DNA of 41,534 nucleotides from a virus: IMG/VR virus record IMGVR_UViG_3300046714_000198, positions 1 through 41,534 of that record. The stretch is one strand, 5' to 3'. Shown piece by piece: positions 1 to 41,534 of the stretch. Numbering within the stretch: the first letter of the stretch is position 1; every line of letters starts with the position of its first letter. Below the pieces are notes generated by a model, which made no database searches, was not told the DNA's origin, and worked only from the letters and a program-made list of their open reading frames with translations. Position numbers and translations under genes: made by a program.

Positions 1-489
1 GGACCAGTCCCGCATGACGTAAGCAGGATGGTAAGCAGGGATGACCTTGACAGGAACGTGCGTGCGGTCGGTCTGCAGCAGCGATCCGCGCCACGACTTG
101 ATCCCCCACTTTCCTGTCAGCGTCCAGAGCGCCACGTTGCCGAAGGCAACGATGACGTTCGGCTGCACCATCCCGATCTCCTGCCACAGCAGCTCCGCAC
201 CAGACTGGACGATCTGGCGCACATACTTGTCGCGCATGGGGACCATTTCAGGAGTAATGTCCTTCTTACTCTTCGCAATCCACAGCGAGATGTCGTTCTC
301 AGGCGGGCGCTCTCTGGCGACATTCGTGATGAAGCACTCGCTGCGCATGATGCCAGCCTCGTGCAGCATGGCGTCTAACGTCGATCCGGATGCTCCGACG
401 AAGGGAGCGCGCCGGAGCACCTCTTGCTCGCCGGGAGCTTCTCCCACCAGCATAATGCGTGCGGGGACTGGACCAGATGGTGGGACCAT
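1..489 (-). CDS. Uracil-DNA glycosylase domain, N-terminal part of a UDG-DNA polymerase fusion (cut by the left window edge)
   Basis: The minus strand from ATG at 489 stays open to base 1 and reads as a UDG-superfamily domain. It has motif A LVGEAPGEQE near residue 14, then PFVGASG, the beta-strand FITNVARERPP, VIVAFGN, and a closing motif HPAYVMRDWS. Family 4/5-type UDGs remove uracil from DNA. The iron-sulfur cysteines of family 4 are absent; only one Cys is seen. The start overlaps the stop of the upstream methyltransferase (TAATG), so translation is probably coupled. The last visible residues, HPAYVMRDWS, are also the first in-frame residues of the polymerase at the right window edge. I infer a single fusion of about 805 residues, like the UDG-polymerase of phage SPO1. 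The annotation is firm for the domain and inferential for the join. Confidence 0.85.
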   Translation of the reverse strand, partial: MVPPSGPVPARIMLVGEAPGEQEVLRRAPFVGASGSTLDAMLHEAGIMRSECFITNVARERPPENDISLWIAKSKKDITPEMVPMRDKYVRQIVQSGAELLWQEIGMVQPNVIVAFGNVALWTLTGKWGIKSWRGSLLQTDRTHVPVKVIPAYHPAYVMRDWS

Positions 490-1781
490 TAGGCCAGCCC
501 CTCTATCCGCTTGGCGGCGATTCCGTAATAGTTAGCTTCTCGCTCAATACCTGTAGCGAGACACCGAAGAGCGTGTGCAGCGCCGAAGATAGTTCCAGTC
601 CCAGCAAATGGGTCAAGCACTTTATCGCCGGCTCTAACTGATCGTTTGAGTAAGTCGGTGAAGAGGGAGACTGGCTTTTGAGCGCCATGGCCCAGGTTGT
701 CGTCCCCTTCTGTAAAGACAGTGTCAGGGTAAACTGCAGTGACTCGCTTGTCGCCTCTGTAAGCGTAGAGGATGATTTCGTAGCAGCGTCTTGGTCCATG
801 TTCGGGCAGAGGCAATCGCCCCCCTCCAGCTTTGATGTTAAGTAACGGTGTGCGGAAGACATTCCACTTCTGGCCGAACAGCTCCTTGAGCCAGCCAAAC
901 TGGTCAATGTCGCAGCACAGGTAGAGATGGGCGGCAGGCTTCGCGAGCCTGTCGAACCAGATGGCGGACGCTATCATCAGCTCCTGGAACGATTCCTCAC
1001 TGTCGCTGTACTCATGCGTTATTGTTGTAAGCTTTCCAGCAGCATCCCCAAAGCCATCAGCACCCATACCATAAGGAGGGTCAGTAAGTATAACGTCAAA
1101 GCTCGCAGGAGGCAGAGTAGCCATGACTTCAAGACAGTCTCCGTGAATCAGCTGGTGCGAGTGCTTGCCGAAGGTCAAGCCAACTGCCCGCGCGTGCAAC
1201 TCGTTGTCCGCTACCTGCTCTGCCCGCTCGATGATTTTGAAGGCTTCCTTGAGAGTCTTGGCCTTGACGACCTCTGGATTGTCAAGGTTCCTCGCGACGG
1301 CGAGCTGCTGCCGGACTCGGCTGTGAGCATCTCCGCCGACCTGACCAGTAACCTCTCGAGCTGTGTCAGCGACGGACTGAGCGGGATTCTGCAGGCGACG
1401 AAGCTCGTGAAGTCGTGCAACAGCGACAGCCTCTTCTTGGAAAGTAAGGTCGGCGCGGCGGATGTTCTCTTCGAGTTCAGCCTCAAACGCCGCGAGGGCG
1501 CTGAGCTCTCCAAGTGACACAACCGGGATAAGTCCTTCATCAACCTCACTATTGTCACACTTAAACGTTCCTCCAATTCCCCACAGGTCCTGGATTGCTC
1601 TGAGCCTTCGCTCTCCAGCAACGAGGGATGCTTTACCTTTTTCATCGTACCTCACTACTAAGGGTTGTAGAAGCCCGTGACTCCCGATACTGGTCATCAG
1701 CTCGGTCAGCTGCACAGGGTCGAACTCCCGCCGCTGGCGGTTGGTAGGAACGGATAACTCGCTTAGGGGTAGCAGTCGCAT
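489..1781 (-). CDS. ParB-like nuclease/partition domain fused to DNA methyltransferase
   Basis: This 430-residue protein has two domains. Residues 1-120 are a ParB N-terminal-like fold, with GLLQPLVVR near 36-44, the GERRLRA box at 56-62 and ENIRRADL at 105-112. Residues 200-430 are a DNA amino-methyltransferase, with the catalytic DPPY at 234-237 and the SAM-binding DPFAGTGT at 390-397. DPPY coming before the SAM motif indicates the beta class, which methylates adenine N6 or cytosine N4. Such fusions are known in phages and may protect phage DNA from restriction or regulate it; I cannot tell the target site. No cognate endonuclease is adjacent. It sits upstream of the UDG-polymerase gene with a TAATG overlap. 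A GAGG ribosome site lies about 9 bases before the ATG. Confidence 0.9.
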   Translation of the reverse strand: MRLLPLSELSVPTNRQRREFDPVQLTELMTSIGSHGLLQPLVVRYDEKGKASLVAGERRLRAIQDLWGIGGTFKCDNSEVDEGLIPVVSLGELSALAAFEAELEENIRRADLTFQEEAVAVARLHELRRLQNPAQSVADTAREVTGQVGGDAHSRVRQQLAVARNLDNPEVVKAKTLKEAFKIIERAEQVADNELHARAVGLTFGKHSHQLIHGDCLEVMATLPPASFDVILTDPPYGMGADGFGDAAGKLTTITHEYSDSEESFQELMIASAIWFDRLAKPAAHLYLCCDIDQFGWLKELFGQKWNVFRTPLLNIKAGGGRLPLPEHGPRRCYEIILYAYRGDKRVTAVYPDTVFTEGDDNLGHGAQKPVSLFTDLLKRSVRAGDKVLDPFAGTGTIFGAAHALRCLATGIEREANYYGIAAKRIEGLA

Positions 1782-1808
1782 GGGGGATGCCTCAGGAATG
1801 AAAAGCTA

Positions 1809-1871
1809 GGGGGTATTCTGGTTCTAGGCTGCGATTAAAACGGGGGGCCGTCCCGTTGGACGATACCCCCC
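1809..1871 (-). terminator. Nested hairpin, possible terminator or attenuator before the methyltransferase gene
   Basis: An inner stem AACGGG (1839-1844) pairs with CCCGTT (1852-1857). Read on the minus strand it is followed by TTAA. An outer stem pairs GGGGGTAT (1809-1816) with ATACCCCC (1863-1870). It lies in the 117-base gap between the DUF669-like gene and the ParB-methyltransferase gene, so it could end or attenuate the upstream transcript. The T-tract is short, so strong termination is doubtful. Confidence 0.4.
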
Positions 1872-1898
1872 AAGCTCAACGCCCGTACGGTGCCAAGA

Positions 1899-2366
1899 CT
1901 AGGCGAGCTTAACTACCCCTTTCACATCGTTGTAGATCTGGTCTCCGTCTACTCGCTGGGTCACGCTGATCTTCGCAGCGCGGCCAATGAGCTGGCGGAA
2001 GGAGAACGGCGTCCCCGGCTGGTTGAGGCCGAGCGCCTCCCTCAGCCGTCCGAGCGTCACGTTCTTGCCCTTCCCAGTGTCCATCCCCGTCCCGCTTTCG
2101 TTCAGGTCCAGCATGATGCCTTGCTTGACTGTCACCTTGTCGCGGCCCAGCTTCTCCTTGACTCCCGCGTCGTCCACGTTCCAGGTAATGTCGAGCGCGA
2201 TACCACTCGAGCTGCCATCCCGCGCCTTCCACGCCCGCGTGTCCACCTTCTCGATGACCGCGGGATACTCTCCTTGGTCGATCGGAACCGGCGCAGTCGA
2301 CATTGCGTCCGTCGTCTGCATATCGAGGAATACTGCTGGGTCGAACGATCCTACTGCTTGATTCAT
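1899..2366 (-). CDS. DUF669-like protein, putative single-strand DNA-binding/recombination accessory
   Basis: The product is 155 residues. The central part, with YPAVIEKVDTRAW, then ALDITWNVDD, and the later segment LGRLREALGL, resembles phage DUF669 proteins, which often sit beside single-strand annealing ATPases. Here it lies two genes downstream of a Sak4-like ATPase, which supports a role in phage recombination or ssDNA handling. No catalytic motif is seen. The family assignment is by eye and moderate. A 73-base gap without a recognised signal separates it from the next gene upstream. Confidence 0.5.
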   Translation of the reverse strand: MNQAVGSFDPAVFLDMQTTDAMSTAPVPIDQGEYPAVIEKVDTRAWKARDGSSSGIALDITWNVDDAGVKEKLGRDKVTVKQGIMLDLNESGTGMDTGKGKNVTLGRLREALGLNQPGTPFSFRQLIGRAAKISVTQRVDGDQIYNDVKGVVKLA

Positions 2367-2439
2367 AGCTGCTCCTATTGGTAAGGTTTCTTGAACGACG
2401 GTGGTGAAGAGGCCCAGCGACCGTCTGCGCTTTAGTGGG

Positions 2440-2631
2440 CTATTTCGGTAAGTTTACTGCCGTGGCGATCTTCTGGAACAGTTGCCCAACCGTCATGGCG
2501 ACTTCCAGTTCCGATTGGTCGTCATACCCAATCTTGCAGGCGCTCTTCTCTGTCGGGATGATGCAAGTGATCTTCTCCAGATTGATCACGAACGACTTAT
2601 CGTTGGGCAGTTCAATCAGCACTAAGTTCAC
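2440..2631 (-). CDS. Small conserved-type protein between Sak4-like and DUF669-like genes
   Basis: I take the GTG at 2631 as start because it overlaps the stop of the upstream ATPase gene as GTGA, giving 63 residues. An in-frame ATG further upstream would lie inside that gene. The sequence has alternating strand-like segments (VNLVLIELPND, SFVINLEKITCI) followed by a C-terminal helix (TVGQLFQKIATAVN). Its function is not recognised. Its place between two recombination genes suggests an accessory role, which is inference only. Confidence 0.65.
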   Translation of the reverse strand: MNLVLIELPNDKSFVINLEKITCIIPTEKSACKIGYDDQSELEVAMTVGQLFQKIATAVNLPK

Positions 2632-3452
2632 TCGGTATCTCCTGTTATACGTCCACCCTGCTTCTTCCAATTCGTAATGACCTGGCCAAAATCTGGCGAA
2701 AGACCATCCGCAACAGGAAGGTTTCGAGCCTTGAGGTCCGCACCCGCAGCGGCAGTGGACCAGCTGAATTTCGTTCCTTGCTTGTCGGCCATGATGACGT
2801 CAGAAAAGAAACGCGGAAGCTTCGGCGCCAGTTTCCGTCCGAGCGTTGCTGCCATGATCCGACTTCCACCCATGACTTCATCGGTTTCCCTCTCAGTGTG
2901 GGCGATTACGACGAGGTGGCACTGGGTGTCGGTGCAGAGCTTCTGGATAAGGTTCTCAACGAGCTGCATCGCCACACCCCAGTCGCCTTGATGCCTCACA
3001 GGCTTGCCACCGACCACCAGTCCCATCGCCATGATGCCGACACCAGTCAAGCCGTCAATCACGATCGCCCTGTCGGTGCCCCAGGTGCACACGTCGCCGT
3101 AAGCGATTCCATTCCTGTCGCACTCGAAGGCGTTGAGGGACTTGAGCAGCTGCACGAACTGGTTGTACTGCCCACGCTTGGGGTCGATCATCTTACTAAC
3201 GGCTTCGAACGACAACTTGTTGATCAAGTCAGCACTGTCCACCATCGACTGCCAGCTCTGCCCTGCGGGTGGAATGTAGTGCCAGTGGATCTTCTCAGCC
3301 GGCAAGTCACTGATCGTCTCGAAGCCTGACTCAGTGAATATGCAGAAGGGGGTGATTCCAGCGTTTACGAGAGTTCGCAGGGCGTATGTCTTGCCGCTGC
3401 CAGAGGCGCCAATAAGCATTTCCTTGACGCCCGGTAAAGGAGACTTGGCCAT
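2628..3452 (-). CDS. Sak4-like/RecA-fold single-strand annealing ATPase
   Basis: The start at 3452 is chosen for its AAGGA ribosome site 7 bases upstream, giving 274 residues. Walker A GASGSGKT lies near residues 15-22, a Walker B-like strand RAIVIDG near 130-136, and a sensor-type strand HLVVIAHTE near 185. This is the AAA_24/RecA-like P-loop arrangement of phage Sak4 annealing proteins, which promote homologous annealing together with an ssDNA-binding protein. Downstream lie a 63-residue protein and a DUF669-like protein, and a Fe-S nuclease is encoded further upstream. Together they form a plausible phage recombination cassette. A phage NTPase of related fold with another job is possible. 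Confidence 0.8.
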   Translation of the reverse strand: MAKSPLPGVKEMLIGASGSGKTYALRTLVNAGITPFCIFTESGFETISDLPAEKIHWHYIPPAGQSWQSMVDSADLINKLSFEAVSKMIDPKRGQYNQFVQLLKSLNAFECDRNGIAYGDVCTWGTDRAIVIDGLTGVGIMAMGLVVGGKPVRHQGDWGVAMQLVENLIQKLCTDTQCHLVVIAHTERETDEVMGGSRIMAATLGRKLAPKLPRFFSDVIMADKQGTKFSWSTAAAGADLKARNLPVADGLSPDFGQVITNWKKQGGRITGDTE

Positions 3453-3485
3453 GTGCCATTCCTTTAAGGGTGGGGGGAACATCCA

Positions 3486-3779
3486 TTATTGCATACCGGC
3501 CATTTTTTCGCAAGCAAGTCTTGTAACTATGGGGATAAACCTGGGGCGGCAGCCTGTATTCTCCGTGATATGGTAGTGCCACATCTTGCTGCACATCGCC
3601 ATCCAGTCGACGCAGCTGAGGCCGATTTGGTAGCCCAGGTTCAGCGCGTTTGGCAGGGGAATAGCACTGCCGGTGTGCCAGAGGAAGAAGAAGTTCTCCG
3701 TCACTTCGTGACGCCAGTAAGGAAGCGACCCTCCGATGGGGCGGCCGTAGAGGTCGCTGAGCCTCCGGTCCAGCTTCAC
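3486..3779 (-). CDS. Hypothetical protein, 97 residues
   Basis: The start is a GTG at 3779 that overlaps the stop of the membrane peptide gene upstream (GTGA). The product is rich in aromatic residues and has several Cys and His (CVDWMAMCSKMWHYH), which could bind metal, but no known motif is seen. It lies directly upstream of the Sak4-like ATPase. Function unknown; reality is supported by tight packing and unbroken reading. Confidence 0.55.
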   Translation of the reverse strand: MKLDRRLSDLYGRPIGGSLPYWRHEVTENFFFLWHTGSAIPLPNALNLGYQIGLSCVDWMAMCSKMWHYHITENTGCRPRFIPIVTRLACEKMAGMQ

Positions 3780-3913
3780 AGCCGCTTGACCTTAGTCCTG
3801 GGTGGCGGCGCTGGCTTGGTGCGGATGGCCAAGAGAATGCAGATGCCCGCGAAGGCGCCTGCGATGATGGATAGGATCAAGGCGAAGATTCCGCCAACAC
3901 TTATATCGCCCAC
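3776..3913 (-). CDS. Small single-pass membrane protein, 45 residues
   Basis: GTG at 3913 has a strong AAGGAG ribosome site 6 bases upstream. The start shares its last base with the stop of the gene above (TAGTG). Residues 6-30 form one hydrophobic helix (GGIFALILSIIAGAFAG, then ICILLAI). A basic, proline-rich tail follows (TKPAPPPRTKVKR). This predicts an inner-membrane peptide with a cytoplasmic positive tail. It is one of several micro-membrane genes in the early region. Role unknown; superinfection exclusion or host-membrane interference is possible. Confidence 0.7.
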   Translation of the reverse strand: MGDISVGGIFALILSIIAGAFAGICILLAIRTKPAPPPRTKVKRL

Positions 3914-4227
3914 TACTCTCTCCTTGTGTGATGCGTCATGCCCATGCCAGCGTAGGGACAGTCCTTCCTGTGCTCATGCCCGTTGGTCCAGCACTTGGGG
4001 CAGTAGGGGAACTTGCTACGATCAGGGGGCTCGAGCTGCGCCCACTCTGGGTCGTCTGCGCTTCCTGAGGCTCTCGTAGACGCTTCGACGTATCGAACAA
4101 GTTCGATGTACACTGGTGGCTCCAGGTAGATCGTGTTCGTCACTTGAACTCCGTTCTCAGTCGTCAGGGTCCAGCCGTAGCCGTCAGTCTCGATGTACAC
4201 TCCATCACCTAGATACTGTTTGTTCAC
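3913..4227 (-). CDS. Conserved-type phage protein with C-terminal Zn-binding cluster
   Basis: The product is 104 residues. The N-terminus (KQYLGDGVYIETDGYGWTL, then TTENG) matches a small protein family seen in many phages and bacteria with no assigned function. The C-terminal half adds a possible metal site, CPKC-x3-HEH-x3-C. The stop overlaps the next start by one base. Function unknown. Confidence 0.75.
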   Translation of the reverse strand: MNKQYLGDGVYIETDGYGWTLTTENGVQVTNTIYLEPPVYIELVRYVEASTRASGSADDPEWAQLEPPDRSKFPYCPKCWTNGHEHRKDCPYAGMGMTHHTRRE

Positions 4228-4481
4228 TTGATCACCTTAGCGAGGGCGCGAAGTGCAATAGCGCCAATTGAGCCACCATCGCTCAACTTAGCAATCTCAC
4301 GCAGCGCTGCCTGCAAGTCCTCAATCTCCTTCGCCGCGCGCAGACATAACTCCCACGGCCAGGAGCCGAATGACTTCGCCGACGTAGCCTTCAGCTCCTC
4401 GACCAGTGTCATTGGCTTGGCTGTCGGCGCGACTGCCTCCTTGGGCTTGATGTATGGGGACTTCCACTCAATTGGTTCCAT
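4224..4481 (-). CDS. Hypothetical protein, 85 residues
   Basis: This is a mostly helical small protein with a C-terminal amphipathic helix (EIEDLQAALREIAKL). It overlaps the next gene by four bases and the previous one by 14, typical of the packing here. No motif was recognised. Confidence 0.65.
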   Translation of the reverse strand: MEPIEWKSPYIKPKEAVAPTAKPMTLVEELKATSAKSFGSWPWELCLRAAKEIEDLQAALREIAKLSDGGSIGAIALRALAKVIK

Positions 4482-4821
4482 TAAACTTCTCCCACCAGTT
4501 ACAGTGATGAATGACTTCTCGCAGCAGCATCTCCCGCGGCATCGCCGCCCACAGGCGGTGGTCCCACTCCAGGATCATGCTCCCTGCGAACTCGAAGTAA
4601 TAAGGCGTATTCGCGCAGCCACACTTCTTCGCCCAGATCTCGAAGGGGCGATCCTCGATCACCGCCTTGGCCCAGACGCTGCCGCAGATGGGGCAGACCC
4701 AGAGCAGGCCGGAAGGGAGAACTAATTCCCCCCGGCGGAACTCTGACTCTATCCGCCCCTCGCCCAGGTACTGGCGGCGGTAGCTGAAGTGGACTGTATA
4801 GCCGAGAGGCGCGTCACTCAC
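4468..4821 (-). CDS. Zinc-ribbon-like hypothetical protein
   Basis: I choose GTG at 4821 because GGAGG lies 4 bases upstream, giving 117 residues rather than the longer reading from 4845. A CPICG pair in the middle and a later CGC pair about 24 residues on suggest a zinc ribbon. A tryptophan-rich C-terminus follows. Function unknown. Confidence 0.65.
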   Translation of the reverse strand: MSDAPLGYTVHFSYRRQYLGEGRIESEFRRGELVLPSGLLWVCPICGSVWAKAVIEDRPFEIWAKKCGCANTPYYFEFAGSMILEWDHRLWAAMPREMLLREVIHHCNWWEKFNGTN

Positions 4822-4969
4822 TGTCCCTCCACCACCAAGGCCCATTCTTCTTCATCCAGCGCACCCAGCCGTGGTCGATGATCCAGAGGATCACCCAGAT
4901 AAAGCCCATGACGAGGAGGTAGCCTGTAATCCCCTTCATTGTGTCCCAGAACTCGACGGAATGGATCAT
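4814..4969 (-). CDS. Small single-pass membrane protein, 51 residues
   Basis: The ATG at 4969 overlaps the stop of the nuclease gene (ATGA), and its own stop overlaps the next start by 8 bases. One hydrophobic segment (ITGYLLVMGFIWVILWII) is followed by a basic, Trp-rich tail (WVRWMKKNGPWWW). The arrangement predicts a coupled inner-membrane peptide. Function unknown. Confidence 0.7.
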   Translation of the reverse strand: MIHSVEFWDTMKGITGYLLVMGFIWVILWIIDHGWVRWMKKNGPWWWRDSE

Positions 4970-5889
4970 GACTCGATCCCTTCGTAGCCCACGATCGGCG
5001 TCTCTGTGCGTTCGAGGGGGTCCCAGTGCCGGCGCTCAAAGTATATCTTCAGCCATCCGAGAGGATCTGGCGACTTGCAGACTTGTCGGAACTGGCACCC
5101 GCCGTAGCTGTCGCAGGCGTCCCCGAGGTTGTAGTCGAACCAGCCTTCCTTGTAGGCCTCGGCGAGTCTCCGAAGGTCCCGTACTGTCTGCTCGAGCCAC
5201 CTGTCGATTTCCCAAGGGCTACGGTTAGTGATAGCCTGAGCGGAGCCGTACTTTGTCTTAAGTATTGACACACCTCGCACGAGCACTCCGTTAACACTAA
5301 TTCCAGCCTCTCGTGCGGCCCAACAGTAGCCAGTAAACTGGCCACGAAGTTCCCATTTTGAGGCCCAACTGTCACCAAGCTGCGTCGTTGTTTTATCGTC
5401 TTCGACATACACGCCTCCTGCGAAGTCACAGAGCATATCTGATCGCCCTGCGTAGATGATCGGCTCGCCAGTTACTGGATGGTTGAACGGGAGAGGCTGT
5501 GCAAAGCTGAACTCAATCGCGTGCTTGCCCGACGGCATGAGCTTGGGCTTCGCGTGATCGGTCTCCAGCGGCCACTCGTTGAAGTAGAACTCGAGCGCGC
5601 CTGCCATTCGCTCTGCGGTCTTCGCGCTACCCTGTGGCGGCTCGAAGTTGCCGTAGAAGCGCAGCAGCGCGTTCAGGCCTCGCGCGACTGCCGTCTCGCT
5701 ATCAACCTTATCTTCGTAGAACGCCCGGCGGGCAGCCTCCAGGCCGTGGGCGAACGCTCCGCCTGCGTGTAGGTGTACTGACTCACCCTGGGGCTTCCAC
5801 CCCTGTAAGTGGGAGCGGCTGGCCTTCTGCAGGCAGCCCCTCACGTCGTTCATCATGCTGTTGTCTACTACTTGTGGAAAGGGTATCAT
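4966..5889 (-). CDS. Cas4/RecB-like PD-(D/E)XK nuclease with Fe-S cysteines
   Basis: The product is 307 residues from ATG 5889; starts at Met12 or Met13 are possible and would shorten the overlap with the upstream gene. The nuclease core shows D151 (AGRSDML), then EDDKT at 163-167 (the D-x-K of motif II-III) and a QFTGY helix near 184. One N-terminal Cys (C19) plus three C-terminal Cys (C259, C265, C271) match the 4Fe-4S pattern of Cas4 and AddB. Such enzymes resect DNA ends. With the Sak4-like ATPase downstream it likely serves phage recombination or replication. Confidence 0.85.
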   Translation of the reverse strand: MIPFPQVVDNSMMNDVRGCLQKASRSHLQGWKPQGESVHLHAGGAFAHGLEAARRAFYEDKVDSETAVARGLNALLRFYGNFEPPQGSAKTAERMAGALEFYFNEWPLETDHAKPKLMPSGKHAIEFSFAQPLPFNHPVTGEPIIYAGRSDMLCDFAGGVYVEDDKTTTQLGDSWASKWELRGQFTGYCWAAREAGISVNGVLVRGVSILKTKYGSAQAITNRSPWEIDRWLEQTVRDLRRLAEAYKEGWFDYNLGDACDSYGGCQFRQVCKSPDPLGWLKIYFERRHWDPLERTETPIVGYEGIES

Positions 5890-6025
5890 CTATGGCCTCG
5901 TTGTATTCCCTGAGGATATCCAGGGCCGCTTCCTTAAAGTGTGCGGGTATGTAGTCGTACTCGATCAGGCCGAGGAGGAATCCCATCGCTCGAGCCCTTG
6001 CTATGTCGAGTTTCTCTTGGTTCAT
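5783..6025 (-). CDS. Hypothetical protein, 80 residues
   Basis: The N-terminal 45 residues are helical (MNQEKLDIARARAMGFLLGL). The C-terminal third overlaps the start of the nuclease gene by about 107 bases and may be of low constraint. The start overlaps the stop of the upstream gene. Function unknown. Confidence 0.6.
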   Translation of the reverse strand: MNQEKLDIARARAMGFLLGLIEYDYIPAHFKEAALDILREYNEAIDDTLSTSSRQQHDERREGLPAEGQPLPLTGVEAPG

Positions 6026-6234
6026 GGCATATTGTCGAATTCAGCCAGCAGCTCGTCCCCGCTCTTCACGGGGGCCTTCGCTCGCTTCGCCGCGCCCGCT
6101 ACCGCCGCTGCACTACGCGACTGGCGCAGGAATCGAAGGGCTTGTCGCGCCTCCTCGTCCGTCAGCGTCTTGTTGATCGCCTTCTGCCGCCAGAGGTCCA
6201 CCTGCACCGCCGTCGGTTGGTCTTCGATGTTCAT
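6022..6234 (-). CDS. Small phage protein with C-terminal GDELLAEFD tail
   Basis: The product is 70 residues. The N-terminal part (VDLWRQKAINKTLTDEEAR) resembles a widespread small phage family of unknown function. The tail SGDELLAEFDNMP resembles the acidic C-terminal motif of the proteins at 7831-8457 and 12453-12980, suggesting a shared binding partner. It overlaps the next gene by four bases. Confidence 0.7.
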   Translation of the reverse strand: MNIEDQPTAVQVDLWRQKAINKTLTDEEARQALRFLRQSRSAAAVAGAAKRAKAPVKSGDELLAEFDNMP

Positions 6235-6418
6235 TGCTTTGCTCCTTGATGTGATCCAAGTGGCGACGGAATGCCGCCTCCGCGAACTCGCTCAGCCGTC
6301 CCTTGGGGATGCCGCCGTGAGCGTCACTGTACAGGACGAGATGGACTTCGCCCACCAGTGGCGCTGGCAGCATCAGGTGGAGATCGACTGGGCGCTCTAG
6401 CTTGCGTGGGGCTGGCAC
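6113..6418 (-). CDS. Conserved-type phage hypothetical protein
   Basis: The start is a GTG at 6418, just after the stop of the upstream gene. The N-terminal 55 residues (RKLERPVDLHLMLPAPLV, later IPKGRLSEF) look like a small phage family I have seen with no assigned function. The last 40 residues overlap the following gene in another frame and are low-complexity, so the functional part is probably the N-terminal half. Confidence 0.65.
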   Translation of the reverse strand: MPAPRKLERPVDLHLMLPAPLVGEVHLVLYSDAHGGIPKGRLSEFAEAAFRRHLDHIKEQSNEHRRPTDGGAGGPLAAEGDQQDADGRGGATSPSIPAPVA

Positions 6419-6619
6419 TTAGTCCTCCAATCTGCAGTTTGTCTGCTTCACGTGGACAGTGTCGCCCACCTTGTAGGCCCCAGAGGCTTCCAGTAATTCC
6501 ACTGTCAAGCCACCTGTCTTGCGGGAGCGTCGTATGACCATGCCAAGCACATTCTGCAGTGGTCCACTTGTAACACGCACCCTTGGGAAATCCCACTTGA
6601 ACGCTCCTCGCTTAGTCAT
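6419..6619 (-). CDS. Hypothetical protein, 66 residues
   Basis: This is a basic N-terminus followed by a beta-rich segment (GLTVELLEASGAYKVGDTV). It overlaps the gene upstream by four bases. No known motif. Confidence 0.6.
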   Translation of the reverse strand: MTKRGAFKWDFPRVRVTSGPLQNVLGMVIRRSRKTGGLTVELLEASGAYKVGDTVHVKQTNCRLED

Positions 6620-7158
6620 CGCTCGGCCTGTCCAGTCGCTACGTCAATCGCGATTACGCACTCCACGCAGTCGTAGCACAGCTCGACTAGGCCCTGGTCG
6701 TGGAACTCGGTGCGCTCCGGCAACTGCTCAACGGGCTTGCCCGCTGTCAGCCTCCTCGCGTTGGGATCGCTGGCGTGCTTCTGCTCAGTCATCCACCCCA
6801 TGAACAGCCGGTGCTTGGCTGCACACATCGCGCAGGTTTGCGTATAGAAGAGAGCGACCGCGCCAACGGTGAGCCAGACTCGGCCTTCCTCCAGCCGCTT
6901 GATTTCCGCGACTAGCTGAGCACGCTCGCTGTCCGCACTCTCGTGGGTCGAGCGGCTGATGGAAGCGAGACGCTTGCGCGCCTGCTTGAGCCTCTTCTCC
7001 TCTGCCGTCGCCGCGGTCGCTTCTGCTAGCAAGTCGTCGAGGTCGCTGAAGTCATCGGCATCCTCAACGGCGTCTTGCTCGTCGTCCTGCGCCGCGTCAG
7101 CGAGCAGGTCAGCTTCCATATCGAAGCTGTCTAGTATGGTGTCGCCGCTGGTTGTCAT
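6616..7158 (-). CDS. Acidic hypothetical protein with possible Zn-binding Cys pairs
   Basis: The product is 180 residues. Residues 1-45 are strongly acidic (AQDDEQDAVEDADDFSDLDD). A basic coiled-coil-like helix follows, then a hydrophobic stretch leading into CAMC and, near the C-terminus, CYDC. Two CxxC pairs suggest a bound zinc. Its start overlaps the upstream stop. Function unknown. Confidence 0.65.
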   Translation of the reverse strand: MTTSGDTILDSFDMEADLLADAAQDDEQDAVEDADDFSDLDDLLAEATAATAEEKRLKQARKRLASISRSTHESADSERAQLVAEIKRLEEGRVWLTVGAVALFYTQTCAMCAAKHRLFMGWMTEQKHASDPNARRLTAGKPVEQLPERTEFHDQGLVELCYDCVECVIAIDVATGQAER

Positions 7159-7394
7159 TGCCTTGTCCCCTTCGCCTTAATCTCCATCATCTTCATGACA
7201 GCCGGCTTGAGGGAGTCGAGCAACTCGCAGGGATCGCCAATGTCGCCCTCGCTCAAGGCGTTGACCAGCTCGAAACTAAAGGCAGCTATCGCTATGTCTC
7301 TGGGATAGTGCGCTGCCTTCTCGACCATGAAAGCGTTGATGGCTAGTTGCAGCTCCTCAAACGCAGCGAAGTCTTTCTCGTTTGTTGGGTCCAT
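7155..7394 (-). CDS. Hypothetical protein, 79 residues, first gene after the 7.43 kb repeat element
   Basis: This is a helical small protein (FEELQLAINAFMVEKAAHY). It follows a gap of 106 bases that holds a repeat element and a hairpin, so it may begin a transcript. Function unknown. Confidence 0.6.
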   Translation of the reverse strand: MDPTNEKDFAAFEELQLAINAFMVEKAAHYPRDIAIAAFSFELVNALSEGDIGDPCELLDSLKPAVMKMMEIKAKGTRQ

Positions 7395-7430
7395 CTGGGT
7401 TCTCCGTCATCTGACTATCCGGGCGGATGC

Positions 7431-7461
7431 CCGAACGTATTATGATACCGTAATGCGAACG
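7431..7461 (+). repeat. Intergenic two-part repeat [C/G]CGAACG-N17-[C/G]CGAACG, copy 1
   Basis: Half-sites CCGAACG (7431-7437) and GCGAACG (7455-7461) are 24 bases apart start to start. The sequence before the second half is CCGTAAT, as in copy 2. It lies between two minus-strand genes, 37 bases upstream of the gene starting at 7394. Confidence 0.8.
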
Positions 7462-7472
7462 TACCGTCTAGC

Positions 7473-7499
7473 AAGTAATGCTCCTCCCCTACATTACTT
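7473..7499. repeat. Perfect 8-bp inverted repeat at a gene end
   Basis: AAGTAATG (7473-7480) pairs with CATTACTT (7492-7499) across an 11-base pyrimidine-rich loop. It sits just past the stop of the minus-strand gene ending at 7501. There is no T-tract, so it may be an operator or transcript-end stabiliser rather than a terminator. Confidence 0.45.
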
Positions 7500-7500
7500 T

Positions 7501-7779
7501 CTAGTTCCTGTAGTCGTCGCAGTGAAGCATCTCTACCCCTGCGAGGTAGAAGGTGCTGCTACCTGCTGGCACCGGGCGGTAAGTGTAGATGATTTCCCAC
7601 CACTCAGTGTCGTTGTGCTCTATAGTCTGGGTAATGTAGCGGGGCTGCGGAACGACCAAGCGTGTCTGGCCGTGCAGGGGACCGCCGAATAACTGAATCG
7701 TAACGGTCTGCACAGTAGGACCAGGGGCAACCAGGAAGGAGTGTCCCGGCCCTACCGTGCGTTCCGCCAAGGTTTCCAC
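7501..7779 (-). CDS. Hypothetical phage protein with GGPLHGQ motif
   Basis: The reading from GTG 7779 gives 92 residues. A shorter start at a GTG before TIQLFGGPLHGQ is possible. The GGPLHGQ loop followed by a YxxR-like strand and an aromatic end resembles small hypothetical phage proteins. Its function is unknown. It is one of the few early genes not overlapping its neighbours. Confidence 0.55.
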   Translation of the reverse strand: METLAERTVGPGHSFLVAPGPTVQTVTIQLFGGPLHGQTRLVVPQPRYITQTIEHNDTEWWEIIYTYRPVPAGSSTFYLAGVEMLHCDDYRN

Positions 7780-7830
7780 GAGACTCTAGACGGAGAAGAA
7801 TAGGCTCGCGGTTCCTTGCAAAGGGCGTTG

Positions 7831-8457
7831 TTACGCCGGTACTGCAGCTTCGTCTTGCGGCAGAGCGTCGAAGCCGGCAAGCAGCTCGTCGGTATCCACC
7901 TTCGTGCCCTTGGCAAGCTTTTCCGCTTCCAAGCGATCGACGATGCTCTTCAGCGTCACGCCTTGCGCGTTCGGCTTCAGGGCACCCCGCAGCGCCATCT
8001 TCTGCGCCTGCGTCTTGTCCGACAGGAACTGCTTGACGGACTCAACCGACCTGCCGTTGTACTCGACGAGGGCCTTGACGAGGATCGAAGTCCCCGACAT
8101 TCCGCCAGCCTCGCGCGAAACGGTCCACTCGCCCTTGTCCAAGCGACCGACCAGCTGGTCGATAGCCAGGACCATATCGTCCACGTCAGTCTCGCCCGCG
8201 GTTTCGTCGCCCAGCTTCTGCTCGGCCCCATGCAGGGCGTACTTCTCGACCAGCGTGGGCGCGAGCGTGACGACGCGGACTTCGCCGTTGATGAAGTCCA
8301 GCCTGACCTTCAGGCTGCCATCGTCGGCCTTGAACGAGGACTTCTGCATCTTCCGCTTGCCCGGGAAGTCCACCACGGTGCCGTCTTGCATCTTGATGCT
8401 GTTGACGACAGTTGCGGGTTTCTTTGAGACTGCGGTTCCTGCGGTTACTTCCGACAT
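7831..8457 (-). CDS. Early protein, paralogue of the product of 12453-12980
   Basis: The start at 8457 is set by AAGGAG 7 bases upstream, giving 208 residues. The pattern LHGAEQKLGD, then GEWTVSREAGG, then LVKALVEY, then MALRGALK, and a tail DTDELLAGFD recurs in the same order in the protein at 12453-12980. I recall similar phage proteins of unknown function. It has its own likely sigma70-type promoter (8551-8580), which suggests high or separate expression. A nucleoid-type or replication-accessory role is possible but unproven. Confidence 0.8.
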   Translation of the reverse strand: MSEVTAGTAVSKKPATVVNSIKMQDGTVVDFPGKRKMQKSSFKADDGSLKVRLDFINGEVRVVTLAPTLVEKYALHGAEQKLGDETAGETDVDDMVLAIDQLVGRLDKGEWTVSREAGGMSGTSILVKALVEYNGRSVESVKQFLSDKTQAQKMALRGALKPNAQGVTLKSIVDRLEAEKLAKGTKVDTDELLAGFDALPQDEAAVPA

Positions 8458-8517
8458 TTCTGTTCTCCTTACTTGCTGTTGTGCCAGGGTTGACGTACCT
8501 GGCTGATACGATCTATT

Positions 8518-8532
8518 CGCGCCTTGGGCGCG
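8518..8532. repeat. Short GC hairpin in the leader of the 8457 gene
   Basis: CGCGCC (8518-8523) pairs with GGCGCG (8527-8532) over a TTG loop. It lies between the promoter and the ribosome site of the minus-strand gene starting at 8457, so it would form in the 5' leader and might affect stability or translation. Confidence 0.4.
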
Positions 8533-8550
8533 TTTCAATAGCATAATGCA

Positions 8551-8580
8551 ACTATATCACGGCGCTCGTCAGCTCGTCAA
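8551..8580 (-). promoter_or_regulatory. Likely sigma70-type promoter for the 8457 gene
   Basis: On the minus strand TTGACG (8580-8575) and TATAGT (8556-8551) are 18 bases apart, matching -35 and -10 boxes. Transcription would start near 8544 and read into the gene at 8457. The -35 box overlaps the end of the upstream gene. Confidence 0.55.
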
Positions 8581-8807
8581 GCGTTATTTTCATTACTTTC
8601 CTCGGGCGGCGGCTCGGCGTCCAGCGCGTCGAGCCATTCCGCCAACTCGCTGCGGAGATTATGCAGCCCCTCGCCCCCAGCAACGTAGAGGCACCTTGCT
8701 TCGTCATCCTCTGTCTCTGGTGTCATGAGGGTGAGCAGGGGCTCGCCGCCATCCATGCTGAGGATGGCAACTGAGAACCCCAGGTCGATTACTTTCCTGT
8801 CAGCCAT
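8577..8807 (-). CDS. Hypothetical acidic protein, 76 residues
   Basis: It is an acidic small protein with strand-like N-terminus (VIDLGFSVAILSMDGG) and helical, Pro/Glu-rich C-terminus. Its stop lies inside the -35 region of the next promoter. Function unknown. Confidence 0.6.
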   Translation of the reverse strand: MADRKVIDLGFSVAILSMDGGEPLLTLMTPETEDDEARCLYVAGGEGLHNLRSELAEWLDALDAEPPPEESNENNA

Positions 8808-9285
8808 ACTTCCCTCCGTCGGTTTCTGGTTCTTTCTTCTCGGTGGTTGTAAGCTTCCCCTGTTCCTCCAGCAGACGCTTGGCGCTTTCTGCTAGCTGCT
8901 GCGTGATGCTTGGGTGCAGCTCTGTCTGGACGCGGGTTGTGAGCAGTTTCCTCAACATCGCGCTAGTTGGATGCTGGTCCTTGTGGCAGAACCTCACCGT
9001 GCTGGGCACGTGCTTCCTATCCACCCAGCAGATGGTGTTCTCTGCCCACTGCAGCGCCTGCTTGTTCTTCTCCATCGAAGCGTCGATGTAGTCACGGGGC
9101 ATGATGGCTGCCTTCTCCACCGCCCGCTTTAACGCGCCGCGAAAGGAGTAGAACTTCCCCTGCAGCGACAAGCCCTCCGTGATCGTCGCCACTGTCATGG
9201 TGAATTCTTCCTGGCGAGTCGCGCAGGCCTCAATGATCTCCCAGAACTCATTACTGTAGGTGTGAAGGGCTCTAATCCTGGGCAT
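8800..9285 (-). CDS. Hypothetical protein, 161 residues
   Basis: The N-terminus (LHTYSNEFWEIIEAC) and middle (FYSFRGALKRAVEKA) suggest a small alpha/beta protein with an Arg/Lys-rich core, and the C-terminus is a charged helix. It overlaps both neighbours slightly. No known motif is seen; one of the longer unknowns in this unit. Confidence 0.65.
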   Translation of the reverse strand: MPRIRALHTYSNEFWEIIEACATRQEEFTMTVATITEGLSLQGKFYSFRGALKRAVEKAAIMPRDYIDASMEKNKQALQWAENTICWVDRKHVPSTVRFCHKDQHPTSAMLRKLLTTRVQTELHPSITQQLAESAKRLLEEQGKLTTTEKKEPETDGGKYG

Positions 9286-9493
9286 GGTCGGCCTCCACTG
9301 CTCTGATCACTAGCCTCATATCGCCGAAGGCAAACGCAATCTCGCTGCCCACCTTGACTTCGGCTGTGATTGTGCGTAGAGCTTCTGGGCTTCGCACGCC
9401 CTGAGGCGCGAGGGCGAGCAGCTGCTTGCGGGCCTTCTTGTCCCGCATTGTTGCAGCGAATCGCTTGCGCTGCTCATTCGTCCAGGCTGCCAT
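9272..9493 (-). CDS. Hypothetical protein, 73 residues
   Basis: It has a basic helical N-terminus (WTNEQRKRFAATMRDKKARK) and a beta-rich C-terminus. It overlaps the upstream gene by 20 bases. Function unknown; DNA contact through the basic helix is conceivable. Confidence 0.6.
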   Translation of the reverse strand: MAAWTNEQRKRFAATMRDKKARKQLLALAPQGVRSPEALRTITAEVKVGSEIAFAFGDMRLVIRAVEADHAQD

Positions 9494-9752
9494 CCTCGTC
9501 CTCCTCTTCGCCGTCGTTGCTGTCGTCGTCGTATTCCTCTTCCTCGCCGTCAGCGAACATCTTGTCCCAGTCCTCTTGCGTGTAGCCAGTGAGCAGGAAC
9601 TCTCGCTGTGCCCTGTCGAGGTTGGGGAAGATGTCTTGAATCAGTCGCCGCTCGCTACGCGGCCCCTCTAACTCCGCCATCTGCTCCTCCGTCACTGGCA
9701 GGTCCATCACGTTCGTCTCGCCTGTCAATGGCGACTTGCGCTCGATCAGCAT
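9474..9752 (-). CDS. Conserved-type phage protein with acidic tail
   Basis: The product is 92 residues. The segments MLIERKSPLTGETNVMDLPV and FPNLDRAQREFLLTGYTQED match a small family I recognise from many phages without assigned function. The C-terminal 25 residues are almost all Asp/Glu, a DNA-mimic-like tail. Confidence 0.75.
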   Translation of the reverse strand: MLIERKSPLTGETNVMDLPVTEEQMAELEGPRSERRLIQDIFPNLDRAQREFLLTGYTQEDWDKMFADGEEEEYDDDSNDGEEEDEDGSLDE

Positions 9753-9754
9753 TG

Positions 9755-9967
9755 TCAGCTCCAGCTAATGTGGCCAGTCGCGTGGAGGCGGTATGCCACC
9801 AGCGCTCGGCCGGATTGATGGTTGACCACTTCGATCACCGCGCCAACTTTTGCCCAGCGAATGGCGTTGAGGGCTGCGCGGTGAGCGTTCAGGTGGTGTT
9901 TGTAGCATCTCCAGCGAAGGAACTCGTTGGCCTTCGCATCGTATAGCCTGTAGGGCCGCTCCATCAC
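9755..9967 (-). CDS. Hypothetical protein, 70 residues
   Basis: It is a basic, aromatic-rich small protein (YRLYDAKANEFLRWRCYKHH). It overlaps the upstream gene by four bases. Function unknown. Confidence 0.65.
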   Translation of the reverse strand: MMERPYRLYDAKANEFLRWRCYKHHLNAHRAALNAIRWAKVGAVIEVVNHQSGRALVAYRLHATGHISWS

Positions 9968-10206
9968 GGCCCCTTGCGCGAGCGCGGTTCGACAGCGTTC
10001 TGCCGGAAGCGAAAGCCTTTCATCTCTGGCCTGTCAAAGTGCGCGCCGTTGTAGACGTTGGGAGTGGTATGAAAGATGTTCAAGTCCACTTTCCCTGGCG
10101 TCTGGGTGCTGAACGACAACCGATTGCCTTCCCCACCCACGATGATGCCATCAGCATCCGGCGGCAGGTGCTTCAACAGCTCTTGCAGTTGCGTGAGTGT
10201 CATCAC
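9964..10206 (-). CDS. Hypothetical protein, 80 residues
   Basis: It has a helical N-terminus (LTQLQELLKHLPPDADGI) followed by strands and a basic end. Four-base overlaps on both sides fit the operon. No motif known. Confidence 0.65.
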   Translation of the reverse strand: MMTLTQLQELLKHLPPDADGIIVGGEGNRLSFSTQTPGKVDLNIFHTTPNVYNGAHFDRPEMKGFRFRQNAVEPRSRKGP

Positions 10207-10394
10207 TTCTCCGTTTTGTTGGGGAAGTCCAGCACCGATGCGACTAGCGCGTTGCCTTCCCGGTTGGCTTGCTCGATTAGTCGATCCACTTCCTTTCGCT
10301 CGCGCTGCTCGCGCCTGACTCGACGAAAGGTCTCGCGAATGTTCGTGGCGACTGCAGGTGTATACCTGAATGTCGGGTCGAGGATTGACTTCAT
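10203..10394 (-). CDS. Conserved-type small phage protein, 63 residues
   Basis: MKSILDPTFRYTPAVATNI at the N-terminus, followed by a basic helix (FRRVRREQRERKEVDRL), is a pattern I recognise from other phages without a function. The basic helix could bind nucleic acid. It overlaps its neighbours by four bases each side. Confidence 0.75.
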   Translation of the reverse strand: MKSILDPTFRYTPAVATNIRETFRRVRREQRERKEVDRLIEQANREGNALVASVLDFPNKTEK

Positions 10395-10678
10395 CCCAGT
10401 CCCCTCTTCATGGCTGCGCCTTCGCGCTCGTTTGCAAGGCGCGCATCGCTATTGGCTGCGAGTTCGAAGAGCTGCAGGATTTGCCGCCCGTAGCTGAGGC
10501 TGATGCCTTCCCATTGCAGATACGCTTCCAGCACATGATACACGCTGATCTCGGCCTCGTTGCCTGCCTTCACTAGCGCATCCCTGACTGGCCCTGGGTT
10601 CTCCGCGATGTACTCCACCAGCGCGCTACGAATCGACGCTGGCAGTTCGCTGAACTTAACCGTTTTGGCTGCGAGCAT
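10391..10678 (-). CDS. Hypothetical helical protein, 95 residues
   Basis: It is largely helical (ELPASIRSALVEYIAENPG; VYHVLEAYLQWEG). It overlaps the upstream gene by 23 bases. Function unknown. Confidence 0.65.
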   Translation of the reverse strand: MLAAKTVKFSELPASIRSALVEYIAENPGPVRDALVKAGNEAEISVYHVLEAYLQWEGISLSYGRQILQLFELAANSDARLANEREGAAMKRGLG

Positions 10679-10892
10679 TTTTCGCCTCCAGTTCTTGGAG
10701 TTCCGCCCGACGTTTCTTGAGCGTATCCGCCGCGCCCAGGAAGTCGCGCGGCTTGAACGTCTTGCCTGTAAGCCTCTCCGCTACTTGCATCATGTTCCTG
10801 GACGTGTAGCTGGTGTTGACTGGCTTGCCCGTTCTGGCGTAGAAGCGAAGAGCGTGCTCCAGCACTAAAAGCCTGTAAGTGTAGGGGTTCAT
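10656..10892 (-). CDS. Hypothetical protein, 78 residues
   Basis: It has a helical N-terminus (YTYRLLVLEHALRFYARTG) and a basic C-terminal coiled helix (LKKRRAELQELEAKNA). The start follows the stop of the 25-residue membrane peptide by one base. Function unknown. Confidence 0.65.
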   Translation of the reverse strand: MNPYTYRLLVLEHALRFYARTGKPVNTSYTSRNMMQVAERLTGKTFKPRDFLGAADTLKKRRAELQELEAKNARSQNG

Positions 10893-10893
10893 G

Positions 10894-10971
10894 TCAGTGA
10901 TCCCAAAAGATTGAAACGAGAATGGTCAGCACTAAGCTGCCGCCGATGGTCCAGAGGATTATCTCGACCAT
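10894..10971 (-). CDS. 25-residue single-pass membrane micropeptide
   Basis: The ATG at 10971 shares a base with the upstream stop (TAATG), and the stop is one base before the next start. The peptide is nearly all one hydrophobic helix (IILWTIGGSLVLTILVSIF). Its exact fit between two genes argues that it is translated. Function unknown. Confidence 0.55.
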   Translation of the reverse strand: MVEIILWTIGGSLVLTILVSIFWDH

Positions 10972-11279
10972 TACTGCCTCGCCTTCCACTTCTCCCACTC
11001 AACCCCCAGCGCCGAGTGCCCGACCAGCCACACTATGTCGCGGATGCGCTGGAAGGTGTCCTCGCGGAGCTTCTTGTGCGCCCACTTGATCTTGTCCTCC
11101 AAGTCGCTGGATTGGTCGAGCGGCGACAGCCTCGCCCGGCGCGCGAAGTCGATGAGCGCTCCCTGCGGCGCGTAGTGGATATGCCAGTCCGGCTGCGTCT
11201 TGTCCATAGACGCCATGAGTTCGCCTGGGAGCTGGTCGAACGCTTGGTCGAAGGTCGTATTCTGCGGTTGCGGTTCCAT
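10971..11279 (-). CDS. Hypothetical protein, 102 residues
   Basis: The start at 11279 is set by GGAGA about 7 bases upstream. The C-terminal half is helical (LEDKIKWAHKKLREDTFQR) and ends with an aromatic helix. Stop overlaps the next start. Function unknown. Confidence 0.65.
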   Translation of the reverse strand: MEPQPQNTTFDQAFDQLPGELMASMDKTQPDWHIHYAPQGALIDFARRARLSPLDQSSDLEDKIKWAHKKLREDTFQRIRDIVWLVGHSALGVEWEKWKARQ

Positions 11280-11319
11280 TACTGCTCTCCGTCTCAAATA
11301 GCGCCAAGTGGCACCGGAC

Positions 11320-11335
11320 AGGGGCTTGCGCCCCT
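11320..11335 (-). repeat. Hairpin with GCAA tetraloop between early genes
   Basis: On the minus strand AGGGGC-GCAA-GCCCCT forms a 6-bp stem capped by a GNRA tetraloop. It lies in the 68-base gap between the genes at 11348 and 11279 and has no T-tract, so an RNA-processing or stability element is likelier than a terminator. Confidence 0.45.
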
Positions 11336-11347
11336 CGCCGCTACCTG

Positions 11348-11878
11348 CTAGCCGTGTGCGACGCCTCCCTTGAATGTGAACACCTGCGCCTGCTCAACCC
11401 CGCCCGGCCAGACAACTAGCGCTACCTTGCCACAATACCCTGGACAATCCGGCATATACCGATCAAACACTGCGATCCAGCTCCTATCGACCAGCTCGAG
11501 CGCGTCCTGGGGCTCCCAGCCATGCTCGGCCACCAAGCTCGCGGCGAGTGCGGCGGCTTCCAGCCTGCTCGCAGTGCGCGGAGTCTCCATCCCTTGCGGC
11601 GGTCCCATATCGCGGATGACTTCCCGAATCAGCGTCCCGAGTTGCATGGCCTTGTTCGGCTGGCCTTCGTCCACGTCCTCTTGGCCATCGAGGAACTCCA
11701 GCGTTTCTTCCAGCGCCCCGACCATCGCGTTACTTTGCTCAACGCTTGTGAGTTTGGCTTTCGTCATCTTAGTCTCCGTCATCTGGCGGCTGAATTGCCA
11801 CCGTTTCCTATTGTACCACGGCTGCGCGGTAATGTCCACCAAGTTATAGTCCCCTACGTCAAAGTAATCGCCCATCAT
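11348..11878 (-). CDS. First full-size gene of the leftward early operon, function unknown
   Basis: I choose ATG at 11878 because GGGAGG lies 6 bases upstream and the ATG overlaps the stop of a leader peptide (ATGA). This gives 176 residues; a downstream start at 11767 with GGAG is also possible. The protein has a helical, acidic middle (ALEETLEFLDGQEDVDEG), an Ala-rich helix and a C-terminal part with CPGYCG. No family recognised. Confidence 0.65.
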   Translation of the reverse strand: MMGDYFDVGDYNLVDITAQPWYNRKRWQFSRQMTETKMTKAKLTSVEQSNAMVGALEETLEFLDGQEDVDEGQPNKAMQLGTLIREVIRDMGPPQGMETPRTASRLEAAALAASLVAEHGWEPQDALELVDRSWIAVFDRYMPDCPGYCGKVALVVWPGGVEQAQVFTFKGGVAHG

Positions 11879-11952
11879 ATCGGTCCTCCCATTGACCCCC
11901 CAATCAGTCCCCCGATCAGGTACGAGGTGTGAACTTTTGCCCAAACCCCCAT
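11875..11952 (-). CDS. Possible 25-residue leader peptide coupled to the 11878 gene
   Basis: ATG 11952 reads through KVHTSYLIGGLIGG and stops at TGA overlapping the next ATG. The plus strand of the right inverted-repeat arm encodes the related KVHTRYLIGVLIGG in the opposite direction. Between the two, Leu and Ile codons differ at third positions only and one 12-base in-frame insertion is present, which is suggestive of coding. No strong ribosome site is seen. Confidence 0.35.
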   Translation of the reverse strand: MGVWAKVHTSYLIGGLIGGSMGGPI

Positions 11953-12173
11953 TCTCGCCTATTCTCTTCTCCAGTTATCTGCCTCTTCCAGTTATATCCT
12001 CATTCCACTGTAATCGTTATACGAACGAAAAAAAAATTATAAGGAAGAGATGACGGAAAGGAAAATAGGCGATTATGACTGCGCGAAAGAATAGGGGAAT
12101 GGGGGGTTCCGGTCCAAAGTTCACACCCGGTACCTCATAGGGGTACTCATCGGGGGACTGATAGGGGACCGAT
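11879..12173. repeat. Large imperfect inverted repeat, candidate replication origin core
   Basis: The left arm (11879-11966) and right arm (12089-12173) are imperfect reverse complements. Shared blocks are ATCGGTCC, ATCAGTCCCCCGAT and GTGTGAACTTT, read from the left. An inner perfect pair is CGCCTATT (11956-11963) and AATAGGCG (12064-12071). The 122-base centre is AT-rich with a run of nine A, a TATAAT on the minus strand (12041-12036), and two TCCAGTTAT copies 17 bases apart (11970, 11987). No gene is convincing in 11953-12410. Confidence 0.6.
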
Positions 12174-12182
12174 ATGCGGGGC

Positions 12183-12366
12183 GAACTCTTGAGTCGCCGC
12201 CCACCAAGCGCCGATTGAGGGACTGCAGGGGAACGCCGGCGACAAGCGGGGAACTCTTGGCGGACTCTTGGGCCCTTCCTCCGAGCATTGGCGGCGAAGT
12301 GGGGAACGCCCGCGGTGACTTGCGGAACTCTCGGTGAACTCTTGCCCGAAAGCTGGGCAACTCTTG
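12183..12366 (+). repeat. Six iteron-like GAACTCTTG repeats
   Basis: Copies or near-copies of GAACTCTTG start at 12183, 12251, 12262 (GGACTCTTG), 12325 (GAACTCTCG), 12336 and 12358 (CAACTCTTG). A larger, diverged unit beginning GGGGAACGCC repeats at about 12229 and 12301. One more TGACTCTTG is at 13214. Such direct repeats next to AT-rich DNA resemble initiator-binding iterons. Confidence 0.6.
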
Positions 12367-12410
12367 CGAGCGATCTCTGCGTGTCAGTCATGGCGCACCG
12401 CACAAGCGCG

Positions 12411-12441
12411 AAAAACCCCGCCCGATGTTCCGGGCAGGGTT
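12411..12441 (-). terminator. Rho-independent terminator after the 12453-12980 gene
   Basis: On the minus strand AACCCTGCCCG pairs with CGGGCGGGGTT (one G-U pair) over a six-base loop and runs into TTTTT. It lies 12 bases beyond the stop of the minus-strand gene and should make that gene monocistronic. Confidence 0.85.
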
Positions 12442-12452
12442 CCGCGTTTCGT

Positions 12453-12980
12453 CTACTGCTCGTCGGCCTCCGTCGAATCGAAGGTTTCGAGCAACTCGTC
12501 TCCGTCCACTCCCGTCGCCCGACCGCGTTCGGCTCTGATTTCGTCCAAATACGGTTTCAGGTGCTCGGATTTGTTGCGGAGCGCGGTCTTTTGCTTTTCC
12601 GTCAACGTGGCCAGATGCGCCGCAATCGACTCGCGAGTCTTCGTGGCATCTTTCACCGCGTAGAATCGGACCAACGCTTCGAGGAGCATACCGCCCTCGC
12701 CGCCTTCCCGCTCGATGTTCCAACGATTGTCGCGCAACGCTTCGATGACATTCTCCATCGCACCGCGTTTCGCTTCGATCGTCGCCGGTTTCCCAGTTTC
12801 CGGGTCAACCGACATTGCCGCGGCGTCCGCGATCTTTTGCGAGAAACCGTGTAACATCGCTTTGTCCCGGATCTCGGGCGAAATCTCCGCCGCGTCGAAT
12901 GAGATGGAAACTCCATCCCGGAACATCCACGATATAACTTCGCCCACTATCGAGCGTTTCATAACGCTATTGGATTTCAT
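12453..12980 (-). CDS. Stand-alone early gene, paralogue of the product of 7831-8457
   Basis: The start at 12980 is set by AAGGA 5 bases upstream, giving 175 residues. The order of conserved pieces (AMLHGFSQKIAD, NRWNIEREGGEGG, LLEALVRFY, TALRNK, GDELLETFD) follows that of the 7831-8457 protein. Only scattered identity remains, so the duplication is old or the copies came separately. It has its own promoter (13058-13085) and a strong terminator, and it is the first gene left of the divergent control region. This placement is typical of an early regulator or host-takeover protein, but the function is unknown. Confidence 0.8.
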   Translation of the reverse strand: MKSNSVMKRSIVGEVISWMFRDGVSISFDAAEISPEIRDKAMLHGFSQKIADAAAMSVDPETGKPATIEAKRGAMENVIEALRDNRWNIEREGGEGGMLLEALVRFYAVKDATKTRESIAAHLATLTEKQKTALRNKSEHLKPYLDEIRAERGRATGVDGDELLETFDSTEADEQ

Positions 12981-13057
12981 TTGATTCCTTCCGTCTAGGT
13001 TAATGAGCACCGGAACTTTCGTCCCGCATCGGATCGCATTCGCTATCCAACATAATC

Positions 13058-13085
13058 ATTATACATGGTCTAGGAAGTTTGTGTA
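13058..13085 (-). promoter_or_regulatory. Leftward sigma70-type promoter
   Basis: On the minus strand TACACA (13085-13080) and a perfect TATAAT (13063-13058) are 16 bases apart. It would drive the gene at 12980 with a leader of about 70 bases. Confidence 0.5.
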
Positions 13086-13260
13086 GCTATTTTCGCTTGA
13101 GCCGACGAACGGTCATGTAGTGTACAAACTTTTTTAGGAGTCCCTTAACCACGTCAGTAGTAGGGTCTCTTAGCCCCCCATTCAATCGGCAGGGGGGAGA
13201 CCACCCTCTGGCATGACTCTTGCGCGGATACGTCAGTCCTACGGGGAAGCTCCACCATAT

Positions 13261-13291
13261 CCGAACGAACTTCAATTCCGTAATCCGAACG
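13261..13291 (+). repeat. Intergenic two-part CGAACG repeat, copy 2
   Basis: CCGAACG at 13261-13267 and at 13285-13291, 24 bases apart. CCGTAAT precedes the second half, as in copy 1. It lies between the two divergent promoters. Confidence 0.85.
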
Positions 13292-13296
13292 AACAT

Positions 13297-13351
13297 GGAA
13301 CTTCCCTGCACTATTGCCGCCTACGGCGAGGGAACTAAGCTGCACTATTGC
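13297..13351 (+). repeat. Direct repeat pair upstream of the late promoter
   Basis: GGAACT-N3-CTGCACTATTGC occurs at 13297-13317 and again at 13331-13351, a 34-base period. The second copy overlaps the -35 box of the rightward promoter, so these could be activator or repressor sites. Confidence 0.55.
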
Positions 13352-13376
13352 ACTCTAACTGGAAGCAGGTTATAGT
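13348..13376 (+). promoter_or_regulatory. Rightward sigma70-type promoter for the structural module
   Basis: TTGCAC (13348-13353) and TATAGT (13371-13376) are 17 bases apart, followed by GGG. Transcription would begin about 40 bases before the small terminase gene at 13420. Confidence 0.6.
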
Positions 13377-13419
13377 GGGATACCCCAGTGCCCCGGCCCG
13401 CGCCCAAGAGGACTAGAAC

Positions 13420-13878
13420 ATGAGCGAATTCCTGACGCACGCGATCGAGAAGGTCAGCTACACGCACGACGCGATGATTGACCTGCTGATCGCGAACCCC
13501 GAGATCAGCCAGGGGGAGATTTCCGACTACTTCGGCTACACGCCCAGCTGGGTGAGCCGGGTGATTCGCAGCGACGCCTTCCGCGAGCGCCTTGCCGCAC
13601 GCAAGGGGGAGATAGTCGACCCCCAGATTCTGGAGAGCGTCGAGCTGCAGTTCGAGGTTTTAGTGAAGCGGAGCCTCGAGATACTGCAAGATAAGCTGCG
13701 AATTGAGAATGCTCCCAGCGCCGACCTCGCGCTCAAGACCGCGGAGCTGGGGGCGAGGGCACTCGGATATGGGGCGAAGACAGGGGTGACGATCAACGCC
13801 CAGCAGTTCGTCGTCGCCATGCCCCCGAAGGCGAAGGATAGTCACGAGTGGCTGGAGAGTAGGGTGGTGAACGGCTAG
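13420..13878 (+). CDS. Terminase small subunit-like HTH protein
   Basis: The product is 152 residues, with a helix-turn-helix at about 30-52 (ISQGEISDYFGYTPSWVSRV). A helical oligomerisation region follows. GAGG lies upstream of the ATG. Small terminases bind the packaging site and feed DNA to the large subunit, and the next gene is the large terminase. The fold and position fit, though the sequence family is variable. Confidence 0.8.
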   Translation: MSEFLTHAIEKVSYTHDAMIDLLIANPEISQGEISDYFGYTPSWVSRVIRSDAFRERLAARKGEIVDPQILESVELQFEVLVKRSLEILQDKLRIENAPSADLALKTAELGARALGYGAKTGVTINAQQFVVAMPPKAKDSHEWLESRVVNG

Positions 13879-13886
13879 GAGCGGCC

Positions 13887-15365
13887 GTGCAAGTCATCAT
13901 CTGGCAGCCCCAGCCAGGACCGCAGACGGAGCTGATCCGCTGTCCGGTCTTCGAGGTCTTCTACGGGGGAGCCAGAGGAGGCGGCAAGACGGAGGGGAGC
14001 ATCGGGGACTGGCTTGAGCACAGCAACACCTACGGCCAGTGGGCGACAGGGGTGTTCTTCCGAAGGAAGTTCAAGCAGCTCGAGCAGGTGGTCGCCCGGA
14101 CGAGGCAGCTGTTTCCCCAGATCGGCGCGAGGTACAACGAGCAGAAGGCGGAATGGATAATGCCAGGTGGCGCGAGCTTGAAGTTCCGCTACCTGGAGAG
14201 AGACTCCGATGCGCAAGAATACCAAGGTCATTCATATACGCGAGTGTACGTCGAGGAGCTTACCAACTTCCCTTCCCCCGCTCCGATTAACCTACTCCGC
14301 GGGACCCTGCGTAGTGCACAGGGAGTACCGATTGGGATGCGATGTACTGGAAATCCGGGAGGTCCAGGCCATCACTGGGTCAAGGCGCGCTATATAACCC
14401 CCGCGCCGAGGGGGTGGAAGATACTGACGGAGGACTTTGAGGGGATCGAGGGGGAGAAGCTGACTCTCGAGAGGGTCTTTATCCCAAGTCGTATTAGCGA
14501 CAATGCCCTGCTGTACAAGAATGACCCCTACTACATCGCGCGGCTGAGGCAAGCGGGCTCGGAAGCCCTCGTCAAGGCGTGGCTGGAGGGCGATTGGGAC
14601 CTGGTTGATGGAGCGTTCTTCGACTGCTGGGACGCCAACAAGCATATACTGCCCGCAGCGACCTGGGAGCGCCGGATATCGCCCTTTGCGCTCAAGTTCC
14701 GCTCCTACGATCATGGGTATGCGAAGCCTTTCTGCGTCGGCTGGTACGCAGTGAGCGATGGCCAGTGGGGACTGCCGGAAGGCGCGTTGATCAAGTACAG
14801 GGAGTGGTATGGGAGTGATGGGAAGCCGAACAATGGGCTGAGGATAACGGTCGATCTGGTCGCGCAGGGCGTGATCGCGCGGGAGTGGATGCCGGATGAG
14901 GAGCAGCCAGGGAAGCTCGTGCGGGAGCCGGTGGCTTATGGGGTGGCAGATCCAGCCATCTTCATCCGGGATGGAGGGCCGAGCATCATGGAGACGCACC
15001 TGGCGAACGGCGTGAGCTGGAGAAGGGCGGACAACAAGCGCGTTCCAGGCTGGGCGGAGATGCGGCGCAGGCTGGTAGGCGTCAACGGGCGGCCGTTACT
15101 GTACTTTCTCTCGAACTGCGTCGACAGCATCCGCACGATCCCGACGCTGCAGGTCGACGAGACCGATCCGGAGGACCTGGACACGGAAGGGGAGGATCAC
15201 GCAGGGGATGAAACGCGGTATGCCTGCATGAGCCGGCCCTGGGTTGAGTACCAACCCGAAGAGGAAACTGTACAGTATCCAAAATTGCCAAATGAGATGA
15301 CAATAAACGAGCTGGTCGCCGCAAGAGGCGAGAAGCGCAGGCTGCTGGCCAGTTACAACGAGTAG
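13887..15365 (+). CDS. Terminase large subunit (packaging ATPase/nuclease)
   Basis: It starts with GTG 13887, with AGGAG about 5 bases upstream; the product is 492 residues. Walker A GGARGGGKT lies at residues 27-35 and a Walker B-like VYVEEL near 120. The C-terminal part has a nuclease-type DHGYAKPF segment and a later VADPAIF. It pumps DNA into the procapsid through the portal encoded next, and cuts the genome. Family length and gene order agree. Confidence 0.95.
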   Translation: MQVIIWQPQPGPQTELIRCPVFEVFYGGARGGGKTEGSIGDWLEHSNTYGQWATGVFFRRKFKQLEQVVARTRQLFPQIGARYNEQKAEWIMPGGASLKFRYLERDSDAQEYQGHSYTRVYVEELTNFPSPAPINLLRGTLRSAQGVPIGMRCTGNPGGPGHHWVKARYITPAPRGWKILTEDFEGIEGEKLTLERVFIPSRISDNALLYKNDPYYIARLRQAGSEALVKAWLEGDWDLVDGAFFDCWDANKHILPAATWERRISPFALKFRSYDHGYAKPFCVGWYAVSDGQWGLPEGALIKYREWYGSDGKPNNGLRITVDLVAQGVIAREWMPDEEQPGKLVREPVAYGVADPAIFIRDGGPSIMETHLANGVSWRRADNKRVPGWAEMRRRLVGVNGRPLLYFLSNCVDSIRTIPTLQVDETDPEDLDTEGEDHAGDETRYACMSRPWVEYQPEEETVQYPKLPNEMTINELVAARGEKRRLLASYNE

Positions 15366-15374
15366 GAGCGCGCC

Positions 15375-17813
15375 TTGGCTGATGTATTCAAAGAGATTGC
15401 AGCGGATGCGGGAAAGTCCGACAATCCTGACGTGCTGTTCTGGCAGAAAGAGCTGGATCTGGCCAAGAAGCGAGAGAAGAAGTTCCGCAAGGACGCTCAG
15501 CGAGTGGTGTCCATCTACGAGGCGGAGAAGAGGGAGGACAATTCCTTCAACATCTTGTACGCCAACACGGAGACGCTGCTCCCGGCGTGCTACAACCAGA
15601 TGCCGCGGCCGTTCGTGGACAGAAGGTTCAAGGACGCCGACCCGCTGGCCAAGCAAGGCGCGACAGCCATCGAGAGGCTGCTGATTTACCTGCAGGATTC
15701 GGGCAATTCCGACTACGATACCTTTGACAAGCTGATAGAGCAGGCCGTTCTCGGCGCTCTGGTGCCGGGACGAGGGCTGACGAGGTTCAAATATGAGCCA
15801 CACTTCGAAAGTGCGCCGAACCCCGTGGGCGACCAAGCAGCGGCGGCAGGAGGAGGAGCAGCGGCGGAGGAGGAGTCAGGAGAAGAAGGAGCAGGAGATA
15901 AAGTTCTTGCCACTGGAGACGATCAAGCCAGCGGGGAGCGTGTAAGCTACGAGACGGTCTGCGGCCAGGACATAGCACACGATGATGTGCTCTTTGGTTA
16001 CGCCAGGCGGTGGATTGACTGCCCCTGGGCGGGCTTCCGCCATGAGATGAGCGATGAAGATGTGGCGGTGAGCTTCGGGCTGGAGTGGGTGGAGAAGCTG
16101 AAGTTCGACTACCCCGCCAAGGTGGACGAGGACGGCAACAGGATGAGCGGGCAGGGAGGGGAGGACGCAGAGGATGCGGAGAGGGGGAGTCAGAAGACCT
16201 GTGAGATCTGGGAGCTGTGGAACAAGGAGAAGATGGAGGTAGTGTTCTATTCAGCGAGTTACAAAGAGGGGCTGATCAAGAAGGTGCCCGATCCCCTCGG
16301 CATCAGTGGATTCTTCCCTTGCCCAGAGCCACTGCAATTCCTGCTCAAGCGGGACAAGATGACTCCGACGCCGATGTATATACTGTACGAGCAGCAGGCG
16401 AAGGAGTTGAACCGGCTGACCATGCGGATCAACAGGATACTGAACGCCCTCAAGGTCCGGGGCTTCTACGACGGCACGATGCAGGGGCTGCAGGAACTGC
16501 TCACCAAGGACGACAACACCTTCATCCCGGTCAAGCAGGTTGCGGCGCTGCAGCAGGGGCAGAACCTCACCAATAGCTTTACCTTCATGCCTCTCGGTGA
16601 GCTGATAACGGTTCTCCAGCAGCTCTACATGGCGCGCGAGCAGCTAAAGGGCACGATCTACGAGCTGACTGGCATCAGCGACATCATGCGCGGCGAGACA
16701 GTCGCGAGTGAGACGCTTGGAGCGCAGAAGCTCAAGAGCAACTACGGCGGGCAGCGGCTCTCGAGGATGCAGCGGTATGTCCAGCGGTATGCGCGAGACT
16801 GCCTGCGTATCATGGCGGAAATCGGGGCGAATCACTTCGCTATCGACACCTGGGCGTCCATGACCAACTTGGACTATGCGACGCCGCAGCAGGTGCAGCA
16901 GGCTATGCAGACGCAGCAGCAGCTGAATCAAGCCATGATGGCGATGCAGCAGCAGGCTGCGATGCAACCACCACCCCCTCAAGCGGGGCCACCAGGAGCT
17001 CCCCAGCCGGGCGCTCCGCCTCCCGGGCCGCCAGGTATGGCGCCTCCTGGTGCACCCCCGCCTGGTCCACCTCAGCCACCTCAGCCGCCGCCCCAGATGC
17101 AGCAGGCGATGCAGCAGGCACAGGATGTGCTGAGTAAGCCAAAGTGGCAGGACGTCTACACCCTGATACATGACAACATGCTCAGGGACTATCGCATTGA
17201 CATTGAGACGAACTCAACGCTGAGCGCGGACACCGACGAGGACAAGCAGAACGTGACGGAGGCCGTCACTGCGATGAGCAATATGTTCCAGGCATTTGCG
17301 CCGGCAGTGGAGAAGGGCGCGATCACCATGCCAGTGATGAAGCAGATGACGCTCGCGGTAGTTCGTCGCTTCAACTTTGGCCGGATGCTGGAGGATGCGG
17401 TTAGCGCGATGCCGGATCAACTGCCAACGCCACCGCCCCCGCCAGGTACGCCGACGCCCGCTGAGATGCAGGCGAAGGAAGCGGAAGCGCAGCAACGCAT
17501 TGCGGAGGCACAGCAGAAGGGGCAGCTGATGCAGCAGCAACAGCAGCTCGACGCCCAGAAGGCGCAGAATGACTCCGCGAAGATGGCCAGGGAAGAGGAG
17601 ATGGCGCAGAAGAAGCACGCCCTCACCCTGATGCAGATTGACGCGAAGATGGCGGAAACGCAGATGAAGACGGAGGCGACGAGGCAGCAGGCAGGAGCGA
17701 GCGTGCAGACTGCGGCCATTCAGACTGCGGAAGCAGCGGCGAAAGCGAAGGATGCACAAGCTGCGCGCGACCAAGCGGCGAAGGATAGGAAGGCGAATCG
17801 TGCCTCTGTATGA
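15375..17813 (+). CDS. Portal protein, P22-size, with Pro/Gln-rich insertions
   Basis: It starts with TTG 15375, with AGGAG 6 bases upstream; the product is 812 residues. The N-terminal 500 residues form the portal body, including the GISDIMRGETVASETLGAQK helix-loop region typical of podovirus portals. Unusual parts are an Ala/Glu insert near residues 153-175, a collagen-like Pro/Gly/Gln stretch near 530-575, and a long Gln/Ala-rich coiled coil near 694-808. The portal is the DNA gate of the head and the anchor for the tail. The gene end overlaps the next gene by 14 bases. Confidence 0.92.
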   Translation: MADVFKEIAADAGKSDNPDVLFWQKELDLAKKREKKFRKDAQRVVSIYEAEKREDNSFNILYANTETLLPACYNQMPRPFVDRRFKDADPLAKQGATAIERLLIYLQDSGNSDYDTFDKLIEQAVLGALVPGRGLTRFKYEPHFESAPNPVGDQAAAAGGGAAAEEESGEEGAGDKVLATGDDQASGERVSYETVCGQDIAHDDVLFGYARRWIDCPWAGFRHEMSDEDVAVSFGLEWVEKLKFDYPAKVDEDGNRMSGQGGEDAEDAERGSQKTCEIWELWNKEKMEVVFYSASYKEGLIKKVPDPLGISGFFPCPEPLQFLLKRDKMTPTPMYILYEQQAKELNRLTMRINRILNALKVRGFYDGTMQGLQELLTKDDNTFIPVKQVAALQQGQNLTNSFTFMPLGELITVLQQLYMAREQLKGTIYELTGISDIMRGETVASETLGAQKLKSNYGGQRLSRMQRYVQRYARDCLRIMAEIGANHFAIDTWASMTNLDYATPQQVQQAMQTQQQLNQAMMAMQQQAAMQPPPPQAGPPGAPQPGAPPPGPPGMAPPGAPPPGPPQPPQPPPQMQQAMQQAQDVLSKPKWQDVYTLIHDNMLRDYRIDIETNSTLSADTDEDKQNVTEAVTAMSNMFQAFAPAVEKGAITMPVMKQMTLAVVRRFNFGRMLEDAVSAMPDQLPTPPPPPGTPTPAEMQAKEAEAQQRIAEAQQKGQLMQQQQQLDAQKAQNDSAKMAREEEMAQKKHALTLMQIDAKMAETQMKTEATRQQAGASVQTAAIQTAEAAAKAKDAQAARDQAAKDRKANRASV

Positions 17814-18147
17814 ATATCGCTGTTCCGCAGGCCACGTGTTCGAGCGGATGCTGCCTGTCGCGCGGTACCGAGAGCCGCAGGATTGTGCTTGCGGAAACCG
17901 GGCGGAAAAGGTTATTCTGCACGCTCCCAGGGTATTTGGCGACTACGAGGGCTATGAATCACCTGCGAGTGGGAAGTGGATTGAAGGGAAAAGGGCGCGT
18001 CAAGAAGATCTTGCCAGAACAGGCTGTCGCCCTTACGAAGATGGCGAAAAGGAGGCAGCGCAGAAAGCAACAGCAGCGTCGGAAGCGGAGCTTTCCCGTA
18101 GAGTAGATGCTGCAGTAGAACAAACACTGAGCGACTTGACGCTCTAA
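17800..18147 (+). CDS. FmdB-type zinc-ribbon protein
   Basis: I start at GTG 17800, which has AGGA upstream and yields PLYEYRCSAGHVFERM, the typical FmdB start; a longer reading from 17752 lies inside the portal gene. It has 115 residues. The metal site appears as C-x3-H and later CACG. A basic, Glu/Ala-rich helix follows. Zinc-ribbon proteins of this kind often follow portal genes in podoviruses; their role is not known. Confidence 0.8.
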   Translation: MPLYEYRCSAGHVFERMLPVARYREPQDCACGNRAEKVILHAPRVFGDYEGYESPASGKWIEGKRARQEDLARTGCRPYEDGEKEAAQKATAASEAELSRRVDAAVEQTLSDLTL

Positions 18148-18159
18148 CAGGAGATGGCA

Positions 18160-19212
18160 ATGCCGGATGAAGAACTGCACCCAGACGTAGAACTCGGCCT
18201 GGAAGACCTCGGGCCGGAGGGAAATGAAGCGCGCGCGGCGGTCACTGACGATATCGCGGAAGCGGCGGGGGCGGCTCTCCCGAAGCCGGAAGGGGAGGAA
18301 GCTCCTGCGCCGGCGGAGACGGTCACGCAAGAGACGCCGCCGGTCAAGCCAGCAGAGGCGAAGCCCGCTGAGCAGCCCGCAGCCGCGCAGCCAGTTACCG
18401 ATAAGGTGCCGGATACCTGGAGGCCGATGGCCAAGGCGGAGTGGGAGAAGGTGCCGCCGGTCGTGAGGCAGGAGATCATCAAGCGGGAGGGGGATGTAGC
18501 GAAGCTGGTCGCGGATACCAAGACGGATGTGGCGATCTCTTCGGAGATGAAGAGGATATTCGCGCCCTTCGCGCCGGCACTGCAGAAGTACAACGTCGAG
18601 CCGATCGCGCACATGGAGAACCTGCTGCGCGGGCACTACACGCTGATGTTTGGGAGCGACGCGGATAAGGCGAATGTGATGCGCAGCCTGGCGCGCGACT
18701 CGGGCATTGATCTTGCGAAACTGATTGATCCGAACGCGCCGCAGAGTACTGCGGTGAACCCCGAATTTGTAAGCGCCCTGCGTTTGCGGGACGAGAAGTT
18801 GGCAACGCTGGAACGGACTCTCACAGGCGTGACGACCGAGTTCCAGAGGCAGAGAGCGAACGAGCTTTCTCGTGACGTGCTTGCCTTCGCCGAGAAACAT
18901 TCAGCCTTCTGGGATGTCGCTGACGATATGACAGCGCTCATCAATGCAGGGGCCGCGAAGTCTCTCGAAGAGGCGTATGAGATAGCGGAGCTGCGGAATC
19001 CGGTGACTCGAGCCAAGCGACTCGACTCCGAGAGGGAAGCAGCTGCGAGGTCTCAGGCCGTTAAGGATGCCGAGAAAACTGGCAAGGCGAAAGCTGCGTC
19101 AGCTACGAATGTCAGGTCGAGGGGCAACGCGCGAGCAGCTTCGCCCGAGGAGTCCCTGGACGACACCCTTAAGAACGGCCTTGCTGCGATCCGCGCGAGG
19201 CAAGCACACTAG
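18160..19212 (+). CDS. Scaffolding-like protein
   Basis: ATG 18160 is preferred over 18154 because AGGAG then lies 6 bases away. The product is 350 residues. The N-terminal 100 residues are acidic and Ala/Pro-rich. The rest is helical (RPMAKAEWEKVPPVVRQEI) with a basic C-terminus. Its place directly before the capsid gene and its composition fit a head scaffold, which guides capsid assembly and then leaves the head. Confidence 0.75.
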   Translation: MPDEELHPDVELGLEDLGPEGNEARAAVTDDIAEAAGAALPKPEGEEAPAPAETVTQETPPVKPAEAKPAEQPAAAQPVTDKVPDTWRPMAKAEWEKVPPVVRQEIIKREGDVAKLVADTKTDVAISSEMKRIFAPFAPALQKYNVEPIAHMENLLRGHYTLMFGSDADKANVMRSLARDSGIDLAKLIDPNAPQSTAVNPEFVSALRLRDEKLATLERTLTGVTTEFQRQRANELSRDVLAFAEKHSAFWDVADDMTALINAGAAKSLEEAYEIAELRNPVTRAKRLDSEREAAARSQAVKDAEKTGKAKAASATNVRSRGNARAASPEESLDDTLKNGLAAIRARQAH

Positions 19213-19221
19213 GAGTAGCAC

Positions 19222-20193
19222 ATGCCCTCCCCAAATGCAACCTTTACGGAACTGGTCAGCACGACGTTCCGCAGGCACGGGAAGAAGTTCATCGACAACG
19301 TGTCGAAGAACAACGCCCTGCTGGCGTACGTCACTGCGAACGGCCAGATCGACACAGTCGCGGGTGGACTGTCGCTCGTCACGCCGCTCGATTATGCTGA
19401 GAACTCGACGTACCAACGGTACAGCGGGTACGACCTGCTGAACGTCAGCCAGTCCGATGTGCTGTCGAGCGCAGAGTATCAGTGGCGCCAGATCGCGATC
19501 AATGTCGTCGCGTCAGGTCTCGAAATGCGGATCAACAAAGGCGACACGCAGATCATCGCGCTCGTCAAGTCCCGTATCAAGAACGCCATCCGCACCTTCA
19601 AGAACAACTTCTCGGTCGACCTGTACAGCGACGGCACGCTGACGAACCAGATCAACGGCTTGCAGGCGCTGGTGAGCGACACCGGCACGGGAGTCGTCGG
19701 CGGGATCGACAGCAACGCTTTCCCGTTCTGGCGCAACAAGGTGCAGAGCGCGGCCGCACCCTTGCAAGGCGGTGGCGCGATCGTGCCAAGCGGCACGACC
19801 ATCGAGTCGCTGATGTTGCCACTCTACCTCGCCCAGACTCGGGCGGACGATCAGCCGAACTTGATCGTCATGGCGAACGACTACTACACCTTCTTCGAGC
19901 AGTCGCAGACCTCGATCAAGCGCTACACCGACACGCAAAAGGGTGCAGCCGGGTTTGTGTCGCTGAAGTACAAGAAGGCCGATGTGATCTTCGACGGCGG
20001 CAGCGGCATCCCCAACAGCCACGCCTACTTCCTCAACACCGACTACATCAGCATCAAGGTGCACGAAGATGCGAACATGACGGTGCTGGACGAGGCGCGC
20101 CCCTACAACCAGGACGCCGCGGTGATCCCGGTCCTCTGGATGGGGAACCTGCTGCTCAGCAACCGTTCCCTGCAAGGGGTGATGAAGGCATAG
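19222..20193 (+). CDS. Major capsid protein
   Basis: It has 323 residues, with AGGAG upstream. The segments YAENSTYQRYSGYDLLN, then LEMRINKG, then YSDGT, GLQALVSDT and GGIDSNAFPFWRN follow a phage capsid family I recognise. It builds the icosahedral shell. It follows the scaffold-like gene and is followed by a repeat element, which may separate its expression from downstream genes. Confidence 0.92.
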   Translation: MPSPNATFTELVSTTFRRHGKKFIDNVSKNNALLAYVTANGQIDTVAGGLSLVTPLDYAENSTYQRYSGYDLLNVSQSDVLSSAEYQWRQIAINVVASGLEMRINKGDTQIIALVKSRIKNAIRTFKNNFSVDLYSDGTLTNQINGLQALVSDTGTGVVGGIDSNAFPFWRNKVQSAAAPLQGGGAIVPSGTTIESLMLPLYLAQTRADDQPNLIVMANDYYTFFEQSQTSIKRYTDTQKGAAGFVSLKYKKADVIFDGGSGIPNSHAYFLNTDYISIKVHEDANMTVLDEARPYNQDAAVIPVLWMGNLLLSNRSLQGVMKA

Positions 20194-20194
20194 T

Positions 20195-20225
20195 CCGAAC
20201 GGGATTCGGGGACGAAATCCGAACG
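20195..20225 (+). repeat. Intergenic two-part CGAACG repeat, copy 3
   Basis: CCGAACG at 20195-20201 and 20219-20225, with CGAAAT before the second half. It starts one base after the capsid stop codon and ends 25 bases before the next start. Confidence 0.85.
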
Positions 20226-20250
20226 GATGATTACCAGTTAGGAGAATTGA

Positions 20251-20937
20251 ATGTATGCATCCACTGATGGGACGCTTGGTCTCCAGGCGATGAATGATGT
20301 GTTCACCCCAGACCTGACGCAACGTCATGTTCTGGGTCAGCTCGCCACAGGGGTCGATCCCTACTTCGGCTTCGGCGAGTTCGTGTATGGCAAGGCGTTC
20401 GCGGCGATGGGCCCGGGAAGGCTGGTGTTCCAAGACAACGCCTTCCTCATGACCGACCTGCCGAACACCGCCAACATGGGCAGGCCGGTTGCCGTCGCGC
20501 GGGCGAACTTCGCGCAAAATGCGTTCGGATGGTTCCAGATCGGGGGAATGTGCCCGCTGCAGACCGTCGCGTCGATCGCAGTCGGAGTCGCCATCGGCAT
20601 TGGCGGCGCGGCAGGACAGGCCAACGCCAACGCTGCGGGCAAGCAATTGCTCAACGCGTACTGCGCCCAGCCGAGCACCTTCGCGGTGAACAAGAACTGC
20701 TCCACGCAGAACGGTTCGCCGGTTGTGCAGGTGGGAAACCTCGACGGCCTGTTCGTGGGCCTGACCGCGAGCGGGACAGGCATGAGCGGGGTAATCCAGT
20801 CGCTCAACCCGAACGGTCGGGAAGTGACGCTCTCCGCGAACTGCACGGCAACGGGGGTGACTCCGGGCGCGTTCACCTACACCGGCTTCGTTCTGGCATT
20901 CATCAGCCGGCCCTTCGCACAAGGCGCTATCACCTAG
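20251..20937 (+). CDS. Putative head decoration/structural protein
   Basis: It has 228 residues; GGAGA lies upstream of the ATG. It has an aromatic N-terminal part, an Ala/Gly-rich middle and beta-rich C-terminal repeats (GLFVGLTASGTGMSGVIQSL). It sits between the capsid gene and a terminator, which suggests abundant expression as a capsid-associated protein. No family named. Confidence 0.6.
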   Translation: MYASTDGTLGLQAMNDVFTPDLTQRHVLGQLATGVDPYFGFGEFVYGKAFAAMGPGRLVFQDNAFLMTDLPNTANMGRPVAVARANFAQNAFGWFQIGGMCPLQTVASIAVGVAIGIGGAAGQANANAAGKQLLNAYCAQPSTFAVNKNCSTQNGSPVVQVGNLDGLFVGLTASGTGMSGVIQSLNPNGREVTLSANCTATGVTPGAFTYTGFVLAFISRPFAQGAIT

Positions 20938-20953
20938 CGCGCAGTTGCCTCCT

Positions 20954-20988
20954 TCCGGGGGAGAATGTCAGCTTCCCCGGATCTTTTT
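20954..20988 (+). terminator. Rho-independent terminator after the head genes
   Basis: TCCGGGGGAG (20954-20963) pairs with CTTCCCCGGA (20972-20981) with one G-T pair, followed by TC and TTTTT. It should lower transcription of downstream tail genes relative to the capsid genes. Confidence 0.85.
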
Positions 20989-21012
20989 CCTTAACTATAA
21001 CAGGAGTTGGAT

Positions 21013-21711
21013 ATGCCAGCCGTTATGCAAGATCGGCCGCCGTTGGTGCGGTTCGAAGTGAGAGCGGTGGAGAAGCGAGATGCAGTCGGCACCCGCACGT
21101 TCATCGACACCGACTTCGCGCTGATCACGCCTCAGGGTAGCAAGGAGGTCGTCGAGAAAGTGGTGGAGGAGTGGTTCGCCCAGCTCGACAAGTCGGTTGA
21201 GGATGGGCGCTTTAACCCCCTGTGGCTTGACGCCTTTCGCAGCTATCATGCGAAGTGGAAGAAGGGGGAGGAGGTGCCCCTGAACGGCTTTGCCATCAAG
21301 AACTGGCCCAGCGCGAGTCCCGCGGAAGTGCGCATCCTGCTCAGCAATGGGATCCTGACGGTGGAGGATCTGGCCGCGGCGAACGAGCAGATGAAGATGA
21401 GCATTGGCATGGGGGCTGTCAGCCTGATTCAGCGCGCCAAGGACTTTCTGGAAGCGAAGAACGACCAGGGGCCGCTAGTGGCGCGGCTGGACGCGATGCA
21501 GTCTACGCTCACCAGGATCGAGTTCGAGAACAGGGAGTTGCGCGACGAGAACTCCCGGCTGAATGCTGCACTCCAGGTCCGCGAGAGGGGGAATATCGGT
21601 CCTGCGACACCTCCCGTGAGCTTGGAGGAGCGGCTCGCGGAGGCGCAGTCAAAGGGTCCGGACGTTCGCGAGCTGGTAGACGCGACGATTGACGAAGCAC
21701 TGGGAGCGTAA
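21013..21711 (+). CDS. Virion-associated conserved-type protein
   Basis: ATG 21013 has AGGAG 6 bases upstream, giving 232 residues. The N-terminal segment FIDTDFALITPQGSKEVVEK resembles a conserved phage protein found next to capsid genes. The C-terminal half is a long coiled coil (LDAMQSTLTRIEFENRELRD). Its role is unknown; a minor head or assembly protein is likely. Confidence 0.65.
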   Translation: MPAVMQDRPPLVRFEVRAVEKRDAVGTRTFIDTDFALITPQGSKEVVEKVVEEWFAQLDKSVEDGRFNPLWLDAFRSYHAKWKKGEEVPLNGFAIKNWPSASPAEVRILLSNGILTVEDLAAANEQMKMSIGMGAVSLIQRAKDFLEAKNDQGPLVARLDAMQSTLTRIEFENRELRDENSRLNAALQVRERGNIGPATPPVSLEERLAEAQSKGPDVRELVDATIDEALGA

Positions 21712-21713
21712 CG

Positions 21714-22448
21714 ATGGAAATGTCCCTTCTTCAGATCGGCATAGAGTTCTGCAAGAGGAAGGGACTTCCCGTCCCCACGACAGTTGCAGGGGCGACCGAC
21801 GACACGACAGTGCAGATATGGGGGCTGCTGAACGAAGGGATTCAAGACGTCTGCGATCGCTACAACTTCCAGCAGTTGCAGAATCGCTACACCTTCGTCC
21901 ACGCGGGCGGACCTAGCTACCTGGCGTTCGACTTCTCCGTCGCGGGGAATCTTCCCGGCTGGAAGTTCATGATCCAGGACACGATGTGGTGCTTGACGGA
22001 CCGCATTGACCTGGGCGACCCGCTGTCCATGCGGGAGTGGCAGAGGATTGTCACCATGCAGTCGGGGGGTGCGAAGTACTGCTGGACGATGTACAACAAT
22101 CAGCTGTATATCTTCCCCACGCCGACGAACCTGGCGGGTACCCAGTTCAGCTTCATGTGGCAGTCCAAGTTCGGCGTGAGTGATGCGGGAGCGAACTTTG
22201 AAGTCTACATCACTGACGCATCGACGCCCCGGCTGCCTTCTTACCTGATCCTGGCCGACCTGAAGTGGCGGTGGGGAGCGGCGAAGGGACTGCCGTATGC
22301 GGAGGACCAGAGGATTAGCGAGTCCATGCTGATCAACGCGGTCGGGCGGTCGCCAGCGCCAGAGATTGTGCTCGACCAGGAGACATATGAGGAGATCGGG
22401 CCGAGGCCTGGCATCATGGTCCCCGCCGGTAGCTGGAATGTGAGCTGA
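21714..22448 (+). CDS. Head-tail adaptor (P22 gp4-type) protein
   Basis: It has 244 residues. The helical N-terminus with LNEGIQDVCDRYNFQQLQ, a beta-rich centre and LILADLKWRWGAAKGLPYAE near the C-terminus match podovirus adaptor proteins that sit below the portal. The stop overlaps the next ATG (TGATG), so it is coupled with the tail gene. Confidence 0.75.
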   Translation: MEMSLLQIGIEFCKRKGLPVPTTVAGATDDTTVQIWGLLNEGIQDVCDRYNFQQLQNRYTFVHAGGPSYLAFDFSVAGNLPGWKFMIQDTMWCLTDRIDLGDPLSMREWQRIVTMQSGGAKYCWTMYNNQLYIFPTPTNLAGTQFSFMWQSKFGVSDAGANFEVYITDASTPRLPSYLILADLKWRWGAAKGLPYAEDQRISESMLINAVGRSPAPEIVLDQETYEEIGPRPGIMVPAGSWNVS

Positions 22449-24034
22449 TGCGTACAGCGCTGCAGCAGTCCCGCAACAGAGAGATGCTGGGTACCGTCCA
22501 GGGTGCCCACATGCCAGCGCCGGTCGGCGGCTGGAACACGCGCGATTCGCTGGCCGAGATGCAGAACAGCGAGGCGAGCGTGCTGGAGAACTGGTTCCCG
22601 CGCGCCAGCGAGGTAGTGCAGCGTGGGGGGTGCATCGACTACTGCGTCGGGATGACAGGGAATGTGCGGTCCCTGTTCGACTTCTCGCCCATTGGCGCGG
22701 CAGGCAAGCTGTTCGCCGTCACGGATGCAGGCGTATATGATGTGACCGCGGGAGGGCTGGCGAATGTGCTCTCGCTGGCGCTCACCAACGGCTACGTCAG
22801 CACCGTCGCCATCACCAATACTGGTGGTACGTCGTTCCGGTTCCTGTGCAACGGCACTGACCTGCCCAAGCTGTACGATGGCACCAGCTGGACGACGCCA
22901 GCGATCACCGGCATTGCCAGTCCTACGACGCTGGTACACTGCTGGCTCTCCAAGCATCGGATATTCTTCATCGAGAACAACTCGATGAACGCCTACTACC
23001 TGTCGATTGACAGTATCCAGGGGCCGCTCGGCAAGCTCCCGCTAGGGAACCTCTTCCACAAGGGAGGCTTCCTTATGTCGGGGGTGAGCTGGACCCTGGA
23101 CGGGGGTGATGGGCCGGATGACTACTGGTGCGTTGTCACCAGTGAAGGCGAGATCGCCGTCTACAGTGGAACCGACCCGACGAGCGCCAGCGCGTGGGGC
23201 CTAGTTGGCGTGTACTTCGTCGGGCGGCCCCTTGGTAGGCGGTGCTTCGTCAAGATCGGTGGCGACGTAGGCGTGCTGACGGAGAACGGGCTGTTTCCGC
23301 TCAGTAAGATCCTGACCTCCGGCGCAGTCAACTTCGCGACGGCGTACAGCAACATCATCCAGCCAACCTGGACCAACGCAGTTGCCCTGCGCGGCATTAC
23401 TGGCGTCCTCGGCTGGGAAGCGTGCGTGTATCCAGCGTGGGATGCCTGTCTGGTGAATGTCCCTGCGACTTCCGCATACGGCGCGTGGCAACAGCTAGTG
23501 ATGAACACAGTCACTGGCAAATGGTGCAACTTCATCGGGTGGCAGCCGCGGTGCTTCTGGGTCTTCCAGGGCGACCTCTACTTCGGCATGGCCGGTGGGA
23601 AGGTGCTGAAGGCGTGGGACTCGGAGAAACTGATCCTCGGCGATAACGGGACTGACATCACCACGACAGTTCACACCGCCTATAACTACTTTGGGTCGAC
23701 TTCGCGGCTGAAGAAGCTGGCGCTCTTCCGGATGCTGCTGTCCTATAGCGGCGCGATCGACACAAGGTGGGGCATCAGCAGCGACTTCGCCGACGCGGTT
23801 ATGTCGTCCTTCGTGCCCCGAACGTCCAGTACAACGGCCGCCGGAAGTGCGTGGGATACCTCCACCTGGGACGTCTCGCCGTGGTCCCAGGACATTCAGC
23901 GGTACAAGATTTGGCGTTCCTCTGCCCACGTGCCGGGCTATGCTCTCTCTTTGTGGTTGCAAACTATCCAGAATACGGGTACTCTATCATGGGCGGGAAC
24001 GGACTTCCTGCTCGACGGAGGCGACTATCTGTGA
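22448..24034 (+). CDS. Tail protein, probable beta-propeller nozzle
   Basis: It has 528 residues, beta-rich throughout. Features are a recurring aromatic-Gly pattern (AVTDAGVYDVT; GTDLPKLYDGTSW; GDVGVLTENGLFPL; GDLYFGMAGGKVL) that suggests repeated blades, and PVGGWNTRDSLAEMQ at the N-terminus. Such proteins form the tail nozzle or hub below the adaptor in short-tailed phages. The assignment is by position and pattern. Confidence 0.7.
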   Translation: MRTALQQSRNREMLGTVQGAHMPAPVGGWNTRDSLAEMQNSEASVLENWFPRASEVVQRGGCIDYCVGMTGNVRSLFDFSPIGAAGKLFAVTDAGVYDVTAGGLANVLSLALTNGYVSTVAITNTGGTSFRFLCNGTDLPKLYDGTSWTTPAITGIASPTTLVHCWLSKHRIFFIENNSMNAYYLSIDSIQGPLGKLPLGNLFHKGGFLMSGVSWTLDGGDGPDDYWCVVTSEGEIAVYSGTDPTSASAWGLVGVYFVGRPLGRRCFVKIGGDVGVLTENGLFPLSKILTSGAVNFATAYSNIIQPTWTNAVALRGITGVLGWEACVYPAWDACLVNVPATSAYGAWQQLVMNTVTGKWCNFIGWQPRCFWVFQGDLYFGMAGGKVLKAWDSEKLILGDNGTDITTTVHTAYNYFGSTSRLKKLALFRMLLSYSGAIDTRWGISSDFADAVMSSFVPRTSSTTAAGSAWDTSTWDVSPWSQDIQRYKIWRSSAHVPGYALSLWLQTIQNTGTLSWAGTDFLLDGGDYL

Positions 24035-24588
24035 TTGTCGGCCCAGAAACGAAGGCGCAACATGACTGGCTGCGGTATCTCTTCAAGGAAAAGGGCAATA
24101 TCCACCTCACAGGGGACGCCCATATCCTCGCTTGGCTGCGCGAGTTCCAGCCAGCGTGGTTGGTGGCGTATGATGGATGGCTGGGAACGACTTGCCAGAT
24201 GCATATGCTGGGACTCCAGCCGTATGTCCCCAAGGCATTACGGTTTGCCGCGTTCAATTATGCCTTCAACAGGATTGGCAGGACTCGAGTCTTCGGGGTA
24301 GTAAACTCGCACAATGTGCGGGCGCTAAGGTTTGATCGGTGGCTGGGCTTCAAGGACCTCGTGACCGTCCCAGGGTGTCACGACGACGGCGGTGATCTGG
24401 TGATACTGACCATGACCGCAGAGGATTGGCGAAATGGGCAAGAGCTCTTCCCCTCCAGCACCAGACTACGCCACCGCAGCGACACGGCAGGGCGTGGAGA
24501 ACAGGGACACAGCGATCGCGCAAGCGAACCTGAACAACCCGAATATGATCACGCCTTACGGGCAGTCGATCTACTCGGGACCGAATGA
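24031..24588 (+). CDS. GNAT-like acetyltransferase of the virion module
   Basis: GTG 24031 overlaps the previous stop (GTGA). It has 185 residues. It ends a GNAT-type fold with NSHNVRALRFDRWLGFKD, the usual acetyl-CoA region followed by a conserved Arg-x-Phe helix. Similar genes occur between tail and ejection genes in other podoviruses; substrate unknown. The last 155 bases overlap the next gene in another frame, and the encoded tail there is likely unconstrained. Confidence 0.7.
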   Translation: MIVGPETKAQHDWLRYLFKEKGNIHLTGDAHILAWLREFQPAWLVAYDGWLGTTCQMHMLGLQPYVPKALRFAAFNYAFNRIGRTRVFGVVNSHNVRALRFDRWLGFKDLVTVPGCHDDGGDLVILTMTAEDWRNGQELFPSSTRLRHRSDTAGRGEQGHSDRASEPEQPEYDHALRAVDLLGTE

Positions 24589-25549
24589 CGGCAGCGGGCG
24601 TGGCACGATTACTCAGACGCTATCGCCGGCGGAACAGGCGAAGCTGGATGCTAGCAACCGGATTCAGTCGGGGTCGCTTGGCATCCTGGAGAGCGACCTA
24701 CCCAACATCCAGAAGGCACTGAGTGGTGACTTTGGCCTTTCGGGGAGTGCGCTTTCTGGCTTTGACCCCAAGTATGCGATTGGGACGACGCAGACACAAC
24801 TGGGGGACGCTGGTCCTATTCAGAAGGCCCTCAACTTTAGCGGTGGGCCGGGAATGCCTGATGCGAGTGATGCGACCCGTCAGGCAGTCACCAACGCGCT
24901 GTACCAGCAGGGCTCTCAGTACCTGGACCCGCAGTTCAAGGACAAATCGGATGCGCTGACGGCGCAGCTGGCGAATCAGGGCATTACTCCCGGCAGCGAG
25001 GCGTACGACCGGGCGCAGCAGCAGCTGTCCCTGCAGAGCCAGAAGGCGTACTCTGATCTGGGGAATACAGCTACGTCTGGTGGCATCGACGCCATGAACA
25101 AGATGTTTGGCATGGGTATGTCTGCGCGGCAGGAAGGTGTGGGGGAAGAAGAGGCAAAGGGCCAGTTTGCCAACTCCGCGCAGGCGCAGCAACTCCAGAA
25201 CCTGTTGGCGGCGCTGCAAGCGAACAATGCAGGGGTGGGGCAGCAAGCCAACATCGCTGCGCAATCCACGCAGCTGCAGAATCAAGCCCGGCAGCAGAAT
25301 TATGCTGAGTACGCCCAGAATCGAACCATGCCGATCAATATGCTGAATGCGCTTCTCAGCTCAGGGCAGGTGAACAACCCACAGTTCCAGCCCATTACGC
25401 CAACCTCCATTGCCCCTGCCCCAATCATGGCTGGGACGCAGATGCAGGGCCAGGCGAATGCAGCGGGACAGAGTGCGAATGCTGCGCAGAGTGGGCAGAT
25501 GATGGGTACGATAGGGACCATTGCAGGGACTGCATTGATGGTATTTTGA
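24434..25549 (+). CDS. Putative ejection/internal virion protein
   Basis: It has 371 residues. The start GKSSSPPAPDYATAA, followed by NMITPYGQSIYSG, is a conserved signature of a podovirus virion protein; the rest is Gln/Ala-rich helix with few aromatic residues. This composition suits a protein that is ejected with the DNA. No enzymatic motif seen. Confidence 0.7.
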   Translation: MGKSSSPPAPDYATAATRQGVENRDTAIAQANLNNPNMITPYGQSIYSGPNDGSGRGTITQTLSPAEQAKLDASNRIQSGSLGILESDLPNIQKALSGDFGLSGSALSGFDPKYAIGTTQTQLGDAGPIQKALNFSGGPGMPDASDATRQAVTNALYQQGSQYLDPQFKDKSDALTAQLANQGITPGSEAYDRAQQQLSLQSQKAYSDLGNTATSGGIDAMNKMFGMGMSARQEGVGEEEAKGQFANSAQAQQLQNLLAALQANNAGVGQQANIAAQSTQLQNQARQQNYAEYAQNRTMPINMLNALLSSGQVNNPQFQPITPTSIAPAPIMAGTQMQGQANAAGQSANAAQSGQMMGTIGTIAGTALMVF

Positions 25550-25552
25550 TTG

Positions 25553-26221
25553 ATGAACCCCTTCGAAACCGTTGATATGGCCTATCTGGCGGCGGTCACC
25601 GACCAGTGTGTGGGCTTGCAGCATCGACTGCTCCAGACGCACAGGCTGGGGAAGGATTACGTTCACGTTTACGCGCTGCTGCAGCTGCTCAACCCACCGC
25701 AAGGAGCCGTGATCCTCGACGCTGGCTGTGGAGTAGGCGGTGTGGCCGACCTGATGCACTCGTTTCGGCCGGACTTGCAGTTCTTGATGGTGAATGTCAG
25801 CGCCCGGCAGCTAGACTACTGCCCGAAGGAGGCTGGCGTGCCAGTGCAAGGAAGTTGCCACAACTTGCCTGTGAAGACGGCAGCGTGTGACGCAGCTATT
25901 CTCCTCTGCGCCATGTGCAATATGGATATTCCTGTGGCTTTGGGGGAGATTGCGAGGGTGCTGAAGCCCGGCGCGCCGCTCTTGGTAGCTGACGTGGCTC
26001 GAATATCGGGGGATAATGAGCAGTGTCTAAAGTTGCTCTATATGCATGCCTTTCCGCTCGAGCAGATCAATGCGTGGGCGGCTGATGCAGGCTTTCGATT
26101 GGACTATTACAAGCAGCCACTTAGCGATACGACTGTTTTTGAGAGTTTGTTCGAGGACAAGCAGTTGTTTCATGACATTTTCCGCCACCTGCGCTATACT
26201 ATCTGGAGGTTTGTTAAGTGA
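25553..26221 (+). CDS. SAM-dependent methyltransferase, class I (Methyltransf_11-like)
   Basis: ATG 25553 follows the previous stop closely; 222 residues. Motif I ILDAGCGVGG lies at 54-63 and the motif near 135 is GEIARVLKPGAPLLVAD. The fold suits small-molecule or lipid/protein methylation rather than DNA, since no DPPY or cytosine motif is present. Its stop overlaps the next gene, so it is co-expressed with the PAPS-reductase-like enzyme. Confidence 0.85.
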   Translation: MNPFETVDMAYLAAVTDQCVGLQHRLLQTHRLGKDYVHVYALLQLLNPPQGAVILDAGCGVGGVADLMHSFRPDLQFLMVNVSARQLDYCPKEAGVPVQGSCHNLPVKTAACDAAILLCAMCNMDIPVALGEIARVLKPGAPLLVADVARISGDNEQCLKLLYMHAFPLEQINAWAADAGFRLDYYKQPLSDTTVFESLFEDKQLFHDIFRHLRYTIWRFVK

Positions 26222-26961
26222 TGTATAGCGAGTACTTCGAGCGGCACAGCAAGGTCGCCCTGCAATTCAGTGGGGGGAAGGATAGCTGCGTGCTGTTGCA
26301 TCTGTTGGAGCCGTATCTGGACCAGCTTACTGTTGTCTGGGCGAACAGCGGCGACGCCGCGAAGGAGACGCTGGACCAGATGGCTCGGGTGAGAGATCTG
26401 GTGCCGCACTTCCTCGAAGTCAAGTCGGATCAGCCAAAGCAGATTGACCAGTTTGGGTATCCGACTGACATTATGAGCATCTGGGACTCCATGCTCGGGA
26501 GACAGCTGGACGAAACCCGAACGTACAAGCTCCAACCTGCCATTTCGTGTTGCTGGGAGAACCTCTTCATCCCCCTCTACGACGCGATGAAGGAGGGGGG
26601 CTTTACCCTGGTGATCCGGGGACAGAGAGATGCTGAAGCGAAGAAGGCCCCGATCCGGAGCGGCGAGTCGGAGCACGGAATCGAGTACTGGTTCCCGCTC
26701 GAGGACTGGACGGACGAGAAGCTCTGGAAGTACATCACCGACGCGAAGATCGAACTGCCCACCAACTACGGCGTCTTCGACTCGTCCATGGACTGCCTGC
26801 GGTGCACAGCGTACTTGGAGGAGAACCAAGGAAAGCTGGGGTACCTGAAGCAATACTATCCTGCTGCGGCGGCAGAAGTGGCGATGCGTCTGCGGTACAT
26901 CCGCAGCTCCGTCCGCGCCGAGCTGAAGCACATTGAGGAGGCGCTGGAAGACTATGCCTAA
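26221..26961 (+). CDS. PAPS/APS reductase-family PP-loop enzyme with Fe-S cysteines
   Basis: GTG 26218 or ATG 26221 is the start; GGAGG lies upstream. It has about 246 residues. The PP-loop SGGKDS lies near 18-23 and RGQRDAEAKK near 134-143. Cys pairs CC (111-112) and CxxC (193-196) are about 80 residues apart, the 4Fe-4S pattern of assimilatory APS reductases. Family members reduce adenylyl sulfate or adenylate substrates, including in DNA sulfur modification (DndC). The substrate here is unknown. It overlaps its neighbours and lies in the virion module. Confidence 0.85.
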   Translation: MYSEYFERHSKVALQFSGGKDSCVLLHLLEPYLDQLTVVWANSGDAAKETLDQMARVRDLVPHFLEVKSDQPKQIDQFGYPTDIMSIWDSMLGRQLDETRTYKLQPAISCCWENLFIPLYDAMKEGGFTLVIRGQRDAEAKKAPIRSGESEHGIEYWFPLEDWTDEKLWKYITDAKIELPTNYGVFDSSMDCLRCTAYLEENQGKLGYLKQYYPAAAAEVAMRLRYIRSSVRAELKHIEEALEDYA

Positions 26962-28309
26962 TGTTAACCTGAACGCGCCCTCGCCGGGACTGCCTCTGTC
27001 GGTGCAGCAGGCACAAGCAGCGCAAGCCCAAGCGATGGCCAACGCGCTGATGGCCCAGTCCATGAAGGACGAGAGCCCGGTTATCCATACTGGAGGTGGC
27101 AATCCCTTCGCCCGCGACGTGCCTAACTGGGGGGATGCGATCTCCAAGGTAGTGAAGGCGTATGGGTCGGGTAAGATGTCCTCGGACGCGGCGACACGGC
27201 AAGGAGAAATCGCCGACCAGTACCAGAAGACTCTGTCGAATGACACTTCCAACGTGGTGGACCGGATCTTCCCACAGGAGCAGCCCGGTATTGGCCCACC
27301 TTCGCCAGATGGGACTCCAGCGCCCGCCTTCACCAACGCTCGAGACATTCCTGGGGCGATGAAGGCAGGAATGGGCAGCCAGATTCCCGAAGTTCGTACG
27401 CTGACGGAGGCGCTGCTGAAGAAGCAGGTCGAGGGGATACCAACTGACGAAGCCATTCTCAAGGATTCGGACAAGTACGATCCTGCGGGGGTGGCGGAGT
27501 TTCGTCGGACGGGTAATGCGGCAGCTCTTATCGGCCGGGGCAAGTCGAACTTCGTGGAAGGGGTCCATGTAGGCACTAAGGACGCGAATGTTGTTGGCGC
27601 GCCAGCAGCGGTGGTCCACTACAAGCCGCCTACGATTGACCCGAACACGGGTCTTCCAGGGCAAGAGCAGGCGGAAACTGGTAAGGTCACTGCAATGTCC
27701 GGCGGCAACCTTACTCAAGCCAGCACTCTCGCTAACGAGGTCGGGAAGGCGGAGGTTGCGCAGCTAACAAAGGGCCGAGAGGAGTTTGTCTCGGCAGGAA
27801 ATGCTGCGAAGAACATCGTCAATATGCAGGGGCTGATCAAGGGCATGCCTGACAGCGCGTTCGGGGCGGGAGCGGATATCAAGCAGGGGGTGAATAAGGT
27901 ACTGGAGGCGATTGGTGCCAAGCCTGCGCCTCTCACTGCGAAGATGGACGAGCTTCGTTCCATGGCTGGCAACAACATGATCGAGCGGATACGGGCGCTG
28001 GCGCCTGTGACGGAAGAAGATGTGAAGTTGATGAAGGGAATCGTAGGCAGCGAGACGAACACGAAGGTGGCGCTGCAAAAGATCCTGGAAATTGCATCGG
28101 ATTCGGCTGTTCGAGCCAGAAGCCGCCATACCGAGTTCGTGAAGAGCTTCGCGAAGCATCCAGGTGTGCAAGCGGATGCGGGGTTTGAGGAGCGCTGGGC
28201 GCCGAGCGCGGTTATCACGCCTTCCGCCTCGTTTACGGGGGATCAGCCGCCGACGGGGGATACGGGACGGCCTCCGCCCCTTGACTGGAACAACTACCCA
28301 CCAAGGTAG
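26954..28309 (+). CDS. Putative ejection/internal virion protein
   Basis: ATG 26954 overlaps the previous gene by 8 bases; 451 residues. The sequence is helical and Ala/Gln-rich with a Pro-rich C-terminus (PTGDTGRPPPLDWNNYP). A conserved-looking segment FVEGVHVGTKDANVVG lies near 195-210. Position between other virion genes fits an ejection protein; no motif identifies it further. Confidence 0.65.
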   Translation: MPNVNLNAPSPGLPLSVQQAQAAQAQAMANALMAQSMKDESPVIHTGGGNPFARDVPNWGDAISKVVKAYGSGKMSSDAATRQGEIADQYQKTLSNDTSNVVDRIFPQEQPGIGPPSPDGTPAPAFTNARDIPGAMKAGMGSQIPEVRTLTEALLKKQVEGIPTDEAILKDSDKYDPAGVAEFRRTGNAAALIGRGKSNFVEGVHVGTKDANVVGAPAAVVHYKPPTIDPNTGLPGQEQAETGKVTAMSGGNLTQASTLANEVGKAEVAQLTKGREEFVSAGNAAKNIVNMQGLIKGMPDSAFGAGADIKQGVNKVLEAIGAKPAPLTAKMDELRSMAGNNMIERIRALAPVTEEDVKLMKGIVGSETNTKVALQKILEIASDSAVRARSRHTEFVKSFAKHPGVQADAGFEERWAPSAVITPSASFTGDQPPTGDTGRPPPLDWNNYPPR

Positions 28310-28311
28310 CC

Positions 28312-30021
28312 ATGGATACCCTCACTGTCGGCACTGAAGAAGCGCCCAAGACCTTTGATATAACGCTGCCTGATGGCAAGACCGTTATACACAACGTTCC
28401 TGTGGGGACTCCCAGGGAAGAGGTCATTGCCCGCGCGACAGCGATGGGGTGGAAGCCCGGTCCGACCACCTTTCAGAAGGGTGTGGGGATTGCAGAGGCG
28501 GGAGCGACGGGGGCACTGAAAGGGGCGATTTCGTCGACGATAGGCCTGCCGGGGGATTTGGCTGACCTTGGCCAGCTCGGCGCCAACAAGCTGGGCTTCG
28601 ATGTTCCGGAGCCGACAGGGGAGGGCTTCTTCCCCCGCAGCCACGATATTTACGCCAAGCTACCGGAATTGCACAAGCCAGCTGACCTCACCGAGCAGGT
28701 TGCGGAGGGGGCAGGTGCTGGCGTTGCGTCGGTGGTAAATCCCTTCGCACCGTTTGGCAAGGGGAAGCTGCTGACCAAGGGTCTTGCCCTCGCAGGAGGT
28801 GTTGGCGGGGGTGGAGGAGAGCTGGCGGCGAACTGGCTACCGAATCATCCTGATGCAGCGAGAGCCGCTGCGTTCCTTGCCGCCCTCTCCCCTGCCGCCT
28901 ACACCGGGTTCCGCAAGCCAAATGTAGTGAGGTCCGTGCAGGATTACGTTAACGAGCTGGGGCCGGAGGGACTGCAAGCTGCGGATACAGCGAGGAAGGA
29001 GGCGTCGACTACGCTGAACGTGCCCACGCTCCTGTCACAGGGCACCCCAGGTAAGACCGCGCTGTCGTCGATCGTGGACGAGCTGAAGAAAACGCCGATG
29101 GGAACAGACATCCGACGGGTTCTCGACGTGCAGCCGAAGGCGGGGCAGCAGAAAATTGATGATCTGGTGGCCGCGCTGAGCAATAAGCCGGTGGGCCAGC
29201 AGACTGCGAACGAGATTGCGGCGGCGGGGAAGGTAGCGACGAGGGTGGCAGACCCACTGGATGCGCTGTTCGGTGGGGGCGAGAAGGCAGGCTTCAACGT
29301 GACGCCCAAGACGGACGCGACGGCGGTGTCATTTCCTGAGAATATGACCAAGTCGGGCATCGGCAACTACTCGACGATGGGACAGGTGCTGAGTGACTCC
29401 ACCAAGTACGGCCCCGCGGACGTTGCGAGGGTGGCTGATGACCTCAATAAGGTTGACCCGACGGCGTTCCCCTCGCTGGTCAAGCACAAGTTCTCTGCGG
29501 CTAGTGGTGAGGCACAGAAGGCGGTAGAGGGACGAGTTCCTCCTACTGCCCCGGCGCAGTTCGCGGAGGATGTGGCGGGGGCAGCAAATACGCCGAAACG
29601 AGCGAACTTCGAGGCGACAATGAAGGGAGTGGCGCGGGCGCATGGACTGCCGGAGGAAGAAGCGGCGAAGGGGGCGGTGAAGTTTGTGGAGGCCCTGCAG
29701 CTAATCGGCCGGGATCAAGGTGGGAGTGGGCTGAGCGGAATGCAAAGGGAATCCGGAACGAACATCTGGTCCAAGATCCTGAAGTCCCTTAGCTTCACGC
29801 CTGCGCAGAGCACGGCCACTACGATTCAGCAGGGCGTTCAGAGGAACACCTATAGGAAGCTGGCGGAAGCCATGACTTCCGAGGATGGAGTAAAGACGCT
29901 CATCAAGATCGCGCGCTGGAGCCATCCGGAACAGGCCGCCATTACCACTGCTCGAGGTCTCATCGCTACCAGCGCGGATGTAGCGGCCCAGAGTGGTGAT
30001 ACGCCAGTGGTACAACCGTAG
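28312..30021 (+). CDS. Putative large ejection/internal virion protein
   Basis: It has 569 residues. The N-terminal segment LPDGKTVIHNVPVGTPREEV occurs at the start of many phage internal virion proteins. The rest is helical with Gly/Ala-rich membrane-like stretches (ALAGGVGGGGGELA). It is likely ejected with DNA to form the envelope channel; no lytic-transglycosylase motif is seen. Confidence 0.65.
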   Translation: MDTLTVGTEEAPKTFDITLPDGKTVIHNVPVGTPREEVIARATAMGWKPGPTTFQKGVGIAEAGATGALKGAISSTIGLPGDLADLGQLGANKLGFDVPEPTGEGFFPRSHDIYAKLPELHKPADLTEQVAEGAGAGVASVVNPFAPFGKGKLLTKGLALAGGVGGGGGELAANWLPNHPDAARAAAFLAALSPAAYTGFRKPNVVRSVQDYVNELGPEGLQAADTARKEASTTLNVPTLLSQGTPGKTALSSIVDELKKTPMGTDIRRVLDVQPKAGQQKIDDLVAALSNKPVGQQTANEIAAAGKVATRVADPLDALFGGGEKAGFNVTPKTDATAVSFPENMTKSGIGNYSTMGQVLSDSTKYGPADVARVADDLNKVDPTAFPSLVKHKFSAASGEAQKAVEGRVPPTAPAQFAEDVAGAANTPKRANFEATMKGVARAHGLPEEEAAKGAVKFVEALQLIGRDQGGSGLSGMQRESGTNIWSKILKSLSFTPAQSTATTIQQGVQRNTYRKLAEAMTSEDGVKTLIKIARWSHPEQAAITTARGLIATSADVAAQSGDTPVVQP

Positions 30022-30022
30022 T

Positions 30023-30053
30023 GCGAACGGAATTCACGGTCGAAACCCGAACG
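30023..30053 (+). repeat. Intergenic two-part CGAACG repeat, copy 4
   Basis: GCGAACG (30023-30029) and CCGAACG (30047-30053) are 24 bases apart, with CGAAAC before the second half. It begins one base after the stop and ends 10 bases before the next ATG, so it overlaps the translation start region. Confidence 0.85.
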
Positions 30054-30063
30054 GACAATACCC

Positions 30064-31032
30064 ATGCCTTATAACGGTGCAGGTGTCTACACAGTCCCCG
30101 TCGTGATGGTGGCTGATGCGGCGAGTGGCGTCAAGATCCTCGCGAGTCGGCAGGATACGAACTGGAACGATGTGGCGGCGGCGCTGAGCCTCTGCTTGAC
30201 TCGCGACTCGCAGGGGAAGCCCTCCCAGGACTGGGACGCGAACGCGCACAAGGTCATCAACCTCGCGCCGGCGACAGCTCCTGCCGACGCGGTGCCGCTG
30301 TCACAGATCAACCTGTTGGCGAGCGACTGGATATTTGAGACGAACAACGTCATTATTCAGTCAAGCAACCAATTCAAGGTGCTAGGCGTTGACAGGACGG
30401 CGACGTATCAGCCTGGCCGCCGCGTGAGGATCAACCACAACTCAGGTGGAACGACCACCTACGGTACAGTGTTCTCGAGCAGCTTCGCTACTGACACGCT
30501 GGTGTCCGTCACGCTCGACACAGGTATCCTGTCGCCAACCATCACTGGCGTCTACTACGGCATCATCGCGCCTGGCAATCGGTCCTCGCTCCCGACCAAG
30601 TCGGCGGTGCTAGTGACGATGACAGGGGGAGGTGCTCTCACTTCTGGCGCCATCTACATTCTCGGCGCGGCAGCTCCGTTCGCTACTACCTCTGTCGTCG
30701 CGGATGTGCTCGGCGAGATGGCCGCGGGGGTGTTCACTGCGAAGCAGCCGGGGCTGTACGCTGTGGACTGCCAGATCAATACCCTGCGGAATGGCTCGAC
30801 GGTTACGGCGGACGGTCAGTTCGGCGTCTACGTCAACGGAGCGGCTGTGTACGGTCCAGGGGCCTTCCTCTCCAACTACTCCTCGATTCAGCAGTCCACC
30901 GGCACCTTCAATACCTTGGTCTACATGAACGCAGGAGACCAGTTAACCGTCCGGACACTCAACCCGATTGGGTTTACTGGTGGTCCACAGTCGGTCGGCA
31001 ATTGCTTCATACGTGTCATGAGGGTCGGCTGA
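30064..31032 (+). CDS. Tail fibre/appendage protein with C1q-like C-terminus
   Basis: It has 322 residues. The N-terminus (YTVPVVMVADAASGVKI, then NDVAAALSLCLTRD) matches the anchor of many podovirus tail fibres. The C-terminal half, beta-rich with GLYAVDCQINTLRNG and VYMNAGDQLTVR, resembles C1q/TNF-like trimeric domains. It likely anchors fibres to the tail and presents a receptor-binding end. Confidence 0.75.
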   Translation: MPYNGAGVYTVPVVMVADAASGVKILASRQDTNWNDVAAALSLCLTRDSQGKPSQDWDANAHKVINLAPATAPADAVPLSQINLLASDWIFETNNVIIQSSNQFKVLGVDRTATYQPGRRVRINHNSGGTTTYGTVFSSSFATDTLVSVTLDTGILSPTITGVYYGIIAPGNRSSLPTKSAVLVTMTGGGALTSGAIYILGAAAPFATTSVVADVLGEMAAGVFTAKQPGLYAVDCQINTLRNGSTVTADGQFGVYVNGAAVYGPGAFLSNYSSIQQSTGTFNTLVYMNAGDQLTVRTLNPIGFTGGPQSVGNCFIRVMRVG

Positions 31033-31400
31033 TGCCGATGCCGGTTCCTGCGTCGAAGCCGCTGGGACGCGCAGTTCTAGCGGCGAATCCGACGCTGTCA
31101 GATATCGTCGTGACGCCGGTGGGAGCCCAGGCGAACTCCATCACGGAGATATACTGCCTGTGGGTGGCCAACACTGACTCCGTCCCCCACGCTGTTATTC
31201 TTCGCTCTGGTGCAGGCGTACTTGTCGCGCCGACTCATTCGCTGGGAGAGGGGTGGGTCATAGCAGGATACACCACCTGGAAGATTGATGGTGGGGGGAA
31301 GCCGGTTATCATCCTGATGTCTGGGGACAAGCTGCAAGGAACCGCCGACATAGCCGGGAAGGTGAACGTCACTGCTTTCGGCGAAGAAACGAGCAACTGA
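31032..31400 (+). CDS. Small fibre-associated protein, 122 residues
   Basis: The ATG overlaps the previous stop (TGATG). A beta-rich protein with IYCLWVANTDSVPHAVILRS and a following Gly turn suggests a compact jelly-roll-like fold. It lies between two fibre genes and ends overlapping the next start; probably a fibre cap, chaperone or virion component. Confidence 0.6.
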   Translation: MPMPVPASKPLGRAVLAANPTLSDIVVTPVGAQANSITEIYCLWVANTDSVPHAVILRSGAGVLVAPTHSLGEGWVIAGYTTWKIDGGGKPVIILMSGDKLQGTADIAGKVNVTAFGEETSN

Positions 31401-32779
31401 TGGTCGCGCGGCTGGGGATAGAGGTCATCCCGCCGGAAGATGCTAGCGGTGGTGGGACTGGTTCAGGGACTGTAACTAGCATTGGGGCGACGACTCCCAT
31501 CGTCGTCACGCCGAGCCCCATTACAGGCGTCGGCACCATCAGCCACGCGGCGAGTGGGGTAGCCGCAGGCACCTACGGCGACTCCACGCACGTTGCGCAA
31601 GTAACGGTAAACGCCACCGGCCACGTTACTGGCATAGCGACGGTCCTGCTACCAGCTCCTCCAAGCATAACCGCGACAGCACCTGCAGCGGTCACGCCTT
31701 CTCCGATTACAGGTGTTGGCGTCATCAGCCACTTGACGAGTGGAGCGGCCGCGGGCAGCTACGGCGACTCGTCGCACATTCCCATCTTCATCGTCGACGC
31801 CTTCGGTCACATTACCTCTATCTCCAGCGTCGCGGTGGCAGGAACCTCGCTCAGCATCACTGCTACCGCCCCGATAGTCGTCACACCTTCGCCGATCACC
31901 AACGCTGGCGTTATCAGCCACGGCAACAGCGGCGTCGCGCCAGGCACCTACGGGGATGCCCTGCACGTTGCCCAGATCACTGTCGACGTTCGGGGCCATG
32001 TAACGGCTATAACTGCTGTCAACATCACAGCATCTGGAGGAGGCAGCGTGCCGACATTCATCAGTGTTCTCACGCCCGGCGCATTTACGCTGCCTGCTGC
32101 CCCCTCAGGCGCCAACGCGATAGAAATTATCATGCAGGCGGCGGGGGCAGGTGGTGGGGGGAATACAGGAAGTGGAGGTGGCAGCGGCGAGTATATGCGC
32201 AGGACGTTCCCGATCGGTCCTGGAGTAGCGTACAGTGGATCGGTTGGGGCAGCGGGTACTTCCAGCGCCAGCGTGGGTACAGCAGGTGGTGACACAACAT
32301 TCAGTGACGGGACGACGACTTACACGGTGAAGGGAGGTTTGCCGGGGAACACGACATCTGCTGGAGGACAGGCGGGAGGACGACTTGGACCAGTAGGGGG
32401 TGCATATCCTGGGTCAACAGGGCCTGGCAACCCAGGCCAGCAAGCAGTCATCGAAGGCGTCGATACCATCTCCGGTTCATCTGGGGGTAGTGCAGGCTTC
32501 GGCGGCACTAACAACGCAGGAGGTATTGGTGGCGGCTGTGAAGAGAATCTAGGGGGAGCAGCAGGCCTGGGAGCGACCTCTCGATCTGGTGGTGGAGGTG
32601 GCGGTGGAAGCCGTTTCGGCCGTGGTGGTGCAGGTGGGAATGCGAACCCAGGTTCCGCGGGCAACCCAGGCCAAGCGCCCTTGGCGACTGCCTATGGTGC
32701 TGGCGGTGGTGGTGGCGCGCAGGCAGCTGCGAGTGGCGGTGTGGGTATTCAAGGCTTCTTCTTGTATCGGTATGTGTAG
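31400..32779 (+). CDS. Repeat-containing fibre with Gly-rich tip
   Basis: It has 459 residues. Three repeats of about 53 residues share VTPSPIT...VISH...GTYGD, each ending VD..GHVT, a shaft-type motif of tail fibres. The C-terminal 180 residues are Gly-rich (GGGGGGSRFGRGGAGGN) and end GIQGFFLYRYV. Gly-rich tips of this type form polyglycine-helix adhesins in other phages and often vary between relatives. It is the best receptor-binding candidate. Confidence 0.75.
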   Translation: MVARLGIEVIPPEDASGGGTGSGTVTSIGATTPIVVTPSPITGVGTISHAASGVAAGTYGDSTHVAQVTVNATGHVTGIATVLLPAPPSITATAPAAVTPSPITGVGVISHLTSGAAAGSYGDSSHIPIFIVDAFGHITSISSVAVAGTSLSITATAPIVVTPSPITNAGVISHGNSGVAPGTYGDALHVAQITVDVRGHVTAITAVNITASGGGSVPTFISVLTPGAFTLPAAPSGANAIEIIMQAAGAGGGGNTGSGGGSGEYMRRTFPIGPGVAYSGSVGAAGTSSASVGTAGGDTTFSDGTTTYTVKGGLPGNTTSAGGQAGGRLGPVGGAYPGSTGPGNPGQQAVIEGVDTISGSSGGSAGFGGTNNAGGIGGGCEENLGGAAGLGATSRSGGGGGGGSRFGRGGAGGNANPGSAGNPGQAPLATAYGAGGGGGAQAAASGGVGIQGFFLYRYV

Positions 32780-32837
32780 AAGAGCATAATATCCGGGTGA
32801 GGGCTGGTAGTAAACTTTAACGTGGAGAGGAAGAATC

Positions 32838-33575
32838 ATGCTGGATCCAAAGGTACCACTGGCAACGTATGTGGGCACACCAAAGGTGCGGGTTGTCACG
32901 CCCGATGGGAAGAAGGTGATTGCGTGGGGCAAGACGCTGCCGAACGCGCCGGATGGCAGCAAGCGGCAAATGGCCGCCGTCTGCGGCGCGTTCACCAAGT
33001 TGAAACTCCAGATCGACGACTTCATGACGGTGCAGGAGTTCAACCGCGTCATGGGGGGCAATGGACCTCCGCGCTACAACTACAAGACAGGCACCTATTA
33101 CGACTACGGTGCGTTCCCTGACGGGCACCCCTCCGGCGTCGTCATCTGCACCAACCAGGAGCTGCTCGTCAAGAAGACGCTGCGGCCGGATGGGACGGAA
33201 GCGGAGGACGAGGAGCTGCCGGACGACAAGGCGCCCGAGGACAAGGGTGCGCCACGCGAGAAGGGGCCGGACGACGGCAAGGGCAGCATCCCGTTCAGCG
33301 ACGTCGTCACCGGCTCGGAGGACTCCAAGTACCTGTATCGACAGGGGCAGGCGGCAGTCGAAGATGGCCACACGCCGTTCGACCTCGCCCAGTCGGTGCT
33401 GTCGGGTACGCCGGCAGAGATCAACGGCGTACTGGCGCAGTCCATTTCCGACCCCGCCAGCTACTCCACCTACAACACCAAGGGCTACAACGGCAAGCTG
33501 AAAGCGCCTGCCGAGGCGTTCTTGGCCAAGGGAAGGGACAAGCCCGCGCAAACGCCTGCGCCCGCGAAGAAGTAG
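32838..33575 (+). CDS. Hypothetical late protein, 245 residues
   Basis: GAGAGGAAG precedes the ATG. A globular N-terminal part (VRVVTPDGKKVIAWG; CGAFTKLKLQIDDF) is followed by a charged linker near 125-145 and an Ala-rich end. Unrecognised. It follows the fibre genes. Confidence 0.65.
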   Translation: MLDPKVPLATYVGTPKVRVVTPDGKKVIAWGKTLPNAPDGSKRQMAAVCGAFTKLKLQIDDFMTVQEFNRVMGGNGPPRYNYKTGTYYDYGAFPDGHPSGVVICTNQELLVKKTLRPDGTEAEDEELPDDKAPEDKGAPREKGPDDGKGSIPFSDVVTGSEDSKYLYRQGQAAVEDGHTPFDLAQSVLSGTPAEINGVLAQSISDPASYSTYNTKGYNGKLKAPAEAFLAKGRDKPAQTPAPAKK

Positions 33576-33609
33576 CAGTTTCACTCAACCCCAACAGGAG
33601 ATTCCTGCA

Positions 33610-34068
33610 ATGAAACAGTACCTTGCAATGATCACGATCCTTTCCGACGGTGGCACGCCGGAAGTCCCTGTCGATCCAGGATACTCGCCGCCCTGGGCAC
33701 GACCCGGTGCTCCGCGGCCGCCTGGTGGGCCAGTCGATCCCGGCTACTCTCCACCGTGGGCAACACCGCGTCCGCCAGGTGGACCGGTTGACCCAGGCTA
33801 TTCGCCGCCGTGGGCGCAAGCTCCAGGTGGTGGTGGTCCTGTCGACCCGGGTTACTTCCCGCCCGGCATTGGCTTGCCGCCGGATCTGGTCGGAGGTCCG
33901 CCGCGTCCGGACCACTCGCTGCCGCTGTTCCCCTTCCACCCGATCATCCTGCCGCCGGACACGGAAGTGCCGCCGGTGCCGGAGCGCGAGAGGAAGTTCG
34001 GCTACATCTGGCTGCCGGAGTCGGGATGGACCCTCGTCAGTCTGGTGCCGATTCCATCACCGAGCTGA
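33610..34068 (+). CDS. Proline-rich repeat protein of a podovirus-typical family
   Basis: It has 152 residues, with AGGAG upstream. The repeat VDPGYSPPWA occurs three times, then VDPGYFPPG. The end (RKFGYIWLPESGWTLVSLV) is beta-like. I recall similar Pro/Gly-repeat phage proteins with an end segment of this type; role unknown, possibly a flexible virion or adhesion component. Confidence 0.65.
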   Translation: MKQYLAMITILSDGGTPEVPVDPGYSPPWARPGAPRPPGGPVDPGYSPPWATPRPPGGPVDPGYSPPWAQAPGGGGPVDPGYFPPGIGLPPDLVGGPPRPDHSLPLFPFHPIILPPDTEVPPVPERERKFGYIWLPESGWTLVSLVPIPSPS

Positions 34069-34070
34069 CC

Positions 34071-34220
34071 ATGCCGCTCGTCAAGAGCAAGTCCCCCGCA
34101 GCGTTCAAGGCCAATGTCAGGGCTGAGATCGCTGCGGGTAAGCCGCCGAAGCAGGCAGTCGCCATCGCCCATTCGGTAAAAAGAGCAGCTCCACCAACGT
34201 CGAAGGGGAAACAGAAATGA
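34071..34220 (+). CDS. Small conserved-type phage protein, 49 residues
   Basis: LVKSKSPAAFKANVRAEI, followed by GKPPKQAVAIAHSVKR, is a pattern common in small phage genes near the tail module. Function unknown. The stop overlaps the PEP-CTERM gene start (ATGA), so the two are co-translated. Confidence 0.75.
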   Translation: MPLVKSKSPAAFKANVRAEIAAGKPPKQAVAIAHSVKRAAPPTSKGKQK

Positions 34221-35047
34221 GGAAATTGCTACTGGCACTGGGGGTAGGACTGGCGATTGCGGGCCCCGCAGATGCTGGCCTGTGCAGCCTGATCGGTGCG
34301 CAGAACCAGACCTGCACGTTCGCGAGCGATACCAGCGGAGGCACGGTACTGTACACCAATCCGACCAACCTGTCGAACATCGGCAGCGGGGAAATCAAGC
34401 CGTTCCTCGGCACGCAAGTCGGCGGAAGTGGTGGCGTCGAAGCAGGCGTCAACACTGACGATCCGTCGGTCAATACGCTGCCGCTGAACGACAAGCGCGA
34501 CAACAACAACACCTTTACGGAGACAATGTCGCTGGACGACCTCGGTGTCACGACGATCAGCGGGATCGACTACTTCTCCTTCTTCCTGGACATTAACGAG
34601 CCGAACGGCAACGGGCAGAACCTGCTGTCCATTGACCGGCTCGCCATCTTCGGGCAGACCGGGGCGACACCGGGAGCGGACATCAATCTCAACAGCACCA
34701 ATATCACGTCGCTGAACGACGTCGATGTGTTCCCGAATCTGGCGATCGTCTACCGCCTGGGTATCGGAAACGATCTGCAGCTGGACTACAACCTGTTCGC
34801 AGGTAGTGGTATCGGCTACGATATGGAGCTGTTGGTGCCGACGGCGCTGTTCGCTGGCTTGGTACCGGACTCGCGGATTGTCTTCGCTGTCGAGTACGGC
34901 ACGCTGTCAGGCAATCTGGCCGAGGACGGATTCGAAGAATGGGCGTTCAGGCCAGCGGCGGCTGTCCAGGTACCGGAGCCGGGCCCGCTGCTGCTGCTCG
35001 GCGCGGGTATGTTCGGCCTGGCGTTTGTTATCCGCCGTAGGAAGTAA
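34217..35047 (+). CDS. PEP-CTERM anchored secreted protein
   Basis: It has 276 residues. A signal peptide is visible at the start (MRKLLLALGVGLAIAGPADA). The C-terminus has VPEP at about 252-255, a hydrophobic helix (LLLLGAGMFGLAFVI) and RRRK, the tripartite PEP-CTERM signal processed by exosortase in hosts that make extracellular matrix. The middle is beta-rich with many Asn, Thr and Gly and two early Cys. The gene is inside the phage late operon, coupled to the gene before it. It may be a captured host gene that alters the host surface. Confidence 0.85.
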   Translation: MRKLLLALGVGLAIAGPADAGLCSLIGAQNQTCTFASDTSGGTVLYTNPTNLSNIGSGEIKPFLGTQVGGSGGVEAGVNTDDPSVNTLPLNDKRDNNNTFTETMSLDDLGVTTISGIDYFSFFLDINEPNGNGQNLLSIDRLAIFGQTGATPGADINLNSTNITSLNDVDVFPNLAIVYRLGIGNDLQLDYNLFAGSGIGYDMELLVPTALFAGLVPDSRIVFAVEYGTLSGNLAEDGFEEWAFRPAAAVQVPEPGPLLLLGAGMFGLAFVIRRRK

Positions 35048-35060
35048 TCAGGTCTCTTGC

Positions 35061-35089
35061 TTGCCCTCTCCCGGTCGATGGTGTATAGT
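35061..35089 (+). promoter_or_regulatory. Possible sigma70-type promoter for the downstream small genes
   Basis: TTGCCC (35061-35066) and TATAGT (35084-35089) are 17 bases apart, and GGG follows, as at 13371-13376. It lies just after the PEP-CTERM gene. Confidence 0.4.
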
Positions 35090-35108
35090 GGGCCATCGGC
35101 TGAGAGGG
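35064..35108 (+). repeat. Two-stem hairpin after the PEP-CTERM gene
   Basis: CCCTCTC (35064-35070) pairs with GAGAGGG (35102-35108), enclosing CGATGG (35076-35081) and CCATCG (35093-35098). It overlaps the possible promoter and has no T-tract. Confidence 0.45.
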
Positions 35109-35125
35109 GGTAAGTGGGATGAAGG

Positions 35126-35275
35126 ATGAAGGCGGTGTTAACGGGCGAACTTATTTTGGCGTTCCTGTTGGGCCTAGTCGTGGACCACTACGGGAAGCCC
35201 GCAGCACATTTTCTGGGAGTCCTCACCAGTCGGCTGATAAGGCACTTCCGAAAGCGTTCCCGAACGGAGAAGTGA
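35126..35275 (+). CDS. Small membrane protein, 49 residues
   Basis: ATG 35126 gives one transmembrane helix (LTGELILAFLLGLVV) and a long basic C-terminus (RLIRHFRKRSRTEK). AGTGGG and AGGA lie before the start. The frame through 35119-35373 gives a less protein-like reading over the same bases. Membrane location and late position make it a lysis or holin-like candidate, unproven. Confidence 0.55.
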   Translation: MKAVLTGELILAFLLGLVVDHYGKPAAHFLGVLTSRLIRHFRKRSRTEK

Positions 35276-35373
35276 ACGTTTTCGAGTGGATTATCAAGGA
35301 AGCTGAATGGGTACGCCGAACGTATACTGGAGAGCCGAAGCAGCTACCAGTTAGAATCGGAAGGAAGATGTGA
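35272..35373 (+). CDS. Possible short coupled protein, 33 residues
   Basis: GTG 35272 overlaps the preceding stop (GTGA), and its stop overlaps the next ATG. It encodes a helical basic peptide with NVFEWIIKEAEWVRRTY. Reality is suggested by the coupled packing only. The same frame stays open upstream to 35119. Confidence 0.4.
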   Translation: MNVFEWIIKEAEWVRRTYTGEPKQLPVRIGRKM

Positions 35374-36584
35374 TGGGGACGAGGAAAGGCGCAGCACCAC
35401 AGACAGCGTACTCGACGGCAGCTGCAACTCCCGCCCCTTACTACGGTGGCGGGACGAACAGGGGGGCGTGGAACACTGGCGCGTGGGGACAGGGTGGACA
35501 GCCTCCCGCGGCTGGACCTGCTCCGTGGGCCCAGGTGGAGACAGGTGGTGCGCCAGCAGCTACGTCGGACCAAGCCTCCGACTACGGGATAGCGCAGGCA
35601 GCGGCAGGAACCCCTCTTGCCACTCCCCAGACGCCAGCCCCAGGCGTCGGAACGACTCCAGTAACAACCGGCACTGGCACCACGCAGTACGCTCCCGCTG
35701 CGCCTGTGATGGGCCAGCCAGGCTCGGGTGTGGTAGGCAGCAATATCCCTCAGTCCTGGGCCGATGTGTACAACCGGCTGCTGCCGCAGGGCCAGTACCA
35801 ACCCGCAGGCGCGCCCGCTACAGGTACTCCCCCTCCAGCAGGAACTCCGCCCCCTCCTGTCGGCGTGGGTGGTCTGCCTGCTGGCATGAACAAGATTCAG
35901 GCGAACCAGATGAAGGGTAGAATGTACGCGTCGATGCCTGCGGCGCAGCGGTCGCAGATGCAGAGCGATCAGCAGCAGTCCGCCGTTGCGAATATGCCCG
36001 CTGGCATGGACGTTGCGCAGAAGTACCTCTACGCAATGGCGAACAGGGTACCTGCCGCGTACGTCGGGCTGACCCCTGGCCAGATTGGCGTCGCGGAGCA
36101 GGGACTGCATGGATACAGCATGGACAAGAAGACTGGGCAGGTCAAGGATATGAACGGCAATCCTGTCGATCCGGGCAGCCTGCTCGGCGCCATGAACACG
36201 AACATGGGAGGGACTGGACAGGTCGGGTCGGAAGCTGACAGTGCTTGGCGGTTCGCACAGCCGGGTAGCTACCAGTACGGTACCCCTGGCAACAACTCCG
36301 GTATGCTCGTCCCTGGTTCTGCCGCGTGGACTGCCGCTGGCAAGCCCCAGGTGACGCCCGCAGCTGGCTTCGCCGGTCCGGGAGTGCAATATGCGCTGGG
36401 CTCCCCCGAATACCAAGCGGCGCAGAACGACCCAGCAAGGTTCGCTACAAGGCCAGGGGATACTACCCCGCCTCCAGTTACCCCACCACCCCCAGGTCCA
36501 CCGAAGAGCCCGGATACAGGGGGTACTATGTCAGACGCTGACTATCTGCGTCTGCAGCAAAACGCAAGGAGGAGGGCAGCATGA
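35373..36584 (+). CDS. Pro/Gly-rich late protein, 403 residues
   Basis: ATG 35373 overlaps the preceding stop (TGATG). The N-terminal 160 residues are low-complexity Gly/Ala/Pro/Thr. A more ordered part follows (LPAGMNKIQANQMKGR; LTPGQIGVAEQGLHGY), and the C-terminus is Pro-rich. It looks like an unstructured virion or ejection protein. No family recognised. Confidence 0.65.
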   Translation: MGTRKGAAPQTAYSTAAATPAPYYGGGTNRGAWNTGAWGQGGQPPAAGPAPWAQVETGGAPAATSDQASDYGIAQAAAGTPLATPQTPAPGVGTTPVTTGTGTTQYAPAAPVMGQPGSGVVGSNIPQSWADVYNRLLPQGQYQPAGAPATGTPPPAGTPPPPVGVGGLPAGMNKIQANQMKGRMYASMPAAQRSQMQSDQQQSAVANMPAGMDVAQKYLYAMANRVPAAYVGLTPGQIGVAEQGLHGYSMDKKTGQVKDMNGNPVDPGSLLGAMNTNMGGTGQVGSEADSAWRFAQPGSYQYGTPGNNSGMLVPGSAAWTAAGKPQVTPAAGFAGPGVQYALGSPEYQAAQNDPARFATRPGDTTPPPVTPPPPGPPKSPDTGGTMSDADYLRLQQNARRRAA

Positions 36585-36751
36585 CACTAGGACTGGTATT
36601 CTGGATTCTGATGCTGTTCTGGCTGGTATTCGGCTTCTGGCAGTACCGGCTGGCTCCCGCCAACTATCCACTGGTTGGAGGAAACGTGCTGCTGTTCGTG
36701 CTGCTGTTGCTATTGGGCTGGCACGAGTTCGGCGCGCCAATCCACGGCTGA
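36581..36751 (+). CDS. Two-helix small membrane protein, holin candidate
   Basis: The ATG overlaps the previous stop (ATGA). It has 56 residues. Two hydrophobic helices (LVFWILMLFWLVFGFW and VLLFVLLLLLGW) are joined by a short loop, and the ends are short. Size and topology fit a small holin, which would form pores late in infection. No endolysin was recognised nearby, so the role is tentative. Confidence 0.6.
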   Translation: MTLGLVFWILMLFWLVFGFWQYRLAPANYPLVGGNVLLFVLLLLLGWHEFGAPIHG

Positions 36752-36766
36752 AGTGCCCGCTAGGTA

Positions 36767-38161
36767 ATGGCGGAGCTTCTCCCGGCTGCTCTTGGCTGGA
36801 TCGACGCCAAGAAGAGGGCGGTACTTAACACGCTCACGCAGGCACTGGCAGAGGCGCACGCTAGTCCTGCGGAAACAGCGGTCAACGCCCTGCGGGGGGT
36901 GGGAAGAGGCGGGCTGCAGCTGGCGGAGCTTGCCGCGACGCCCTTCGACTTGACCGGCCAGAATGAGGGGCTTACCGACCGAGTCCTGCCGTCAACGGGG
37001 ACTGGTGCAGAGGCCGTGGGGGAGTTCTTGGGGCCTCCGCTAAAGCTGCTGGGGAAGGGAGCTGTCCTCGCCGCTCACGCAGCCGCTCCGCTAAAGGGTG
37101 CGATCGGAGCAACCCTGATTCCGGCAGCACTGGAAGACGTCGAGCGCTTCACCGCGGGCAAGCAAGCGGGGCTGACCAAGACCCAGCTCTGGCGTCAGAC
37201 TGGTGTAGCCGACGTGCCGGGGAGTAAGATTCCCGCCTCCGAAATTCCTGATTATTATGCCAAGGTGAGGGTGCCAAAGGGTGCTACCTCCGGCGAAACC
37301 CATATGGGGGAGATCCTGGATCACCCAGAGCTCTACCATAAGTGGCCGGAGCTGCGGAACACTCCTGTGAAGTGGGAGTTCTCTGACAGCCCAACTCGGG
37401 GCAGTCTCTTTGATCCAGTCTCAGGCGAAATTCACATCCAAGCTAAGGACTTGCCTGAGATGAAGAGCTCCCTCATTCATGAGCTGACCCACAAGATACA
37501 GAAAGAAGTGGGCTGGCCAGAGGGATCGGGGCCGGACTGGGAACACTTCCTCATGGAGGCCTTCCCGGAAAGTTACGAGAAGAAGCTTAGCGAGGTCGGC
37601 TCCAAGTACGGGCCGAGTATGCAGAAGGAGTTGATGGACACTTGGAATGCGGCGAAGCCAGAGCATGAGGCTATAATGAAGGGGCATGAGAATAAGCTTT
37701 CCTTCGAGGAGATGGACAAGATCCCAACTCCCATGAAGAACAAGCTGGCTGACTTCATGTACAGACAGCACGCAGGGGAAGCGCAAGCTTACATGAATGA
37801 GGATAGAGCGCTGATGCGTCCGAATACAGCGCGGGCGGTTCCTCCTCTGTACGATAAGCCGGAAGGGTCCTTGATCTACAACGCACTGGAGCGGGTGCCT
37901 GAGGAACATCCAGTAGTGCAAGACTTTCTAGCGAAAAGGGAGACGGATCTTGCCGATCCACTGGAGCCTTTCAGCGCGTCCAGAGCGGCGGACAAGATGG
38001 AGGCGGCTAATCCGCCGGGACAGCTACCCCTGCCGCTTGGCTCGCCTCCCCAGCCGGATCCCAACCGTCCCTTCTCGCTCAAGCGCCTGCTTCCTGTCAC
38101 TACACTGGCGGCTCTTTTAGCTGCGAAGGGACTACCTGTTGAGGATGCGCAGCAACAATGA
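36767..38161 (+). CDS. HEXXH metallopeptidase-like polyvalent protein
   Basis: It has 464 residues. The N-terminal 115 residues are Ala/Leu-rich and may be ejected or membrane active. A domain with HMGEILDHPELYHKWPEL near 182-199, then SSLIHELTHKIQ (HEXXH) near 235 and a later GEAQAYMNEDRALM resembles the large polyvalent protein-associated metallopeptidase-like domains. Such domains enter the host cell with phage DNA. The end overlaps the convergent gene by 62 bases. Confidence 0.75.
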   Translation: MAELLPAALGWIDAKKRAVLNTLTQALAEAHASPAETAVNALRGVGRGGLQLAELAATPFDLTGQNEGLTDRVLPSTGTGAEAVGEFLGPPLKLLGKGAVLAAHAAAPLKGAIGATLIPAALEDVERFTAGKQAGLTKTQLWRQTGVADVPGSKIPASEIPDYYAKVRVPKGATSGETHMGEILDHPELYHKWPELRNTPVKWEFSDSPTRGSLFDPVSGEIHIQAKDLPEMKSSLIHELTHKIQKEVGWPEGSGPDWEHFLMEAFPESYEKKLSEVGSKYGPSMQKELMDTWNAAKPEHEAIMKGHENKLSFEEMDKIPTPMKNKLADFMYRQHAGEAQAYMNEDRALMRPNTARAVPPLYDKPEGSLIYNALERVPEEHPVVQDFLAKRETDLADPLEPFSASRAADKMEAANPPGQLPLPLGSPPQPDPNRPFSLKRLLPVTTLAALLAAKGLPVEDAQQQ

Positions 38162-39329
38162 ACATGGCGTCGCCTCGCTGCTGCATGAAAATCTGCCCGC
38201 TACGCTGACACCCCACGACTATGTCTTCGAAGTCCCGGAAGGAGGGGAAGTAGGCGTGGATGAACTTGTAGGCGGCGGTATATTCGACGCTCCCCATTCG
38301 CTGGATGTAGCCCAGGAACCTGTCGGTCTGCAGGCTCACGTCGGATCGGCCAATCTTGCCGAAGACGCCGGGCATATCCTCTTCAAGATCCGTGACCATC
38401 TTATGGGCGACCGCGAGATCTTCCGCGGTGATCTCGAGAGTGTCCCTGCAACTCGCCGCCAGCACCATGGCGAGCTTATGAATGTGGGTCTGCTTTCGTG
38501 CTATGTACCCCCCGAAGCGATCGTCGTCGAGCCCCTCTGGCCTGTGCGTGTAGTGATGCTTGTACCACGCTTCGCCCCATTCAATCGCTTGTTCGGTAAG
38601 CTTATACTCCCCGACGATGTTAATGCTGATGTGCTCCAGGTCCTGCACCAACCTGTTCTCAATCATATGCAGGTCGGGGGGTACATGAAGTCCAGGATAG
38701 GCGACGTACTTGTTCTTCTCTTGAGCATAGACGAAGATACAGCGGGAAGTGAAGCCCCCTCCGATCATGTACTCTGGAAAGTTACCAGCGATCCATGCCG
38801 GGGTGGTACAAGCGATGAGGTTAATCCAGGGGTTTTCTATCTGGTCATTACCGCTCATCTTTGTGCGCTTCTGGAAAGCGCCCTGCTTACCATCCCAGAG
38901 GCTGACGAGCAGGTCGACCATATCCTTGTCCGTCGGGTTGAGCAGGTTGCCAAATTCGCTGGACTCAATGGTAATGGCGCTCATCGGGAGATACTCGTCG
39001 CGGAGCTTGAACATCTCCGTTGCCTCAGCGAAGGCGCCAACTAGGGCTTGCCAGGTGACAACGTCGGGGCCAAACTTAACTCCAGGTACGCGTCGCAATA
39101 AGCGCATCGCGACCGAAGCAGTTGTAGATTTACTGACAATCCCCGGGGGAGCCACAAGGATAATATAGAAATTGGGATGCCACCGGAAGTAGGCTTGGTC
39201 AATCCACACTTTCCGACGCAGCGCTCCGGCAACCGCACTAACGCCAACCCAAAAGTACATTCGACGAGGGGCTTCCCCGAACTGGGCGTAGTCACAGAAG
39301 GCCTCCAGCCAATCGGCATAGTTTCTCAC
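38100..39329 (-). CDS. DUF3987-like P-loop protein, putative helicase/primase-related
   Basis: It starts with GTG 39329, two bases after the previous stop; 409 residues. A P-loop variant APPGIVSKSTT replaces the usual Gly before Lys by Ser. A following segment ITIESSEFGNLL and INLIACTTPAWIAG fit the strand order of DUF3987-type ATPases in phage replication modules. It likely supports DNA replication with the polymerase upstream. The helicase or primase role is inferred. Confidence 0.55.
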   Translation of the reverse strand: MRNYADWLEAFCDYAQFGEAPRRMYFWVGVSAVAGALRRKVWIDQAYFRWHPNFYIILVAPPGIVSKSTTASVAMRLLRRVPGVKFGPDVVTWQALVGAFAEATEMFKLRDEYLPMSAITIESSEFGNLLNPTDKDMVDLLVSLWDGKQGAFQKRTKMSGNDQIENPWINLIACTTPAWIAGNFPEYMIGGGFTSRCIFVYAQEKNKYVAYPGLHVPPDLHMIENRLVQDLEHISINIVGEYKLTEQAIEWGEAWYKHHYTHRPEGLDDDRFGGYIARKQTHIHKLAMVLAASCRDTLEITAEDLAVAHKMVTDLEEDMPGVFGKIGRSDVSLQTDRFLGYIQRMGSVEYTAAYKFIHAYFPSFRDFEDIVVGCQRSGQIFMQQRGDAMFIVAAHPQQVVPSQLKEPPV

Positions 39330-39331
39330 GG

Positions 39332-39553
39332 TTAGAGTTCTTCAATCGTGGCACCTTTTAGTCGCTCGTCGCCCTGGATGACGTTTTCAGCTTTCGAGGC
39401 GAAGTAGAACTTGTAAGCGGTTTCCTTGCTGGGCATGAAGAGCGGCCCAGAGGATGTGTATAGGGCGTAGTACTGGTCGTTCAGCTTAATGACAAACACA
39501 GGTTCCTCCGTCGCGCTGACAAGCTTTAATCGTACCACGATATGCCGCCCCAC
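39332..39553 (-). CDS. Hypothetical protein, 73 residues
   Basis: GTG 39553 is a weak start; shorter starts are possible. It is a beta-rich protein (VFVIKLNDQYYALYTSSG) in the replication cluster between polymerase and P-loop gene. Function unknown. Confidence 0.55.
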   Translation of the reverse strand: MGRHIVVRLKLVSATEEPVFVIKLNDQYYALYTSSGPLFMPSKETAYKFYFASKAENVIQGDERLKGATIEEL

Positions 39554-39565
39554 TCAAGCAAGTAA

Positions 39566-41534
39566 CTACGCGCAATCACCCCAGGAGAGGGGACTGGTTT
39601 TGATCCGGAAGGGGATCACCAGTGGATCGTCGTAGGGGACGACGATGCTGCCCGCTATCTCGCGCATGGCGGTGAGCTGGGTGTCGCGCAGGTGCGTCGG
39701 CATTTGGCCGGCCAGCGAATCGTGCACCTGCAACAGCACCTGCGTCTCCGGCAGCTTCTCGTAGATACTCAGCCAGATCATGTTGATGTAGTGGGCGACT
39801 GTTGACTGTGGCCCCCACGCGATGGCTTCCGGCACGATCGACTCGATCCTGTCGAAGAAGTAAGCGCGGTAACCAAAGCGATTCTCGACGTAGCGGCGGC
39901 GGTTAAGCTGCTCGACGATCGAGTCGTTTCTCTTCTTGATGCCGGGGTGAACTTGGAACCACCGCGCCTGAAACTTCTCTACTTCGTGGACAGTGAGGCC
40001 GAAGTTCAGCGCAACTGTCCTTGCGCCGCCTCCATAGTTGGTGGCGTGGACGACTTGGCGGGTGTTCTGCCTCTGCTTGTAGTAGCGCGCCTTTACGTCC
40101 CTGTAGTTGGGATGCGACTCCAGCATCTCGTCGTCGCTAATGGGCAAGTTGTAGACGTCACGCGCGGAGTGAAGGTGCATATCCACGCCCGCACGAAGAG
40201 CCTTCTTCATCCCTTCATCCTCCGCCTCCCACACGACTACCTGGAGATCGGCGCGATCCAAGTCGCCATCGAAGAAGGTGTACCCTGGGTCGGGGACGAA
40301 GAGCTTCTTCACGTTGGGCAGATCCAGCGAGTCCTCTTCCTCCTGTCCCCCTTCGGGAATGTTCATCAGGTTCATGCCGGAGTCGAAAGCGTTGGCTGAT
40401 GACGAGAGGCGGTAGGTCTTGGTGCCGGCGATGTTGTAGCTACAGCGGATGCGCTGGTCGCTGTCTAGTGGCGCGCCGACGAAGGTGGAGAAGAACACGC
40501 GCAGGGATCTGTGTTCGGTGATGCGGTCGATCAGGGGGCGGAGCAGTGGCTCTCGCGCCTTCAGCCGTTGCAGCGCCTCATCGTCCAGCGTCGGCGCATC
40601 GCGCTTGCCCTTCTTCCGACTGAATATCACCTTCTGCTGCAAATCGCCGTAGAAGAGCTGCTGCATCTGCTTCGGCGATTGAGGGTTCAGCTGGTGCCCT
40701 AGGATGTCGATGAACCACTGCTCTCGCTTGGCAATCTCATCAGATAACTCAAGAGCAAAAGCCGACCTTCGTTTGAGGTCAACCCTAACTCCCCGCACCA
40801 TTGCCTGAAGAACGGGCCAGAACATACGCTGCTGAAACTGGTACTGTGGTCGCAGCCCAAGCTTGTCCACGTTTGCGTTAATGACTTCATCGCATTCTTT
40901 AGTTCTAACGCAATCTGTGCAGTTGTAGACCCAGAGCTGCTCTTCTCCAGTGTTCCTGTCCCACGTTTTCCCGTCGTCTTTCCAATAGACGTACTCTTCG
41001 CAATACATGGAGCTAAGGTAATCAAGACCCTTTGGGAGGAGGGCGAATACTGAATGATGGCCGAGCATGGTATCTCGGTCAAAGGCTGGAGCAAAGCCCC
41101 AATGTCTAATGAAGTACTGAGTATCGTAGATAAAATTCTGCCCGATGACTCTGGCGTTAGCATGACAGAGAATTCTTTGGAATCCTTGGATGATTGCGAA
41201 TTCTTCATCTTCACTCCAGTAACCTTCCGGCCTTTCGACGCACATGAAAGGGACGCAGATGGCGCGCAGCTTGTCGAGCGAGATGCCAACGCAGGCGATG
41301 TGGCCGCCGCGCGTTTCAATGTCGCAGCTGATGCCAGTGGGGCCTTGGTCGAGTCGCGCTCTGACCTCGGCGAAAAATTGCATAACTTGAGGGAAGTTCG
41401 GACGGATTACGAAATCGTAGTTCGTTCGAACTATCACCCCTGATACCGCCTGTTTCCTGACCCGGCGCAGGTCCTGAATGGTGATAGCTCGCGAGGACCA
41501 GTCCCGCATGACGTAAGCGGGGTGATAGGCAGGT
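39566..41534 (-). CDS. Family A DNA polymerase with 3'-5' exonuclease, C-terminal part of the UDG fusion (cut by the right window edge)
   Basis: The frame is open to the window end, and the upstream residues PAYHPAYV before the ATG at 41509 are the UDG end motif, so that ATG is internal. The exonuclease motifs are CDIETRG, GQNFIYD and YNCTD. The polymerase motifs are A (DGDLDRADLQ), B (RQVVHATNYGGG) and C (QVHDSL, with Ser in place of the usual Glu). It copies the phage genome. With the left-edge part it makes a fusion of about 805 residues that could remove uracil from the template while copying. Confidence 0.92.
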   Translation of the reverse strand, partial: PAYHPAYVMRDWSSRAITIQDLRRVRKQAVSGVIVRTNYDFVIRPNFPQVMQFFAEVRARLDQGPTGISCDIETRGGHIACVGISLDKLRAICVPFMCVERPEGYWSEDEEFAIIQGFQRILCHANARVIGQNFIYDTQYFIRHWGFAPAFDRDTMLGHHSVFALLPKGLDYLSSMYCEEYVYWKDDGKTWDRNTGEEQLWVYNCTDCVRTKECDEVINANVDKLGLRPQYQFQQRMFWPVLQAMVRGVRVDLKRRSAFALELSDEIAKREQWFIDILGHQLNPQSPKQMQQLFYGDLQQKVIFSRKKGKRDAPTLDDEALQRLKAREPLLRPLIDRITEHRSLRVFFSTFVGAPLDSDQRIRCSYNIAGTKTYRLSSSANAFDSGMNLMNIPEGGQEEEDSLDLPNVKKLFVPDPGYTFFDGDLDRADLQVVVWEAEDEGMKKALRAGVDMHLHSARDVYNLPISDDEMLESHPNYRDVKARYYKQRQNTRQVVHATNYGGGARTVALNFGLTVHEVEKFQARWFQVHPGIKKRNDSIVEQLNRRRYVENRFGYRAYFFDRIESIVPEAIAWGPQSTVAHYINMIWLSIYEKLPETQVLLQVHDSLAGQMPTHLRDTQLTAMREIAGSIVVPYDDPLVIPFRIKTSPLSWGDCA

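Follow-up and report, generated by a model that had tools for sequence, protein, structure and literature searches.

A dispersed palindrome of about 40 bp in an uncultured tailed phage and its relatives, a probable DNA operator with a phage-encoded RHH-like protein as candidate binder

The window, that is, the whole stretch of 41,534 nucleotides analyzed here, is a contig of 41.5 kb from a tailed phage that has not been cultured. A rightward unit carries g21 (a small-terminase-like HTH gene, 13420-13878), the genes for the large terminase, the portal and the capsid (19222-20193), and the tail genes, and a leftward unit carries the early and replication genes, including those for the polymerase, a Sak4-like protein, an exonuclease and a ParB-domain methyltransferase. 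In the last of these (489-1781, minus strand), found in 19 of the 19 genomes compared below, a ParB-like domain is fused to a DNA methyltransferase. The contig ends form a near-repeat of 39 bases (1-39 and 41495-41533, 90% identical). As the polymerase reading frame runs across these ends, the record probably represents a circularly permuted genome whose join carries a strain variant. The closest annotated relative is MW202489.1, whose proteins are about 30-69% identical over most shared genes. The features considered are as follows.

6113-6418, minus: gene of an RHH-like protein (101 amino acids) that is proposed to bind all five sites; it starts with GTG at 6418 and has a GGAGG ribosome site upstream
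6616-7158, minus: g8, the operon gene between site 1 and the RHH gene
7155-7394, minus: g9, the first gene downstream of site 1
7427-7466, unstranded: palindromic site 1, in the gap upstream of the minus-strand genes g9-g8-RHH, overlapping a sigma-70-like promoter
7442-7470, minus: sigma-70-like promoter TAGACG-N17-TATCAT (-35 at 7470-7465, -10 at 7447-7442), a consensus match only, with 9 of 12 bases
13257-13296, unstranded: palindromic site 2, in the divergent region that precedes g21 (HTH, small-terminase-like) and the gene for the large terminase
20191-20230, unstranded: palindromic site 3, right behind the stop of the major capsid gene, with the next start codon 26 bp on
30019-30058, unstranded: palindromic site 4, in the gap between genes 28312-30021 and 30064-31032
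39566-41509, minus: DNA polymerase (family A) reading frame containing site 5; its 5' part resumes at 1-489 (minus) past the contig ends
41394-41433, unstranded: palindromic site 5, an intragenic copy in the DNA polymerase gene (IVRTNYDFVIRPNF), whose offset matches that in relatives

The pattern S-CGAACG-N17-S-CGAACG has four exact matches in the window, at 7431, 13261, 20195 and 30023, all on the plus strand, where dinucleotide shuffles gave an expectation of 0.01. The spaced repeat described in the sequence-only reading of this DNA was therefore borne out at all four places, as were its observations that CG[A/T]AA[T/C] precedes the second half in every copy and that two copies directly follow stop codons; the copies at 20195 and 30023 begin 1-2 bases past the TAG codons that end the capsid gene and gene 28312-30021, respectively. 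A weight matrix built from the four copies, which themselves score 44-50, found a fifth copy at 41394-41433 on the minus strand within the DNA polymerase coding sequence (score 35.4 at 41429), while the next-best place, when reverse-strand readings of the known sites are set aside, reaches 11.7. The further claim that all copies lie in gaps and in one orientation thus holds for the four plus-strand copies and fails for the fifth, which is intragenic and on the minus strand. Because the copy at 7431 lies upstream of minus-strand genes, its plus orientation differs from the direction of transcription, and the polarity of CGAACG in the window does not follow that direction.

The true element is larger than originally noted, namely an imperfect palindrome of about 40 bp with the form arm-[A/G]TTAY-N6-RTAA[C/T]-arm, of which the two CGAACG words are the outer arms (CCGAACGG is the outer arm of the window phage). 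The core is TAY-N6-RTA (TTC-N6-GAA in some window copies) and the outer boxes are CCGNNCGG. These boxes are palindromic in themselves and each is centred 12 bp from the middle of the site, so that the two appear as a direct repeat with a 24-bp spacing. Information content is limited to positions -20 to +20 about the centre, and the flanks hold no signal at a fixed distance. Matches shifted by 24 bp (for example at window position 20169) are register artefacts and were excluded through the score limit. We rejected an arrangement in which three or four dimers sit in tandem at 8-bp or 12-bp steps, as the inner part mismatches the pattern of the outer box, and no stoichiometry is claimed. A lone half-site, GGACGAAACCCGAACG, lies in a tail gene at 26508-26528 without a second arm. 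When the sequence collection was scanned with the correct spacing, informative matches came only from a near-identical contig and the others were at chance level; searches of the open literature found no account of such sites.

We compared 18 relatives (17 fetched contigs and MW202489), which together with the window make 19 genomes. Using genome-specific dyad matrices that were seeded and iterated, the palindrome was recovered in all 18 related phages, mostly with 5-13 copies per genome; the scores of accepted sites are about 23-48, whereas the maxima from shuffles lie at about 0-14. The core is common to all phages, whereas each phage has arms of its own, which its copies share, for example CCACACA in G008, CCGGTCGG in G007 and G012, and the CCGGGG type in G015 and G018. 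Three more distant phages, with a polymerase about 48% identical, have the same architecture with other boxes (GTGAACAC, TGACGTCA and GCGCG). In MW202489, the repeat ACCGCCGGGTTTAC-N6-GTAAACCGCCGG occupies the matching gaps past the capsid gene and ahead of the homologue of gene 30064, and aligns to the window element with CCGNNSG boxes 24 bp apart and the common core between them. The doubt raised at the outset, that relatives might lack the pattern at the same gaps, is correct for the letters CGAACG only; a homologous palindrome with other arms stands there.

The places conserved among the genomes are the gap 3' of the capsid gene, the region upstream of g21, the g10/g8 gap and about codon 31 of the polymerase gene, and further frequent places lie ahead of the homologues of g7 and of gene 30064; sites are often 20-60 bp upstream of a start codon. 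A scan with a capsid alignment yielded 80 loci, most of which have a palindrome right after the capsid stop, with the core RTTAY-N6-RTAAY and complementary arms in other letters. In a strict test for the universal core, which overlooks diverged forms such as the window's own, the palindrome was present at 45 of 79 loci, compared with 4 of 1580 shuffled segments. The copy in the polymerase gene keeps a fixed offset across relatives, and its arms match the code of each phage despite changes in the protein (KCVDY for RPDY in G008), which is hard to explain without selection at the DNA level.

Although the sequence-only reading found that no known promoter matches the element, this statement needs the caveat that a sigma-70-like promoter overlaps the copy at 7431 on the minus strand, pointing at g9-g8-RHH. 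Of the 18 sites that head the RHH operon, 9 overlap, on the early-sense strand, a sigma-70-like promoter whose -10 falls within the core, against 1.8 expected when the same sites are given replaced flanks. Such a promoter also overlaps 7 of the 31 remaining early sites, against an expectation of 1.1; five of these 7 promoters match the consensus in at least 10 of 12 bases (0.0 expected), and the best overlapping promoter, TTGACA-N17-TATAAT, is in G005. No overlap occurred at the 55 late sites (capsid-gap, g21 and other late sites). Promoter overlap is confined to early sites.

The best-supported candidate for the binder is the RHH-like protein encoded at 6113-6418 (minus), whose gene belongs to the operon headed by the copy at 7431. 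The family is present in 19 of 19 genomes as proteins of about 65-100 amino acids with a basic N-terminus, an alternating strand-like stretch and two predicted helices, and in 18 of these genomes the gene is preceded by a site at a distance of 0.05-1.4 kb. In RHH proteins, every second residue of the beta strand contacts DNA, and autorepression is frequent (PMC3325190, PMC5569661); in AmrZ, the DNA-facing strand residues are Lys18, Val20 and Arg22 (PMC3325190). In the candidate, the corresponding positions are strand residues 1, 3 and 5. Across the 19 genomes, and with phylogeny corrected for, these predicted contact residues track motif distance (partial r 0.44, permutation p 2e-4, with lineages assumed exchangeable and the p-values partly post hoc because the family was chosen by eye before the test), while the remainder of the protein does not correlate (-0.09). 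Comparable local triads from all universal families do as well in 0.13% of cases, or in 1.5% when one deep clade is removed.

A second scan yielded 52 loci, from which 17 further non-redundant loci with at least 3 sites were added to the test; the limit was set because short loci can yield false families. In this enlarged set of 36 phages, the partial r is 0.445 (p 3e-4) and strand positions 1 and 3 rank first and third of about 50 columns. Pairs recurring in the added loci are an EKS strand with CCGGTCGG (L242, L252) and an ENS strand with CC-GGG arms. The correlation between putative contact residues and arms recurs, in part, in loci fetched afterwards, and this correlation is what supports the identity of the most likely binder.

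The ribbon-helix-helix fold itself is a prediction. Pfam RHH_6 matched the window protein with E=0.0086 and 17.1 bits, under the cut-off of 27, and any RHH model was matched, weakly, by 3 of 27 family members. Profile comparison with Arc, Mnt, CopG, NikR and FitA by hhalign gave no match (probability 1.5), Foldseek gave no match for the RHH-like protein, and sequence and fold searches against the PDB likewise returned nothing useful. The model of the window protein is poor (pLDDT 58); only that of the homologue L126 is confident (pLDDT 85), and it has an extended segment at 10-18 and helices at 19-29 and 41-61.

It is possible, but unlikely, that the same operator is bound by another phage protein. 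The leading alternatives are g10 (7831-8457, minus) and its paralogue g20 (12453-12926, minus), which occur in 18-19 of the 19 genomes and flank sites in most of them. Once phylogeny is corrected for, the whole-protein distance of g10 correlates with motif distance (partial 0.39), and it stays significant alongside the RHH triad. Since g10 adjoins the RHH operon, however, the same correlation could arise by linkage; the specificity is not pinned to any short segment of g10, and for neither protein was a DNA-binding domain recognised, or any match obtained, in Pfam or PHROGs. The clear HTH protein g21 was also considered as a binder and was rejected, being uncorrelated with motif distance (partial 0.01).

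A structural or replicative role, in which the sites are dispersed anchors for genome compaction, segregation or replication and the promoter overlap is incidental, appears less likely still. The spread of copies over the genome, one of them in a coding sequence, and the universal ParB-domain methyltransferase gene would suit such a role, but the sites are concentrated at operon heads and where genes begin, and their overlap with early promoters is above expectation, and no partition system (ParA or a centromere array) was recognised.

The suggestion that the element is a phage-specific promoter, used at every site by an RNA polymerase or sigma factor of the phage, is very improbable. The frequent start codon 20-60 bp downstream of a site agrees with it, but the block is symmetric and unoriented, its flank is not conserved, one copy lies inside the polymerase gene and the capsid gaps leave little room for a leader. 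A search for single-subunit RNA polymerase (PF00940) gave no match in 18 genomes, where the control also matched nowhere.

An RNA element, that is, a transcript hairpin guiding processing, stability or termination, has an equally slight chance. Pairing arms at the 3' end of the capsid gene recur in many phages, and the capsid-gap copies alone lean to G-U pairs (29 versus 16, a borderline excess). The lean is gone in the larger set of 96 oriented gap sites, where the non-Watson-Crick positions on the sense strand are 59 G-U, 54 A-C and 217 other, both kinds being near their chance share of mismatches. As G-U mismatches are not favoured over A-C, we dropped the hairpin, and with it the transcript processing signal first suggested, despite the opposite lean of the capsid-gap copies. 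In addition, the arm sequence itself is conserved within a phage beyond mere pairing, sites at early operons overlap promoters, Rfam had no match in the window, and no T-run follows the palindrome as in an intrinsic terminator. The symmetry is at the DNA level with no sign of RNA pairing, and the element is best explained as a double-stranded DNA operator.

Among the roles proposed at first, that of a regulator site is thus the one favoured by the evidence. We consider it probable that the palindrome of about 40 bp is an operator bound by the phage's own RHH-like repressor, with promoterless copies serving as roadblocks or late-expression sites. The protein would bind the palindrome over the sigma-70-like promoter at the copy at 7431, as at the early operon heads of relatives, and because site and promoter overlap, the bound protein should block the host RNA polymerase and would repress its own operon plus other early operons. 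At the promoterless copies past the capsid gene, ahead of the terminase operon, ahead of gene 30064 and in the polymerase gene, it may act as a roadblock to elongating polymerase, or these sites may instead coordinate late expression. Two points sit uneasily with repression by the RHH-like protein: it does not explain why a repressor should sit in promoterless late gaps, and all eight boxes of the four gap sites (7431, 13261, 20195 and 30023) are CGAACG, never CGTTCG, on one strand, which a symmetric site does not demand.

Integrase and resolvase domains (PF00589 and PF00239) had no match in 18 records, where controls matched and contigs may be incomplete, and phages of this group look lytic; lysogenic silencing is therefore unlikely as the purpose of the sites. 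More tentatively, and with the chances rather against it, this apparently lytic family might possess a genome-wide regulon under one RHH-like protein, with operators on early promoters and promoterless elongation stops, in which repressor and operators switch code together. The stops would lie in late gaps and in the polymerase gene, where the protein sequence would be bent to keep the site, and each phage would have a private regulatory language, mutually insulated from the others.

Among known systems, the stoperators of Cluster A phages, bound by one repressor (L5 gp71), occupy many genome-wide sites in short intergenic spaces, with one operator on an early promoter, the others promoterless, and a consensus that varies by phage (PMC9283540, PMC5712189). 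The 5-13 dispersed copies at conserved gaps resemble them, and that the binder here is a repressor is what we infer. Stoperators are, however, 13-bp, asymmetric and oriented with transcription, while here a symmetric block of about 40 bp has a polarity that does not follow transcription. Their repressor is a monomeric HTH protein rather than an RHH-like candidate, their phages are temperate whereas the 18 records here, possibly incomplete, gave no integrase, and, unlike them, the present set has one copy inside a gene.

Arc and Mnt of phage P22, and MetJ, use alternate beta-strand residues on short palindromic boxes and are autoregulated. AmrZ shares with the scheme proposed here the reading of short palindromic boxes by alternate beta-strand residues, and autoregulation (PMC3325190). 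Sequence similarity to Arc, Mnt, MetJ and AmrZ is too weak to assign the window protein, and these proteins control one or a few promoters, in contrast to 5-13 dispersed phage sites. The RHH protein SvtR, from SIRV1, binds several promoters, among them its own and that of a structural gene, and the archaeal-virus RHH regulators SvtR, AvtR and F55 resemble the present case in using imperfect inverted repeats (PMC5569661). They differ in their archaeal hosts and promoters and in having fewer sites, and they are not known to have a conserved syntenic set of sites with lineage-private arms, as found here.

If the operator reading is true, this would be a second, independently evolved, dispersed stoperator-like control in phages, outside the temperate mycobacteriophages and with a DNA-binding fold probably different from that of the mycobacteriophage stoperator repressor. 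The many lineages with distinct pairs of arms and contact residues would be a natural data set for an RHH-type recognition code, and would show a regulator and several sites, one within an essential coding sequence, shifting specificity together. The finding would also help to annotate, across a large group of uncultured phages, small genes whose function is unknown.

Several other features were observed. A hairpin with a T-run resembling an intrinsic terminator lies at 20954-20981, after the gene next to the capsid gene, and similar hairpins are in the same gap in MW202489 and L006. A gene gap at 11897-12156 contains an imperfect inverted repeat with 82-base arms (72% complementary) flanking a poly-A stretch. 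Sigma-54-like -24/-12 matches (TGGCAY-N5-TTGC) occur in the g20/g21 divergent region of the window (13209-13223, plus) and elsewhere at L006 934, G012 21313-21421 (four in tandem) and G016 33622; strict matches number 10 over 20 sequences versus 1.7 expected, are missing in most relatives and vary in direction. In MW202489.1, a small ORF (36591-36701) overlaps a palindromic site, and the label 'class D beta-lactamase OXA-58' on a 59-aa ORF (39992-40171) looks spurious.
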